This document shows positions 1 through 64,000 of a stretch of 64,000 nt of DNA, piece by piece. Made by a program: the position numbers and the translations under genes. Every line of letters begins with the position of its first letter. Positions within the stretch are counted from its first letter, which is position 1. The DNA comes from an uncultured Pelagibacteraceae bacterium (lineage in GTDB: Bacteria > Pseudomonadota > Alphaproteobacteria > Pelagibacterales > Pelagibacteraceae): NCBI GenBank assembly GCA_902592325.1, contig CACJEC010000001.1:62001-126000 (forward strand). The letters run 5' to 3'. The notes under the pieces are model-generated. The model saw only the letters and a program-made list of their open reading frames with translations, had not been told where the DNA came from and made no database searches.

Positions 1-1907
<1,907 letters not shown>

Positions 1908-1913
1908 AAAATA

Positions 1914-3449
1914 CTAAAATTTAAAATTTCCTTTTAATTGAGTGATCAGCTCTATAAGCATTTTTTCTTTATCTTCTTCAAGTTTACCTGAGCTTAAAAT
2001 TGACTCAATAATTTCAGGATTATCTGATTTACATTTTTCAATAATTTTACTCTCAAATTCAGCAACATCTTTTAAATCAATATCGTCCAAATAACCTTTT
2101 ACTCCACAAAAAACAGATATAACTTGTTCTGCAACTGTCATTGGCGAATATTGTTTTTGTTTTAAAAGCTCTGTTAATTTTGAACCTCTGTTCAATAGCT
2201 GCTGAGTAGATGCATCTAAATCAGAACCGAATTGAGCAAAAGCTGCCATTTCTCTGTATTGTGCAAGTTCTAATTTCATAGATCCAGAAACTTTTTTCAT
2301 GGCTTTTGTTTGAGCAGATGATCCAACCCTAGATACTGACAATCCTACATTAATTGCAGGTCTAATACCTTGGTTGAATAACTCTGTTTCAAGGAAAATT
2401 TGACCATCAGTGATAGAGATTACATTGGTTGGAATAAATGCTGATACGTCACCACCTTGTGTTTCAATAATTGGAAGCGCAGTAAGAGATCCCCCACCAT
2501 GTTCATCACTTAACTTTGCTGCTCTTTCAAGCAATCTACTATGAAGATAAAAAACATCACCAGGATATGCTTCACGTCCTGGAGGTCTTCTTAAAAGTAA
2601 AGACATTTGTCTGTAAGCAACTGCTTGTTTAGATAAATCGTCATAAATAATTAATGCATGCATTCCATTATCTCTAAAATATTCTCCCATAGCACATCCA
2701 GTGTATGGTGCTAAAAATTGTAAAGGTGCAGAGTCAGATGCAGTAGCGGCAACAATAGTTGTATAGTCCATAGCTCCAGCTTCCTCTAATGTCTTTTGAA
2801 TCTGTCTCACAGTTGATCTTTTCTGTCCAACTGCTACATATATACAATACAGTTTTTGTTTTTCATCGCCAGATTCATTTATTTTTTTTTGGTTAATAAT
2901 TGCATCTACAGCAACAGCTGTTTTACCAGTTTGTCTATCTCCAATAATTAATTCCCTTTGTCCTCTTCCAATCGGAACCAAGCTGTCAATTGACTTAAGA
3001 CCAGTTTGCATTGGTTCACTAACTGATTGACGAGGTATAATACCGGGTGCTTTTACTTCTACTCTGCTTTTTTTAATACCTTTGTCTAATGGTCCTTTGC
3101 CATCAATAGGGTTTCCTAAACCATCAACTACTCTACCTAATAATTCTTTTCCAACTGGAGTGTCTACAATGCTGCCAGTTCTTTTTACTACATCACCTTC
3201 TTTAATGTTTCTATCATCGCCAAAAATTACAACACCTACGTTTTCACTTTCTAAGTTTAGGGCCATACCTTTTGATCCATCTGAGAACTCCACCATTTCA
3301 CCAGCTTGAACATTATCTAAACCATAAATTCTAGCAATACCATCTCCAACTGATAAAACCTGACCAACTTCAGTAACCTCTGCCTTATCACCAAAATTTT
3401 TAATTTGTTCTTTTAGTATTTTTGTAACTTCTGAAGGATTTATTTCCAT
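1914..3449 (-). CDS. atpA: F1 ATP synthase subunit alpha
   Basis: Non-catalytic nucleotide-binding subunit of F1, 511 residues, full length. Walker A is GDRQTGKT near residue 170, and the arginine finger lies in [10 protein letters not shown] near residue 375. The start ATG at 3449 follows directly on the atpH stop, and a GAGG Shine-Dalgarno lies inside the end of atpH, which suggests coupled translation. The order atpH-atpA-atpG-atpD is standard; the F0 genes are not in this window. Confidence 0.99.
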
Positions 3450-4007
3450 TTATGCCTCTATCATTCTATTTTCAATTTGTTGTAATTTATTTTTAATTGA
3501 GTTATCGACCATAGTGCTACCAACTTGCACCACTAAACCTCCTATTAAACTTTTGTCATATTTGTAGTTTAATTTTATTTTTGAACTGAAGTTTTTACTT
3601 AGCTCATCTGTAATTTTTAATATTTCTTCACTAGATAATTTTTTTGCTGATGTTAGTTCTGCTTTAAGTTCGCCTCTTTTTTTTGAGCAAATTTCAATAA
3701 AACTTTTTAAAATACGCTCAATAAAAAAGAAACGTCTTTTTTGAATTAAAAAACTTAAAAAATTTTTAAATAAATTTTCAAATTTATTATTTTCTGAAAT
3801 TTTATTGATTACTTTTAATAAATCTTCTTGGCTTACAGTTGGATCCTTAATCAAATTAGAAAAATCTTTATTAGATAATATTAAATTGTTAATTGATAAA
3901 CTTTGCTTTTCAATTTCTGCAAGTACGTTACTTTCACTTGCAAGTTCATACAAAGCTAATGAATATCTGCTAGCTGAAGTGATTGAAAAATCCTTACTTT
4001 TAGTCAA
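3450..4007 (-). CDS. atpH: F1 ATP synthase subunit delta (TTG start)
   Basis: Peripheral stalk subunit linking F1 to F0, 185 residues. The N-terminal helical bundle contains SRYSLALYELA near residue 12-22, and the C-terminus carries the OSCP/delta signature LIGGLVVQVGSTMVDNSIKN. The first codon appears to be TTG at 4007: no ATG opens the frame before the conserved region, and an AGAGGT Shine-Dalgarno sits seven bases upstream. It is the first gene of the atp operon here; 109 bases separate it from the upstream gene priA. Confidence 0.95.
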   Translation of the reverse strand: MTKSKDFSITSASRYSLALYELASESNVLAEIEKQSLSINNLILSNKDFSNLIKDPTVSQEDLLKVINKISENNKFENLFKNFLSFLIQKRRFFFIERILKSFIEICSKKRGELKAELTSAKKLSSEEILKITDELSKNFSSKIKLNYKYDKSLIGGLVVQVGSTMVDNSIKNKLQQIENRMIEA

Positions 4008-4013
4008 TTTAGT

Positions 4014-4019
4014 ACCTCT
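4014..4019 (-). promoter_or_regulatory. Shine-Dalgarno AGAGGT of atpH
   Basis: Strong purine-rich site on the minus strand, seven bases before the TTG at 4007. Such clear sites are uncommon in this AT-rich window, and this one is the main reason to accept a TTG start for atpH. Confidence 0.7.
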
Positions 4020-4116
4020 ATTAATGTTGAAGATTAATTTAAAATCACGCTTTAATTAGCATATGCCTATAATGTCTTCAAGTAACTCCTTTGATAAAAA
4101 TAGCTTTTTTTTGCCT

Positions 4117-6072
4117 TTAATTAAAGTTTATTGGATCAACATCAACTGAAAGTTTTATTCCAGTAGAGAATTTATAACCTGAAATAATTTTTGCTACAGA
4201 TTTCTGTAATTTTATTGATTTAGAGCCCCTTACTAATAATCGAATTCTATATTTTTTTTTTAACCTAAATATTGGCGCACTAACTGGTCCCAAAACTCTA
4301 CCTTCTATTTTCTTTTCAATAAAATTTTTAAAATAAAAAGCTTCTTTTTCTAATTTTTTTTCATCTTCACCAGTCAAAATTAATGAAATAAATCTTTGAA
4401 ATGGTGGTAATTCATTTTGTCTTCTAATACCTAACTCTTTATCTAAAAAAATATCAGGATTACTATTGGTTAAGTCTGAAATCATTTTTGTATTAGTATT
4501 ATAAGTTTGAAAATATACTGTTGCTGATTTACCTGTTCTTCCTGCTCTTCCAGAAAGCTGATGATATAATTGTAAGTTTTTTTCAGCTCCTCTTAAATCA
4601 TGTCCATGTGATGAAAGGTCAATATCAACTACTACGATACAATTTAAACTTGGAAAATGAAATCCTTTAGAAATTAATTGGGTTCCAACTAAAATTTGCA
4701 CTTCATTATTTATTATTTTTTCTAATTTAATGCTAGCATCTTTTTTATTCATTGTATCACTTGAAAATATTTCAACTTTTTTTGAAGAAAATTTTTTTTT
4801 AACTTCTTCCGATATTCTTTCTACGCCAGGACCACTAAAAATAAATTCACAATCTCCATCTTTTATACAATTTCTTTTTAAAGATGATTTAAAACCACAA
4901 TAATGACATAAAAGATTATTTTTTTTTTTATGATAAACTAAATTAATTGAACAATTTGGACAAGAATAACTATTAAAACAATTTTTACATAAAGCATGTG
5001 GAGAAAATCCACGTCTGTTTAAAAAGAATAAAACTTGATCATTTTTTTCAAGATGAAAGTTTACTTTATCAATTATCTTTTTTGAAAGCCAAGATTGTTT
5101 TTCTAATTTAGTTTCATTCAAATTTATTATTTCATAATTTGGCAAAGATGCATTTTGATATCGTTCTTTTAGTCTCGAAATCGTATATTTACCTTTCTTT
5201 ATATTCTCATATGTTTCAATTGATGGAACTGCAGTTATTAAATTAATAGGAATATTTTCAAAAGAAGCTCTTGAAATTGCCATGTCTCTCGCATTATAAG
5301 TTACTCCTTCATCTTGTTTATAAGATTGATCATGCTCTTCATCAACTATGATTAAACCCAGTTTTCTAAAAGGCAAAAATAAAGAGGATCTAGCTCCAAT
5401 AATAACTTTGATATCTCCGCTCGCTATTCCACTCCAAATAATCTCTTTCTTTTTTTTTGAAATACCAGAGTGCCAAACTGCAGGTGTAAAACCAAAAAAC
5501 TCTAAAAACTTTTTTTCAAATTCACCTGTTAAACCAATTTCAGGCAATAAAATTAGGCCCTGAAAACCTTTATTTATTATCTCTTTTAAAGCCTCAAAAT
5601 ATACCATTGTTTTTCCTGATCCTGTTGTTCCTTGAAGGACGTGAACTCTAAATTTTTGATTTGAAATATTCATCTTTTTTAAAGATTTTTTTTGTTCTTC
5701 AGAAAGCTTAAATGAGTTACTTTTAATATCTAATTTGAAATTTTGATAAGTATTCTTTGAAAATTTTTCTATAGCATTACTGCTTAACAAAACTAGTTTT
5801 AGTGCCATTCCTTTAGGAATAATATTATATTCTGAAAACCAATTTAGAAATTTGATAGTTGTTATCTTTAAAGGTAAGACATCAAGTTTTTTAAGAACCC
5901 TTTTTATTTTAAAGTTTTTATTGTTTTTTTTTTCAAACTCATCCCAAACAACACCTGTAATTTTTGATTTACCAAATGGGACAATAACATAATCACCCAC
6001 TTTTAAATTTAAATCACTTTCATATGTAAAAGGATGATTAAATATATTTGGTAAAAGAATCGGTACTTTCAT
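4117..6072 (-). CDS. priA: Primosomal protein N', PriA helicase
   Basis: Superfamily 2 DNA helicase that reloads the replisome at stalled forks. It has 651 residues, somewhat shorter than the E. coli protein (about 730). Walker A GTTGSGKT is near residue 150, the DEEH box near 244, and the helicase C-terminal motifs QLSGRAGRTG near 505. The zinc region at about 360-410 has eight cysteines, but the last pair is spaced C-x5-C where C-x2-C is usual. It lies 22 bases after lpdA start-side neighbour gene ends opposite, that is, it stops before atpH and starts 22 bases from the lpdA stop; same strand as both. Confidence 0.96.
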   Translation of the reverse strand: MKVPILLPNIFNHPFTYESDLNLKVGDYVIVPFGKSKITGVVWDEFEKKNNKNFKIKRVLKKLDVLPLKITTIKFLNWFSEYNIIPKGMALKLVLLSSNAIEKFSKNTYQNFKLDIKSNSFKLSEEQKKSLKKMNISNQKFRVHVLQGTTGSGKTMVYFEALKEIINKGFQGLILLPEIGLTGEFEKKFLEFFGFTPAVWHSGISKKKKEIIWSGIASGDIKVIIGARSSLFLPFRKLGLIIVDEEHDQSYKQDEGVTYNARDMAISRASFENIPINLITAVPSIETYENIKKGKYTISRLKERYQNASLPNYEIINLNETKLEKQSWLSKKIIDKVNFHLEKNDQVLFFLNRRGFSPHALCKNCFNSYSCPNCSINLVYHKKKNNLLCHYCGFKSSLKRNCIKDGDCEFIFSGPGVERISEEVKKKFSSKKVEIFSSDTMNKKDASIKLEKIINNEVQILVGTQLISKGFHFPSLNCIVVVDIDLSSHGHDLRGAEKNLQLYHQLSGRAGRTGKSATVYFQTYNTNTKMISDLTNSNPDIFLDKELGIRRQNELPPFQRFISLILTGEDEKKLEKEAFYFKNFIEKKIEGRVLGPVSAPIFRLKKKYRIRLLVRGSKSIKLQKSVAKIISGYKFSTGIKLSVDVDPINFN

Positions 6073-6094
6073 ATTTAAATAATATGAAAATATA

Positions 6095-7495
6095 TTAAGA
6101 GTGTATTGCTCTTTTATCTACTGATAATGCTGCTTCTTTAACTGCTTCAGAAAAAGTTGGGTGAGCATGGCAAGTTCTAGCGATATCTTCTGCGCTAGCA
6201 CCAAATTCCATTGCAATACCAATCTCTGCTATTAATTCTCCTGCATGAGGGCCAATTATATGAGCGCCTAGTACTTTATCAGTTTCTGCATCTGCTAAAA
6301 TTTTCACAAAGCCTTCTGTATCATCTATAGCCTTAGCTCTTGAATTAGCCATAAATGAAAATTTCCCAACTTTATATTTTTTGTTAAATTCTTTTAATTG
6401 TTCCTCAGTTTTACCAATAGATGCAACTTCTGGAGTTGTGTAAATTACTCCAGGAATTGTATCATAATTGACATGTCCTGATTGACCAACAATATTTTCT
6501 GCAACAGCTATACCTTCATCCTCAGCTTTATGCGCTAGCATAGGACCATCAATTACATCACCTATTGCATAAATATTTTTAACATTTGTTTCAAAATTTT
6601 TATCAGTTTTAATTCTATTTTTTTCATCTAAATTTACACCTACAGCTTCTAAGTTCAAACCATCTGTATTTGGTTTTCTACCAATAGAAATTAGAACTAC
6701 ATCACTTTCAAAGTTGTTTTTATTGCCATCTTTATCTACTGTCGAGACAACAGCTCCTGATAAATTTCTTTTGATTGTTTCAACTTTATTTTCCATAATA
6801 AATTTCATCCCCTGCTTTTTTAAAATTTTCATAAATTCAGATGAGATTTCTTTATCCATTCCAGGTGTAATATGATCTAAAAATTCAACTACTTGAACCT
6901 CTGAACCAAGTCTTGACCATACAGATCCCATTTCTAAACCAATGTAACCTCCACCTATGACAATCATTTTTTTTGGTACTTTTTCTAATTTCAAAGCTCC
7001 TGTTGATGAGACCAATATTTTTTCATCAATATCGACTCCAGGTAATGAGATTGGGACCGAACCTGTTGCAATAACTGCTTTTTCTGTATGAATTATAGTT
7101 TCCTTGTTTTTATCATCTTTAATTGAAATTTCATTTTGCGACCTAAAACTTCCATGACCTTTAAAATAAGTAACTTTGTTTTTTTTTAAGAGAAATTCAA
7201 CACCTTTTGTAAGAACAGTTACTGCTTTATTTTTACTTTTCATCATTTTTTCAAGGTTTAATTTTACTTCACCAATTTCAATACCTTTATTAGCTAAACC
7301 TTTAATTTTATGAAAATCCTCTGAAAGATTGAGTAAGCTTTTTGAAGGAATACATCCAACATTTAAACAAGTACCCCCTAAAGATCCTCTAGACTCTATG
7401 CAAGCTGTTTTAAGTCCTAATTGAGAAAGTCTGATAGCACAAACATAACCACCAGGTCCACCTCCTATTACTACTGCTTGAAATTTTTCTGACAT
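6095..7495 (-). CDS. lpdA: Dihydrolipoyl dehydrogenase (E3)
   Basis: FAD enzyme that re-oxidises the lipoyl groups of the 2-oxoglutarate dehydrogenase complex, passing electrons to NAD+. It has 466 residues, normal length. The N-terminal FAD motif is GGGPGGYVCAIR, the redox disulfide is CLNVGC near residues 44-49, a second dinucleotide motif GGGYIGLEMG follows near 180, and the catalytic His-Glu is in HAHPTFSEAVKEA near 444-449. It follows sucB directly (stop/start adjacent), so it is the E3 of this operon and may also serve other complexes. Confidence 0.98.
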   Translation of the reverse strand: MSEKFQAVVIGGGPGGYVCAIRLSQLGLKTACIESRGSLGGTCLNVGCIPSKSLLNLSEDFHKIKGLANKGIEIGEVKLNLEKMMKSKNKAVTVLTKGVEFLLKKNKVTYFKGHGSFRSQNEISIKDDKNKETIIHTEKAVIATGSVPISLPGVDIDEKILVSSTGALKLEKVPKKMIVIGGGYIGLEMGSVWSRLGSEVQVVEFLDHITPGMDKEISSEFMKILKKQGMKFIMENKVETIKRNLSGAVVSTVDKDGNKNNFESDVVLISIGRKPNTDGLNLEAVGVNLDEKNRIKTDKNFETNVKNIYAIGDVIDGPMLAHKAEDEGIAVAENIVGQSGHVNYDTIPGVIYTTPEVASIGKTEEQLKEFNKKYKVGKFSFMANSRAKAIDDTEGFVKILADAETDKVLGAHIIGPHAGELIAEIGIAMEFGASAEDIARTCHAHPTFSEAVKEAALSVDKRAIHS

Positions 7496-8824
7496 TTAAA
7501 TATTTAAAAACAACCTTCTTGGATCTTCTAAATTTTCTTTAATCATCTTTAAAAAAGATACTGAATCTTTTCCATCAATTATTCTATGATCATATGATAA
7601 AGCAAGATACATAATTGGTCTCACCTTTATTTGGCCATCTATTACAACTGGTCTTTCTATGATATTGTGCATACCTAAAACACCAGATTGAGGTAAATTT
7701 AAAATTGGCGTTGATAACATTGAACCATAAACACCACCATTGCTTATGGTAAATGTTCCACCTTGAAGGTCTTCAATAGTTAATTTTCCATCTCTAGCTT
7801 TTTCGGAAATTTCCTTAATATTTTTTTCTATTTCAGCAAATGATAGTTCATCTGCATTTTTTAAAACTGGAACAACTAAACCTTTTTCTGTCCCAACTGC
7901 AAAACTTATATTATAATAATTTTTATAAACTATATCTTCGCCTTCTATTTCAGCATTTACAGCTGGAAAAGATTTAAGAGCAACTATGCATGCCTTAACA
8001 AAAAAAGACATAAATCCTAACTTAATTCCATATCTACTTTGAAAGTCCTCCTGATTTTCTTTTCTCATTTCTATTACACCTGACATATCAACTTCATTGA
8101 AAGTAGTTAGTAAAGCAGCATTATCCTGTGCTTGCTTCAATCTCTTAGCTATAGTTTGTCTCAATCTGGTCATTTTAATTCGTTCCTCAAGTCCATATTT
8201 AGCTTTTCTTTCAGAAGGTTGTGGTTTTGAACCCATTAAATTCATCAGATCACTTTTTAAAATTCTCCCATCTTTTCCTGAACCTTGAACTGTTTGAATA
8301 TCTATTTTGTTTTCAGCAACTATTTTTCTGACTGCTGGTGATAAAGTTTGATTTTGAAAATTTTTTTCTAAATTTTTATCTTCTTTAATTTCATTATTCA
8401 AAACTAAAGGCTCTTCCTCTTTTGATTTATTTGTTAAAACTAAAGGCTCTTCCTCTTTATTTTCATCATCATAATCTTTATCAAAAATTTGAGGTTCTTT
8501 TTTTGAAACCTCTAAACTTACAATGTTGTCATTATTTAATTTTTTTTCATCTTTTTTAATCTCAATTTTTTTTATAATGGCTTCTCCATTTTCTGATACT
8601 GAGCCAAGTAAAGCACCAACCTCTACAGTAGCTCCATCTTTAGCGTCAATTTTTGATAAAATACCACTTACTGGTGATGGCACTTCTAAATTGACTTTAT
8701 CAGTTTCTAATTCAACAATAGGTTCGTCAGCTTCTACTGTATCACCTTCATTTTTTAACCACTTAGAGACTGTTGCCTCTGTTATGCTTTCTCCTAAAAC
8801 TGGTACTATAATTCTTTCACTCAT
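7496..8824 (-). CDS. sucB: 2-oxoglutarate dehydrogenase E2, dihydrolipoyl succinyltransferase
   Basis: Core enzyme transferring succinyl groups to CoA. About 442 residues: one lipoyl domain (lipoyl lysine in ETDKVNLE near 42), a charged flexible linker with an internal repeat (EEEPLVL twice), a peripheral-subunit-binding domain ([12 protein letters not shown], about 165-200) and the catalytic domain with [11 protein letters not shown] near 411-418 (His and Asp active site). I chose the ATG at 8824, giving [13 protein letters not shown] as in homologues; an ATG at 8836 would overlap sucA by eight bases. The second gene from the end of the TCA operon. Confidence 0.97.
8400..8459 (-). repeat. 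Direct repeat in the sucB linker (two copies, 36-base period)
   Basis: A 24-base unit at 8400-8423 recurs at 8436-8459 with at most one difference. It keeps the reading frame (12-codon period) and encodes [10 protein letters not shown] followed by [10 protein letters not shown] in the flexible linker between the lipoyl and subunit-binding domains. Probably a small in-frame duplication that lengthened the linker. Confidence 0.85.
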
Positions 8825-8828
8825 TTTT

Positions 8829-11702
8829 TTATTCAAACACTTTTTTAATAATTTCTTGTTGTTGAGAAATATGCCTTTTTACATAACCTGTTGCAGGTGA
8901 TGCATCTGGACTTCTTCCTATATAAGAAATTTGATTATTATTAGCCTTAATATTATCTAATGTCCATTGGATATAATCTCTAACGGAAAACCAAGCACCC
9001 ATATTTTTTGGTTCCTCTTGGCACCAATAAAAAGTTCCAGATTTAGCGTATGGTCTAAGTTCTTTAACAAGAGTTTTAGCAGGAAATGGGTAAAGTTGCT
9101 CTATTCTATAAAATATAACATCATTTCTCTTTAACTTTTCTCTAGCTTCAAGTAAATCAAAATATATTTTACCTGAACATAAAACTATTTTTTTAATTTC
9201 ATTCGCTTTTTTTAGTTTAATGAAACCTTTTATTTTTGGATCAATTGCATGATCCCATAAAACTCTATGAAATGAGTTTTTTTTGTTAAAATCTTCTAGA
9301 TTAGAAACACAATATTTATGCCTTAACAAAGATTTCGGTGTCATTATCACTAAAGGTTTTCTAAAATCTCTGTGCATTTGTCTTCTTAGTGCATGAAAGT
9401 AATTAGCAGGTGTAGTACAATTCATTACTTGCATGTTGTCATTTGAACATAATTGTAAAAATCTTTCTAATCTAGCAGATGAATGTTCTGGGCCTTGGCC
9501 TTCGTATCCATGTGGCAATAACATTACAAGTCCAGATGCCCTAGACCATTTTCTTTCACCAGAAGCTACAAATTGATCAATCACTACTTGAGCACCATTT
9601 GCGAAATCTCCAAATTGAGCCTCCCATATAGTTAGAGTATTTGGTTCCACTAAACTATAGCCATATTCAAATCCAAGAACAGCTAATTCAGATAAAAAAC
9701 TATCAACTACCTCGAAGTTTTTTTGTTTTTTCGAAATATTATTAAGAGGCACAAACCTTGAATTATCTAATTGATTTCTTAAAACAGAATGTCGCTGGCT
9801 AAATGTTCCTCTACCAGAGTCTTGTCCTACTAATCTTACTGGATAACCTTCTTCCAGTAGTGAACCAAAAGCCAAAGACTCTGCTGATGCCCAATCTATT
9901 CCTTTTCCACTTGAAATAGCTATTTTTCTATTATCTAAAATTTTAGATATTGTTTTGTGAATATTAATTTCTTTAGGAATTATATTAATCTTATCAGAAA
10001 TCTCTTGTAATTTTTTTATATCTGATCCAGTGACACCTCTTTTGTCTTTACCTCTCTCAGGTTTATATCTAGACCAAGTTCCCTCAAACCACTCAATTTT
10101 TGGATTATAATTTTTTGCATTTTTAAATTGCTCATCTAGTAAATCTTTAAATTCCTTTATAGACTCATCTAAATAATCATTAGAAATTGACCCCTCTTTT
10201 ATTAATTTTTTTCCATAAACCTTTACAGGTGATGGATGAGAGCGAATTTTTTGGTACATTAATGGCTGAGTGAATGAAGGTTCGTCCCCTTCATTGTGAC
10301 CAAATCTTCTATAACAAATTAAATCTATAACAACATCTCTATTAAATTTTAATCTAAAATCTGTTGCTATCCTAGCTGCATAAACTACTGCCTCTGGGTC
10401 ATCTCCATTGACATGTATAATTGGAGCTTCTACCATTTTGGCTATGTCAGAAGGGTATGGAGAAGATCTAGCAAATCTTGGACTTGTGGTAAAACCAATC
10501 TGATTATTAATTATTATATGTATTGTTCCTCCAGTATTATGACCGGGAAGTCCAGACATTGCAAAACACTCAGCAACAACTCCTTGTCCTGCAAAAGCGG
10601 CGTCTCCATGGATCAAAATGGGAATTACTTTTTTTCTCTCTTTATCTTTATGAAAAAATTGTTTAGCCCTTGTTTGTCCCAAGACAACTGGATTTACTGC
10701 CTCTAAATGAGATGGATTATCAGTTAAACTAACGTGAACTGAGTTTCCATCAAACTCTCTATTTGATGAGGCTCCTAAATGGTATTTCACATCACCAGTA
10801 TCATCTTCTGATTTTGAATTTATCTCTCCTGCAAATTCATTAAAAATTTTTTTATAAGATTTTTGCAGCACATTTGCCAAAACATTTAATCTACCCCTAT
10901 GTGACATACCAATTTTAACTTCTCTAACTTTTGAATGACCTCCTATCTTAATTATTTGTTCAAGAGCAGGAATTAAACTTTCTCCTCCATCAAGACCAAA
11001 TCTTTTTGTTCCAACATATTTAGTGTGTAAAAATTTTTCAAAACCCTCAGCTTGAATTAATTTATTAAGTATTGCTTCTTTTCCATTTTGGGTAAATTTA
11101 AAATCGTTAGTTTTTTCAACTCTGTCTCTAAACCACTTTCTTTCAGTTGGATTAGATATGTGCATGTATTCATAGCCTAATGAACCACAATATTTTTCTC
11201 TTAAAAAGTTTAGTATTTCTTTAATATTGGAATATTTTCTATTAGTAACTCCATCTAAAAAAATTTTTTTTTGATAATCATCTTTTTTAAATCCATAAGA
11301 TTCTGGATGTAGTTCATCTAAGTAATCAGATTTTAGTAATCCCAAAGGATCTAGTTTTGCAATTAGATGTCCTCTTTGTCTATAAGACCTTATCATTGCT
11401 ACAGCCTTAATCGAATTAGCATTAGACTTAATAATTTCTAGTTCATTTTGTTGGCTACTTTCATTACTTTTACTAATTTCATTATTTGATGAAAACTTTT
11501 GAGATGGTTTCCAAGAAGGTCCATTTATTTCATTAACAATAGTATCTTTTTCATCACCTATCTCATCAAAGTATTTTTTCCAACTTTTAGGTAAAGTTGG
11601 ATCGTTATTGACAAACTTCATATACATTTCTTCAATGAAAATACTATTTGATTTACTCAAAAAAGAAGTTTTTTCGTATTCAAGATTTTTTGAAGAAGAC
11701 AT
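8829..11702 (-). CDS. sucA: 2-oxoglutarate dehydrogenase E1
   Basis: Thiamine-diphosphate decarboxylase that commits 2-oxoglutarate to succinyl-CoA. It has 957 residues, family length. Seen: the N-terminal E2-binding segment with [14 protein letters not shown], the [17 protein letters not shown] region, the ThDP half-domain with [13 protein letters not shown] and [13 protein letters not shown], and the C-terminal transketolase-like half with [12 protein letters not shown] and [16 protein letters not shown]. It lies 31 bases after sucD and is followed by sucB with almost no gap. Identification is secure. Confidence 0.98.
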
Positions 11703-11733
11703 TTTTTTTAATATAAACTTACAAAGAAATTTT

Positions 11734-12609
11734 TCAATTAGACAATTTATTAAATAATGTTTTTCCTATTTTTGATGGTGAGTTTGCTATAGTAATTCCA
11801 CAATCTTCCATTTTTTTTATCTTATCTTCTGCACCACCTTTCCCCCCAGAAATAATCGCACCAGCATGACCCATTCTTCTTCCTGGGGGAGCAGTAATCC
11901 CTGCAATAAATCCAACTATTGGCTTCTTTATTTGATGATTTTTTATAAACTCAGCAGCTTCCTCTTCTGCTGTACCACCAATTTCGCCTATCATTAAAAT
12001 CGATTTGGTTTCCTTATCATTTAAAAATAAATCTAAGCAATCTATAAAATTTGTACCATTTATTGGATCTCCACCAATCCCTATACATGTAGATTGACCC
12101 AAGCCGTTTTCAGTTGTCTGTGCGACTGCTTCGTAAGTTAAAGTTCCAGATCTTGAAACAATGCCAACTGATCCTTTTTTATGAATATTCCCAGGCATAA
12201 TACCAATTTTACATTCATCTGGGGTAATTATACCTGGGCAATTAGGACCAATTAATCTACTTTTGGATTTTAATAATTTTTTTTTTACTATAAGCATATC
12301 TTGAATTGGTATTCCCTCTGTAATACAAACAATCAAATCTAAATCAGACTCAATAGCCTCAATGATTGCTTCTGCTGCAAATTTTGCTGGCACATAAATC
12401 ATAGTTGCATCTGCTCCAACTCTATCTTTAGCTTCTTTAACTGTATTAAAAACTGGTTTACCAAGATGTTCTTGACCTCCTTTTTTGGGGGTAACACCAC
12501 CAACTAAGTTGGTTCCATAATTAATAGCTTGTTCAGAATGAAAAGTGCCATGACTTCCTGTAAAACCCTGACAAATTACCTTCGTTTTTTTGTTTACCAA
12601 AATTGACAT
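11734..12609 (-). CDS. sucD: Succinyl-CoA synthetase subunit alpha
   Basis: CoA-binding subunit of the TCA enzyme that makes ATP or GTP from succinyl-CoA. It has 291 residues. The N-terminal Rossmann CoA site has [15 protein letters not shown], and the phosphorylated histidine is in [11 protein letters not shown] near residue 249. The start ATG overlaps the last base of sucC, so the two subunits are translationally coupled. Confidence 0.98.
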
Positions 12610-13769
12610 TATTTAATTGCCTCAACAATTTTTTTTGCTGCATCATCTAAATTTTCAGCAGAAATCAATTTTAATCCTGATTTATCTAAAATTTCTTTTC
12701 CCTGTTTAAAATTTGTACCAGCTAATCTTACTACTAGTGGAATATTTATATTTATTTCTTTAGCCGCGTCTACGACACCTTGAGCAAGCACATCGCATCG
12801 CATAATACCACCAAAAATATTAATTAATATTCCTTTTACATTTTTATCTGACAAAATTATTTTAAATGCTGCTGAAACTTTTTCTTTTGATGCTCCCCCA
12901 CCAACATCTAAAAAATTTGCAGGCTCCTCACCATATAATTTTATTATATCCATAGTAGCCATAGCTAAACCTGCACCATTAACCATACAACCAATGTTTC
13001 CATCTAATTTGATATATGCTAAATCATATTTACTTGCTTCAATTTCCTTGGGATCCTCCTCATTCAAATCTCTTAATTCTAAAATTTCTGGATGTCTAAA
13101 TAAAGCATTGCTATCAAAACTAACTTTTGCATCTAAGCAGACAATTTTTTTTTCTTTTGTTAATATTAATGGATTTATCTCAACCATATTAGCATCTGTC
13201 TTAATAAACATTTTATAAATTGATTTTATTAATGAAATTGCATCATTTTTAGAACTTCCTTCTAAATCAAATATTTTTATAATCTTTTCACACTCTTCAC
13301 TTGAAATTTCTTCATTAAATTCAACTTTAGTCGTTAAAATTTTATCTGGAAATTTAATTGCTACCTCTTCAATATCCATCCCTCCTTGATCACTTGATAT
13401 AAAAGCAATTTTAGAAGTAGTTCTATCTACCAAACATGATAAATAAAATTCTTTATCAATATTTGATGACTCTTCTACATAAAGCCTTTTTACTTCTCTT
13501 CCTTCTGAACCTGTTTGGTGTGTTATAAGTGTTTTTCCTAAAAGTTCTGTTGCAGCAACTTTCAATTCCTCTAAGTTATTTAGAATTTTTACTCCTCCTG
13601 CTTTACCTCTTCCACCGGCATGAATCTGTGCTTTAAGAACAAATTTTTTAGTATTAAGAGATTTGGCCTTTTCAACTAAATCTTCTACATTTAGCGCAAA
13701 AACCCCTTTCGGAACTAATGCGCCATATCTTTTTAAAATTTGTTTAGCTTGGTGTTCGTGAATGTTCAT
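12609..13769 (-). CDS. sucC: Succinyl-CoA synthetase subunit beta (ATP-grasp)
   Basis: Nucleotide-binding partner of SucD, 386 residues. It opens with [16 protein letters not shown], has the ATP-grasp lysine/arginine region [16 protein letters not shown] near 45-60, and metal-binding VEINPLILT near 197. The glycine loop GGIMRCDV is near 320. Start and stop overlap mdh and sucD by one base each, as in the canonical alphaproteobacterial mdh-sucCDAB operon. Confidence 0.98.
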
Positions 13770-14734
13770 TACTTAGAAAGATCTGAATCTATCTTAGATG
13801 CAGCTTTCCAAAGATTTTTAACCGCATCAATAGAGTGCATGAATTCTTTTTTTTCTTTCTCATCTAAATCTACTTGTTCTATTTTTTCAACTCCCTTTTT
13901 TCCAATTATGACTGGTACTCCTGCATAAACATTATTTACTCCATATTCTCCATTTAATTGAACCGCACATGGTAATAATTTTTTTTCATCATTTAAATAT
14001 GCTTCTGCCATTTGAACTCCTGAAGCAGCTGGAGCATAAAATGCAGAACCTTTTTCTAAATACTTAACAATCTCAGCTCCTCCATCTCTAGTTCTTTGAT
14101 TAATTTCTTCAAGCCTCTCTTGTGAGATTTTTCCATCTTTGACTAAATCCAATAATGGTTTTCCAGAAACTTTGGTAAATCTAGGCATTGGAACCATTGT
14201 ATCTCCATGTCCTCCCATAACCATTGCTTCTATATCTTTAACAGGAATATTTAACTCTAAGGATAAAAATAATTTAAATCTTGAACTATCTAAAATTCCT
14301 GCCATTCCAACTACTTTGTTAGCAGATAAGCCAGAAAATTTTTGAAAAGCCATGACCATTACATCTAAAGGGTTAGTTATACAAATTACAAAAGCGTTTG
14401 GAGCATTTTGTTTAACACCTTCGGCTACTTGTTTAATTATTTTCAAATTAATACCTAAAAGATCATCTCTACTCATACCAGGCTTTCTAGGCACGCCAGC
14501 TGTAATAATTATTACATCGGAGTCTTTAATATCCTTGTAGTCATCGGTGCCTGAAAATTTTACATTAAAACCATCGACTGATGAAGATTGAGCAATATCT
14601 AATGCTTTTCCTTTTGCAATTCCGCTTGCTACATCAAATAAAACTACCTCATTTACTAATTCTTTTGTTCCAATTAAATGTGCGAGAGTTCCGCCTATTT
14701 GACCTGCTCCAATTAAAGAAATTTTTTTTTTCAT
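13769..14734 (-). CDS. mdh: Malate dehydrogenase (LDH-like type)
   Basis: NAD-dependent malate/oxaloacetate enzyme, 321 residues, of the lactate-dehydrogenase-like tetrameric class found in alphaproteobacteria. NAD motif [12 protein letters not shown] at 8-19; substrate loop [16 protein letters not shown], where the arginine marks malate rather than lactate; catalytic His in [11 protein letters not shown] near 175. First gene of the TCA operon; the ATG at 14734 has a short palindrome (AGATTAATCT, 14740-14749) immediately upstream. Confidence 0.97.
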
Positions 14735-14773
14735 GATTGAGATTAATCTTTTATTGATAACTAATAATTATTC

Positions 14774-14795
14774 AATAAAAATTTAAATTTTTATT
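14774..14795. other. 22-base perfect AT-only palindrome between the secreted unknown and mdh
   Basis: The arms read AATAAAAATTT and its complement, with no mismatch and no loop. It begins at the base after the stop codon of the gene ending at 14796 (minus strand) and lies 40 bases before mdh. It could form an all-A/U hairpin in RNA (weak terminator or mRNA end protector) or be a protein-binding site; with this base composition some palindromes arise by chance. Confidence 0.6.
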
Positions 14796-15239
14796 TTAAT
14801 CATCTTCAGTTAGCTTAGAACATATAGCCATATCATCAGATATATATGAGCCTTTGAAGTGAGATTTATTTTTTTCCCAATTTTTTTTACCATCGGCTAT
14901 GTAATTGCTGAACAACTCTTTTCTATTATTTTCAGCTTCTTTTTGAGCTTCTTCGAGTTTTTTATTTTCTTCAATTACCATTAATTCTACAGATTTAAAT
15001 AATAAGTTGTTTGAAATTTCTATAAAATTTTTTGAAGTTACTGCATCAGATTTAAGGACAATTCCAGATGCATATGCATAAACTGAACTGCACCTTTTAA
15101 GAAGATATATTTGTGTTGATCCTTTTTCTAGATCTTTTCCATCTAAATATTTTTTTAAAGAAATATTTAGATCAGCTTTAGCAAAATTTGATAAACTTAA
15201 TATATAAATTGTTATGATGACTAACTTTATTTTTTTCAT
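14796..15239 (-). CDS. Small secreted protein of unknown function
   Basis: I do not recognise a family. About 147 residues: a signal peptide (MKKIKLVIITIYILSLSNFAKA) followed by a soluble region with two cysteines that could pair (LKRCSSVY near 49 and AICSKLTEDD at the end) and a charged helical stretch (EENKKLEEAQKEAENNRKE, about 90-108). The ATG at 15239 is preferred over an upstream one because it starts the signal peptide exactly. It follows the TRAP permease gene by 17 bases and is probably the last gene of that operon. Confidence 0.75.
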   Translation of the reverse strand: MKKIKLVIITIYILSLSNFAKADLNISLKKYLDGKDLEKGSTQIYLLKRCSSVYAYASGIVLKSDAVTSKNFIEISNNLLFKSVELMVIEENKKLEEAQKEAENNRKELFSNYIADGKKNWEKNKSHFKGSYISDDMAICSKLTEDD

Positions 15240-15256
15240 ATTAGATTTTTGCTGTT

Positions 15257-16621
15257 TTATGGGCCGTATGCAACTTTTGGCAACCAAGTAACTATCTCAG
15301 GAAAATTGAATACTATTGCAACTGCTATTACTTGTAGAAAAACAAATGGGATTATTCCTTTATAGATATTTGTTATTGAAATACCTTGAGGGGCAACACC
15401 TTTCATATAAAATAAAGCAAAACCAACGGGTGGTGTTATGAATGAAGTTTGTAAAACAACTGCAAACATTACTATAAACCATACTAAATCAACTCCTAAA
15501 TCAACCATCACTGGCGCCAAAAAAGGTAAAATAATTAAAGTAATCTCAATCCAATCTAAAAAGAAGCCCAACAAGAATGCAACAAATAAAACCACAATTA
15601 CAACCCCACTAGTTCCAAAAGGTAAGGCTTTCAGAGCTCCTTCAATTAACTCATCACCTCCTAAGCCTCTCAAAATTAGAGCAAACATAGTTGCACCTAC
15701 AAAAAGCGCAAAAATATAAGCTGTGGTATGTGTTGTTTTTCTAATTACAATTTTTAAATCAGAAAATGATAATCTTCCTCTAATCATTGCTAATAAAGAT
15801 GCGCCCAAAGCTCCCACGCCTGATGCCTCTGTTGGTGTAGCAATCCCCATAAATATACTTCCTAAAACTGCTACGATTAATAGTGCTGGAGGTATTATAG
15901 ATTTAAGAACCCTTAAAACTATTTTAAAATCTACTGGTTCTGCATCTTTTGGCAATGGAGCTGCTTTTGGATTCATATAAGCATAAACAACAATAAAAAT
16001 TGTATAAAGTAATCCAAGTAATAGGCCAGGAAACACTGCTCCCATAAATAAATCTCCAACAGATATTCGAACTTGATCTCCCATGATTACAAGCATAATA
16101 CTAGGAGGAATTAAAATTCCTAATGTTCCGGTAGCACAAACTACTCCACAAGCTAAATTCGGGTTGTATTTATTCTTTAACATTAATGGTACACCTAAAA
16201 TTGTTAATAACACTACTGCTGCACCAATAATTCCTGTAGAGGCAGCAAGTAAAACTCCAATGAATACAATTGAAATTGCAAGTCCACCTCTAGTTTTACC
16301 AAATAATTTAGATAGATCGGTCATTAAATCTTCAGCAATACCAGATTTATCCATCATAATTCCCATAAAAATAAACATTGGTAATGCAACTAAAACCCAG
16401 TTAGCCATGACACCGTAAAGCCGGTAAACAACCATCGAGGCAAATCCAAAATCTACACCATAAAAAGTGTCAAATAAATTATCCGAAATCATTGAAATAA
16501 ATATAAATAGAACTCCTAAACCGCCCATTGTCCAAGCCACTGGAAATCCATAAAATATTAAAGTTATAAAACTAAAAAAGAGGGCAATAGCTAAAAAATA
16601 CTCTGTAACTAATGAAATCAT
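15257..16621 (-). CDS. dctM: TRAP transporter large permease, DctM family (system 1)
   Basis: Membrane subunit that carries out sodium-driven uptake, 454 residues, about 12 hydrophobic segments. Family landmarks: GFPVAWTMGGLGV near 25, GIIGAAVVLLTILGVPLML near 130-148, ATGTLGILIPPSIMLVIMGDQ near 163-183, and ATPTEASGVGALGASL near 262. The ATG overlaps the stop of the small permease gene (ATGA). It works with DctQ (16618-17187) and DctP (17267-18331). Confidence 0.96.
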   Translation of the reverse strand: MISLVTEYFLAIALFFSFITLIFYGFPVAWTMGGLGVLFIFISMISDNLFDTFYGVDFGFASMVVYRLYGVMANWVLVALPMFIFMGIMMDKSGIAEDLMTDLSKLFGKTRGGLAISIVFIGVLLAASTGIIGAAVVLLTILGVPLMLKNKYNPNLACGVVCATGTLGILIPPSIMLVIMGDQVRISVGDLFMGAVFPGLLLGLLYTIFIVVYAYMNPKAAPLPKDAEPVDFKIVLRVLKSIIPPALLIVAVLGSIFMGIATPTEASGVGALGASLLAMIRGRLSFSDLKIVIRKTTHTTAYIFALFVGATMFALILRGLGGDELIEGALKALPFGTSGVVIVVLFVAFLLGFFLDWIEITLIILPFLAPVMVDLGVDLVWFIVMFAVVLQTSFITPPVGFALFYMKGVAPQGISITNIYKGIIPFVFLQVIAVAIVFNFPEIVTWLPKVAYGP

Positions 16622-17187
16622 CTTTTATCCTCTAATCCAAATCGAATTGTAGTTATTATTCTTGTTATTCTTGATATTCCTGAAATTAATAATAAGAAAA
16701 AACTAATTACTAAAAAACCTTTTACAAACCATCTAGCAGGTAAACCATTTGCAGATGTTGATCTTTCACTTGTAGTCCATGATAATTCAAAAAAAGGAAC
16801 CGCGTAATAAAGAACAAGGATCACGAATGGTAGAAATAAAATTAAAATACCAAATAATTCAAACCATAATTTTTTTCTATAGCTCAATTTCTCACTTAAA
16901 ACATCTACTCTTACATGGGAATCGACTATATATGTTGAGGATAAACCAACTAACCAGCCAATACAATAAAGATGCCATTGTAATTCTTCTAATTCAATCA
17001 TTCCATTTTTAAAGACGTATCTTAAAACAACGTTCAAGATGATAACTATTACTAGGAATACCCATAACCAATTAAAAACTTCACCAATCTGTAAAACAAA
17101 ATTATCTATTTTTTTTGTGATAGGTGTATGTCTAAGCTGTAGCTTTTTATCGAGAGAACTTTTTACAGATGTAAAATCTTTAGACAT
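16618..17187 (-). CDS. dctQ: TRAP transporter small permease, DctQ family (system 1)
   Basis: Four-helix membrane partner of DctM, 189 residues. Landmarks: first membrane segment WLWVFLVIVIILNVVLRYVF, then ELEELQWHLYCIGWLVGLSS and SHVRVDVL, the DctQ signature. It starts 19 bases after a terminator-like hairpin downstream of dctP and carries its own GAGG ribosome-binding site, so it is likely made at a lower level than the binding protein. Confidence 0.93.
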   Translation of the reverse strand: MSKDFTSVKSSLDKKLQLRHTPITKKIDNFVLQIGEVFNWLWVFLVIVIILNVVLRYVFKNGMIELEELQWHLYCIGWLVGLSSTYIVDSHVRVDVLSEKLSYRKKLWFELFGILILFLPFVILVLYYAVPFFELSWTTSERSTSANGLPARWFVKGFLVISFFLLLISGISRITRIITTIRFGLEDKR

Positions 17188-17205
17188 AATTTTTTCCTCA
17201 AAAAC

Positions 17206-17234
17206 AAAAGCAGCCGGTGAAACCGGCCGCTTTT
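17206..17234 (-). terminator. Intra-operon terminator/attenuator hairpin between dctP and dctQ (system 1)
   Basis: A 13-base-pair stem (one A-C mismatch in the plus-strand reading, 17212/17228) with a 3-base loop at 17219-17221. The GC-rich core CCGGT/ACCGG is exceptional in this AT-rich DNA. On the minus strand the stem ends in TTTT followed by G and TTTTT, then the dctQ ribosome-binding site. It lies 32 bases after the dctP stop. Expected effect: partial termination, or 3'-end stabilisation of the dctP message. Confidence 0.85.
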
Positions 17235-17266
17235 ACTATTATAATCAACTTTTCAAGTATTAAATA

Positions 17267-18331
17267 CTAAAAGTTTCGAGGTAAATATCCCCATTTTTGC
17301 CAAACATCATACTCTTTCATAAATGCTTGTTGAGACTCCCACACTCTTTTAAAGTCAGCGTCTTTAGCAGATTCCTCTACCATAACTCTAGCACTAACTT
17401 TTTGTAGTTCTCTCAATACACTATCAGGCAATCTAGCAGCTGTTACTCCTTTACCTGGGAAGCTTTGAATTTGCTTACCTTGTAAAAATTCACCAGTTGT
17501 AATTGCTCTCATAGCTGCTGCTGTACAAGCCATTTCAAATAAAGCTTGGTCAGCTGCACCCATTTTCTTCCATAAATCTAAATTGATCATGAAATGAGTT
17601 GAAGTTGATACTTGGTGCCAACCTGGAAATAGGTTGAACTTAGTGATTTTATGAAAACCTAAAACCTCATCAATAGCAGGCATTGAATATTCTGTTGCAT
17701 CTAAAGTTCCTTTTTCTAGAGCAGCAAAAATTTCTCCACCGGCCATTAAGGTAGCAGATGCTCCTATTTCATTTAAAACCATTCCTCCTAAACCAGAGAA
17801 ACGAATTTTTAATCCTTTAAGATCTGCTAAGCTAGTTATAGGGTTTCTATACCAACCTGCTGTTTCAGGTCCAATTGTACTACACAATAAAACTTGAATA
17901 TTTTGTTTATTGTATATTTCATTAGCTAATTTAGCGCCTTCTCCTTCAAACCACCAAGCTGCGTATTCCCATGGTTCCATTCCAAAAGGTACTGCAGCAA
18001 ATAATACTGCTGCTGGAATTCTACCTTGGTCATATGCCATGTAGTTATAAGCTGCTGGTAAGTCACCTTTACTAATTGAAGGTGAGATTTCTAATGGTGG
18101 AAGTATTTTTCCAGGCTCGTAAACCTTTAATTTAATTCTACCATCAGTCGCTCGATCTAATGTGTCTGATAAACGAGCAACAGGATCTCCTAGAGCTGGC
18201 CAACCAGTATTAAAAGTAGATTGAACTTTCCATCTAATTTTTTCTGCTGCACTTACTTGCTGCAATGAAAAAGTTATCATTAATGCAAAAACAGCAAAAA
18301 AACTAACAGATGTTTTTATTAGTTTTTTCAT
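17267..18331 (-). CDS. dctP: TRAP transporter substrate-binding protein, DctP family (system 1)
   Basis: Periplasmic solute receptor, about 354 residues, with a signal peptide (MKKLIKTSVSFFAVFALMIT, cleaved near VSA-AEK). The sequence resembles the TRAP receptor branch often labelled mannitol/chloroaromatic that includes the 2-oxoacid binder TakP: KVQSTFNTGWP near the N-terminus, KGLKIRFSGLGG, GGEIFAALEKGTLDATEYSMP near 205-225, and FPGWHQ. Substrate is therefore probably a small organic acid (inference). I chose ATG 18331, preceded by GAGGGG; a longer ATG at 18388 adds 19 residues ahead of the signal peptide. Confidence 0.94.
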   Translation of the reverse strand: MKKLIKTSVSFFAVFALMITFSLQQVSAAEKIRWKVQSTFNTGWPALGDPVARLSDTLDRATDGRIKLKVYEPGKILPPLEISPSISKGDLPAAYNYMAYDQGRIPAAVLFAAVPFGMEPWEYAAWWFEGEGAKLANEIYNKQNIQVLLCSTIGPETAGWYRNPITSLADLKGLKIRFSGLGGMVLNEIGASATLMAGGEIFAALEKGTLDATEYSMPAIDEVLGFHKITKFNLFPGWHQVSTSTHFMINLDLWKKMGAADQALFEMACTAAAMRAITTGEFLQGKQIQSFPGKGVTAARLPDSVLRELQKVSARVMVEESAKDADFKRVWESQQAFMKEYDVWQKWGYLPRNF

Positions 18332-18334
18332 TTT

Positions 18335-18340
18335 CCCCTC
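18335..18340 (-). promoter_or_regulatory. Shine-Dalgarno GAGGGG of dctP (system 1)
   Basis: Strong site four bases before the ATG at 18331 on the minus strand. It decides the start in favour of 18331 and suggests heavy translation of the binding protein. Confidence 0.75.
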
Positions 18341-18388
18341 TTTATGTTTGCTGAGTTGTTTAAAAAATGAAGAGAATTCCCAACTCAT

Positions 18389-19597
18389 TTAAAACGCTCT
18401 CCATGCTTCTCCGTAAAGATTAATCATTTCCTTTACAGAGGGCACTCTTGGATTGAGTCCCGGCGCCCCAGATATTTCTGCATCTGTTGCCATATTTTCT
18501 AGCTGGTCCTCAAAATTTTTTTCATCAATTCCAAACGTTTTCATAGATGGAACATCAAAATCTTTATTCAATTTATAAAGTCCCTTAATTAGTTTTTCAC
18601 AAGCTGTGTTATCGTCATCGTCTCGTGACGCGAAATTTCCAGCTCTACTACAGTCTGCATATCTACTTTTTGCATGATCTATTGAAAATTCAGTTATTGT
18701 CGGTAATAGCATTGCATTACTTAATCCATGAGGAACTTTAAAATTACTACCTAATGGTCTACTCATTCCATGAACTAAACAAATAGAAGCATTTGAAAAA
18801 GCTAAGCCTCCCAATGTTGCTGCCAACATAAGACCTTCTCTAGCTTTTAAATCTTTTGGATCTTTATCAACTGCATAAATATTTTCTTGAACAAGTCTTA
18901 TAGTGTCCAATGCCATTCTATCAGAAAACATAGTCGCTTTTTTACTCACATAAGCTTCAATACCATGGGTTAATGTATCAATTGCACTATCAATAGTTAA
19001 TCTTCTTGGCTTTGAAAGCGTCAGTTCATAGTCAACTATTGCAACGATAGGAACAAATCCTTCTCCTCTACAAGAAATTTTTTCAAAATTGTTACTTTTC
19101 GTATCTATAATTACTGAGTGATGAGTAACTTCAGAACCAGTACCAGCAGTAGTTGGAATAGCAATAATTGGTAGTCCTTTTTTATCAAAAGTAGAAGGCG
19201 GTTTATAATCTTGAATATTTTTACTGTATTGAGAGAGTACTGCTATTGCTTTTGCAGTATCAATAGGACTTCCCCCTCCAAAGCCAATAACAGCATCATT
19301 TTTATTTTTTTTTAAAATATCAATACCATTTAAAACTACCGTGTCAGTAGGATCTGGTATAGTGTCATCAAAAACATTCGAAGTTAAACCTGCCTTTGAA
19401 AGTAATTCTTGAAGCTTTTTTACATAACCAAATTTTACCATTTGTTTATCGGTTACTATTAAAGGAGATTTTATTGAGCCAACTATGTTTAAAATTTCTG
19501 GAAGCTGATTAAGGCTACCTTTACCAATTTGCATATATCTTGGCACACAAACTCTAACGTTATCTCTTTTAATCAGTTGTCCCCCCAACTTTATCAA
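18389..19597 (-). CDS. Iron-containing alcohol dehydrogenase family protein (DddB-like candidate)
   Basis: NAD(P)-linked group III alcohol dehydrogenase, about 402 residues. Cofactor region GGGSPIDTAKAIA near 103-115, TTAGTGSEVTHHSV near 150, and metal-site region DSAIDTLTHGIEAYVS near 205-220 followed by LVHGMSRPLGSNFKVPHGL near 275-293. The frame opens with a TTG at 19597; no ATG is available before the conserved VCVPRYMQIGKG, so the exact start is uncertain. It sits 57 bases upstream of dctP and divergent from the mmsA-like gene. A role in oxidising an imported hydroxy-acid such as 3-hydroxypropionate is inferred from this pairing. Confidence 0.9.
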   Translation of the reverse strand: MIKLGGQLIKRDNVRVCVPRYMQIGKGSLNQLPEILNIVGSIKSPLIVTDKQMVKFGYVKKLQELLSKAGLTSNVFDDTIPDPTDTVVLNGIDILKKNKNDAVIGFGGGSPIDTAKAIAVLSQYSKNIQDYKPPSTFDKKGLPIIAIPTTAGTGSEVTHHSVIIDTKSNNFEKISCRGEGFVPIVAIVDYELTLSKPRRLTIDSAIDTLTHGIEAYVSKKATMFSDRMALDTIRLVQENIYAVDKDPKDLKAREGLMLAATLGGLAFSNASICLVHGMSRPLGSNFKVPHGLSNAMLLPTITEFSIDHAKSRYADCSRAGNFASRDDDDNTACEKLIKGLYKLNKDFDVPSMKTFGIDEKNFEDQLENMATDAEISGAPGLNPRVPSVKEMINLYGEAWRAF

Positions 19598-19731
19598 TTA
19601 CTTAATCTAAGCTTAACTAAATTGATGAGTCAACAGGATATAACCTTTAATTGATAATATTTTTCTCATTTAAGGAATTGATATTGCATTCAAAAAAAAC
19701 GTGTTATAGTTTATTTTAAAAAAAAACGTAA
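19598..19731. promoter_or_regulatory. Divergent promoter region, Fe-ADH / mmsA
   Basis: A 134-base region between divergent genes. On the plus strand TTGCAT (19684-19689) and TATAGT (19705-19710) form a plausible promoter, though the 15-base spacer is short. The hexamer ATTGAT occurs three times, at 19621, 19650 and 19677, spaced 29 and 27 bases; this could be an operator for the neighbouring IclR regulator, or chance in AT-rich DNA. Confidence 0.4.
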
Positions 19732-21225
19732 ATGAAAATAGTAAACCACTTTATTGACGGAAAAATATATAGCGATAGTAAATCTAGAAAAGGTCCAATA
19801 TTTAATCCCGCTATAGGTGAACAAATTGCTGAAGTTGAGCTCGCAAGTAAGGCAACTGTAGAAAAAGCTATCGAAAACTCTTCGAAAGCGTTTTTAAAAT
19901 GGTCAAAGACTACTCCTATAAGTAGATCAAGAATTTTATCAAAATACAAAGATCTTCTAATTAAAAATATGGAAGAATTGGCTGTAATGGTTTCTGAACA
20001 ACATGGTAAGACAATTGCAGATGCCAAAGGTTCTATTCAAAGAGGAATAGAAGTAGTTGAATATGCAACAGGAATTACAGATTCTTTAAAGGGTGATCAT
20101 TCAACTAGTGTTGGAACTAATGTTGACTCTCATACATTAAGACAACCTCTTGGAGTTTGTGCTGGTATTACACCATTTAACTTTCCTGCGATGGTACCTA
20201 TGTGGATGTTCCCAGTTTCGATCGCTTGTGGAAATACATTTGTTTTAAAACCATCAGAAAAAGATCCAAGCTGTCCAATGAGACTAGCTGAATTAGCAAT
20301 TGAAGCAGGCCTTCCAGCTGGAGTTTTAAATGTAGTTAATGGTGATAAAGAAGCAGTAGATACACTACTTGAAAATAAAACAGTTCAAGCGATTAGTTTC
20401 GTTGGTTCTACTCCAATAGCAGAATATGTTTATCACACAGGCACAAAAAATAATAAAAGAGTACAAGCACTAGGTGGAGCAAAAAATCATATGGTTATAA
20501 TGCCAGACGCTGATGTAGATAAAACGACTGACGCAATAATAGGATCTGCTTTTGGATCGGCAGGAGAAAGATGTATGGCTATTTCAGTAGCAGTCTGTGT
20601 AGGTAAACAAACAAAAGAAAAGATAAAAACAAAACTTTTAGAGGAAACTGCTAAACTAAATGTTGGGCCTTACACAGATGAAAAAAGTGATTTTGGTCCA
20701 TTAAATAACAAAGCACATTTTGAAAAAGTTTTAGGGTACATAGATACTGGAGAGAAAGAAGGTGCAAAATTATTGAGTGATGGAAGAAATTTTAAGAAAC
20801 AGGGATATGAAAATGGTTATTTTGTAGGACCAACAATTTTTGATGATGTGAAACCTGAGATGAAAATTTACAAAGAGGAAATTTTTGGACCTGTATTAAG
20901 TATGATGACCACTGAAACTTATGAAGAGGCTTTAAACTTAGTTAATGATCATGAACTAGGAAATGGAGCGGCTGTTTTTACTAAAAGTGGAAATATTGCA
21001 AAGCATTTCACCGAAAATGCTAAAATTGGGATGATAGGGGTAAACGTGCCTATTCCAGTTCCTGTCGCTTATCACAGTTTTGGTGGATGGAAACGATCTT
21101 TATTTGGAGATCATTCAATGCATGGACCTGAAGGTGTAAGATTTTACACTAAACTTAAAACTGCGACTGTGACTTGGGTTGAGGATAATGCTGGTCCTGA
21201 GTTTACAATTCCAGTTTTATCTTAA
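19732..21225 (+). CDS. mmsA: CoA-acylating methylmalonate/malonate semialdehyde dehydrogenase
   Basis: Aldehyde dehydrogenase of the MmsA/IolA/DddC type, which converts (methyl)malonate semialdehyde to propionyl-CoA or acetyl-CoA with CO2 release. It has 497 residues, family length. Seen: substrate-loop TPFNFPAMVPMWMFPVSIA near 148-166, NAD loop SFVGSTPIAEYVY near 224, and the catalytic cysteine in FGSAGERCMAISVAV near 282. MmsA usually acts in valine and inositol breakdown; here the neighbour Fe-ADH suggests a 3-hydroxypropionate route as well. It is followed 22 bases later by an IclR regulator on the same strand. Confidence 0.95.
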   Translation: MKIVNHFIDGKIYSDSKSRKGPIFNPAIGEQIAEVELASKATVEKAIENSSKAFLKWSKTTPISRSRILSKYKDLLIKNMEELAVMVSEQHGKTIADAKGSIQRGIEVVEYATGITDSLKGDHSTSVGTNVDSHTLRQPLGVCAGITPFNFPAMVPMWMFPVSIACGNTFVLKPSEKDPSCPMRLAELAIEAGLPAGVLNVVNGDKEAVDTLLENKTVQAISFVGSTPIAEYVYHTGTKNNKRVQALGGAKNHMVIMPDADVDKTTDAIIGSAFGSAGERCMAISVAVCVGKQTKEKIKTKLLEETAKLNVGPYTDEKSDFGPLNNKAHFEKVLGYIDTGEKEGAKLLSDGRNFKKQGYENGYFVGPTIFDDVKPEMKIYKEEIFGPVLSMMTTETYEEALNLVNDHELGNGAAVFTKSGNIAKHFTENAKIGMIGVNVPIPVPVAYHSFGGWKRSLFGDHSMHGPEGVRFYTKLKTATVTWVEDNAGPEFTIPVLS

Positions 21226-21247
21226 TTTTTTTAAGATTTAACTTTAA

Positions 21248-22009
21248 ATGAAAGATACAAATAGCAGAACCTCTCCAAGAAGAATATTAAATATTCTAGA
21301 AGAGATAATAATTGATCCAGATAATTTTACTGCAAAAAAGATTTCTCATAAATTAAAGATACCCCTGCCTACAATTTATCGACATATTGAAACTTTATGT
21401 GAAGAAAAGTACTTGGTTTCTAGTAATTCAAAGAGTTATCTTCCTGGACCAAAAATAAGAAACATTATTTTAAAAAGTTTACCTTACGAACCAAACTTTA
21501 CTTTAAGAAGATCTTACTTAAGAAAATTGACTAATGATATTGAAGAAACAGTTAGTTTATCAATTCCTATCGGAACTAAACTTGTTTATTTTGATAGAAT
21601 AGAATTTCATTGGCCAATGCAATTAAATTTAGAAGCAGGAGACCATCTTCCCTTACACGCCTCAGCATCTGGAAAATTATATCTTTCATCCATAAATGAG
21701 GAAAAGGTTATTCAAATTTTTAGAAATATTAAAACACCCAAAAATGCAAAAAATACAATTACAGATATTTCACAGTTTAAAAAAGAAATAAAAAAAATTA
21801 AAAATCAAGGGTATGCTTTTGATGATGAAGAATGGTTTAATGGAATGGTTGGACTTTCTGTACCTATATTTAATTCAGATAAGGAATTGTGTTTTTGTTT
21901 ATCCACTCACACAGCCAAAAGTAGAAAAGATATAAGTGATTTAAAAAAAATTCTACCAATTATGCTTAATTCAGCAAATAATCTTAAAAAAGTTTTATTC
22001 AAAGATTAG
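21248..22009 (+). CDS. IclR-family transcriptional regulator
   Basis: Probable regulator of the adjacent catabolic genes, 253 residues. The N-terminal winged helix-turn-helix spans about residues 12-70 ([20 protein letters not shown], then LCEEKYL). The C-terminal effector domain shows the IclR landmarks [14 protein letters not shown] near 137 and [21 protein letters not shown] near 195-215. It is likely co-transcribed with mmsA. Its 3' end overlaps the convergent sdhB by 11 bases. Confidence 0.92.
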
Positions 22010-22778
22010 CTGTTGCTAACATCTTTTTAATTTCAGCAATTGCTTTTGCAGGATTCAAGCCCTTGGGACATGCACTAGTACAATTTAAAATAGTATGACA
22101 TCTATAAAGTTTTAGCTCATCGGCCACTTTTTTTAATCTGGCCTCTCTTTCTTCATCTCTACTATCTATAATCCATCTATAAGCTTGTAGTAAAACTGCT
22201 GGTCCTAAATATTTATCGCCATTCCACCAATAACTTGGGCAAGATGTTGAACAACATGCACACATAATGCACTCATATGCTCCATCTAATTTTGCTCTTT
22301 CTTCTTTAGATTGAATTATTTCAGTATTTTCTGAATCTGAATTTGATTTTAACCAAGGTTCTATTGATTGATATTGTTTATACAAACCATCTAGGTCTCC
22401 TATCAAATCCTTTTTAACTTTCAGATGTGGAAGTGGGTAAATATCAATATCACCATCAATTTCTGCATGCGGGGTGGTACAAGCTAAACCATTTTTTCCA
22501 TCCATATTCATTGCGCAAGAGCCACAAACTCCATGTGCACAAGATCTTCTATACGAAATTGTTGGATCAATTTCGTTTTTTATTTTGTTTAAAACATCTA
22601 GGACTTTAGAAGGACAATTGTCCATATCAACTTCATAAGTGTCAATCCTAGGATTTTCTCCTGATGAAGGGTCCCATCTATAAATATTTACTTTTCTTAA
22701 ATTTTTAGAGCCAGTTCTATCTTTAAAATATTTACCTTTTTTGACTTTAGAATTTTCAGGTAAATTAATTTGAACCAT
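21999..22778 (-). CDS. sdhB: Succinate dehydrogenase iron-sulfur subunit
   Basis: Carries electrons from FAD to quinone through three iron-sulfur centres, 259 residues. The [2Fe-2S] site is [21 protein letters not shown] near 66-83, and the two C-terminal clusters are [16 protein letters not shown] near 173 and [17 protein letters not shown] near 230. Trp after CPSY and His in CHTILNC, both part of the quinone site in E. coli, are kept. Last gene of the sdhCDAB set; its ATG follows sdhA by a one-base overlap. Confidence 0.98.
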
Positions 22779-24553
22779 TAATAAACTCTTTCTTGAGGTG
22801 GAAAATATTGCACTTCATTAGTAAGTGTAGTTTTGTGAACGTCTCTATAACTTATTTTTGTTTCTTTTCCATCACACCAAGCAAGGGTATGTTGCATAAA
22901 TTTTTTATCATCTCTTTTAGGATAATCTTCTCTAGCATGTGCTCCTCTACTTTCTTTTCTATTATAAGCTGAGTCCACTGTTACCACTGCTTGTCGAATT
23001 AAGTTGTCAAACTCTAAAGTTTCTACTAAATCAGTATTGAAAATTAATGATTTATCTTTGACCGATAAAGAATCTAAACCATCATAAGTTTTTCTTATTT
23101 CTTCAACCCCTTCTTTTAAAGTTTTTTCAGTTCTAAATACTGCACATTTAGATTGCATAGTTTTCTGCATTGCTAATCTTAGTTCAGCTGTTCCGATATT
23201 TCCATCTGCATTTCTAATTTTATCAAATCTATCGATACATTTTTGCGTTTCGGAATCGCTTATTTTCTCATGGGGTGATCCAGGTTTAATTAATTCTGCT
23301 GCTCTTTTTGCTGCAGCTCTTCCAAAAACAACTAGATCTATTAATGAGTTGGATCCTAACCTATTTGCTCCATGAACTGAAACACATGCTGCCTCACCAA
23401 TCGCCATCAATCCAGGAACAGTTTTTTCAGAACCATTCACTGTTAAAACTTCCCCATTATAATTTGTGGGTATACCTCCCATATTATAATGAACAGTTGG
23501 CACAACCGGAATTGGTTCTTTAGTAACATCAACATTTGCAAATAATCTTGCAGCATCAGTTATTCCTGGCAATCTACTTTCAATAATTTCTTTATCTAAA
23601 TGACTCAAATTTAAATGAACATGATCATGATCTTTTCCAACACCTCTTCCCTCATTAATTTCAATAGACATTGATCTACTCACAACATCTCGAGATGCTA
23701 AGTCTTTTGCTTTAGGGGCATATCTTTCCATAAATCTCTCGCCTTTAGAATTTGTAAGATATCCTCCTTCACCTCTCGCACCTTCCGTTATCAAAGTCCC
23801 ATGACCATATATTCCTGTCGGGTGGAACTGAACAAACTCCATGTCTTGCAATGGCAATCCAGCTCTCAAAATCATAGCATTACCATCTCCAGTACAAGTA
23901 TGAGCCGAAGTTGCTGAATAATAAACTTTACCATAACCACCTGTTGCGATAATTACAGAATGAGCCCTAAATCTATGAATTGTTCCATCATTCAAATTCC
24001 ACGCTATTAAACCCTTACACTCACCATTTTTCATTAATAAATCCAATGCAAAATATTCTATAAAAAATTCTGTTTTGTGTTTTAAAGCTTGTCCGTATAA
24101 AGTATGCAAAATTGCATGACCTGTCCTATCTGCTGCTGCACAAGTTCTTTGAACAATTCCATTTCCATAATTCTTAGTCATGCCACCAAATGGCCTTTGA
24201 TAAATTTTCCCATCTTCAGTTCTACTAAAAGGAACACCATATTTTTCTAATTCAATCACTGCTTTAGGTGCCTCTTTGCATAAATATTCAATGCTATCTT
24301 GATCTCCCAACCAATCAGCTCCTTTTACAGTATCATACATGTGCCATCGCCAATCATCTTCACCCATATTTCCAAGTGCTGCCGAGATACCTCCTTGAGC
24401 TGCTGAAGTATGGCTTCTGGTTGGAAATACCTTTGATATACAAGCTGTTTTTAATCCAGCCTCACTTAAACCTACTGCAGCTCTTAAGCCTGAACCTCCA
24501 GCTCCTAAGACAACAACATCATACTCATGATTAATTATTTTATATGAACTCAT
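22778..24553 (-). CDS. sdhA: Succinate dehydrogenase flavoprotein subunit
   Basis: Covalent-FAD subunit oxidising succinate to fumarate, 591 residues. FAD motif [16 protein letters not shown] near 15-30; the FAD-linked histidine lies in [12 protein letters not shown] near 47; substrate-site residues are in [13 protein letters not shown] near 355 and [19 protein letters not shown] near 398. The C-terminus has [12 protein letters not shown]. It overlaps sdhD by four bases. Normal length and no missing residues noted. Confidence 0.99.
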
Positions 24554-24873
24554 AATCTAGTAATTAATATAATTGTAATTAATGGAATTACCACTGCAGA
24601 AGCATACAAAACCTTGTTTGCGACATTTTTGATTTTATCATTTTTAATATAATCCTCAAAAACCTCAGTAATACTCAAGGCTGAAAAAAAATATGCAGTA
24701 ATTATAAATAAACTAAATAGAAACTTAGACAATGGGTTTGAAAAAAAATTTGCAACAATAAAATAACCTTGATCATAAATTTTTATGAAATTTAAAATAA
24801 ACCATACCATCAATGGAACTAATAGCGCTCCACTAATTTTGAGAAAAATCCATTTTTTAGTTGCATTTATCAT
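24550..24873 (-). CDS. sdhD: Succinate dehydrogenase membrane anchor SdhD, no histidines
   Basis: Small anchor subunit with three hydrophobic helices, 107 residues. The position and the motif ending EVFEDYI (the Asp-Tyr of the quinone site) identify it. The axial heme ligand of E. coli SdhD is a histidine 11 residues before that Asp; here the position is Phe (in [16 protein letters not shown]), and the whole protein has no histidine. Codons checked in the DNA at about 24650-24710. The subunit therefore cannot ligate heme b in the usual way. One base separates it from sdhC. Confidence 0.9.
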
Positions 24874-24874
24874 C

Positions 24875-25258
24875 TTAAAAAAAATTTTTTCCTATTAAAT
24901 AAAAAATTACTGTCAAAAAAATTGACCCAAATATAACCATTAAACCAGTAATTTTTGTTGTTTTAAGTTCAAATCCATAACCTAAATCCATGATCAAATG
25001 TCTTATCTCACTCAAAACTTGAAAAGAAAAAGACCATGTTAATCCTAAAATAGTAAATTTACCTATTGATGAAGTTAAAAATAAATTGATCATTTCATAA
25101 TTATTTTCACCAAAGACTATTAGTGAAGCCAAAAAACATATAAACGTAATTCCAATAATATTTATTACCCCTGTTATTCTATGCGAAATAGAGACTAATG
25201 ATGAAATATGCCATTTATAGATTTGAATATGTGGAGATAATGGTGCTTTATTTTCCAT
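24875..25258 (-). CDS. sdhC: Succinate dehydrogenase cytochrome b556-type subunit SdhC, heme ligand replaced
   Basis: Anchor subunit with three membrane helices, 127 residues. N-terminal PLSPHIQIYKWHISSLVSISHRITGV is the family signature and keeps the Ser and Arg of the quinone site. In E. coli the heme ligand is the histidine six residues before the Arg of GIRHMMMD; here the segment is FQVLSEIRHLIMD, so that position is Gln. Together with SdhD this predicts a complex II lacking heme b. The ATG lies inside the end of asd (11-base overlap). Confidence 0.93.
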   Translation of the reverse strand: MENKAPLSPHIQIYKWHISSLVSISHRITGVINIIGITFICFLASLIVFGENNYEMINLFLTSSIGKFTILGLTWSFSFQVLSEIRHLIMDLGYGFELKTTKITGLMVIFGSIFLTVIFYLIGKNFF

Positions 25259-26255
25259 AAAAATTATTCTTAATTAATGTTTCAGCAATTTCTACAGAAT
25301 TCAAAGCTGCACCTCTCAACAGATTATCTGAAACAATCCATAAATTTAATCCATTTTTTATTGTTTTATCTTCTCGGATTCTCGATATAAATGTTTCGTC
25401 GTTACCTTCTGCCTCTACTGGAGTTGAGTATCCACCATCAATTCTCTCATCGATTACTGTACAACCCTCAAAATTATTTAATACTTCTCTGACTTTTTCA
25501 ATGGAAAAAGGTTTTTCAAATTGTAAATTTACTGATTCTGAATGTGAAACAGAAATTGGTAATCTTACACATGTTGCTGTTAAATCAATTTTATCATCTA
25601 AAATTTTTTTTGTTTCATTGGTCATTTTTAATTCTTCTTTTGTGTAACCATCGTTTGAAAATACATCAATATGAGGAATAGCATTGAATGCTATTTGTTT
25701 TGTAAAATTTTTTGATTTTACTTTTTTACCTTCCAAAACTAACTTAGTTTGTTCAATTAATTCATCCATAGGCGCTTTACCACCACCTGATACCGATTGG
25801 TATGTGGAAACGACTATTCTTTTAATTATGAATAAATCATGCAAGGGTTTTAAAGCAATTACCAATTGTGCTGTTGAGCAATTTGGATTAGCAATAATAT
25901 TTTTATTCATATTATTTAAGTGATTTGAATTTACTTGTGGAACTATTAAAGGCACATCTGGATCCATTCTATAATAACTTGAATTATCAATTACAAAACA
26001 ATCATTTGCAGCTTTTTTGGCAAATTTTTCTGAGATTTTTCCTCCTGCTGCAAAAAAAGCAATTTTTACTTTAGCAAAATCGAAGTTTTCTAAATCAAGA
26101 ACTTCATAATCTTTGCCTTTAAAATTAATTTTCTTACCAACACTTTTTGATGAAGCAACTAAATAAAGATTATCGATAGATAGTTCCTTTCTTTCGAGAA
26201 CTTCTAAAGTTTTTCTTCCAACATTTCCTGTTGCTCCAACTATCGCAATATTCAT
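25248..26255 (-). CDS. asd: Aspartate-semialdehyde dehydrogenase
   Basis: NADPH enzyme reducing aspartyl phosphate on the path to lysine, threonine, methionine and diaminopimelate. It has 335 residues. NADP motif IVGATGNVGRKTLEVL at 4-19; catalytic cysteine in NPNCSTAQLV near 129; SYQSVSGGGKAPMDEL near 158; catalytic histidine in RLPISVSHSESVN near 240. In many alphaproteobacteria asd directly follows leuB; here the dmd genes lie between. Confidence 0.97.
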   Translation of the reverse strand: MNIAIVGATGNVGRKTLEVLERKELSIDNLYLVASSKSVGKKINFKGKDYEVLDLENFDFAKVKIAFFAAGGKISEKFAKKAANDCFVIDNSSYYRMDPDVPLIVPQVNSNHLNNMNKNIIANPNCSTAQLVIALKPLHDLFIIKRIVVSTYQSVSGGGKAPMDELIEQTKLVLEGKKVKSKNFTKQIAFNAIPHIDVFSNDGYTKEELKMTNETKKILDDKIDLTATCVRLPISVSHSESVNLQFEKPFSIEKVREVLNNFEGCTVIDERIDGGYSTPVEAEGNDETFISRIREDKTIKNGLNLWIVSDNLLRGAALNSVEIAETLIKNNFYGK

Positions 26256-26270
26256 GATGTAAGTTTTATA

Positions 26271-27380
26271 CTAGATGAAAGGTAAATCGCAAACTTTTAG
26301 AGTAAAAGTTTTTCCCTCAATTTCAAGCTTGCCAGTCTCTGATGCTTTGCAAAAAGGCTTATTTATCATTGCAATTCCTATAACCTTTTTGAAATGAGGT
26401 GAATAACATGCAGACCTTAGATCTCCTATTAATTTTCCATCTCTATTCATAATATTGACTGAACCTGTTAAACTAATTTCATTTGCTTCAATTTGAACTC
26501 CCATTAGTTTTCTTTTAATTCCATCAGATTTGATCTTTTTTAACTTTTCTTTACCTAAAAAAACTATGTCTGAATCCAAATTTACATATTTTTCAAAACC
26601 ACATTCAAAGGGATTGTCTTGATTGTCAAAATCATTTCCGTAAGAAAGAAGACCACTTTCAATTCTTTCAATAAGATTTGGACAGCCAGGTTTAACATTA
26701 AATTCCACACCTATTTCAAAAAAAAAATCATATAAATCTTGGCCTGATGATGTATTTTCAACATAAACTTCAAAACCACCTTGTTTTGACCAACCTGATC
26801 TTGCAATTAAATGTTTTGTACCTTTGAAATCAAAATAGTCAAAACCAAAAAATTTTAACTCAGTGATTTTTTTTCCAAAAACCTTTTCCATAAGACCAAA
26901 TGATTTAGGACCTTGTATTGCAATGATATCAACGTTTGGTTCAAAAATTTTTACTTTAAAATTATTTCCAGAAGCAAGCCCTTTAGCAAAAAAGATAACA
27001 TCTGAATCTGCAATCGAAATCCACCATTTATCTTCAGCTAATTTTAATATTACTGGATCGTTAACTAAATTACCATTATCATCAATTATCGGACAATAAT
27101 AACATCTTCCAACTTTTGATTTTGACAAATCTCGACAAGTCATAAGCTGAACAAGTTTTGCTGAATCTGTTCCAGAAATTTCAACTTGTCTCTCTGCTGC
27201 AACATCCCAAATTTGAACATTTCTTTTTAAATGATCGCAAGACTCTTCTATTGATCCAAAAGCAGCTGGTAATAACATGTGATTATAAACGGTATAAGCT
27301 GTTACACCTTGTTTTTCTATTCTTGATGTATAAGGTGTGCTTCTTAATCTTCTAGATTTTGCTATAGAATAATTTTTCAT
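26271..27380 (-). CDS. dmdA: Dimethylsulfoniopropionate (DMSP) demethylase
   Basis: Cytoplasmic enzyme of the GcvT/aminomethyltransferase fold that moves a methyl group from DMSP to tetrahydrofolate, yielding 3-methylmercaptopropionate (MMPA). Its 369 residues match the Pelagibacter enzyme in length, and the sequence agrees closely with what I recall of it: [20 protein letters not shown] at the start, [42 protein letters not shown] and the C-terminus KVCDLPFI. DmdB- and DmdC-like genes upstream support the call. It overlaps the upstream hydrolase gene by four bases. Confidence 0.95.
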
Positions 27381-28153
27381 TTATTTAAAAATTCCAAAAT
27401 CTTTTCTCGCATTTCAAAAGCTTTTTCAATCATAATCATGTGTCCTGATCCATTAATTATATAGGTAGTTGAATCTTTGACTAAATTTGCAAATTTTTTT
27501 CCACTTTCTAAATTAGCCATCTTGTCAAGTTCTCCTAATATAAACAAAGTTGGACAATTTATAGCTTTTGCTGCATCAGAACCGTTTTGATAATTATTAC
27601 ATGCAATAAGATCAACAGCTAAAATTTCACTAATATCTCTTGGCGATTGAATAATTTTTTCCACTGGATTTCCACCAATAAATTTTTTTGACCCTTCGTA
27701 ACCCCATTTCATCATTAATTTAACAGCATCAGTATCTCCATCTGATGCTAAATTAATAAGATCTTTATGAACAGGCATTCGATAAGAACCCCCAACAAAA
27801 ACTATCTTTTTTAATCTATTTTTGTATTTAAATGAATATTCTAAAGCTTCTAAACAACCTTGTGAATGACCAACAAGAATTATATTTTTTAAGTTTAATT
27901 CTACAAAAACTTTTTCTAACCAATCTGCAATTTTTTCAATACTATCTAAACACGGACCTTCAGAATTTCCATGTCCAGGTAAATCAATTGATAAAACATT
28001 ATAATTTTTATTTGAAAAAAATTTTTCTGTAAGAGACCAAACAATATGTGATAAGCCACTTCCATGCAAAAATACTATGGTATCTTTAGAGTTTTGTATG
28101 CCCTGCCCAGAATCAGATGCATGAACACTTTTGTTTTGTATAGTTATTTTCAA
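27377..28153 (-). CDS. Alpha/beta hydrolase inside the dmd operon
   Basis: Single-domain alpha/beta hydrolase, 258 residues. HGSG oxyanion motif near 30, nucleophile serine in GHSQGCLEA near 97, acid in LGELDKMA near 210, and catalytic histidine in GSGHMIMIE near 238. The frame opens with TTG at 28153. It lies eight bases after the dmdB-like gene and overlaps dmdA by four, so it is translated with the DMSP genes. No specific substrate can be read from the sequence; a thioesterase or hydratase-like role on a pathway intermediate is only inferred from position. Confidence 0.9.
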
Positions 28154-28161
28154 TCAATTAC

Positions 28162-29778
28162 CTAAAATTTTTTTCTAAGCTCAAATTTCTGGATTTTACC
28201 TGTAGAAGTTTTTGGTAATTCACAGAATACAACCTGCTTAGGAACCTTAAAACCAGCTAAAGTTTCTTTGCAAAAGCTTATTAATTCTTTCTCTGTAGTA
28301 GGTTTGTCTTTAACCATTTCAATAAAAGCACAAGGAACTTCTCCCCACTTTTCATCAGGTTTAGCTACTACAGCAGCAATTGATACTGAAGGGTGTTTAC
28401 TTAAAGTGTTTTCTATTTCGATTGATGAAATATTTTCTCCACCAGAAATAATTATATCTTTTGATCTATCTTGTATTTTAACATATCCATCTGGATGCAT
28501 TACTGCTAGGTCTCCTGAATGAAACCATCCACCAGCCATAGCCTTGTCAGTTGCAGCCTTATCTTTAAAATAGCCTTTCATTACCACGTTTCCTCTCAGC
28601 ATAATTTCACCAATTGTTTTGCCATCTTTTGGAACTTCTTTCATGGTTTCAGGATCCATAATTGCTGCTCTTTCAAGGTTAGGATATCGAACTCCTTGTC
28701 TTGCTTTAATTTCATTTTGTTTTTCTTCATTAAATTCATTCCAATCATCATTCCAAGCACACTGTGTGACATGACCATAGGTTTCTGTTAAACCATAAAC
28801 ATGCATCACCTCAAAACCAAGTTCTTTCATTTTTTTGAAAATTATACTTGGAGGTGGAGCACCTGCAGTAAGCACATGAACTTTATTTTTTAATTTTTTT
28901 CGGTCACTTTCAGGAGCACCTGTTATCATATTTAATACAATCGGAGCTCCACCAAAATGAGTAATGTCATACTTATCTATCAACTCAAAAATCTTTTTGA
29001 CATCTATGTTTCGTAAACAAATAGTTCTTCCATTCAACATTGGAACTGTCCATGGGTAACACCAACCATTACAGTGAAACATTGGAACAACTGTTAAAAA
29101 ATTTAATCTATTAGGCATATTCCAAGCAACAGCACTTCCAGTTGACATTAAATAAGAGCCTCTATGATGATAAACGACACCTTTAGGATTTCCAGTTGTA
29201 CCTGAAGTATAACTTAAAGATATAGCCTGCCACTCATCTTCTGGTATTTTCCAAATATAATTATCCTCACCTGTATTAAGAAAGTTTTCATATTCTAAAT
29301 CACCAATTTTTTCTAATTTTGATTGATCGGCAAATTTATCGTGAATATCAATAATCGTTATTTTTTTTTCTAATTTGCTCAAAGCTTTTTTCACTTCTAC
29401 ATGAAGCTGTCTATCAACTACCAATACTTTTGCATCGCTATGATTCAGAATGTAAGAAATAGTATTTGCATCTAATCTAATATTAATTGTATTTAATACA
29501 GCACCTGTCATTGGGACGGAATAATGAGCCTCAAAAATTTCAGGAGTGTTAAAAGCTAAAAATGAAACGGTATCTCCTTTTTTAATACCAATTTTTTCTA
29601 ACGCACTAGCAAATTTAGTGGCTCTTTTATAGACTTCATTCCAAGTATATTTTCTATCCTCATAAACTATTGCCTCATAATTTGGGTAAACGTCTTTCGC
29701 TCTTTCTAAGAAAGATAAAGGTGTTAAAGGAATATAATTTGCTGCATTTTTATCTAAATTTATATCGTAATGACTCAT
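28162..29778 (-). CDS. dmdB: Acyl-CoA synthetase, probable MMPA-CoA ligase
   Basis: AMP-forming ligase, 538 residues, the length of known DmdB proteins. ATP-binding loop SLSYTSGTTGNPKGVVYHHR near 183-202, HVYGLTETYGHVT near 330, GWFHSGDLAVMHPDGY near 420, and the catalytic lysine in KTSTGKIQKFELR near 530. In the DMSP demethylation pathway DmdB activates MMPA to MMPA-CoA. The assignment rests on family plus position, one base after the DmdC-like gene and upstream of dmdA; other medium-chain acids are possible substrates. Confidence 0.85.
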   Translation of the reverse strand: MSHYDINLDKNAANYIPLTPLSFLERAKDVYPNYEAIVYEDRKYTWNEVYKRATKFASALEKIGIKKGDTVSFLAFNTPEIFEAHYSVPMTGAVLNTINIRLDANTISYILNHSDAKVLVVDRQLHVEVKKALSKLEKKITIIDIHDKFADQSKLEKIGDLEYENFLNTGEDNYIWKIPEDEWQAISLSYTSGTTGNPKGVVYHHRGSYLMSTGSAVAWNMPNRLNFLTVVPMFHCNGWCYPWTVPMLNGRTICLRNIDVKKIFELIDKYDITHFGGAPIVLNMITGAPESDRKKLKNKVHVLTAGAPPPSIIFKKMKELGFEVMHVYGLTETYGHVTQCAWNDDWNEFNEEKQNEIKARQGVRYPNLERAAIMDPETMKEVPKDGKTIGEIMLRGNVVMKGYFKDKAATDKAMAGGWFHSGDLAVMHPDGYVKIQDRSKDIIISGGENISSIEIENTLSKHPSVSIAAVVAKPDEKWGEVPCAFIEMVKDKPTTEKELISFCKETLAGFKVPKQVVFCELPKTSTGKIQKFELRKKF

Positions 29779-29779
29779 C

Positions 29780-31543
29780 TTAATTAAATTTAAAATTCAT
29801 TATGTTTGAGCTTCCAGAAATAGCAGATTTGTAATGTTGCTCAGCTCTCGGTAGAACTTTATCAAAATAAAATTTTGCAGTATTTATTTTATCGTCATAA
29901 AAATTTTTGTTTTCATTATAATCTTTAAAACTTACATCTAGGACCTTAATCCAAGCATAAGCTACAGAAACAAAACCAAGAGTTTTCAGATAGTCATTTG
30001 CAGCTGCACTAACATCGTCTTTATCAGTTTTTGTTTTTTCATTTATCCATTTACTAAACTTGGTCAAAATATCCAAATAATACTTAAATTCCTGTGTAAA
30101 TGGCTTAATCTTTTCGTTATCTAAATCAGTTTCGGATTTTATTAAATCTATAAATTTATTAATTATATCTCCATTTTTATTAGATAATTTTCTAAAAACT
30201 AAATCTGCAGCTTGTACAGAATTTGTACCTTCATATATTGGGGTTATTCTATTATCTCTATACAACTGTTCAATTCCTTGATCTTTTGTATAACCATAAC
30301 CTCCGTGAATTTGCATTGCATCATTTGTAATTTCCATACCTAAATCAGTAAACAATGATTTTACCACTGGAGTCATTAATGAAACAAAGTCTGATGCTTC
30401 CTGACGTACTTTTTCATCTTGGTGATATAAACTAACTTCAGTTTGTTGTGATAACCAAAAACATAAAGCTCTCTCACCCTCAATAATTGATTTCATGTTT
30501 AATAAAGATCTTCTTATGTCAGCATGTTCAATTATAAAATCAGCTCCATTAGTTGATTTAGTTTTATTTGTCTTTCCTTGTTTTCTTTCTTTTGCATAAG
30601 CAAGAGAATTTTGATAAGCGATTTCTGAAATTCCTAAACCTTGGATGCCTACGACAATTCTCTCAAGATTCATCATAGTAAACATTGCACTTAAACCTTT
30701 GTCTTTTTTTCCAATCATATAACCGGTGGCACCATCAAAATTAAGTACACATGTTGCGGAACCTTTTATGCCCATTTTGCTTTCAATAGATCCTGTTGAT
30801 ATTCCATTTCTTGGACCAACACTTCCATCATCATTAACTACAAATTTGGGAACTAAAAATAAACTAATGCCTTTTGTGCCTGCTGGAGAGTCAGTTGCTC
30901 TAGCAATTACTAAATGAATAATATTTTCAGTTAAGTCATGATCCCCAGAAGTTATAAAGATTTTCTGACCACTAATTTTATATGTTCCATCATTTTGTTT
31001 TTCGGCTTTTGTTTTTAAAAGTCCTAAATCTGTTCCACAAACAGGTTCTGTTAAACACATCGTCCCACTCCACTTGCCTTCAACTATTTTTGGTAAATAT
31101 TTATTCTTTATTTCATCAGATGCATGATGATTAATACAATTATATGCACCAATACTAAGTTCACTATAAAGTTTAAATGATAAACTAGCGGCTGACAACA
31201 TTTCATCAAAAAATGCACTTACAGTTTTAGGCATGCCTTGACCACCATATTTTGGATCACAAGACAATGATGTCCAACCATCTTCAATGTATTTCTGATA
31301 TGCTTCTTTGTATCCAGGAGGAGTTCTTACAACTCCATTTTCTAAAACTGCTGGATTTTCATCTCCAGCTTTTGCAAGTGGAAGTATTAAATTCTGATTT
31401 ATTTTTGCTGCTTCCTCTAAAATATCTTTAACAAGATCTGAACTAACTTCTTTATATTTTTCTAATTCATTATAGTTTTTATTGTCTCTTAATTTTTCAA
31501 AAAGAAACATCATGTCTTCAACAGGTGCAGTATAAGTTGGCAT
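29780..31543 (-). CDS. dmdC: Acyl-CoA dehydrogenase, probable MMPA-CoA dehydrogenase
   Basis: FAD enzyme of the long (about 590 residue) acyl-CoA dehydrogenase subgroup to which DmdC belongs; 587 residues. N-terminal extension to about residue 75, then MCLTEPVCGTDLGLLKTKAE near 162, FITSGDHDLT near 198, and the active-site region IYEGTNSVQAADLVFRKL near 437 with the catalytic Glu. It would oxidise MMPA-CoA to methylthioacryloyl-CoA. Family and operon agree; the exact substrate is inferred. It lies 26 bases after leuB. Confidence 0.85.
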   Translation of the reverse strand: MPTYTAPVEDMMFLFEKLRDNKNYNELEKYKEVSSDLVKDILEEAAKINQNLILPLAKAGDENPAVLENGVVRTPPGYKEAYQKYIEDGWTSLSCDPKYGGQGMPKTVSAFFDEMLSAASLSFKLYSELSIGAYNCINHHASDEIKNKYLPKIVEGKWSGTMCLTEPVCGTDLGLLKTKAEKQNDGTYKISGQKIFITSGDHDLTENIIHLVIARATDSPAGTKGISLFLVPKFVVNDDGSVGPRNGISTGSIESKMGIKGSATCVLNFDGATGYMIGKKDKGLSAMFTMMNLERIVVGIQGLGISEIAYQNSLAYAKERKQGKTNKTKSTNGADFIIEHADIRRSLLNMKSIIEGERALCFWLSQQTEVSLYHQDEKVRQEASDFVSLMTPVVKSLFTDLGMEITNDAMQIHGGYGYTKDQGIEQLYRDNRITPIYEGTNSVQAADLVFRKLSNKNGDIINKFIDLIKSETDLDNEKIKPFTQEFKYYLDILTKFSKWINEKTKTDKDDVSAAANDYLKTLGFVSVAYAWIKVLDVSFKDYNENKNFYDDKINTAKFYFDKVLPRAEQHYKSAISGSSNIMNFKFN

Positions 31544-31569
31544 AAATTTATTTTAAGATAATTAATAGA

Positions 31570-32676
31570 TTATTGCAATTTTGAAATTATTGCATCGCCC
31601 ATCTGAGAAGTCGTAACTTCTTTCATTCGATCAGATAAAATGTCTTTTGTTCTCAAGCCCTCATTAAGGACGTCTTGTACAGCTTTTTCTAAAGCTAACG
31701 CCTCTTTATCAAGATCCAAAGAATATCTTAAGGCCATAGCAAAACTTAAAATGCTAGCAATTGGGTTTGCTATTCCTTTACCGGCTATATCTGGAGCAGA
31801 TCCATGAATTGGTTCATACATTGCTCTCATTTCACCATCTTTATTCTTTGCCCCTAGAGATGCTGAGGGTAAAAGACCTAAAGATCCCGTGAGCATTGAA
31901 GCTTGATCAGATAACATATCTCCAAATAAATTGTCTGTTACAATTACATCAAACTGTTTTGGATTTCTTAATAATTGCATAGAGCAATTATCAGCTAGCA
32001 TATGACTTAACTCCACGTCTTTATATTCTTTATCATGTAGTGCTTGAACTTCTTCTTTCCAAAGTTGTCCTGCCTCCATTACATTTGATTTTTCACATGA
32101 TGTAACTTTGTTTGACCTTTTTTTTGCTAAATCAAAAGCAATTCTAGCTACTCTAATTATCTCACTGCTCGTGTAAGTATGGGTATTAATTCCTTTTCGT
32201 TCACCATTTTCAATGGGCTTGATACCACGTGGTTCACCAAAATAAATTCCACCTGTAAGCTCTCTTACAATCATTATATCCAATCCCGATACGATCTCTG
32301 GTTTTAGAGTTGAAGCATCAACCAATTGTTTAAAACATATAGCTGGTCTCAAATTGGCAAATAATTTTAATTCTTTTCTAAGTTTTAATAATGCCCTTTC
32401 AGGTTTTTTAGAAAATTCTACTTTATCCCATTTTGGACCACCGACTGCCCCTAGCATTACTACTGCACTCTCTAATGCCTTATAAAAAACCTCATCAGTT
32501 ATAGGTGTTCCGTGTTTATCATAAGAAGATCCTCCAACAAGGTCCTCATCAATTTCAAAATCAAGAGACTTTTTATTATTCAGCCAAGAGATTATCTTCT
32601 TAACTTCCCTAATTACTTCTGGGCCAATTCCATCGCCTGGAAGTAATAATATTTTTCTTTTTTTGACTTTAATCAT
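31570..32676 (-). CDS. leuB: 3-isopropylmalate dehydrogenase
   Basis: Leucine-synthesis enzyme oxidising 3-isopropylmalate, 368 residues. N-terminal [15 protein letters not shown], substrate helix [18 protein letters not shown] near 92-110, [13 protein letters not shown] near 138, metal-site [15 protein letters not shown] near 250, and [15 protein letters not shown] near 290. It overlaps the end of leuD by eight bases. Confidence 0.98.
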
Positions 32677-33274
32677 TAAATATCCATGGCTTTTTAATTT
32701 TTAAATCTTTTTCAAAGATCTTAATTTTATCTGATTTTTTTAAAGAAAGAGCTATATCGTCTAATCCTTCTAATAAACATTTTTTTTTAAATGAATCTAC
32801 TTTGAATTTTATTTCGTTATTTCCAAATATAATTTTTTCCTCATTAAGATCTATAGAAATTTCTTCTTTTCTATTTGCATATTCTGAAAGCTCTTTAATT
32901 TTTTCATCATCAAGAATGATAGGTAAAATTCCATTTTTAAAACAATTGTTATAAAAAATATCTGCAAAACTTGAACTTATCACACAAGTGATGCCAAAAT
33001 CTAATAATGCCCATGGTGCATGTTCTCTTGATGAGCCACAGCCAAAATTTTTACCTGCAATTAAAATTTTTGAATTATTAAAAGGATTTTGATTTAAAAC
33101 AAAATCACTTATTTCTTTACCTTTGTCATCATATCTCATCTCAAAAAATAAATTTTTACCTAAACCTGTCCTTTTAATTGTTTTTAAAAATTGTTTTGGA
33201 ATAATCATATCTGTATCGATATTAACTATAGGCAAATATGCCGGTATACTTTTTAATGTATTAAATTTTTGCAT
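32669..33274 (-). CDS. leuD: 3-isopropylmalate dehydratase small subunit
   Basis: Swivel domain subunit of isopropylmalate isomerase, about 201 residues when started at ATG 33274 (one base after the leuC stop). This gives [20 protein letters not shown], matching homologues; a longer frame from 33385 would run inside leuC and is not credible. Motifs: [13 protein letters not shown] near 18 and [21 protein letters not shown] near 70-90. Confidence 0.96.
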
Positions 33275-33275
33275 A

Positions 33276-34679
33276 CTAATTTTGAAACTTTCTAACATCA
33301 TCAAGGTTTCCAGATATCGCTGCTGCTGCTGCCATACCTGGGCTGACCAAATGAGTCCTGCCACCTCTACCTTGTCGGCCCTCAAAATTTCTATTTGATG
33401 TTGATGCGCATCTTTCCTCTGGTTTTAATTTATCTGCATTCATGGCTAAACACATTGAGCAGCCAGGTTCTCTCCATTCAAAGCCAGAATTTACAAAAAT
33501 TTTATCTAATCCCTCTTGTTCTGCTTGTTCTTTAACTAATCCTGATCCTGGAACCACCATTGCATGAACATGTGAGGCTATTTTTTTATCTTTTAAAATT
33601 TGTGCAGCCTCTCTTAAATCCTCTATTCTACCGTTCGTGCAGCTTCCAATGAATACTTTATCTATCTTAATATCTTTAGCTGCCATATTTGGTTTTAATC
33701 CCATATAATTTAAAGCTCTTTCTAAAGAATTTTTTTTATCTTCATCTTTTTCATTTTTTGGATTAGGTATTTTTTCATCAATTGTAATCACATCTTGAGG
33801 AGACGTGCCCCATGTTATCATAGGCAATATTTCATCAGCTTTTAAATTTATTTCCTTGTCAAATTTAGCACCTTCATCAGTATTTAAACTTTTCCAATAT
33901 TCTAAAGCTTTCTGCCAATCTTTTCCCTTTGGTGACATTGGCCTATCTTCTAGATATTTAAATATCTTTTCATCAGGAGCTATTAATCCAGCTCTAGCTC
34001 CACCTTCAATTGTCATATTACAAATTGTCATTCTTTGCTCAACACTCAATGATCTTATTAAATCACCTGCATACTCTATTACACAACCTGTTCCACCCGC
34101 TGTACCAATTTTTCCAATAATTTGAAGAATTACATCTTTAGATGTAACACCTAATGGAAGTTTACCATTTACATTTATTCTGAAATTTTTTGCTTTTTTT
34201 TGAACTAATGTCTGTGTTGCCAATACATGTTCAACTTCTGAAGTTCCAATCCCAAATGCTAAAGCTCCAAATGCACCATGAGTGGCTGTATGACTATCAC
34301 CGCATACAATAACAGTACCTGGTTGAGTAAAACCTTGTTCAGGGCCAGTAACATGAACAATGCCTTGTCTCTTATCATCCATTCCAAAAAGTTGAATACC
34401 AAATTCTTTACAATTGGTCTCTAACGTTTCAACTTGGATTTTTGACTCTTTATCAGAAATACCTTTAGATCTATCTGTTGTAGGAACGTTGTGATCAGCA
34501 ACTGCAAGAGTCAAATTAGGATGTCTGACTTTACGATTAGAATTTCTTAATCCTTCAAAGGCTTGAGGACTTGTAACTTCATGAACTAAATGTCTATCAA
34601 CAAATAGTAAAGCTGTACCATCGCTTTGTTGATCAACCAAGTGATCGTTCCAAATTTTATCGTAAAGAGTATTGGGCAT
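33276..34679 (-). CDS. leuC: 3-isopropylmalate dehydratase large subunit
   Basis: Aconitase-family [4Fe-4S] subunit, 467 residues. Start [37 protein letters not shown] near 129-150; cluster cysteines in [11 protein letters not shown] near 347 and GCSMCLAMN near 408. It lies 11 bases after rplS, so leucine synthesis genes continue the ribosomal operon, an arrangement seen in other alphaproteobacteria. Confidence 0.98.
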
Positions 34680-34690
34680 TGAAAAAAAAA

Positions 34691-35278
34691 TTATTTTTTT
34701 TCTGATATATTTTCAAGTTTTTTTTCTGTCTTAGTTTCAGCTTTAGGCGCGTCTTCCTTTTTAGCTGATGCTGCTTCAGCCTTAGGCAATTCCTCTTTTT
34801 TAGCTTCTACTTTTGTTACTTTATCTGAATTAGTTTCAGTTTGAACTTCTTTCGTCGCTGGTGCTAAATTTTCTTCAGTCACAGTTTCTGGTTTAACATC
34901 AACATCAATTCCAATTTTTTTTCTGATTTTTTCTGCAATTCTAGCTGATTTACCAGTTCTGTCTCTCAAATAATAAAGTTTTGCTCTTCTAACTTTTCCT
35001 GAACGAATTACTTTAATTGTATCAATTACAGTTCCATATAATGGAAAGGTTCTTTCTACACCCTCTCCAAAAGAAATTTTTCTTACTGTAAATGATGAGT
35101 TTAAATCTCTATTTTTTTTAGCAATACAAACTCCTTCAAAATATTGAATTCTCTCTTTTTTACCCTCGGTAATTCTAACTCCAACTTTAACTACATCCCC
35201 AGTGAAAAAAATAGGTATCTTTTTTTCTGAAAGAATTTTTTTAACATTATTTTGATTTATTTCTTCTATTGTTTTCAT
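34691..35278 (-). CDS. rplS: Ribosomal protein L19 with a lysine/alanine/glutamate tail
   Basis: Large-subunit protein at the 30S interface. The conserved core (about residues 5-115: [25 protein letters not shown] split across GDVV..., then [32 protein letters not shown]) matches L19. Usual length is 115-130; here about 195 because of a tail rich in Lys, Glu, Ala and Pro (for example [18 protein letters not shown]). The ATG at 35278 (MKTIEEINQ) is preferred over an upstream one adding five residues. Confidence 0.95.
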
Positions 35279-35294
35279 TTTTAAATTTAACAAG

Positions 35295-35981
35295 TTAATT
35301 TTTCTTATATTTTTGCCACAAATCTGGTCTTCGGACGCGTGTTATAGCCTCAGATTGAGACAAACGCCAGTCTTTAATTTTCTTATGGTCTCCAGATAAT
35401 AATACCTCTGGCACTGATTTTTCCTCCCATATTTGAGGTTTTGTATATTGAGGATACTCTAAAAGACCATTTTCAAAGGTTTCATCAACTGATGATTTAT
35501 CATTGCCTAAAACTCCTGGCAAAAGTCTTAAGATACTATCAAGAATAACTAATGCAGCAGTTTCACCTCCAGACAAGATATAATCTCCTATACTTATTTC
35601 TTCAATATTCCTAGTAGTTAAAACTCTCTCATCCACACCCTCAAAGTGACCGCATATTAAAGATAAAGATTTTTCTTTTGACAGTTCTTGAGCAAGTTTT
35701 TGATCAAATTTTTTACCTTTAGGTGAAAGATAGAAAACTCTCTCTCCTTTTTTAATTTTTTGATCAAGCGCTTTTGCTAAAACATCAGCTTTTAACAACA
35801 TTCCTGTTCCACCACCGTAAGGAGTATCATCAACTGTTTTGTGTTTATCAGTGGCTGCATCTCTAATGTTTATTACATCTAAGTTCCACAATTTATTAGA
35901 CAGAGCTTTTCCGTAAAGACCTTTGGACAACGGTCCAGGAAAAACTTCTGGATAAAGAGTAAATACTTGAGCATGAAACAT
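35295..35981 (-). CDS. trmD: tRNA (guanine-N1-)-methyltransferase TrmD
   Basis: Methylates G37 of tRNAs reading CNN codons, using SAM; trefoil-knot (SPOUT) fold. It has 228 residues. Motifs: [20 protein letters not shown] near 8-27, [14 protein letters not shown] near 52-65, [12 protein letters not shown] near 110, and the knot region [21 protein letters not shown] near 129-149. It lies 14 bases after rpsP with no rimM in between, unlike most bacteria. Confidence 0.97.
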
Positions 35982-35995
35982 AAATAAACTTTAGA

Positions 35996-36415
35996 TTATT
36001 TTTTTTCCTCTTTAGGAGCTTCTTCTTTTTTAGCTTCTGCTTTAGGAGCTTCTTCTTTTTTAGCTTCTGCTTTAGGAGCTTCTTCTTTTTTAGCTTCTTC
36101 AGATCCCTCTTTTTTTCTATCTTTCTTTGGAATTGCTTTTTGGGGATTGTTTCCATTAGCAGGCATAGGCATTAATTCGTTTTCACCTAAAATTCTTGCT
36201 ACTCTTGTTGTTGGTTGTGCACCTTGGCCTAACCAATACTTAATTCTTTCAGCTTCAAGTCCAATTCTTTCTTTTTTTTCTTTAGGAAGTAATGGATTAA
36301 AAAAACCTACTTTTTCAATAAATCTTCCATCTCTTGCAAAACGACTATCTGCTACAACAACTTTATAAACAGGTCTCTTCTTTGTTCCACCTCTTGATAA
36401 CCTTAACTTTAACAT
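35996..36415 (-). CDS. rpsP: Ribosomal protein S16 with a repetitive C-terminal tail
   Basis: Small-subunit assembly protein; the first 80 or so residues are a standard S16 (MLKLRLSRGGTKKRPVYKVV, DGRFIEKVGFFNPL, RIKYWLGQGAQPTTRVARIL). The remaining roughly 55 residues are a Lys/Glu/Ala/Pro tail made of tandem ten-residue units (EEAPKAEAKK) encoded by a 30-base DNA repeat. An AGGAG ribosome-binding site precedes the ATG at 36415. The total of 139 residues is well above the usual 80-90. Confidence 0.96.
   Translation of the reverse strand: MLKLRLSRGGTKKRPVYKVVVADSRFARDGRFIEKVGFFNPLLPKEKKERIGLEAERIKYWLGQGAQPTTRVARILGENELMPMPANGNNPQKAIPKKDRKKEGSEEAKKEEAPKAEAKKEEAPKAEAKKEEAPKEEKK
36011..36100 (-). 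repeat. Three tandem 30-base repeats in the rpsP tail
   Basis: Units at 36011-36040, 36041-36070 and 36071-36100. The first two are identical and the third differs at the final bases (TTC for TGC). Each encodes ten residues of the S16 tail. Near-identity at DNA level points to recent slippage or active homogenisation rather than protein-level constraint alone. Confidence 0.95.
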
Positions 36416-36428
36416 TTACTCTCCTTTT

Positions 36429-37787
36429 TTATTTTAATTGATTAAATAATTCTGGTGGTATTCCTTTATCAGTCATACCTTTCAGATTTCCTTTAGACAT
36501 CTTTTTCATCATTTCAGACATCATTCTAAATTGTTTCAGCAATTTATTGATAGTGGCTGGATCTGTTCCAGAACCATTAGCAATTCTTTTTTTTCTAGAA
36601 CCATCAATTATTTTTGGGTTCTCTCTCTCTCTTTTAGTCATAGATAAAATTATTGCTTCATTTTTTGTAATAACACTTTCATCTATACCTGCAGCATCCA
36701 TTTGAGACTTAACTTTAGAAACACCTGGCAAAAAAGACATTACTCCTTCAATTCCACCCATTTTTTTCATTTGTTGTAATTGAGTTAAATAATCTTGCAT
36801 TGAAAATTGTCCTTTTTTTAAATTTTCTTCTGTTTTTTTAATATTTTCCTCACCTAGATCTTGTGCTGCTTTTTCTACGAGAGATACAATATCTCCCATT
36901 CCCAATATTCTGTTTGCGATTCTATCTGGATGAAAAACTTCAAGATTTTCAATTTTTTCACCTACTCCTAAAAATTTAATTGGAACTTGAGAAATGAATT
37001 TCATACTTACAGCAGCTCCACCTCTAGCATCACCATCTGCCCTAGTTAAAATTATTCCTGAGAGATTTACTGTATTTTTAAATTCTTTTGCTACAGACGC
37101 AGCCACTTGGCCTGTAAGAGAGTCTGCAACCAAAAATGTTTCTGCAGGTTTTATTGTGTTTTCAATTTGTTTGATCTCACTCATCATTTGTAGATCAATC
37201 TGAGTCCTACCTGCGGTATCAAATAATATAATGTCAGCACCATTTAAATTTGCTGCACTGATAGCCCTTTGACAAATATCAGCTGGTTGTTGACCTTCAA
37301 TAATTGGAAGTGTTAAAATATTATTTTGTTCTCCTAAAGATTTCAATTGTTCTTGAGCGGCTGGCCTGTAAATATCCAAGCTAACCATCATAACTTTCTT
37401 CTTTTTTGTACTTTCTAAATACTTTGCAAGCTTTGCTGTTGTAGTTGTTTTACCAGAACCTTGTAATCCAACTAGCATCATTGGCACTGGTGGAACTGCA
37501 TTAAGATTTACATCGTTATTTTTTTCACCTAATAAACTGACTAATTCATCATAAACAATCTTAACCACCATATCTCCAGGTGATGTTGATCTAATTATTT
37601 CTTGGCCTAAAGCTTTTGGCTTAACTTTTTCAATAAATTCTTTAGCTACATCTAAAGAGACATCTGCTTCAAGTAAGGCTTGTCTAATACCTCTCAAGCC
37701 TTCATCAACTTGATTTTCATCAAGTGAAGGAGCCTTTTTTAAAGAAGAAAAAATTTCTTCAAATTTATTTGTTAAATTTTCAAACAT
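36429..37787 (-). CDS. ffh: Signal recognition particle protein Ffh
   Basis: SRP54 GTPase that binds signal sequences and SRP RNA, about 452 residues. NG domain with P-loop GLQGSGKTTTTAKLA near 107, DIYRPAAQEQL near 137, DTAGRTQIDLQMM near 190, TRADGDARGGAAVSM near 248; methionine-rich M domain from about 300 with SKGNLKGM and many Met near the C-terminus. I use ATG 37787 (MFENLTNKFEEIF); an upstream frame adds nine unlikely residues. It heads the long minus-strand gene run and is preceded by a structured leader. Confidence 0.97.
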   Translation of the reverse strand: MFENLTNKFEEIFSSLKKAPSLDENQVDEGLRGIRQALLEADVSLDVAKEFIEKVKPKALGQEIIRSTSPGDMVVKIVYDELVSLLGEKNNDVNLNAVPPVPMMLVGLQGSGKTTTTAKLAKYLESTKKKKVMMVSLDIYRPAAQEQLKSLGEQNNILTLPIIEGQQPADICQRAISAANLNGADIILFDTAGRTQIDLQMMSEIKQIENTIKPAETFLVADSLTGQVAASVAKEFKNTVNLSGIILTRADGDARGGAAVSMKFISQVPIKFLGVGEKIENLEVFHPDRIANRILGMGDIVSLVEKAAQDLGEENIKKTEENLKKGQFSMQDYLTQLQQMKKMGGIEGVMSFLPGVSKVKSQMDAAGIDESVITKNEAIILSMTKRERENPKIIDGSRKKRIANGSGTDPATINKLLKQFRMMSEMMKKMSKGNLKGMTDKGIPPELFNQLK

Positions 37788-37811
37788 ATTTATTACACAC
37801 AGCAGTAATCG

Positions 37812-37888
37812 CACTAGTGGGCGAACCCTCGCTGACTAGTGTCGATCTCTTTGTTTCCAAAGACACCGCAAATTTAACGCTTTTGCGG
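37812..37888 (-). ncRNA. Structured RNA element in the ffh leader (three hairpins)
   Basis: Three consecutive stem-loops lie between ffh and dapF. 37812-37841: CACTAGT/ACTAGTG outer stem with an inner GCGA/TCGC stem. 37848-37863: TCTTTG/CAAAGA stem whose loop is GAAA (a GNRA tetraloop) on the minus strand, flanked by GTGTC/GACAC that could extend it. 37866-37888: CCGCAAA/TTTGCGG stem. The GNRA loop favours minus-strand RNA, that is the ffh 5' leader. The block is visibly GC-richer than its surroundings. It lacks the conserved GGAAG-type SRP RNA apex, so it is not ffs. Confidence 0.7.
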
Positions 37889-37900
37889 AAACTGCCACAA

Positions 37901-37926
37901 ACTATAATAGAGGTTCAAAAAGTCAA
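37901..37926 (-). promoter_or_regulatory. Possible ffh promoter (minus) overlapping a TATAAT on the plus strand
   Basis: On the minus strand TTGACT (37926-37921) and TATAGT (37906-37901) are 14 bases apart, shorter than the usual 17; start of transcription would fall just before the third hairpin of the leader. On the plus strand TATAAT (37903-37908) is a perfect -10 match 41 bases before dapF, with no good -35. The two promoters would overlap. Confidence 0.35.
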
Positions 37927-37948
37927 TAAATAAGTTAAAAAACTATAT

Positions 37949-38773
37949 ATGGACATAAAAGCTTTTAAAATGGATGGATTAGGTAACGACTTTGTTATCA
38001 TTGATAACAGACAAAAGGTTAATATTTTATCAAAGGAACAGATAATTAAAGTTTGTAATAGAAATTTTATTGGATGTGATCAATTAATATTTATTGAAAA
38101 AGATGAAACTGCAGATGCTCGTTTAAAGTTTTTTAATTCTGATGGCGGTGAGTCTGGTGCGTGCGGAAATGGTACAAGATGTGTTGCTGATTTAATTTCA
38201 AAAGAAAACGGTAAAAAAAATATCATTTTAACAACTCTATCTGGAAATTTAAAATCTGAAATATTAGGAAATAATCTAGTTACAACTGAAATTGGAAAAG
38301 CAAAAACTAAATGGAATGAAATTCCTCTATCTAATAAATTAAATACACTTAATCTCAATATTAAAATTAATGACAAAAAAAACAAAGAACATTTTGGAGG
38401 AACTGCTGTGAATGTTGGAAACCCACATGTAATTTTTTTTGTAGATGAACTTCAAAATTTTGATATTTCAATAATTGGTCCTCAACTTGAAATTCACAAA
38501 ATATTTCCAGAAAAATGTAATGTTACAATTGCTCAAATTATTAATAAAAATTTAATCAAAGTTAAAGTTTGGGAAAGGGGTGCTGGATTAACAAAAGCAT
38601 GTGGGACTGCAGCATGTGCAACCGCATTTGCGAGTTTATTAAATAAATTTACAGACAATAGTACTGATATAGAATTTGAGACTGGAAAATTATCAATTTT
38701 TATAGATGACAAAAATTCTATTCACATGAAAGGCCCTGTTTCAGATATTAAGAAAATTTCAATAAAATTATAA
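37949..38773 (+). CDS. dapF: Diaminopimelate epimerase
   Basis: Racemises LL- to meso-diaminopimelate for lysine and peptidoglycan, 274 residues. Both catalytic cysteines are present: ESGACGNGTRCVADL near 67-81 and TKACGTAACATAFA near 217-230. N-terminal MDGLGNDFVIID is typical. Divergent from ffh and overlapping ftsY by one base. Confidence 0.98.
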   Translation: MDIKAFKMDGLGNDFVIIDNRQKVNILSKEQIIKVCNRNFIGCDQLIFIEKDETADARLKFFNSDGGESGACGNGTRCVADLISKENGKKNIILTTLSGNLKSEILGNNLVTTEIGKAKTKWNEIPLSNKLNTLNLNIKINDKKNKEHFGGTAVNVGNPHVIFFVDELQNFDISIIGPQLEIHKIFPEKCNVTIAQIINKNLIKVKVWERGAGLTKACGTAACATAFASLLNKFTDNSTDIEFETGKLSIFIDDKNSIHMKGPVSDIKKISIKL

Positions 38774-39690
38774 TGGGAATATTCGATAAATTTAAAAAAG
38801 GTTTTCAAAAAAGTGCTTCGGCATTTTCATCTGGTCTTAAAGAAATAATTGTAAAAAAAGAAATAGATGATGAAAATTTAAATAAAATTGAGGAATTTTT
38901 AATCCAATCTGATGTTGGGATTGAAGCTGCTTCTGAAATAAAGGAAATAATTTCAACTAAGAAAGTAGATCCTAATAAAGATTTAACATCAGAGATAAAT
39001 CTAATTTTGAAAGATTATATTATTTCATTAATGAAGCCCTTAGAAAACAGTTCTTTTTTTTCGAAAAAAGAAAAACTTAATGCAACTTTAATTTCTGGAG
39101 TTAATGGTGTTGGTAAAACAACAAGCATTGGTAAAATTGGAAAAATTTTAAAAAATAATGGTAATAAAGTTATGTTTGCAGCTTCAGATACTTTTCGAGC
39201 TGCAGCAATTGAACAATTAGAAAATTGGGCTAATAAAATAAATGTTCAAATAACTAAATCATCACAAGGATCTGATCCAGCCTCTGTTGCCTATAAAGCT
39301 ATCGAAGAAGCTATCAATAATAATTTTAATCAAGTTTTAATTGATACTGCTGGAAGACTCCAAAATAAAAGAAATTTAATGGAAGAATATAAAAAGATTG
39401 CAAATGTAACAAAAAAGATAGACCCTAATGCACCACACGATGTTATTTTAGTTTTAGATGCAACCTCTGGCCAAAATATAATTAATCAAGTAGAAGAATT
39501 TAATAAAATTATTCCAATTACAGGTATAATCATGACAAAATTAGATGGAACTGCAAAAGGTGGTATTCTTTTAGCATTAGCAAAAAAATATAAACTTCCA
39601 ATTATTGCTTTAGGTTTAGGTGAAAAAGAAGATGACTTACAAATATTTGAAGCTGAAAAATTTGCTGATGCTTTTACTCAAACTAATTAA
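38773..39690 (+). CDS. ftsY: SRP receptor FtsY
   Basis: GTPase that docks the SRP at the membrane, 305 residues, consisting of the NG domain only; the long acidic A domain of E. coli FtsY is absent. P-loop GVNGVGKTTSIGKIGK near 110-125, ASDTFRAAAIEQL near 137, DTAGRLQNKRNLMEE near 191, MTKLDGTAKGGILLALA near 254-270. It begins on the last base of dapF. Its partner ffh is 160 bases upstream of dapF on the other strand. Confidence 0.97.
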   Translation: MGIFDKFKKGFQKSASAFSSGLKEIIVKKEIDDENLNKIEEFLIQSDVGIEAASEIKEIISTKKVDPNKDLTSEINLILKDYIISLMKPLENSSFFSKKEKLNATLISGVNGVGKTTSIGKIGKILKNNGNKVMFAASDTFRAAAIEQLENWANKINVQITKSSQGSDPASVAYKAIEEAINNNFNQVLIDTAGRLQNKRNLMEEYKKIANVTKKIDPNAPHDVILVLDATSGQNIINQVEEFNKIIPITGIIMTKLDGTAKGGILLALAKKYKLPIIALGLGEKEDDLQIFEAEKFADAFTQTN

Positions 39691-40246
39691 TTAAATTACT
39701 TGATATAAGTGGTTTATAGAAACTACACTTATAATTATCCTTAAATTCAAAATGACCACAATTTTTAGCAAAAGAAGATATTATAAAATCAAATTTACCG
39801 GTAGTTGGGTACAATTCTAATTTTTTTTCTATAATATCAAATTTAAAATTTGCATTTAAGCTTTTAACTGCACTAATCATTACCAATGTTTTATTGTCTT
39901 TTAAAAGATAATAAGCAAAATCATCTGGAAATACTGGAAAATCGTATTCCTCAAGATAATACTTCGCATGAGACGGAAACCAGTCGTAAGATATTAAAGA
40001 AGATGAAGTTTTAGTTTTATAATCATAAATATAAAGATCTTTTGGATAGTCGTTAATATAATTTTCATATTCGCCTCTTGCTAAAATTGAATTTTTTCTT
40101 CCCTTAAAATACAAAGCAAAATCTTTATTATGAGAGTTCATTTTATCTATATAAAAGAGATTGTCAGGGGAAAAACTATTATCTTTTGCAATAGCAATTT
40201 TGTTTAAAGAAAAAAGGAAAATGATTAATAAAAATATTTTATTCAC
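39683..40246 (-). CDS. Secreted protein of unknown function
   Basis: No family recognised. 187 residues, GTG start at 40246, signal peptide MNKIFLLIIFLFSLNKIAIA, then an aromatic-rich soluble region (DYPKDLYIYDYKTKTSS, SYDWFPSHAKYYLEEYDF) and two cysteines near the end (KNCGHFEFKDNYKCSFY) that may form a disulfide. Its 3' end overlaps ftsY by eight bases tail to tail. The periplasm is the likely location. Confidence 0.75.
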   Translation of the reverse strand: MNKIFLLIIFLFSLNKIAIAKDNSFSPDNLFYIDKMNSHNKDFALYFKGRKNSILARGEYENYINDYPKDLYIYDYKTKTSSSLISYDWFPSHAKYYLEEYDFPVFPDDFAYYLLKDNKTLVMISAVKSLNANFKFDIIEKKLELYPTTGKFDFIISSFAKNCGHFEFKDNYKCSFYKPLISSNLIN

Positions 40247-40295
40247 ATAATAGAATTATAAAACAATATTGAATTTTATTTGGTTAGAATGTGTC

Positions 40296-41114
40296 TTAAT
40301 TTAAACTTTCAATGAATGATTTAATTGCATAAACCAACCTTTCATCAAATTCCATCATATGATTGTCATATTTAGTAAAGTATGAATATTTAGGTTCATT
40401 TGCTATCCCATAAATTTTTTTTCCCATTGAGAATGGAACTATTTGATCTACTTCGCCATGCATTACTAAGATGGGTGAATTTATATTCTTAATTTTTTTA
40501 TAATTTTCAAATTTATCTTTAAGTAACAAATTAACTGGAATGTAAGGATAGAACGTTTTTGCAGCATCTATCATTGAGGTAAATGGAGTTTCTAAAATTA
40601 TACCTGCATAATTTTTCTTTTGAGCTAAATGTGTGGCCACACCAGTTCCCAAAGATTCTCCATATAAAATAAGATTTTTTTCATTTACTCCTTTTTTTGC
40701 TAACCAATTAATTGCACTTTTACCATCTTCATAAAGACCTTGTTCAGTAGGTTTCCCATTGTTGCCACTAAAACCCCTCCAAGCTATGATTAAAAAATTG
40801 ATATTCATATCTTGAAAATGGTTCAGTTTATGAATTCTATTTTCTAAAGATCCAGCATTACCATGAAAATAAACAAGAGTTTTATAATCCTTAAGATTTT
40901 TTTCATGATACCATCCAAGTAATTCAATATTATCTGAAGTTCGTATTTTAACTTTTTCAATTTTTACTGAAATTTTATCTCCTGAGTAATTATTTTCATT
41001 TGGATGATAAAGTAAATTTCGTTGATAAAAGTATAAAAATACTAAAACAAAGAGATATAATGAGAAGATGATTAAAACTAATTGCAATAAATTCTTCCTA
41101 AATTTTTTGAACAT
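40296..41114 (-). CDS. Membrane-anchored alpha/beta hydrolase (Bem46-like)
   Basis: 272 residues. An N-terminal hydrophobic helix (LLQLVLIIFSLYLFVLVFLYF, residues about 10-30) anchors the protein; the hydrolase domain faces outward. Oxyanion YFHGNAGS near 81, nucleophile in GESLGTGVA near 152, acid in HGEVDQIVP near 218, histidine in YDNHMMEF near 251. COG1073 / Bem46-type fold; substrate unknown. It overlaps the upstream exporter gene by 17 bases. Confidence 0.88.
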   Translation of the reverse strand: MFKKFRKNLLQLVLIIFSLYLFVLVFLYFYQRNLLYHPNENNYSGDKISVKIEKVKIRTSDNIELLGWYHEKNLKDYKTLVYFHGNAGSLENRIHKLNHFQDMNINFLIIAWRGFSGNNGKPTEQGLYEDGKSAINWLAKKGVNEKNLILYGESLGTGVATHLAQKKNYAGIILETPFTSMIDAAKTFYPYIPVNLLLKDKFENYKKIKNINSPILVMHGEVDQIVPFSMGKKIYGIANEPKYSYFTKYDNHMMEFDERLVYAIKSFIESLN

Positions 41115-42003
41115 TTTTTTTCTTTGCTAAGTATACGCCAATAAATACTAAAACTGTTCCTATCAAATGATAATTTTCTAATTTTTCTTCAAATAAAAAG
41201 TAGCCATAAATTGCACCATAAATAGTAAAAATGTATAAAGTAAATCCAGTTAAAGATGCACCAAGTTTTTTTTGAGCTATTGTATAAAGAGTAAAAGCAA
41301 TGATGCCAGGAGAAATTGCTGCAAAAATTACCCACACAAAAAATTCACTACTAAAGATGGTTTTTTCGAAAAAAATTTCTTCGCCAATATAAAAAGGTAG
41401 TAAACTTATGGCTCCAAAAAATGCAATTAATGTGAATCTTTGAAAAATCTCAAGTTTTGTTTTCCAATAAAACAGATAAATTGAGTACAGCGCCCATCCG
41501 ATAGCAGCAGCTAACATCCAAAGATCACCAATAGTAAAATTAAGATTTATTAGTAAATTTAGATCACCCTTTATAATAATTGCAAAGACCCCTATTAAAC
41601 AGGATATAAGTCCGATAACTTTTGTAAGATTGATTTTTTCATTAAAAAAAATACTTGAAATCAAAATTATAAATATTGGTGATGAAGTGTATATAATTCC
41701 CATATTAGTAACTGTAGTAGTTTGGCCTGCTAAAAAAGGGAAGGCTCCACAAACACCACAACCGGTTGCACCTAAGAAAAAAAGTTTTTTATATTCTTTT
41801 TTTAAAATTTTATAATTTTTTTTTAAAGTTACATAAGTAAAAGGCAAGAGAATTAAAAAAACCAATGTCCATCTCCAAAATGCTAAGGAAATTGGCGGTA
41901 CATATTCGACTCCACCCCGAGCTACTACTAAGTTTGAAGCCATAAAAATAGGCTGAATAAATAAAAGAGAGAATGCAAAAAAGTTATTAGTTTTTGTACT
42001 CAA
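41098..42003 (-). CDS. EamA/DMT-family permease
   Basis: Ten hydrophobic helices in 301 residues, organised as two EamA repeats (about 15-140 and 155-290). First repeat has NLVVARGGVEYVPPISLAFWRW; second has GDLWMLAAAIGWALYSIYLF. Members usually export amino acids, nucleosides or other metabolites; the substrate is not readable here. TTG start at 42003, no better ATG nearby. Confidence 0.88.
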   Translation of the reverse strand: MSTKTNNFFAFSLLFIQPIFMASNLVVARGGVEYVPPISLAFWRWTLVFLILLPFTYVTLKKNYKILKKEYKKLFFLGATGCGVCGAFPFLAGQTTTVTNMGIIYTSSPIFIILISSIFFNEKINLTKVIGLISCLIGVFAIIIKGDLNLLINLNFTIGDLWMLAAAIGWALYSIYLFYWKTKLEIFQRFTLIAFFGAISLLPFYIGEEIFFEKTIFSSEFFVWVIFAAISPGIIAFTLYTIAQKKLGASLTGFTLYIFTIYGAIYGYFLFEEKLENYHLIGTVLVFIGVYLAKKKNVQKI

Positions 42004-42022
42004 TGATTTAATTTTGAATTAT

Positions 42023-42199
42023 CTATTTTTTTTCAAAGAAGGCTTCATAAACCATCATAAAAATTGCAATACCCATTAAAATATAAACTGGCAATACATC
42101 AAAAAAACCTATCATCGGTGATCTAGTTAATGTAGTGGCGAGACCAACTAAAAAAGCTATCGCAAGTAAAGACCCTAAAAATGTTGTAAACTTTTGCAT
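42023..42199 (-). CDS. Small two-helix membrane protein (58 residues)
   Basis: A short frame, ATG at 42199 to TAG at 42023. Hydrophobic helix one is FLGSLLAIAFLVGLA (residues about 7-21), then TTLTRSPMIGFFDV, then helix two VYILMGIAIFMMVYEAFF (about 38-55), ending in EKK. The ATG lies one base after the amidase stop at 42201, so it looks translationally linked to the amidase/TRAP operon. I do not recognise a family. Its spacing and clean amphiphilic layout argue for a real gene. Confidence 0.65.
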   Translation of the reverse strand: MQKFTTFLGSLLAIAFLVGLATTLTRSPMIGFFDVLPVYILMGIAIFMMVYEAFFEKK

Positions 42200-42200
42200 T

Positions 42201-43526
42201 TTAATTATTACATTCCTTTTCTAACCAATTAGCAACCCCTAAAAATCTATGATCATCATAACGATCGCCAATTAGCTGCACTCCTAAAGGTAAATTATTT
42301 TCACCTTCAAGCAAAGGAAGAGAAATACAAGGAGTCCCTAGATAAGACCAAACTTTATTAAATTCTGCTGTTCCAGTGCTCTTAAGACCTTTAGGCGCAA
42401 CTCCAGGACTAGATGGTGACAGCACTCCATGATAATCCTCAAAAACTTCCTGATAAGACTCATAACTTCTTTTTTTAAAATCAATTGCCTCGGCATATTC
42501 TTTTGCTGAATACTTATTGCCTTTAGCTATAGCCGTTTGCATATATTTGGATAATTTAGATTTATATTTTTTATAATACAAAGCAAAATTGTTAGCTAAA
42601 TCAGTTTCATGAATGATTTGATGATATTTATGAATATCTTTAAAATATGATGGAGTATCAAACACCTCTATATTTTTAAATGATTTTATAAAGTACTCAA
42701 ATGACTCCCTAGATTTTTTATCAATTATTTTCCAATAATCTGACTTATAAAAAATAAATTTTGGTTCATATGAAGGTCCTTTCTTAGTTTCTTCTAAAAT
42801 GTTTTCTGATGAGTAATAAATAGTTGCCGGGTCATGATGATCTTTTTTTATTAAAACTTTTGTTAATAAAGCAACATCCTCAACAGTTCTACCAAAAATA
42901 CCTATATGATCTAATGCATAAGAAGTTCTTAGAACACCATTTCTTGAAATCAAGCCGTAGCTAGGTTTATATCCAACTACACCACAATAGGAAGCTGGTC
43001 TAATAACTGATCCACCTGTTTGTGATCCAATTGAAAGAGGTGTCATTAGTGATGCAACAGAAGCTGCAGATCCACTTGAAGAACCTCCTGGAGTTCGAGA
43101 ATAATCATGAGGATTAGTTGTTTTTGGTGGCCCAAGATATGCTAATTCAGACGTAGTTGTTTTACCCATCACAATTGCCCCTGCTGAATGTAAAAGTTCA
43201 ACTATCTCAGCATTTTGTGAATAAGATTTACCTTTTCTTATCGGTGTGCCGCATTCAGTTGGCATATCTACAGTTCCAATAATATCTTTGATAGCTACAG
43301 GAACTCCATGAAGTGGACCAACTGGTTTTCCTGATCTTCTATGTTCATCAGAATCAGCTGCTTTCTCTAATAAAATTTTTTTATCAAAGTGAGCCCAAGC
43401 TTTTATATCTTTTTCAAATTTATTTATTCTTTCAATATATTGTTCACAAACTTCAATAGATGTTAATTGACCATCTTTAATCTTTGCAGCCATCTCCTCG
43501 ACACTAAGCGAAAATATATCAATCAT
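42201..43526 (-). CDS. Amidase (amidase-signature family)
   Basis: 441 residues with the Ser-Ser-Lys triad: lysine in GVPVAIKDIIGT near 78, the glycine/serine core PGGSSSGSAASVAS near 144-157 and SIGSQTGGSVIRPASYCG near 165-182, where the nucleophilic serine resides. It hydrolyses an amide to acid and ammonia. It lies two bases after the TRAP large permease gene, suggesting that the imported compound or a product is an amide. GatA is another member of this family, but the context and lack of gatB/gatC argue against that. Confidence 0.9.
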   Translation of the reverse strand: MIDIFSLSVEEMAAKIKDGQLTSIEVCEQYIERINKFEKDIKAWAHFDKKILLEKAADSDEHRRSGKPVGPLHGVPVAIKDIIGTVDMPTECGTPIRKGKSYSQNAEIVELLHSAGAIVMGKTTTSELAYLGPPKTTNPHDYSRTPGGSSSGSAASVASLMTPLSIGSQTGGSVIRPASYCGVVGYKPSYGLISRNGVLRTSYALDHIGIFGRTVEDVALLTKVLIKKDHHDPATIYYSSENILEETKKGPSYEPKFIFYKSDYWKIIDKKSRESFEYFIKSFKNIEVFDTPSYFKDIHKYHQIIHETDLANNFALYYKKYKSKLSKYMQTAIAKGNKYSAKEYAEAIDFKKRSYESYQEVFEDYHGVLSPSSPGVAPKGLKSTGTAEFNKVWSYLGTPCISLPLLEGENNLPLGVQLIGDRYDDHRFLGVANWLEKECNN

Positions 43527-43528
43527 TT

Positions 43529-44890
43529 TTAATCAGCAAACAATACTTCTGGTAGCCATAAAGCGATTCCAGGAAACATATACATTAAAAACATTCCAAA
43601 AATAACTATACCCAAAAATGGCATAATACCTCTAAATATTTGCATCAATTCTACGTTAGTTTTTTGAACTCCTTTTAGGTAATAAGCCGACATTGCCATA
43701 GGAGGAGTTAAAAAAGAAGTTTGTAAATTAAGAGCAATTAACATAGCAAAGAAATATGGATTGACATCAAATATTTCTAATAATGGTAAAAATATTGGAA
43801 CAAATATTATTAAAATTTCAGTCCACTCTAAAGGCCATCCTAAAAGAAAAATTATTATTTGTGTTATTACCAAAAACTGCCACGTAGTTATATTGATTGA
43901 TGTAAAGAAATGTTCAAATACTTCATGCCCTCCTAAATAAGAAAAGACAGAAGAAAAAGTCCATGATCCAATAAATAACCACATAATCATAGCTGTCGTT
44001 TTTGCAGTTAAAAAAACTGATTCTTTAAAATTCTGCCATTTTAGTGTTTTATAAAACCAAGATAAAAGAATTGCACCAAATGCCCCTGCTGCCGCAGCTT
44101 CAGCCGGAGTAGCAATCCCAGCTAGGATTGTTCCTAGAACCAACATAATTAAACCAAATAAAGGCACAAAAGAAACTAATACTTCTTTTAAAATTTCTGC
44201 TCTTGGTGGAATATCCTCAGCTGGAGGCCTTGGAGCTATTGAAGGATTAAGCCATGCTCTAAAAACTGCATATGCAATATATAATCCTGCTAGCATTAAA
44301 CCTGGAAAAATTGCGGCTGCAAATAATCTTAGTGGTGATAATTGTGCTATTACAGAATAAACAATTAGCATAATACTAGGTGGAATTAAAATTCCCAAAC
44401 AACCGCCAGCACAAATTATTCCTGATGCAAATTTCTTATCATATCCTGCTTTAACCATTGCCGGCCAAGCAAGTAAACCCATCAAAGTTACCACTGCTCC
44501 GATAATTCCTGTTGCAGTAGAAAATAAAGTGCAAGTTATTAATGCGGCTACTGCCATTGATGCTGGTAACCTATGCGCTGCAAGTCTTATAGCAAAAAAT
44601 AATTTAGCAACAATTCCTGCTCTCTCAACCAAATATCCCATGAATAAGAAAAGTGGCACCGCAGTTAATACGTTATTATCCATGACGGTATAAGTATTTT
44701 TAACAAACAAAGAAAATATTCTGTTATCAAAAAGATGATCCATTAAAACTGGATCGTAATAAGCATAATATCCAAAACCTATTCCCATTGCCATTAAAGT
44801 AAACGCTATTGGAAAGCCAAGAAGGACAGCAAATAAAAACACACCCATCATTAAAATAGCTACCTCAGGATTTGTAAGACTAAACAGCAT
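43529..44890 (-). CDS. dctM: TRAP transporter large permease, DctM family (system 2)
   Basis: 453 residues with about 12 hydrophobic segments. Landmarks: LLGFPIAFTLMAMGIGF near 25, TATGIIGAVVTLMGLLAWPAM near 125-145, CAGGCLGILIPPSIMLIVYS near 160-180, GIATPAEAAAAGAFGAILLSW near 260. It overlaps dctQ by 11 bases. Sodium-driven uptake with DctQ and DctP of the same operon. Confidence 0.96.
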   Translation of the reverse strand: MLFSLTNPEVAILMMGVFLFAVLLGFPIAFTLMAMGIGFGYYAYYDPVLMDHLFDNRIFSLFVKNTYTVMDNNVLTAVPLFLFMGYLVERAGIVAKLFFAIRLAAHRLPASMAVAALITCTLFSTATGIIGAVVTLMGLLAWPAMVKAGYDKKFASGIICAGGCLGILIPPSIMLIVYSVIAQLSPLRLFAAAIFPGLMLAGLYIAYAVFRAWLNPSIAPRPPAEDIPPRAEILKEVLVSFVPLFGLIMLVLGTILAGIATPAEAAAAGAFGAILLSWFYKTLKWQNFKESVFLTAKTTAMIMWLFIGSWTFSSVFSYLGGHEVFEHFFTSINITTWQFLVITQIIIFLLGWPLEWTEILIIFVPIFLPLLEIFDVNPYFFAMLIALNLQTSFLTPPMAMSAYYLKGVQKTNVELMQIFRGIMPFLGIVIFGMFLMYMFPGIALWLPEVLFAD

Positions 44891-45467
44891 TTTCTTTATC
44901 TTCCTTTTGCGAAGTTCTCATTAATAGTTGCTCTGTCTCTTCTGCCACAACTATTCTAGCAGGCCATTGGCCAGATTTTATACACAGTATTGATCTAAAA
45001 ACTTCACTTATTCCTTGAATAATTAACATGATACCCGCAGCAGGTATCATAGATTTAACCATATAAATTTGAATTTGAGCAGGACTGCTCCAACTAGTTT
45101 CTTTTATTTTCCAAGCTTGAGCTGCGTACTCATAACCGTAAAAAGCCAAAGCTATAACACCAGGAAAAAAGAAAATAAAATAAAGTACTAAATCTATCCA
45201 AGCCTGAGTTCTTTGACTGAATAATCTATAAATTACATCACCTCTTACATGAGCTTCTGTTGCTAAGCAATATGCACCTGACATCATTAGAATTGCCCCA
45301 TACATCTGCATGCTAAAGTCAAAATTCCATAGAGTAGGGGCATTAAAAACATATGCCATCACTACTTCATAAACTGTTCCTCCCATTAAAATAACAATAC
45401 ACCAAGAAAAAGCTTTGCCCATTGATGTGCTAAGAGTATCTGCGAATTTAATGTAAGATGTGATCAT
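44880..45467 (-). CDS. dctQ: TRAP transporter small permease, DctQ family (system 2)
   Basis: 195 residues, four hydrophobic segments. Landmarks: WNFDFSMQMYGAILMMSGAYCLA near 43-65 and EAHVRGDVIYRLFSQRTQAW near 67-86, then ETSWSSPAQIQIYMVKSMIPAAG. It follows dctP across a strong terminator-like hairpin. Its length and sequence differ clearly from the DctQ of system 1. Confidence 0.93.
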   Translation of the reverse strand: MITSYIKFADTLSTSMGKAFSWCIVILMGGTVYEVVMAYVFNAPTLWNFDFSMQMYGAILMMSGAYCLATEAHVRGDVIYRLFSQRTQAWIDLVLYFIFFFPGVIALAFYGYEYAAQAWKIKETSWSSPAQIQIYMVKSMIPAAGIMLIIQGISEVFRSILCIKSGQWPARIVVAEETEQLLMRTSQKEDKENAV

Positions 45468-45497
45468 AATTTAAGAATTATATTAAATTTAAGTAAA

Positions 45498-45527
45498 AAA
45501 AAAGGGGGTTTTTACACCCCCTTTTTT
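45498..45527 (-). terminator. Terminator/attenuator hairpin between dctP and dctQ (system 2)
   Basis: A 12-pair stem, AAAAAAGGGGGT with its complement, and a six-base loop (45510-45515). On the minus strand it lies 18 bases after the dctP stop and is followed by a T run (complement of the As from 45495). It looks like an intrinsic terminator, yet dctQ-dctM follow in the same direction, so partial read-through is expected. Confidence 0.9.
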
Positions 45528-45544
45528 AAATTTTTTAAAGTTAA

Positions 45545-46699
45545 TTAAATTTTAACTTTCGCAATTGGACCAAACTCATTTTCATAAGCTAATTTGTAGT
45601 TCGGTTGATTCATCAACAGATACTTCATTGTTCTCTTAGCATATGCTTTCTGAGACGCTATAATTTTCTTGAAGAAAGGGTCTTTCCCAGAAAATTCAGC
45701 AACTATTTTATCCCAACCTTTTAACTGTTCAGCTAAAATAGCATCAGAAGTTTGGTAAACATTAACCTTATGCTCATTCATCAATTTACCTAAGTCAGTT
45801 GAATATCTAACTAAAGCTTTGAAATAGTTATCTGAGTTTGCAGCGTAAGCAGCATTTTTCAAGATAGCTTGGTGAGCAGGTGAAAGGCTATTGTATCTTT
45901 TTTTGTTCACCGGTATCTCAAACATTTCTTGAGATTGGTGGAAACTACCTAAGTGATAGTGTTTAGATACATCTTGCATTCCAAACTGAGAGTCTGATGT
46001 TGGGTTGTTAAACTCTGCAGCATCAATCAAACCAGTTTTCATAGCTGGTTGAATTTCACCACCTGGTAATTGTCTTACAACCATTCCCATAGCAGTTAAA
46101 ACGTTAGTCGCTAAACCAACTGTTCTATACTTCATACCTTTAACATCAGATACTTTTGTTACGTTCTTTTTAAACCAACCAAAAGGTTGTGCTGGCATTG
46201 GCATATGAAAGAATCCAATATAATCGAATCCAACTGAAGCTACTGCTTCTTCATACAGTTTTCTTCCTCCACCATACTCCATCCATCCCATAACTTCTTG
46301 AGATGACATTCCGTATGAAGGACCTGTACCAAAAAGTGAAGCTGCAGCATTTTTACCATACCAATATGCTGTCACCCAGTGACCCATATCAAGGTTTCCA
46401 TCACTTACCGCTGCACCAATTTCAGAAGTTTTTACGACTGAACCAACTGGCTGAAGATCTATTTTTAAAGAACCTCCAGACATATCGCTAACCATCTTTG
46501 CATAATCTCCTGCCATTTCAAAAAAGATGTTAGCGCCTGATGGCCAAGCTGCTTGCATCTTTAATGTAACTGGAGCTGCATGCGCAATGTTAGGCATTGC
46601 AACTGTAGCAGCTGCAACTGCACCAGCTTTAGCTGCAGTTTTAAAGAACTTACGTCTTGAAGATGTTTTAACCTTCAATGATTTATTTTCTTTTGTCAT
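45545..46699 (-). CDS. dctP: TRAP transporter substrate-binding protein, DctP family, Tat-type signal (system 2)
   Basis: 384 residues. The N-terminus has a twin-arginine signal (SSRRKFFKTAAKAGAVAAAT, about 13-32), so it is exported folded, unlike the Sec-type receptor of system 1. The receptor domain shows LKMQAAWPSGANIFFE, ASLFGTGPSYGMSSQEVMGW near 115-135, MKYRTVGLATNVLTAMG and MKTGLIDAAEFNNPTSD near 218. This is the TRAP branch that includes 2-oxoacid receptors (TakP); the substrate is probably a carboxylate. A GAGGAG ribosome-binding site precedes the ATG. Confidence 0.94.
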   Translation of the reverse strand: MTKENKSLKVKTSSRRKFFKTAAKAGAVAAATVAMPNIAHAAPVTLKMQAAWPSGANIFFEMAGDYAKMVSDMSGGSLKIDLQPVGSVVKTSEIGAAVSDGNLDMGHWVTAYWYGKNAAASLFGTGPSYGMSSQEVMGWMEYGGGRKLYEEAVASVGFDYIGFFHMPMPAQPFGWFKKNVTKVSDVKGMKYRTVGLATNVLTAMGMVVRQLPGGEIQPAMKTGLIDAAEFNNPTSDSQFGMQDVSKHYHLGSFHQSQEMFEIPVNKKRYNSLSPAHQAILKNAAYAANSDNYFKALVRYSTDLGKLMNEHKVNVYQTSDAILAEQLKGWDKIVAEFSGKDPFFKKIIASQKAYAKRTMKYLLMNQPNYKLAYENEFGPIAKVKI

Positions 46700-46713
46700 T
46701 ATTTCTCCTCTAC

Positions 46714-46727
46714 TAGTTAATTAACTA
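46714..46727. promoter_or_regulatory. 14-base perfect palindrome upstream of dctP (system 2)
   Basis: TAGTTAATTAACTA, 14 bases before the dctP ATG at 46699 and just ahead of its ribosome-binding site. It could be an operator for a dimeric regulator acting at or just after the transcription start. AT-only half sites make a chance origin possible. Confidence 0.4.
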
Positions 46728-46825
46728 ATGAATTTAAACATAGTTTCTCATTAGAGTCTTGAAAAAAAATCACGCATAATAAAATGCTTAATTAAAAATG
46801 TTTTCTACTATAAGTTGAAACTAGT

Positions 46826-47167
46826 TTATTCTGGTAACTTTAGTTGTACAGATATTTTAGAATACCATTCAGAAACATTTAAAATTTGATCCTCCGTCAA
46901 CATTTGAGCAATTAAACTCATTTGTGGATGATTAATCTTTCCAGATTTATAATCTTTTAATTTAACAACTAAATAATCTTTATTCTGAGCAAAAATATTA
47001 GGAACTAAGGCTGAATTTCCACCTGAAGCTGCTCGACCATCTATTCCATGGCATGCTGCACAAATAGTTTTAGCAACTTCTTTGCCAAGTCCTAAATCAT
47101 TAGATGAAGAAATATTAGGAAAAAAAAGAAAAATGATAAAAAATTTAATTAAAAAATTTTTTTTCAT
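46826..47167 (-). CDS. Periplasmic cytochrome c (class I)
   Basis: 113 residues with a signal peptide (MKKNFLIKFFIIFLFFPNISS) and one heme c site, CAACH near residues 36-40 within AKTICAACHGIDG. The distal methionine is probably in HPQMSLIAQMLTEDQI near 80-90. It is a small soluble electron carrier, matured by the Ccm system encoded at 55534-59644. Position two genes after the PQQ-type sugar dehydrogenase suggests that it accepts electrons from that enzyme (inference). Confidence 0.92.
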   Translation of the reverse strand: MKKNFLIKFFIIFLFFPNISSSNDLGLGKEVAKTICAACHGIDGRAASGGNSALVPNIFAQNKDYLVVKLKDYKSGKINHPQMSLIAQMLTEDQILNVSEWYSKISVQLKLPE

Positions 47168-47565
47168 TAATTCATCATAGTAAAGCTGATTATAGTTATT
47201 GCCTCAATAAGTTTAGCTTCACCTTCTTTCAATTTTCCTGCATCACATAATGCTTTGCCCTCATCTTTAAGCTTTTTTATCTTTTTTAATTTTTCCTCTG
47301 TATATTTGTACTGTTTTTTTCCATAAGCTCGCTCAGATTCTTTCCAAATTGACTTTTGATAATATTTACAAAGATAATCTTTTGAATTTAAATAAGCATT
47401 ATATTCCTCTTCTGTCATACATTTGCTTTCTCTTATTTGTTTAAATTCTCCATCTTGAGTCCATTTAGAAAATCCTGAACAAATTTTTTGATCACTTTCC
47501 GTCGAAGCAAAAGAAGTTGAATTAAATAAAAAACTTAAAAAAAATAAAATAATAAATTTTTTCAT
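47167..47565 (-). CDS. Secreted cysteine-containing protein of unknown function
   Basis: No family recognised. About 132 residues after choosing ATG 47565, which has a GAGGG site (47574-47578) and starts a signal peptide (MKKFIILFFLSFLFNSTSFA). The mature part has four cysteines (KICSGF, SKCMTE, YLCKYY, ALCDAG) and a lysine-rich middle (KYTEEKLKKIKKLKDEGK). It lies between the sugar dehydrogenase and cytochrome c genes and overlaps the latter by one base, so a role in that periplasmic redox pathway is plausible but unproven. Confidence 0.75.
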   Translation of the reverse strand: MKKFIILFFLSFLFNSTSFASTESDQKICSGFSKWTQDGEFKQIRESKCMTEEEYNAYLNSKDYLCKYYQKSIWKESERAYGKKQYKYTEEKLKKIKKLKDEGKALCDAGKLKEGEAKLIEAITIISFTMMN

Positions 47566-47573
47566 AATATTTT

Positions 47574-47578
47574 CCCTC
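47574..47578 (-). promoter_or_regulatory. Shine-Dalgarno GAGGG deciding the start at 47565
   Basis: Purine-rich site eight bases before the ATG at 47565 on the minus strand. The earlier ATG at 47580 would place this sequence inside the coding region. Confidence 0.6.
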
Positions 47579-47592
47579 ATGTTTATATTAAA

Positions 47593-47626
47593 AAAAAGGA
47601 CCAGTTTTATTTAACCGGTCCTTTTT
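47593..47626 (-). terminator. Terminator hairpin after the PQQ-type dehydrogenase gene
   Basis: Arms AAAAAGGACCAGTT and AACCGGTCCTTTTT pair at 13 of 14 positions with a six-base loop (47607-47612). On the minus strand it lies 13 bases after the stop at 47640 and ends in a T run. Downstream genes on the same strand (start 47565) follow after 28 bases, so it may attenuate rather than end transcription. Confidence 0.9.
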
Positions 47627-47639
47627 ATCAATTTATTGA

Positions 47640-48938
47640 TTAACTAGGGCTGTTATAAGTTATTCTGTATATAACCCCAGCCTTGTCATCAGATACTAAT
47701 AATGATCCATCAACATATTGTTGAACATCAACAGGTCTACCCAAGTAAGTACCCATTTCAGTCATCCAACCTTCTGCAAAAGGTTCTGTTTTCTTTGCAT
47801 TTCCTTTTGAGTCTAAGTATGTAACCATAACTCTAGCACCTCTAGGTTTAATTGCATTCCAAGAACCATGTTGAGCACTAAAGATTGCATTATGATATTT
47901 TTTTGGAAACATGGTTCCAGTGTAAAACATCATTCCCAAGTCTGCAGCATGTGCAATCATCTCAACTTGAGGTTTGCAATAATTGTCTGCATATGCTTTA
48001 GGAATTTTTTTGTCTTTATACTCGTTTGTTCTTACTTCACCACCACCAGTATAAGGATGTCCATACCAAACATTTGGTCCTAATGCACAAGCCTTATTTA
48101 GTTCACCTGGAGGAGTTTCATCGCCCATACCATCAACTTGGTTATCTGTGAACCATAGAGACCCATCTTTTGGATTAAAAGCATGTCCAACTGAATTTCT
48201 TATTCCAATTGCAACAACTTCTCTTTCCAATTTACCAGGGAATCTATTAAATCTAATCATTCCACCAATTCCAACTTGATCATAAAGAGGATATTTATCA
48301 GGACCCGCTACATTAAATGGTTGACCCAAACTAACATATAATTTGTTATCTTTTGGTCCGATCGCGCAAACTCTTGCTGTGTGATTATATGACTCTTCCT
48401 CTACTGGAATCAAATCGCCTTGATCGATTATTGGTATAGCTACAGTATCAGGACTTTCCATGAAATACTCTGCTGCAGGAAACCATAACACTCTATTTCT
48501 CTCAGCAATATACAAGTGTCCATCAGCTGAATAACAAGGACCATTAGGAATATCAAATGTCACTGTTGGAGCAAATTGCTCAACTGTGTCTGCAACATTG
48601 TCCATATCCCTATCAGTTGCTTGCCACACTCTTGTTTTTCTTGTTCCAATCCAAACAGTACCTTTGTTTCTACTGACTGCCATGTGTCTAGCATCAGGAG
48701 CTACAGCAAAGATTTCTATTTTAAATCCTTGAGGCATTTTAATTTTTGGCAGGATATTCTTCTCTATATTTTTTCTATATTTTGTATTCTGATCAATAAC
48801 ATCAGCTACAACATCAATTCCTGTTTTTTTAAAACTACTAAGTTTCTTAATAGCTTCTTCGTCACCAGCTGAATTAGCACTAGTGAATACGAAAACAGTA
48901 AAAAACAAAGAAGATAATAAAGTTAGTATTTTTTTCAT
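47640..48938 (-). CDS. PQQ-dependent sugar dehydrogenase (sorbosone dehydrogenase-like)
   Basis: Periplasmic beta-propeller enzyme, 432 residues with a signal peptide (MKKILTLLSSLFFTVFVFTSA). Landmarks of the L-sorbosone/soluble glucose dehydrogenase family: GIRNSVGHAFNPKDGSLWFTD near 247-267, GDETPPGELNKA, YGHPYTGGG, and FSAQHGSWNAIKPRGARV near 355-372. It would oxidise an aldose or aldehyde with PQQ and pass electrons to a cytochrome c such as 46826-47167. No PQQ synthesis genes are in this window. A GGAGGT site (48944-48949) precedes the ATG. Confidence 0.9.
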   Translation of the reverse strand: MKKILTLLSSLFFTVFVFTSANSAGDEEAIKKLSSFKKTGIDVVADVIDQNTKYRKNIEKNILPKIKMPQGFKIEIFAVAPDARHMAVSRNKGTVWIGTRKTRVWQATDRDMDNVADTVEQFAPTVTFDIPNGPCYSADGHLYIAERNRVLWFPAAEYFMESPDTVAIPIIDQGDLIPVEEESYNHTARVCAIGPKDNKLYVSLGQPFNVAGPDKYPLYDQVGIGGMIRFNRFPGKLEREVVAIGIRNSVGHAFNPKDGSLWFTDNQVDGMGDETPPGELNKACALGPNVWYGHPYTGGGEVRTNEYKDKKIPKAYADNYCKPQVEMIAHAADLGMMFYTGTMFPKKYHNAIFSAQHGSWNAIKPRGARVMVTYLDSKGNAKKTEPFAEGWMTEMGTYLGRPVDVQQYVDGSLLVSDDKAGVIYRITYNSPS

Positions 48939-49068
48939 TATTTACCTCCGCTTTCTTTTGTTTGTTAATACATTGATTTAATTACAAGATGTCGCACCCT
49001 GCAAGGATTTAAAAATAAGATTTTATAATAATTATTTTAATTAATACTATTAAGAGTTGTATAAATTT

Positions 49069-50022
49069 TTAGTTAACTTTATTTTTACATTTTCCAGTTT
49101 TGAAAAATTCGTCAATATTATCGATTGCGAGGTTTGCCATAGCTATTCTAGTGTCTTTAGTGGCACTTCCAAGATGAGGTAAAATAAAAGCAGACTTAAT
49201 TTTCATATAACCTGGATTTAAATTTGGTTCGTTTTTATAAACATCAAGACCTACGGCATATATTTTTCTTCTATTCAAAGCATCAATCAAAGCTTCATCA
49301 TCAACAATATCACCTCTTGCTACATTTGTAATGACAGCACCTTTAGGAAAATATTCAACAGTCTCTTTATTAATCATATTTTCTGTCTCTTTTGTTGCGG
49401 GACAACAAATAGATAAGACATCAGAAACTGAAAAAAGACTTTTTACATTATCATGATAAATTGCACCATCAGCTTTTTCATCATTTAATTTCGATCTATT
49501 ATGATAATGAATTATCATACCTAATGATTTGGCAATCTTAGCAATCTTTTGTCCTATTCGTCCCATACCTAAAATTCCTAACCTTGTTCCTGTTAATTGT
49601 TTACCTATTAAATAATCTGCTGACCATTTCCATCCGCCTTCTTTTGCAGATTCTATTCCCTCTGCAGCTCTCCTACATGCTCCTAATATTAAAAGTACTC
49701 CAATTTCTGCAGTAGCATCTGATAAAACTTCGGGAGTATTTGTTACTATAATTCCTCTTTTCTTCGCTGCATCTAAATCAATATTTCCAAATCCAACAGC
49801 AAAATTTGAAATAATTTTTATAGTATTAGGCAGCTTATTAATTGTTTCTTTATCAAGTTTTTCTGTTAATGATGATAAAATTCCATCACAGCCTTGGCTC
49901 ATTTCAATTATTTTGGATTGAGAATATAGCTCATCATTATTATTAAATATTGGATCAAAAGTTTTTGAAGCTTTATCCTCACTTTCTTTAATCAATTTTC
50001 TTGTAATTAAAATTTTTTTCAT
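49069..50022 (-). CDS. D-2-hydroxyacid dehydrogenase (glyoxylate/hydroxypyruvate reductase-like)
   Basis: NAD(P)-dependent, 317 residues. NAD motif GILGMGRIGQKIAKIAKSLG near 150-169; catalytic Arg in NVARGDIVDDEALIDAL near 236, Glu in VYKNEPNLNPGY near 263, His in LPHLGSATKDTRIAM near 283. Sequence is closest in style to GyaR glyoxylate reductases. It lies 15 bases downstream of a GlcD-like oxidase gene, so glycolate/glyoxylate interconversion is the likely context. Confidence 0.92.
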   Translation of the reverse strand: MKKILITRKLIKESEDKASKTFDPIFNNNDELYSQSKIIEMSQGCDGILSSLTEKLDKETINKLPNTIKIISNFAVGFGNIDLDAAKKRGIIVTNTPEVLSDATAEIGVLLILGACRRAAEGIESAKEGGWKWSADYLIGKQLTGTRLGILGMGRIGQKIAKIAKSLGMIIHYHNRSKLNDEKADGAIYHDNVKSLFSVSDVLSICCPATKETENMINKETVEYFPKGAVITNVARGDIVDDEALIDALNRRKIYAVGLDVYKNEPNLNPGYMKIKSAFILPHLGSATKDTRIAMANLAIDNIDEFFKTGKCKNKVN

Positions 50023-50037
50023 AAAACTTTTTTCCTT

Positions 50038-51411
50038 TTAATTAAGGTCAAATATTTTTCCAGGATTCATGATGTTATTTTGATCTATACTTCTTTTAAT
50101 CATCTTCATGACTGGAATATTATCGCCATGCTCTTCTAATAAATATTCTTTTTTATGAAGACCCACTCCATGTTCGCCTGTTATCGTACCATTTAATTCT
50201 AATGCTTTTTTAATCAACAGATCATTAAATTCTCTAATTTTTTTATACATTTCTTTTTTTTCTGGATCAAAAGGTAAAAGCACATGAAAATTTCCATCTC
50301 CTAAATGACCAACCATTGGAGCTCTAAGCCCAAATTTTTTTGCTTGTTCTTCAGCATAATTCACACATTCAGTAATATTTGAAATAGGTAAACAGACATC
50401 TGTTGAATAAACTCTTCCATTATTAATCAAAGATTTTACTGAATAATATACATCCCATCTTGCTTTCCAAAGTTTATTTCTTTCCTCTAGATCTTTAGCC
50501 CACTTGAAAGAACTTCCTTTATTATCTTTTGATATTTCTTCAACTATTTTAATGTTCTCATCATTTGATGACTCAGATCCATGAAACTCAAAAAATAATG
50601 TTGGAACTTCTTCAATGTCTTTTAATTTTGAGTATTTTATGCTTATTCCCATTTGATCTTTATTAAGCATCTCAATTCTAGCAATTGGGATACCATATTG
50701 AATTACCTGTTGAGCAGTTTGCACTGCATTTTCTAAAGTTGGAAAGTGACACACAGCAGCCATTATACTTTCAGGTATAGGAGATAGTCTTAATTGAACT
50801 TCAGTAATTATGCCCAATGTACCTTCAGAGCCGATAAATAAATTTGTCAAATTATAACCCGCAGAAGTTTTTTTAGTTCTACTACCAGTGTTTATTATAT
50901 CACCATTGGGCAAGACTACTGTAAGACCCGAGATCACTGTTTTCATAGTTCCATATTTAACTGCCATGGTTCCAGAGGCAGAGGTTGAAGCCATTCCACC
51001 TATCGCAGCATTAGCACCAGGATCAATTGGAAAAAAAACTCCATCTTCTCGTAAATATTCATTTAATTGTTCTTTCGTAACACAAGCTTGAACCCTACAG
51101 TCAAAATCTTCAGTATTTACACTTAAAATTTTATTCATTTTTTCTAGACAAATTGTTATCCCTTTTTCATTTCCTACAACATTTCCCTCTAAAGAGGTTC
51201 CAGTTCCAAAAGGAACAACAGGAATTTTATGTTCGTTACACAATTTTAGAATTTTTGAAACTTCTTCATTAGTTTCAGGAAAAACTACTGCTTTAGATAA
51301 TACAGGATCGTATGTATCTTCTCCTCTGGCATAATTCGTTCTTGTTGATACGGATGTTGAGTATCTTCCATTGAAAATTTTTTTCAATTCCGCTTCTACT
51401 TGATCATACAT
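50038..51411 (-). CDS. FAD-binding oxidase of the GlcD / D-lactate dehydrogenase family
   Basis: 457 residues. The N-terminal PCMH-type FAD domain shows VVPFGTGTSLEGNVVGNEKGI near 69-88, PGANAAIGGMASTSASGTMAVKYG near 130-153 and NLFIGSEGTLGIITEV near 192; the C-terminal part has HLGDGNFHVLLPFDP near 365 and TGEHGVGLHKKEYL near 412, with metal-binding histidines. It would oxidise glycolate, D-lactate or a related D-2-hydroxyacid. No glcE or glcF gene adjoins it. Confidence 0.92.
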   Translation of the reverse strand: MYDQVEAELKKIFNGRYSTSVSTRTNYARGEDTYDPVLSKAVVFPETNEEVSKILKLCNEHKIPVVPFGTGTSLEGNVVGNEKGITICLEKMNKILSVNTEDFDCRVQACVTKEQLNEYLREDGVFFPIDPGANAAIGGMASTSASGTMAVKYGTMKTVISGLTVVLPNGDIINTGSRTKKTSAGYNLTNLFIGSEGTLGIITEVQLRLSPIPESIMAAVCHFPTLENAVQTAQQVIQYGIPIARIEMLNKDQMGISIKYSKLKDIEEVPTLFFEFHGSESSNDENIKIVEEISKDNKGSSFKWAKDLEERNKLWKARWDVYYSVKSLINNGRVYSTDVCLPISNITECVNYAEEQAKKFGLRAPMVGHLGDGNFHVLLPFDPEKKEMYKKIREFNDLLIKKALELNGTITGEHGVGLHKKEYLLEEHGDNIPVMKMIKRSIDQNNIMNPGKIFDLN

Positions 51412-51452
51412 ATTTAGAGTAATATTAGTAAAAATTAATTTAAAAATACAGC

Positions 51453-52619
51453 TTATTTAGCAAGCATTTTCTTTATATTTTCTAAAGCCTGGGAAATATT
51501 ATCTCTTGAGGCTGCAAAACTAAATCTAACATAATCATTACAGGTTTTACCAAAAGCAGTTCCAGGAACAATTGCTACGCCTGCTTCATGCATTGCTTTT
51601 TTGCAAAATTCCGCTCCATTCATACCTGTTCCAATAACTTTTGGGAAAGCATAAAATGCCCCTCCAGGTAAACTACATTCAACTCCTGGCAATTCATTCA
51701 AACCTTTATGGATTAGGTCTCTCCTAGCTGTAAACTTTTCCATCATTTCATTAATAGAGTCATCTGGACCATCTAAAGCTGCGATACCAGCATATTGTGC
51801 TGCAGCATTTACGCAAGATACACTATTTATCAAAAGTTTATTAACATGCGGAACTAATTCTTTAGGCCAAAAACTCCAACCCAATCTCCATCCAGTCATT
51901 GAATATGCTTTACTCCATCCTTCTAATACAATTAATCTCTCTCTCAATTCTGGATAATTAAAAAAGGATGGCATCTCTTTATCATCAAAAATTTGTCTAC
52001 TATAAATTTCATCACTCAAAATAGTCACGTGTGGATGTTTCTTTAAACCTTCAGCCAATACGTCTATATCTGATTTTTCTACAAAACTTCCTGTAGGATT
52101 ATTTGGATTTATTAATATTAATAATCTTGTTTTATCAGTTATAAGCGATAATATTTTTTCAGGATTGAACTTTAAATCTTTATCTTCTGTCAAATCATAA
52201 GGTACAGATGTTGAGCCAGTATAGTTTATCATTGACTCATAAATTGGAAAAGCGGGAATAGGATGAACAATCTCTGCACCTGGCTCTCCAAAACATTGAA
52301 TTGCATAACTCATCGTAGGTTTGCCACCAGGCATAATCAAAATTCTTTCAGAATCTACATCAGCATTATATCGTTTTTTAATCCATCTCGTAACTGCTTG
52401 TCTACATTCTAAAATTCCATTGGACAAAACATATCCATGATGCCCATCATCTAATGCTTTTTTTGCAGCTTCAACAACATGTTTGGGTGTTTTAAAATCT
52501 GGTTGACCTAAACCTAAATGTATCATTGGGTTACCTTTAGCTTCTAAAGCCTTTGCTTCAGCTAAAACAGAAAAAGCTGTCTCAGTTCCTAAATTATTTA
52601 AATTTTTTGCAAGTTTCAT
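51453..52619 (-). CDS. Class I/II pyridoxal-phosphate aminotransferase
   Basis: 388 residues, fold type I. HLGLGQPDFKTPKHVVEAA near 34-52, NPNNPTGSFVEKSDIDVL near 170-187, SDEIYSRQIFD near 203, PLP lysine in EGWSKAYSMTGWRLGW near 236 and the substrate Arg in DYVRFSFAAS near 367. Could be an aspartate, alanine or glyoxylate aminotransferase; lying among glycolate and lactate oxidation genes, transamination of pyruvate or glyoxylate is a reasonable guess. Confidence 0.92.
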   Translation of the reverse strand: MKLAKNLNNLGTETAFSVLAEAKALEAKGNPMIHLGLGQPDFKTPKHVVEAAKKALDDGHHGYVLSNGILECRQAVTRWIKKRYNADVDSERILIMPGGKPTMSYAIQCFGEPGAEIVHPIPAFPIYESMINYTGSTSVPYDLTEDKDLKFNPEKILSLITDKTRLLILINPNNPTGSFVEKSDIDVLAEGLKKHPHVTILSDEIYSRQIFDDKEMPSFFNYPELRERLIVLEGWSKAYSMTGWRLGWSFWPKELVPHVNKLLINSVSCVNAAAQYAGIAALDGPDDSINEMMEKFTARRDLIHKGLNELPGVECSLPGGAFYAFPKVIGTGMNGAEFCKKAMHEAGVAIVPGTAFGKTCNDYVRFSFAASRDNISQALENIKKMLAK

Positions 52620-52692
52620 AATTCATTTTAATATGTTTTTTTTTAGTATTAATATATTTTTTTTATATCTAGTTTTTATAAGTAATCAAAAT

Positions 52693-53844
52693 TTATTTTC
52701 TATAAATTAATTTTGAATAATTTAATTCTTTCAAATTTTTACACCCCATCAAAACCATATTTCTGTTAATTTCATCATGCATATTTTGTAATAAATGTTC
52801 AACACCTTGTTGACCTCCTGCGGCTAAAGAGAACAAGAACATTTTTCCAAAGCTACATGCTTTAGCACCTGCCGCAATCGCTTTTAATACATGCGTCCCT
52901 CTTCTTACCCCTCCATCTAAAATTATTTCTAACTTGTCACCTACAGCATCAGAAATTGCTTTTACTTGATCGAAAGGTGATCTTGAGCCATCTAATTGGC
53001 GCCCTCCATGATTTGAAATCATTATAGCAGTGCATCCAATATCAATAGCTCTTCTTGCATCTTCAACCGACATAACGCCTTTTAAAGCAAATGGTCCATT
53101 CCATTTTTTTGCACAATATTCAGCATCCTTCCAACCCATTGCTGGATCATATTGTTCATTAATATATTCAATAACGGATTTTGATATATTTGTTCCTTTG
53201 TCTGTTTTTTTTTTGACATTTGATAATTCAAATCTTTTACCAGTTAAATAATCAAAAACCCATCTAGGACGCATTGCAAAACTCATAAGGCTTTTAAGTG
53301 TAAGTTTTGGTGGTGTAGTAAATCCCGTTTTGTGATCTTTCTCTCTATTGCCAGCAACCAAAGTATCCACAGTTAAACACATAGCGTCAAAACCAGATCT
53401 TCTAGATCTATCTATTAAATCATCTGTTATTGATTGGTCTTTGTGAACATAAAGTTGAAACAACTTTGGTCCACTAGATATATTTGATACTTCTTCAATA
53501 GTATTGTTACCCATCGAAGACATACTATAAAAAGTATTAAATTTCTCTGCAGCCCTTGCTGATGCTTTATCTCCATCTGGATGATAAAGTCTTTGCATTG
53601 CAGCAGGAGATAAAAAAATTGGTATATCAATTTTTCTTCCAAATAAAGTCGTAGATAAATCTGGTTTTCCTACACTTGCTAAAATATTAGGAACTAGATC
53701 ACAATCATCAAAAGAGTCAGTATTTCTTCTGAGAGTCGACTCATCATCTGAACCACCATCAATATAATGAAAAATTGGTGAAGGTAATTTCTTTTTAGCT
53801 AATTTTCTAAAATCTTCAAAATTGTGACAATTTTTTAAACTCAC
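52693..53844 (-). CDS. FMN-dependent alpha-hydroxy-acid dehydrogenase, copy A
   Basis: L-lactate dehydrogenase / glycolate oxidase family (LldD-type TIM barrel), 383 residues. LSPAAMQRLYHPDGDKA near 78, FQLYVHKDQ near 128, TVDTLVAGNREKD near 157-169, and the catalytic region SNHGGRQLDGSRSP near 276-289, followed by DGGVRRGTHVLKAIAAGAKA. The GTG start at 53844 shares one base with the stop of copy B, so the two are coupled. Shares the LAKKKLPSPIFHYIDG segment with copy B. Confidence 0.95.
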   Translation of the reverse strand: MSLKNCHNFEDFRKLAKKKLPSPIFHYIDGGSDDESTLRRNTDSFDDCDLVPNILASVGKPDLSTTLFGRKIDIPIFLSPAAMQRLYHPDGDKASARAAEKFNTFYSMSSMGNNTIEEVSNISSGPKLFQLYVHKDQSITDDLIDRSRRSGFDAMCLTVDTLVAGNREKDHKTGFTTPPKLTLKSLMSFAMRPRWVFDYLTGKRFELSNVKKKTDKGTNISKSVIEYINEQYDPAMGWKDAEYCAKKWNGPFALKGVMSVEDARRAIDIGCTAIMISNHGGRQLDGSRSPFDQVKAISDAVGDKLEIILDGGVRRGTHVLKAIAAGAKACSFGKMFLFSLAAGGQQGVEHLLQNMHDEINRNMVLMGCKNLKELNYSKLIYRK

Positions 53845-54995
53845 TATTTTCTAAATCTTAGATTATTTCTACTCAAGTCGCTTATTTTGGTGCATCCCAT
53901 TAGTTTCATATCTCTAACTAATTCTGCTTTATATTTTTCTATAGCTCTTTCAACACCAGCTTGACCTCCTGCAGCTAAAGCATAAAGATATAACCTTCCA
54001 CCAGAACATGCCTTTGCACCTAAAGATAATGCTTTAAGCATATGAGTTCCTCTATGAATTCCACCCTCACATATCACATCTAATTTATCACCTACTGCAT
54101 CAACTATTTCTGCTAATTGATCAAAAGGAGATCTCGATCCATCGAGTTGTCTTCCTCCATGATTTGAAACCATTATTCCAGTACATCCAATATCAACAGC
54201 TCTTTTGGCATCTTCTACACTCATAACTCCCTTTAATGCAAAATGACCTCCCCACTGAGAACAAAGTTTTTCAGCATCTTTCCAATTCATTGATTGATCA
54301 AGCATGGTAGAAAAATAATTTCCAATTGAAGTATTAGTATCTGTTCCTTCTTTTACAAAATCTTGAAGATGAGGTAATTCAAATTTTCCTTTAGTTAAAT
54401 AATTTATTCCCCACATTGGTTTTAATGCAAAACTAAATAAACTTGACAATGTTAATTTTGGTGGAGATGTAAAGCCTGTTCTTAAATCTCTTTCACGATT
54501 TCCTCCTGTAATTGTATCGACAGTTAAAGCCATAACATCAAATTTAGCTGCTTTTGCTCTCTCCAAACAAGAATCATTTAACCCTCTGTCCTTGTGAAAA
54601 TAAAACTGAAACATTTTTGGCGTATCAATCATCGAAGAAATTTCTTCAACGCTTACCGTTGCAAGCGCTGATACACCAAACATTGTGTTAAATTTTTTTG
54701 CTGCCTTTCCAACTGCTCTTTCTCCATCATAATGAAAAAGTCTCTGAAGAGCTGTTGGTGCAAGGTAAAATGGTAAATCTAATTTTTTACCAAAAATTGT
54801 TGTTGATAAGTCAACATTTTCAACTCCTCTTAAAACATTGGGAACTAAATCAACATCATCAAATGCACTTGTATTTCTTTGATAAGTAACTTCATCATCT
54901 GCAGCTCCATCAATGTAATGAAAAATTGGTGAAGGTAGCTTCTTTTTTGCTAGCTTTCTAAAATCACTAAAATTGTGGCAATCATTTAAATTCAT
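53844..54995 (-). CDS. FMN-dependent alpha-hydroxy-acid dehydrogenase, copy B
   Basis: Tandem paralogue of the downstream gene, also 383 residues when started at ATG 54995 (MNLNDCHNFSDFRKL, aligning with MSLKNCHNFEDFRKL of copy A). Landmarks: LAPTALQRLFHYDGERA near 79, FYFHKDRG near 130, TVDTITGGNRERD near 157 and SNHGGRQLDGSRSPFDQ near 276. Differences in the substrate-facing loops (for example LAPTALQR versus LSPAAMQR) suggest different 2-hydroxyacid substrates or a heteromer; both are membrane-associated flavoenzymes in related bacteria. Confidence 0.95.
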   Translation of the reverse strand: MNLNDCHNFSDFRKLAKKKLPSPIFHYIDGAADDEVTYQRNTSAFDDVDLVPNVLRGVENVDLSTTIFGKKLDLPFYLAPTALQRLFHYDGERAVGKAAKKFNTMFGVSALATVSVEEISSMIDTPKMFQFYFHKDRGLNDSCLERAKAAKFDVMALTVDTITGGNRERDLRTGFTSPPKLTLSSLFSFALKPMWGINYLTKGKFELPHLQDFVKEGTDTNTSIGNYFSTMLDQSMNWKDAEKLCSQWGGHFALKGVMSVEDAKRAVDIGCTGIMVSNHGGRQLDGSRSPFDQLAEIVDAVGDKLDVICEGGIHRGTHMLKALSLGAKACSGGRLYLYALAAGGQAGVERAIEKYKAELVRDMKLMGCTKISDLSRNNLRFRK

Positions 54996-55004
54996 GATCA
55001 AATG

Positions 55005-55517
55005 TTAAAAGTTTTTTATAAAATTAAACATATAACTATTTGCCCCAGGATTTTTATCACCTAAACTAGCGTTAGACACGTGATTATATGAAACTCCAAA
55101 ACTTGTATTATCTGAGGCTAAATAAGAAAATTGTACCTCAGACTTAAATTCTAAAATATGTCCTAAATCTTTACCATCACCTTCATGATAAAGACCAGGT
55201 GCAAAACTAGGTGTAAATAATATTTTTTCACCCATTTCTACATTCCATTCAATCCCAGTATAAATATAAGCCGCAGAATTTTCTGTAATAAATCCCCCTG
55301 TAATAGGTGAAACATTTCCTAAAAAAGTATTTCTGTTAAGATTTTCATTTTGATGTTGAAATCCAACTAAAATAGCTTTTTGCTTATCGTCACTAAAATC
55401 AAAATTTCCAATAAAAAAATTAAGTTGATTTCCATTTGTTTTTATTTCCTCAGCTGCAATCAATTTAGATGCGGTAAACACTATTATCAAAATTAAGCCT
55501 AATTTTTTTAAAATCAT
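55005..55517 (-). CDS. PagL-like outer-membrane lipid A deacylase family protein
   Basis: 170 residues with a signal peptide (MILKKLGLILIIVFTASKLIAA) and a beta-barrel-like pattern of alternating residues ending in FNFIKNF, an outer-membrane C-terminus. The motif NHVSNASLGDKNPGANSY near 144-161 matches the PagL His-x-Ser-Asn active site. The third catalytic residue of Pseudomonas PagL, a Glu 14 residues after that His, is Asn here. The function may be lipid A 3-O-deacylation or a derived activity. Confidence 0.75.
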   Translation of the reverse strand: MILKKLGLILIIVFTASKLIAAEEIKTNGNQLNFFIGNFDFSDDKQKAILVGFQHQNENLNRNTFLGNVSPITGGFITENSAAYIYTGIEWNVEMGEKILFTPSFAPGLYHEGDGKDLGHILEFKSEVQFSYLASDNTSFGVSYNHVSNASLGDKNPGANSYMFNFIKNF

Positions 55518-55533
55518 TATTCTTATTAACAGA

Positions 55534-55899
55534 TTATTTTTTAATTTTTATTAATTTTTTAAATATTATCGCACCACCAAATAAGAAGATCAATAGAGGT
55601 AAAAACCATAGGAAATATGTATTTTTATTAAATTTTGGATCATACAGAATCCACTCACCATATTTTTCGGTCAAATAATTATAAATTTGATCTTCTGATA
55701 AGCCTTCTTTAATCTTGTTTTTTACAACTAGTTTCAAGCTAATAGCAAATTCAGAATCAGAATCGTACACTGACTGACCTTGACAGATTAAACATCTTAA
55801 ATTCTTAGTTATACTATTTTGCAGTCTATCTTGATCAGCTTTCAGTGGACTAAAATAAAATAATATTAAAATAGTTATAAAAACTTTAATTATCCTCAT
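55534..55899 (-). CDS. ccmH: Cytochrome c maturation protein CcmH (N-terminal, CxxC type)
   Basis: Thiol oxidoreductase that helps keep apocytochrome cysteines reduced. 121 residues: signal peptide (MRIIKVFITILILFYFSPLKA), the LRCLICQGQSVYDSDSEFA motif with CxxC near residues 35-38, YGEWILYDPKF near 90, and a C-terminal membrane helix. It lacks the TPR part of E. coli CcmH, as is usual where that is a separate protein (CcmI); no ccmI is seen beside it. ATG overlaps the ccmG stop. Confidence 0.95.
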   Translation of the reverse strand: MRIIKVFITILILFYFSPLKADQDRLQNSITKNLRCLICQGQSVYDSDSEFAISLKLVVKNKIKEGLSEDQIYNYLTEKYGEWILYDPKFNKNTYFLWFLPLLIFLFGGAIIFKKLIKIKK

Positions 55900-56411
55900 T
55901 GTATAATCTTTTTAATTTCTTCAACAGATTTTATATTAAGTGGACCAATAAATTTTTTTATAATTTTATTTTGAAAAACTAAAAAAGTTTCAGGAACACC
56001 AAATGCACCCCATTCAATAGCTTTAGTTCCATCTTTATCAATTAAAATTTTTTCATAGGGATTTCCTAATTCACTTAAAAAATTTTGAGCATTCTTAAAA
56101 TTATCTTTATAATTTAGACCTATAATCTCTAGTTGATCATTTTTACTTAAATTTATTAACAAATGGTGTTCCTCTTTACAAGGTACACACCATGAGGCCC
56201 AAATATTTAATAAATAAAATTTATTTTTTTCAAAAATATTTTTTGAACTTACTTCTTCTTTTTTAAAGAAAGTTATTGCTGAAAATTCTGGAATATTTTT
56301 TACTTCAATTTTAGGTTGATAAAAACTGGATTTATTTAAACCTTTATAAAAAATTGTAAACACTAATAACAATGAAACAATTGCTAAAAAAGAAAATATT
56401 CTACTTTTCAT
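55896..56411 (-). CDS. ccmG: Thiol:disulfide interchange protein CcmG/DsbE
   Basis: Membrane-anchored periplasmic thioredoxin reducing apocytochrome c, 171 residues. N-terminal helix (FSFLAIVSLLLVFTIFY), ASWCVPCKEEHHLL with the redox pair near 73-76, and cis-proline region GVPETFLVF near 138. Overlaps ccmF and ccmH by four bases each. Confidence 0.96.
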   Translation of the reverse strand: MKSRIFSFLAIVSLLLVFTIFYKGLNKSSFYQPKIEVKNIPEFSAITFFKKEEVSSKNIFEKNKFYLLNIWASWCVPCKEEHHLLINLSKNDQLEIIGLNYKDNFKNAQNFLSELGNPYEKILIDKDGTKAIEWGAFGVPETFLVFQNKIIKKFIGPLNIKSVEEIKKIIQ

Positions 56412-58282
56412 AAATTTTTTCTATTAAGTAAACTTATAGTTCCGCCCAAAGAAATTAATAAAACAGAGATCCATATCCAAAGTATAAAAGGTTTAACTTG
56501 ATATCTAATATTAAAATATTCTTCATTTTGTACTGTATTCATTGTAATAAATTTGTCAGATAAAAATGATATTTTAATATCAGCTTCACTAGTGATTATA
56601 TTTGGTTGATTATAAACTCTTAATTCTGGTTCCAACTTATCTTCAAAATTATTCTCTTTAATTAAGAAATAACCTTTAAAAGATATATAATTCTTTTCTT
56701 CTTTTTTCTTAAGATCGCTAAAAACTATCTGAAATTTATCATTATTAAATTTTTCACCCACTTTTAAGTTGGTTATTACTTCTTTTGAAAAAATATTATT
56801 AAATAAAATACTTAATATTAATAAACTAAATCCTAAATGTGATAAATTCTGCGAAATTTTTTTAAATTTTTTTGAAAATAAATCTTTAATAGTAATAAAA
56901 AAAAGATAAAAAGCACTTCCGATTAATACAGTATTTAATAAGACCTTAACTCCTAAATTTTTTACAATAAAAAAAGACATTAAAATAGAAAGAATAAAAA
57001 TAATAATTAAATATAATTTTCCTTCTAGTTCAGATTTTATCCATTTTAATTGAGGACCTATCGCCATAAAAATTAAAAAAGGAATCAAAAAAGGAATGAT
57101 CAATTTATGATAAAAGGGAGGTCCTACAGAAATTTGCTCAGAGGAAATTACATCTAAAAATATTGGATAAACAGTTCCAATTAAAACAACAGATAAAAAG
57201 TACATCATAAACCAGTTATTAATTAATATAAATGTCTCTTTGCTAATTAAAGAAAATGAAATCGAATTTTGTTTATCAGTTTTATGAAAAACAAAAAAAA
57301 TAAATAAAGAAATAAAGATTAAAATGAATAAAAAAGTTAATATAAATAAACCTCTTTCTGGATCATTTGCAAAAGTATGAACTGAGTTTAGGATTCCCGA
57401 GCGCACTAAAAAAGTTCCACACATACTAAGAGTAAAAGTAGTTATTGAAAGAATTATAACCCAAGACCTCAATGTAGATCTTTTTTCTAAAACTGAGATG
57501 CAGTGTAGCAAAGTTGTTAATGCCAACCATGGCATTAAAGATACATTTTCAACAGGATCCCAAAACCAAAATCCTCCCCAACCTAATTCATAGTAGGCCC
57601 AGATTGACCCTAACAAAATTCCTAAAGTTAAAAAAATCCATGAAACTAAAATCCAATTCTTTATATGATTAGCCCAGATTTTTGTAACATAATTCAAAGT
57701 GGTTGCAGCAAGAACACTAGAAAAAATTATAGAAGTACCAACATAGCCTAAATACAAAATTGGTGGATGAATTGCTAAAGCAGGATCTTGCAAAATTGGA
57801 TTAAGACCCAATCCCTCATTGGGAATTGGAAATAAATAATTGAATGGGTTTGATGATTTTATTAAAAAAATAAAAAAGCCAATTATAATTATTTGTTGAA
57901 ATAATAAAGTTAAAATTCTGTAATTTTTTAATAAATTTTTTGATTTAATTAAAAAAATAAAAATAAATAAATTTAAAACCAATAACCATAATAATAGACT
58001 GCCTTCGTGATTTCCCCACGTTCCTGAGATTTTATAAAATAATGGTTTGGTAGTGTGGGAATTATTAAAAACTGTTTCATTACTAAAATCAGAAAATACA
58101 AAAGATAATATTAGCCCAAAAAAACTGATTATTACTAAAAATAATTGAATAAACGAAAAATTGATAATCTTATTATCTAATATTTTGTTGTTTCTTAAGT
58201 TTTTAATTGAAAAAAAAAATATTGGTAAAGAGGTAATTAAACCAAAAATTAAAGAATAATATCCTATGGAGCTATACAACAT
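56408..58282 (-). CDS. ccmF: Heme lyase CcmF
   Basis: Large membrane protein joining heme to apocytochrome c, 624 residues with about 15 hydrophobic helices. Landmarks: TWGNHEGSLLLW near 89, HPPILYLGYVG near 172, the tryptophan-rich WGGFWFWDPVENVSLMPWL near 234-252, and CGTFLVRSGILNSVHTFA near 288-305. Histidines that ligate heme are present in these motifs. Core gene of the ccmC-D-E-F-G-H operon. Confidence 0.98.
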   Translation of the reverse strand: MLYSSIGYYSLIFGLITSLPIFFFSIKNLRNNKILDNKIINFSFIQLFLVIISFFGLILSFVFSDFSNETVFNNSHTTKPLFYKISGTWGNHEGSLLLWLLVLNLFIFIFLIKSKNLLKNYRILTLLFQQIIIIGFFIFLIKSSNPFNYLFPIPNEGLGLNPILQDPALAIHPPILYLGYVGTSIIFSSVLAATTLNYVTKIWANHIKNWILVSWIFLTLGILLGSIWAYYELGWGGFWFWDPVENVSLMPWLALTTLLHCISVLEKRSTLRSWVIILSITTFTLSMCGTFLVRSGILNSVHTFANDPERGLFILTFLFILIFISLFIFFVFHKTDKQNSISFSLISKETFILINNWFMMYFLSVVLIGTVYPIFLDVISSEQISVGPPFYHKLIIPFLIPFLIFMAIGPQLKWIKSELEGKLYLIIIFILSILMSFFIVKNLGVKVLLNTVLIGSAFYLFFITIKDLFSKKFKKISQNLSHLGFSLLILSILFNNIFSKEVITNLKVGEKFNNDKFQIVFSDLKKKEEKNYISFKGYFLIKENNFEDKLEPELRVYNQPNIITSEADIKISFLSDKFITMNTVQNEEYFNIRYQVKPFILWIWISVLLISLGGTISLLNRKNL

Positions 58283-58702
58283 TTATTTTTCTCCAAGGGC
58301 TTTCTTAACTTCTGGTGGCATATAATTTTCATCATGTTTGGCCAAAATTTTAGAAGCTTCAAAAAAACTTTTATCTTTTAGATATCCTTCAGCTACTACA
58401 CCTTTGCCTTCAGAAAAAAGATTGGGCACAACGCCTGAATAAGTTACATTAATTTCATTCTTATAATCTGTTATTATAAAATTTACCTTATTACTTGAAA
58501 TCTCTATAGAATTTTTTTTTACCATTCCTCCAATTCTAATTTTTTTACTTTCTAATTCTCCAATTAACTTAACATCAGTAGGAGATTTAAAATAAACTAC
58601 ATTTTCTTCTAAAGATCTTAAAACCATGAAAACTGATAAAATTAATGATAGTAAAATAAAAATTATGAAAAAAAATCTTAATTTAACTTTTCGACCATAC
58701 AT
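58283..58702 (-). CDS. ccmE: Heme chaperone CcmE
   Basis: Periplasmic carrier that binds heme covalently through a histidine, 139 residues. One N-terminal membrane helix ([19 protein letters not shown]), a beta-barrel OB fold with [10 protein letters not shown] and [21 protein letters not shown] near 85-105, and the heme motif HDENY (HxxxY) near 124-128. Normal length. Confidence 0.97.
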
Positions 58703-58712
58703 GGTTTAAAAG

Positions 58713-58940
58713 TTAAATGCTTTGGCTGCTAGATAAAATTTCTTTATTGATAGTTTGAGATCTTGCAACTTCTGCTTTTTTAGAGTCTAGGGCTCCAAAT
58801 TTAGACATAAATTTGTTTCTTTCTTTCGTGTATTGAATTTTTGTAATCACATACAAACTAGTAAAACTTATAAGAGTAAATAAAAATGCAGACCAAACAT
58901 ATAGTCCATATCCATTCATAAATATTAGTTCTGTTGTCAT
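58713..58940 (-). CDS. ccmD: Heme exporter accessory protein CcmD
   Basis: Small single-helix membrane protein that helps release holo-CcmE from CcmC. 75 residues: GYGLYVWSAFLFTLISFTSL contains the usual YxxYVWSA start of the helix, followed by a charged tail with KIQYTKERNKF. The ATG at 58940 overlaps ccmC by four bases; an internal ATG at 58919 (MNGYGLYVWSAF) is an alternative that would align better with most homologues. The long tail is unusual but harmless. Confidence 0.88.
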   Translation of the reverse strand: MTTELIFMNGYGLYVWSAFLFTLISFTSLYVITKIQYTKERNKFMSKFGALDSKKAEVARSQTINKEILSSSQSI

Positions 58941-59644
58941 AGTCTATCTAAGCCTTTATTCTTAATTTTTATCAGTTCTGTATTATATTTCATTAAAAAA
59001 ATGAGTATAGAAAAAAGCGCAAATGCCGCGGTCATTATCATAAGTGGAAACAACATTGAAGGATGTATTGAGGATTTTGAAAATATACTAATCGATGCCG
59101 GCTGGTGCAAAGTATTCCACCAATCAACAGAAAATTTAATAATTGGAATATTAATGACACCACATATAGTTATAAAAGTTGTTATTTTTAAAACTTGATT
59201 TTTATCTTCAAAAATTCTCCAAGCAATTAAATAAATTAGATAAAATAAAAGTAAAACCAGCATTGAAGTAATTCGTGCATCCCAAACCCACCATGTGCCC
59301 CATGTAGGTTTTCCCCATATGGAACCAGTAACTAAAGCTATAATATTAAAAACTAATCCTGAAGGTGCTAAACTTTTTGCAATTAAAAAGAAATTCTTAA
59401 TTTTTGTAACATAACCACTTATAGATAATAATGTAATTGAAGTAAAAATTCCTAATGTAATCCAAGCGGCAGGAACGTGTACATACATTATTCTAACTGA
59501 GTGACTTTGTTTGTAATCTTCTGGAGACAAGATTAATGCTTCCATCAAACCGATTGAAATTACTACAATAAATAATGCCAACACATACTTTGGTGCTTTC
59601 GATGTAATTAAAAAAATTTTATTTGGTTCAAAAAATTTTAACAT
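58937..59644 (-). CDS. ccmC: Heme transporter/loading protein CcmC
   Basis: Six-helix membrane protein of the heme-handling family, loads heme on CcmE. 235 residues. Landmarks: RIMYVHVPAAWITLG near 51-65, the WGxWWVWD motif (GKPTWGTWWVWDARITSML near 112-130) and TLHQPASI near 180; both external histidines are present. First gene of the ccm operon; ccmA and ccmB are not in the neighbourhood. Its leader contains a long hairpin (59678-59741). Confidence 0.97.
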   Translation of the reverse strand: MLKFFEPNKIFLITSKAPKYVLALFIVVISIGLMEALILSPEDYKQSHSVRIMYVHVPAAWITLGIFTSITLLSISGYVTKIKNFFLIAKSLAPSGLVFNIIALVTGSIWGKPTWGTWWVWDARITSMLVLLLFYLIYLIAWRIFEDKNQVLKITTFITICGVINIPIIKFSVDWWNTLHQPASISIFSKSSIHPSMLFPLMIMTAAFALFSILIFLMKYNTELIKIKNKGLDRL

Positions 59645-59677
59645 AAATTATTTTTGAAAGTTTTAGTATGAAAGACC

Positions 59678-59741
59678 TATCTGATCAAGAATGAAGAGGG
59701 AGACAATAATGAGGATATAAATTTGCACTCTTGACCAGATA
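59678..59741 (-). promoter_or_regulatory. Long hairpin in the ccmC leader
   Basis: Arms of 13 bases (59678-59690 and 59729-59741) pair completely on the minus strand if one G-U is allowed; on the plus strand the same position is an A-C mismatch, so the RNA made toward ccmC is the one that folds. The 38-base loop is pyrimidine-rich in minus-strand sense (CCTC and CTCCCTC). It ends 34 bases before the ccmC ATG. I match it to no known riboswitch. Confidence 0.65.
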
Positions 59742-59806
59742 ATATAATAATAAACTAAAGTTCTATGTCTAAGATTTGAGCTAAATGTGTTTAAATAATG
59801 TTTTTT

Positions 59807-60127
59807 TTAATTTGAAAGTTTAAAATAACTTGAGCCTTTTTTACCAGAAAAAATCTCCTCGATTAGAGGATGTTTAATTGGCTCATCAGAATCATCCATA
59901 AGAAGATTCTGCTCGGATACATATGCCTCATAAGTTATCTCATCATTTTCAGCTAGTAGATGATAAAATGGCTGGTCTTTTCTTGGTCTAACGTTTTTTG
60001 GAATTGATTGATACCATTCCTCAGAATTATTAAACTCAAAATCAACATCATATATTACACCTCTAAACTCGAAGTGCTTATGTTTAACAATATCACCGAT
60101 TGAGAATTTAGCTTTTTGTATTGCCAT
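59807..60127 (-). CDS. hspQ: Heat shock protein HspQ (YccV-like, hemimethylated-DNA-binding family)
   Basis: Small protein of the HspQ/YccV domain, 106 residues, full length. FSIGDIVKHKHFEFRGVIYDVD near 8-29, NVRPRKDQPFYHLLAEN near 45-62, and TYEAYVSEQNLL near 66. In enterics HspQ is a Lon specificity factor and DnaA turnover modulator; the role in this lineage is inferred from the family. It lies 162 bases upstream of ccmC on the same strand. Confidence 0.93.
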   Translation of the reverse strand: MAIQKAKFSIGDIVKHKHFEFRGVIYDVDFEFNNSEEWYQSIPKNVRPRKDQPFYHLLAENDEITYEAYVSEQNLLMDDSDEPIKHPLIEEIFSGKKGSSYFKLSN

Positions 60128-60216
60128 TTAGATTAATATGGAGATTTAGAATTAAAAATCAATAAGAAAAAATATAAAGTTTTTATGACACGTCTAATTA
60201 TGTTAATATCTTCTCT

Positions 60217-60771
60217 GTGAATAAATCATTTTTGAAATTTCTCACAGATTTTGGCCCTTTAGCTATATTTTTTTTCTTTTATTATAATAGTAACAAAAAT
60301 CTTTCAGTAGCTATTCCTCCTCTCATAGTTGCGACAATAATTGCATTAATGATTGTCTGGTTCTTTGAAAAAAAAGTACCACCAATGCCCTTAGTAAGTG
60401 GAATTTTAATTACTTTTTTTGGAGGACTTACAATATATTTTAAAGATCCAATTTTTATTTATATTAAACCAACAATAATAAATATGATATTTGCTTTAAC
60501 TCTATTTTTTGGAAAATATTTTACTAAAGAGCCGGTTCTTAAAAAAATTTTGGGAAAATCATTACTTTTATCAGATATAGGTTGGGAAATACTCAATAAA
60601 AGATGGATGTTTTTTTTCTTTGGTTTAGCTTTACTTAATGAATTTATATGGAGAACACAATCAGAGGAATTTTGGGTTAACTTTAAAGTTTGGGGAATGT
60701 TGCCGATAACAATAATTTTCACAGCATTCCAAATCGGATTAATTAACAAATACAAGATAAATGAACAATAA
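60217..60771 (+). CDS. yciB: Inner membrane septation protein A (YciB/IspZ family)
   Basis: 184 residues with five to six hydrophobic helices and a GTG start at 60217. The opening FLKFLTDFGPLAIFFFFYY, ISDIGWEILNKRWMFFF-like segment (LLSDIGWEILNKRWMFFF near 118-135) and NEFIWRTQSEEFWVNFKVWG near 141-160 are the family signatures. It affects cell division and envelope integrity in other bacteria. Overlaps the next gene by 11 bases. Confidence 0.93.
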   Translation: MNKSFLKFLTDFGPLAIFFFFYYNSNKNLSVAIPPLIVATIIALMIVWFFEKKVPPMPLVSGILITFFGGLTIYFKDPIFIYIKPTIINMIFALTLFFGKYFTKEPVLKKILGKSLLLSDIGWEILNKRWMFFFFGLALLNEFIWRTQSEEFWVNFKVWGMLPITIIFTAFQIGLINKYKINEQ

Positions 60772-61099
60772 TTTAAGACTAATAATAAATAATTCGATTA
60801 AAAAAAGTGAAGATAAATACTTTTTTGAAAAAAATGAATTACAAATAATTTTAGATTTATATGCGAAAATGGTTTCTGAAGGTTCTTGGAGAGATTATGG
60901 ACTAAGCATTTCGAGCAAGCAAGTTGGTTTTAGTGTTTTTAAAAACACCACTGAGAATGCTCTTTATAAAATTTGTAAAAACTTTAAACCAAAAAATAAA
61001 AACTTAAAATATCTTATAACTGACACGAATGGGAAAATAATTAAAAACTCTTTTGATTTGGAAAATTTACTAAAAAATATTGATTGGAAAAAACTTTAA
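60761..61099 (+). CDS. DUF2794-family protein
   Basis: 112 residues. The pattern of a LxxILxLYxxMVxxGxWRDY segment (ILDLYAKMVSEGSWRDYG near 30-47), FSVFKNTTENALYKICK near 57-73 and a C-terminal TDTNGKIIKNSFDLENLL matches my memory of the alphaproteobacterial DUF2794. No function is known to me. It is coupled to the septation protein gene by an 11-base overlap. Confidence 0.75.
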   Translation: MNNNLRLIINNSIKKSEDKYFFEKNELQIILDLYAKMVSEGSWRDYGLSISSKQVGFSVFKNTTENALYKICKNFKPKNKNLKYLITDTNGKIIKNSFDLENLLKNIDWKKL

Positions 61100-61103
61100 A
61101 AAA

Positions 61104-61865
61104 TTATCTTCTCTGTCCAAATAGTCTTAAAAGCATAATAAATAGATTAATAAAATCTAAATAAAGAGTTAAAGCTCCCATCACTGCTTTTTTACCAATA
61201 AGTTCACCTGTATCGCTAGCAACATACATATTCTTAATTTTTTGAGTGTCATATGCTGTCAACCCTACAAAAATTAAAACTCCTATAATTGAAATTGCAA
61301 AATACATCATTGATGACTTTAAAAAAATATTTACTATTGAAGCAATAATTATTCCTATTAATCCCATCATTAAAAACGATCCAAATTTTGTTAAGTCTCT
61401 TTTTGTGGTATATCCATAAATACTCATCGCACCAAAAGTTGCTGATGAAATAAAAAATACTCTTGTAACACTCAAACCAGTATAAATTAATAAAATTGAT
61501 GATAATGATAATCCCATTAATGCCGCAAATATCCAAAAAGTTGTTTGAGCTTTCGATGCACTCATTTTATTTATTCCAAAACTCATATAAAAAACTATAG
61601 CAAGGGGTGCCAACATCACAATCCATTTAAGACCGGACATATATATTGCACTTCCAAATTCAGTCAAAGAAACAATAGCACCGCTAGGATCTGTCACTAC
61701 AGACATCTTAAAAGACAATAATGCAATAATCCCTGTCAATAAAACACCTGTAGCCATGTAATTATAAACTTTTAACATGTAGGATCTTAGACCTTCGTCA
61801 ATTAATGCTGCAGATTGTTGAGCAGCTTTTTCTCTATTTAAAATTCCATTTTTATCAAATTCCAT
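61104..61865 (-). CDS. Bax inhibitor-1 / YbhL-family membrane protein
   Basis: 253 residues with seven hydrophobic helices after a short N-terminal tail (NREKAAQQSAALIDEGLRSY). Family marks: VYNYMATGVLLTGIIAL near 33-49, IYGYTTKRDLTKFGSFLMMGLIG near 147-170, GLTAYDTQKIKNMY near 200, and ALTLYLDFINLFIMLLRLFG near the end. Predicted proton-sensitive calcium-leak channel; physiological role in bacteria is poorly known. Confidence 0.93.
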   Translation of the reverse strand: MEFDKNGILNREKAAQQSAALIDEGLRSYMLKVYNYMATGVLLTGIIALLSFKMSVVTDPSGAIVSLTEFGSAIYMSGLKWIVMLAPLAIVFYMSFGINKMSASKAQTTFWIFAALMGLSLSSILLIYTGLSVTRVFFISSATFGAMSIYGYTTKRDLTKFGSFLMMGLIGIIIASIVNIFLKSSMMYFAISIIGVLIFVGLTAYDTQKIKNMYVASDTGELIGKKAVMGALTLYLDFINLFIMLLRLFGQRR

Positions 61866-61927
61866 AGTTAGTAAGATATAATAGTCTTTTACTATTTATT
61901 CAAGATACCTTAAAAGAATTAACTTCT

Positions 61928-62965
61928 ATGAATTACAAAAAATTAGGCAATTCAGACATAAAAGTAAGCACAATTTGTCTCGGGACTATGACATGGGGAG
62001 AACAAAATACTAAAGAAGAAGGTTTTGAACAAATGGATTATGCTTTAGATCAAGGTGTAAATTTTTGGGATACGGCTGAAATTTACTCTATTCCACCTAA
62101 AAAAGAAACTTTCGGTGATACTGAGGTTATTATTGGAAAATGGTTTGAAAAAACAAAAAAAAGAGACAAAGTAATTTTGGCTTCAAAAGTTTGTGGACCA
62201 ATGAGAGAATATGTAAGAGGTGGTGGAAATCAATTTGGCACAAAAAATATTACTGAAGCATTAGAGGGCAGTCTAAAACGATTAAGGACTGATTATATTG
62301 ATTTATATCAATTACATTGGCCTGAGAGAAATACAAATTTTTTTGGAAAATTAGGATATGAACATGATGATAGCAATGAATGGACTAAATTTGAGGATAT
62401 ACTATTAGATTTAAAAAAATTCATAGATCAAGGAAAAATCAGATATGTTGGATTATCAAATGAAACTCCTTGGGGTTTGTCTAAATTTTTAGAGTTATCA
62501 AAAAGTAAAGATTTACCAAGAATGATTTCAGTTCAAAATCCATATAATTTACTTAATAGAACGTATGAAGTTGGTCTTGCAGAAATATCGGTAAGAGAAA
62601 AAGCTGGATTACTAGCTTACTCACCCTTAGCTTGTGGGTTCTTATCAGGAAAATATAGAAACAACCAACTACCTAAAGGATCAAGAATAGAACGAGATGG
62701 AGAATTTTGGACTAGATATAATAAACCTAATTCTAATAAAGCTATAGATGCTTACTATGAAATAGCAAAAAAGAATAATTTAAACTTACCTCAAATGTGT
62801 TTAAAATTTTTAGAAATTCAACCTTTTGTCACATCTGTCATCATAGGTGCAACTACTATGGATCAGTTGAAAACAAATATAGAAAGTGTAAATATAAAAT
62901 TAACAAATAAAGTTATAGAAGAAATAAATGAAATTCAAAAAATTTATCCTAATCCATGTCCATAA
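61928..62965 (+). CDS. Aldo/keto reductase (Tas-like)
   Basis: 345 residues, TIM barrel NADP oxidoreductase. LGTMTWGEQNT near 19, catalytic Asp-Tyr in DTAEIYSIPP near 48-54, lysine in LASKVCGP near 83, and histidine in DLYQLHWPERNTNFFG near 121-128. The long TIYSIPPKKETFGDTE-type loop and the NLLNRTYEVGL segment are seen in the Tas branch. Divergent from the BI-1 gene. Substrate not known. Confidence 0.92.
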   Translation: MNYKKLGNSDIKVSTICLGTMTWGEQNTKEEGFEQMDYALDQGVNFWDTAEIYSIPPKKETFGDTEVIIGKWFEKTKKRDKVILASKVCGPMREYVRGGGNQFGTKNITEALEGSLKRLRTDYIDLYQLHWPERNTNFFGKLGYEHDDSNEWTKFEDILLDLKKFIDQGKIRYVGLSNETPWGLSKFLELSKSKDLPRMISVQNPYNLLNRTYEVGLAEISVREKAGLLAYSPLACGFLSGKYRNNQLPKGSRIERDGEFWTRYNKPNSNKAIDAYYEIAKKNNLNLPQMCLKFLEIQPFVTSVIIGATTMDQLKTNIESVNIKLTNKVIEEINEIQKIYPNPCP

Positions 62966-63468
62966 TTAAAAAAAAATTAATTTTAATCTTAAGTTTTACC
63001 TTAATGTTTTTAATAAATTCTAATGCTGAAGAATTAAAACAAATTGGTAAATATAAAGATTGGAAAACAATGATATTAATTGAACCTACTGGCACAGTTT
63101 GTTTTGCACAGTCTTCTCCAGTTTTGCAGGCTCCAAAATCAAATAAAAGAGATGCCAGATTGTTTGTTACCTTTAGGCCAAGTGAAAAAATTACAGATGA
63201 AATAAGTGCAAGTCCAGGGTATGACTTTAATAAAAAAAACTCTGTAACGGCAACATCTGGAAAAAATAAAATCAAATTTGATATTATTCAACAACGTTTT
63301 GCTTGGATAGCTGATAACAAAATTGAAAAGAAAATGGTCAAGGTTATGAAAAAAGGTTCAAGAATTATGATTACTGGATATAATCAAAAAGGCTCACAAA
63401 CTATTGACCACTATTCGTTATTAGGTTTTACTAAAGCTTACAATGCTGCAAAAAAAGCCTGCAGTTAA
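62956..63468 (+). CDS. Invasion-associated locus B (IalB)-like secreted protein
   Basis: 170 residues with a signal peptide (MSIIKKKLILILSFTLMFLINS). The mature domain has KYKDWKTMIL near 33, two cysteines (TVCFAQSS near 50 and the final KKACS) and the closing LLGFTKAYNAAKKAC typical of IalB-family periplasmic proteins of alphaproteobacteria. Overlaps the aldo/keto reductase gene by ten bases and ends three bases before argG. Role in non-pathogens is unknown. Confidence 0.8.
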   Translation: MSIIKKKLILILSFTLMFLINSNAEELKQIGKYKDWKTMILIEPTGTVCFAQSSPVLQAPKSNKRDARLFVTFRPSEKITDEISASPGYDFNKKNSVTATSGKNKIKFDIIQQRFAWIADNKIEKKMVKVMKKGSRIMITGYNQKGSQTIDHYSLLGFTKAYNAAKKACS

Positions 63469-63471
63469 TTA

Positions 63472-64000
63472 ATGAATTCAAAAAAAAAAATTGTTTTAGC
63501 TTACTCCGGAGGCTTAGATACATCAATAATTTTAAAATGGCTTCAAGAAAATTATAATGCTGAAGTTATTTGTTATACTGCAGATATTGGTCAAAAAATT
63601 AATAGAAAAAAAATATTAGCTAATGCAAAAAAATTTGGTGTCAAAAATATTATAATTAAAGATTTAAAAGATGAATTTGTTAAAAATTATGTTTACCCAA
63701 TGATAAGAGGACACGCAATTTATGAGGGAGTTTATTTATTAGGAACTTCAATTGCCCGACCACTTATTGCAAAAGATCAAATTAGAGTTGCAAAAAAATT
63801 TAAAGCATTTGCAGTATCACATGGTGCAACAGGTAAAGGAAATGACCAGATTAGATTTGAGCTAGGTTATCATTATTTTGGTCCAAAAATAAAAATCATA
63901 GCTCCTTGGAGAATTTGGAAATTAAAATCTAGGACTGATTTAATTAATTATGCAAAAAAACATAAAATAGAAATTCCTAAAGATAAAAAAGGTGCCCCAC
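63472..64000 (+). CDS. argG: Argininosuccinate synthase (partial, C-terminus off the right edge)
   Basis: Joins citrulline and aspartate in arginine synthesis. The first 176 of about 400 residues are seen, open to the end of the window. P-loop-type ATP site [15 protein letters not shown] near 10-24, [15 protein letters not shown] near 90-104, [15 protein letters not shown] near 118-132 and [15 protein letters not shown] near 144. Starts at ATG 63472, three bases after the previous stop. Confidence 0.97.

Follow-up and report, generated by a model that had tools for sequence, protein, structure and literature searches.

Can a succinate dehydrogenase that has given up both histidine ligands of heme b remain a working complex II, and would it then be free of heme? 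This question is raised by the sdh genes of the window, i.e., the whole 64,000-nucleotide stretch of DNA from an uncultured Pelagibacteraceae bacterium that was analyzed here. Type C complex II is defined by two anchor subunits that each donate one axial histidine to heme b, according to the available text of PMC13066397. A first-pass annotation of the window had claimed that both histidines are replaced and that the enzyme is a natural heme-free version of type C. The genes concerned are the following.

24875..25258, minus strand: sdhC, cytochrome b556-type anchor subunit, 127 amino acids, heme-ligand histidine replaced (open reading frame)
24550..24873, minus strand: sdhD, membrane anchor subunit, 107 amino acids, without histidine (open reading frame)
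22778..24553, minus strand: sdhA, flavoprotein subunit (TIGR01816, 965 bits, cut-off 727)
21999..22778, minus strand: sdhB, iron-sulfur subunit (NF004616, 355 bits, cut-off 228)

The order is sdhC-sdhD-sdhA-sdhB, all on the minus strand, with neighbors that overlap or are separated by a single base, and all four products scored above the NCBIfam family cut-offs. SdhC reached 117.2 bits against TIGR02970 (cut-off 52.3; E 4.8e-34) and also matched PF01127 (E 1.1e-26), while SdhD reached 49.5 bits against TIGR02968 (cut-off 41.8; E 3.9e-13). The residues on which the argument turns were read from their codons.

25178..25192, minus strand: SdhC Ser23, His26 and Arg27 (E. coli Ser27, His30, Arg31), quinone site and pocket, kept
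25019..25021, minus strand: SdhC Gln80 (CAA), heme-ligand position (codon; chicken SDHC alignment)
25007..25009, minus strand: SdhC Glu84 (GAG), four residues after the ligand position, Gly in heme-type anchors
24998..25000, minus strand: SdhC His87 (E. coli His91, a distal-propionate contact), kept
24838..24840, minus strand: SdhD Lys12 (AAA), position of E. coli Arg20 (codon; profile alignment)
24685..24687, minus strand: SdhD Phe63 (TTT), position of E. coli His71 (codon; profile alignment; superposition)
24664..24666, minus strand: SdhD Glu70 (GAG), position of E. coli Gln78, a proximal-propionate contact
24649..24654, minus strand: SdhD Asp74-Tyr75 (E. coli Asp82-Tyr83), quinone site, kept

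Gln80 lies six residues before Arg86, at what we take to be the position of E. coli His84 (E. coli numbering), and the motif histidine of chicken SDHC fell on it in a HMMER alignment. Phe63 lies eleven residues before Asp74-Tyr75, and the SdhD profile alignment placed His71 of E. coli SdhD (1nek_D) opposite to it. In the superposition of the SdhD model on 2wdq_D, 105 residues were matched (3..107 on 11..115); since both ranges are 105 residues long, a constant offset of 8 can be assumed, which puts residue 63 on residue 71. A PDB search with the single SdhD sequence gave no match, whereas the profile search did. The replacements claimed for the two ligand positions were thus confirmed by codon and alignment alike, as was the complete lack of histidine in the SdhD of the window (locus L001); of the paired axial histidines that mark type C, neither anchor retains its own.

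To place these replacements among relatives, as the first-pass annotation had proposed, PF01127 was searched in four overlapping sets of genomes: 61 from relatives, 197 from the family, 147 from the order and 241 from the class, with a match in 49, 162, 128 and 198, respectively. The ligands were read from part of the matches: at most 30 loci per genome set, with some repeats, five further sets of 20 regions, and 80 named loci, the latter being those retained of 357 SdhC-related stretches from genomes with names, each of the 80 titled Pelagibacteraceae, Pelagibacterales or Pelagibacter. The counts cover 273 loci after removal of 14 repeats, the 40 longer loci used again for trees, a placeholder and a locus whose SdhC could not be read; genus g10 stands outside all of them. 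In the genus of the window (g1), all 51 loci have Gln in SdhC, accompanied in SdhD by Phe (40), Tyr (9) or, in two genomes that keep this ligand beside the Gln, His (2). The 80 named loci, 16 of which share their SdhC motif and SdhD tail with a g1 locus, uniformly have Gln in SdhC and, apart from one unreadable SdhD, Phe (79). Together these two groups make 131 loci, or 114 unique pairs, with Gln in 131/131 and Phe or Tyr in 128 of the 130 readable SdhD sequences. Neither chance nor a sequencing error accounts for the ligand loss in the window, as the same Gln recurs in 80/80 separately named SAR11 loci and the same Phe in 79/79 readable ones.

Other genera showed a graded picture. Written as SdhC/SdhD, the 25 loci of g7 are His/Phe (24) and Gln/Phe (1); the 16 of g5 are Gln/Phe (11), His/Phe (3), His/unread (1) and His/His (1); the single g17 locus is Gln/Asn; and g6, g8, g9, g11, g12 and g15 are His/His in 32/32. 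In the sister family f2, g3 (5 loci) is His/His in four and His/unread in one, and the reverse half-loss is seen in g2 (10 loci, Tyr/His), g4 (3, Tyr/His) and g18 (1, Asn/His), where SdhC has Tyr or Asn and SdhD keeps its His (e.g., L015, L271, L270). Outside the order, 50 loci were taken from 195 matching genomes, a non-random choice of the 30 best-scoring and 20 hand-picked lower ones. Here, SdhC has His in 49/49 (L230 gave no SdhC), and SdhD has His in 44 of 45 readable sequences, with one Tyr (L265) and four unreadable; these reads, like those of the family, omit the weakest-scoring SdhC, so that exceptions may be missed. The alignment bears out that ligand loss is general in the window's genus and its nearest named relatives, and that the histidines are nearly invariant in the alphaproteobacteria read outside the order. 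The L265 locus (genome G442, 1.4 Mb, of another alphaproteobacterial family) keeps the SdhC His and the Gly four residues on, and has Tyr in SdhD as in yeast Sdh4; possibly, it is a further natural heme loss outside SAR11.

Two additional changes, absent from the first-pass annotation, are stronger evidence for the heme-free reading than the ligands themselves: Gly to Glu at SdhC 84 and Arg to Lys at SdhD 12. Among the unique sequences of g1 and the named loci, Glu84 occurs in 114/114 and Lys12 in 112/113, whereas the His/His members of the family have Gly and Arg at these positions in 32/32 each, and 48/49 other alphaproteobacteria also have the Gly. The unique sequences of g5 and g7, leaving aside genome G180, carry Glu84 in 40/40 and Lys12 in 39/39. 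Across the 221 readable Pelagibacterales loci, the Gly is present in all 37 that have both histidines and is gone in all 184 that have lost a ligand (141 with no His, 43 with one), the replacement in f2 being Cys, Ser or Asp. Lys at the Arg20 position is also found in genus g3 of f2, which is heme-type (row L324 of the alignment), and in 4/45 other alphaproteobacteria, and one class member (L262) has Asp four residues after the ligand and yet both histidines. When the 114 unique pairs were compared with the 32 His/His members, the sharp changes at conserved sites included SdhC 80 and 84 and SdhD 12, 15 and 63; away from the pocket, SdhC Leu to Val at 22, Trp to Met at 90 and Trp to Tyr at 120 had also changed. 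At SdhD 15, Ala is replaced by Gly or Ser in g1 and the named loci; the corresponding E. coli Ala23 packs on the heme ring near His71 (PMC3290573, accessible text). According to the same text, the distal propionate in E. coli is bound by SdhD Arg20, SdhC His91 and SdhB His207, and SdhC Arg31 is the pseudo-twofold mate of SdhD Arg20. SdhD Glu70 was dropped as a mark of heme loss; it is order-wide, being found in 221/221 readable Pelagibacterales including the heme-type members, and occurs in 2/45 other alphaproteobacteria.

Could heme b still be held in this pocket by other means, namely SdhC His26 or His87, a new SdhD Met22, or mainly packing, as in single-ligand variants of the E. coli enzyme? 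His87 is invariant in the 46-sequence alignment A1 and His26 is present in 111/114 unique sequences; Met22 occurs in 111/113 unique sequences of g1 and the named loci and in 35/39 of g5 and g7, the position being occupied in the 32 His/His family members by Leu, Tyr, Ile or Phe, not Met. The two histidines, however, are otherwise employed, as E. coli His30 shields the ring and His91 binds a propionate (PMC3290573, available portion), and they are kept equally in the His/His relatives. Met22 would correspond, by the offset of 8, to E. coli residue 30, at least two helix turns away from residues 19-23 near His71. Moreover, the SdhD of the window offers no histidine, and a Glu fills the position that is Gly in heme-type anchors. 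Retention of the heme in the window's enzyme is, therefore, quite improbable. It is a different matter for lineages with one histidine: in work by Maklashina from 2001, single-ligand variants of the E. coli enzyme reportedly keep their heme, and the one-His lineages (g7, f2) may accordingly still bind it.

The mapping of the loss on a tree, also proposed by the first-pass annotation, was carried out on an SdhA+B tree of 46 rows and an SdhC+D tree of 48 rows, the latter with the pocket columns (SdhC 80 and 84; SdhD 12, 63, 65 and 67) removed. On both trees f2 stands apart from f1, and each family has His/His members; the losses in the two families were thus taken as independent, and we conclude that heme was lost at least twice in Pelagibacterales. 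The SdhCD tree needs two losses of the Gly, two changes of the SdhD His and five of the SdhC His, and the SdhAB tree five, four and five, respectively; Glu84 in f1 has one origin on the former and more on the latter. This difference stems mainly from the placement of G180 (L144/L297), an f1 genome of g5 with His/His and Gly, which lies inside g5 by SdhAB and outside the loss group by SdhCD. In AU tests of groups that were named after the trees had been seen, SdhCD rejected G180 within g5 (p 0.027), and SdhAB rejected a g1+g5+g7 clade without G180 (p 0.016) but not with it (p 0.28). Possibly, the anchor genes of G180 recombined and heme-type anchors were regained, although long-branch error could also explain the conflict. 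The association of the Gly with the ligands agreed in every independent pair on both trees; with four pairs by SdhAB (sign test p 0.125) and two by SdhCD (p 0.5), these were too few for significance.

As to the sequence of events, a scenario in which the SdhD ligand was lost first was dropped, as SdhC has Gln in 51/51 g1 loci while two of these genomes keep the SdhD His. No readable carrier of Glu84 has both histidines, which suggests that heme was abandoned when or before the Glu appeared, the histidines then drifting in either order. In the mechanism that we propose, the common ancestor that g1 shares with its close relatives would have exchanged the SdhC Gly for Glu and the SdhD Arg for Lys. 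Both ligands would then have been free to drift, with SdhC Gln probably arising first in g1 and SdhD Phe first in g5 and g7. Side chains would take over the structural tie that heme provides between SdhC and SdhD, and by the pseudo-twofold symmetry of the anchors, Glu84 of SdhC and Lys12 of SdhD might pair as a salt bridge where the distal propionate would otherwise lie; judged by the positions of the two residues, the chance of such a bridge is close to even, if slightly short of it. Electrons leaving FAD would travel along the three Fe-S clusters and reach ubiquinone directly, at the SdhB/C/D site, which is intact.

A precedent exists in Saccharomyces cerevisiae, where wild-type complex II was reported in 2026 to show no heme in either cryo-EM or spectra; the Sdh4 subunit has Tyr108 at the ligand position, and Glu112, a former Gly four residues on, bonds Sdh3 Arg97 in replacement of a propionate (PMC13066397, available text). 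Both enzymes share the type C fold, the quinone site, an altered ligand position and the Gly-to-Glu change four residues after it, so that type C anchors with a lost ligand and this Gly-to-Glu change, as expected of the heme-free subdivision of type C that the yeast paper asks for, are found here, although in SAR11 the Glu sits in the opposite subunit (Glu84, SdhC). Yeast keeps the Sdh3 His and has both Tyr and Glu in Sdh4, whereas SAR11 has lost both histidines and has Glu in SdhC and Lys in SdhD. Furthermore, the yeast enzyme is mitochondrial and its lack of heme was measured, while that of the bacterial enzyme is predicted.

The heme could also be absent and its cavity filled by lipid or bulky side chains, not bridged by Glu84 and Lys12. 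Phe63 of SdhD does add bulk, the Tetrahymena complex II has cardiolipin at the place of heme (PMC10227065, accessible part), and yeast has added Phe residues together with a buried lipid (PMC13066397, likewise). Such filling, however, leaves unexplained why a charged Glu appears together with the Arg-to-Lys change in the f1 loss lineages, and we regard it as possible but rather doubtful. Overall, the sdhCDAB genes very probably encode a working succinate:ubiquinone oxidoreductase of the type C lineage with an anchor that no longer binds heme b, and the absence of heme, taken by itself, is likewise highly probable. The coordinated pocket changes, the single-ligand intermediates among relatives and the heme-free yeast structure all support this. 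The heme-free type C enzyme of the first-pass annotation is thus well supported as a prediction from sequence.

Is such an enzyme functional? The first-pass annotation had listed SdhC Ser and Arg, SdhD Asp-Tyr, and SdhB Trp and His as kept in the quinone site, and the codons and alignments A1 and A2 agreed: Ser23 and Arg27 occur in 114/114 unique sequences, Asp74-Tyr75 is invariant in A2, and SdhB has Pro181, Trp184/Trp185, His228 and Ile230 in the motifs that form the site, residues that we equate with those of E. coli by motif. Single-chain AlphaFold2 models were also obtained. That of SdhC (pLDDT 87.7) had E. coli SdhC as its best PDB match (2wu2_C; Z 15.3, rmsd 5.6, 121 aligned), and that of SdhD (pLDDT 94.6) had E. 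coli SdhD (2wdq_D; Z 13.8, rmsd 1.7, 105 aligned), ahead of the fumarate reductase subunit FrdD (1kf6_D; Z 9.5, rmsd 3.3, 104 aligned). As single chains, the anchors are therefore predicted to fold as in the E. coli enzyme. The best NCBIfam and Pfam matches were also SdhC and SdhD, a Fumarate_red_D match of SdhC remaining below threshold (19.2 bits, cut-off 25). Type C is thus represented here by anchors of the SdhC and SdhD families (TIGR02970, TIGR02968 and the models) and by the quinone-site residues. In E. coli, a heme-free variant loses about half of its activity and retains growth on succinate, and heme stabilizes the isolated enzyme (PMC3290573, available portion). Given the kept quinone site, the predicted fold and the activity of this variant, the presumably heme-less complex II encoded here is almost certainly competent in catalysis. 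A SAR11 proteome paper that was searched for Sdh made no mention of it (PMC5069961). It is hardly conceivable that the anchor is decayed or misassembled and unable to reduce quinone, or that it is an artefact of assembly: nothing beyond the two missing ligand residues speaks for this, while the operon is intact, the quinone site and fold are conserved, and the named loci agree in 80/80.

Why the heme was lost is a separate matter. The first-pass annotation had offered a saving of iron in iron-poor sea water, and the named loss-lineage loci indeed belong to SAR11, which is largely marine; the g8 genome G065, a single contig of 1,160,202 bases that may come from a freshwater bacterium, keeps both histidines, which would fit this motive. 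With 2Fe-2S, 4Fe-4S and 3Fe-4S clusters plus heme, complex II contains about 10 Fe, of which only about one would be saved per enzyme. Other heme systems have been kept: ferrochelatase and cytochrome b are present in the genome of the window, the window itself has a CcmC gene and a CcmF-like gene (494 bits, below the family cut-off of 569), and COX1 was found in 5/5 relatives tested, though not in the window's own assembly, which is 75% complete. Both histidines are also kept in 8/9 of the other alphaproteobacteria read that have genomes of 1.1-1.5 Mb. The motive is thus not supported and appears unlikely, and iron saving as an established cause was rejected as unproven.

Comparison with better-known enzymes places the SAR11 form more precisely. 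It resembles E. coli SdhCDAB in gene order, fold and quinone-site residues, and differs in that E. coli has His84 and His71, Gly four residues after the ligand, and Arg20, its heme-free form being an engineered one (PMC3290573, in the accessible text). Like the Tetrahymena thermophila complex II, which is called type D and lacks heme b (PMC10227065, accessible part), it would combine two core anchors with no heme b, although the Tetrahymena anchors are highly divergent and hold cardiolipin in the pocket, whereas those of SAR11 are ordinary SdhC and SdhD by sequence. E. coli FrdABCD, also type D, likewise has two anchors and lacks heme (PMC3290573, same portion), but its anchors are distant, the SAR11 SdhD superposing better on SdhD than on FrdD. 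Natural heme-free complex II is on record in yeast and some protists, going by the available parts of PMC13066397 and PMC10227065. No earlier report of a naturally heme-free bacterial or SAR11 type C enzyme was found in the literature searched, which mostly did not extend to subscription papers. The SAR11 enzyme is a new bacterial variant, apparently reached independently and with a mirrored compensating charge, its heme-free state being predicted from these residues. The fuller picture, in which the citric acid cycle of certain bacteria that rank among the most abundant in the sea depends on a heme-free type C enzyme arising from at least two losses, with a Glu-Lys mimic of the propionate that mirrors yeast and a re-acquisition by recombination in G180, is put forward tentatively, as all of its parts would have to hold.

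The purpose of the heme in complex II is still debated (PMC3290573 and PMC13066397, as far as their available text goes). Closely related SAR11 bacteria form a series in which nature supplies enzymes with two ligands, with one and with none, and the role of heme thus becomes testable in evolved enzymes instead of damaged mutants. This series includes strain HTCC9565 (locus L088; Gln/Phe), which is presumably a cultured strain. If the heme-free reading is true, a very common complex II of the ocean works without heme, and the annotation name 'cytochrome b556 subunit' is misleading for the SdhC of SAR11. Convergence with yeast would also yield a rule, namely that Gly to Glu four residues after the ligand predicts heme-free complex II elsewhere.

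Several features of the surrounding DNA were also recorded. The sdhC gene shares 11 bases with the end of a gene for aspartate-semialdehyde dehydrogenase. Citric-acid-cycle genes lie close to sdhCDAB on the minus strand (window 6095-14734 and 21999-26255); among them, 2-oxoglutarate dehydrogenase E1 was confirmed, while sucB, lpd, sucCD and mdh were assigned by eye. Just upstream of the asd-sdh genes, dmdA (DMSP demethylase) adjoins acyl-CoA synthetase and acyl-CoA dehydrogenase-like genes (window 26271-31543, minus strand), possibly a cluster of the dmdABC type. ARAGORN found no tRNA in the window. The only Rfam match at gathering scores was the ffh sRNA (54.4 bits, gathering 35; window 37803-37856, minus strand), located at the start of a gene that was judged by eye to be ffh-like.
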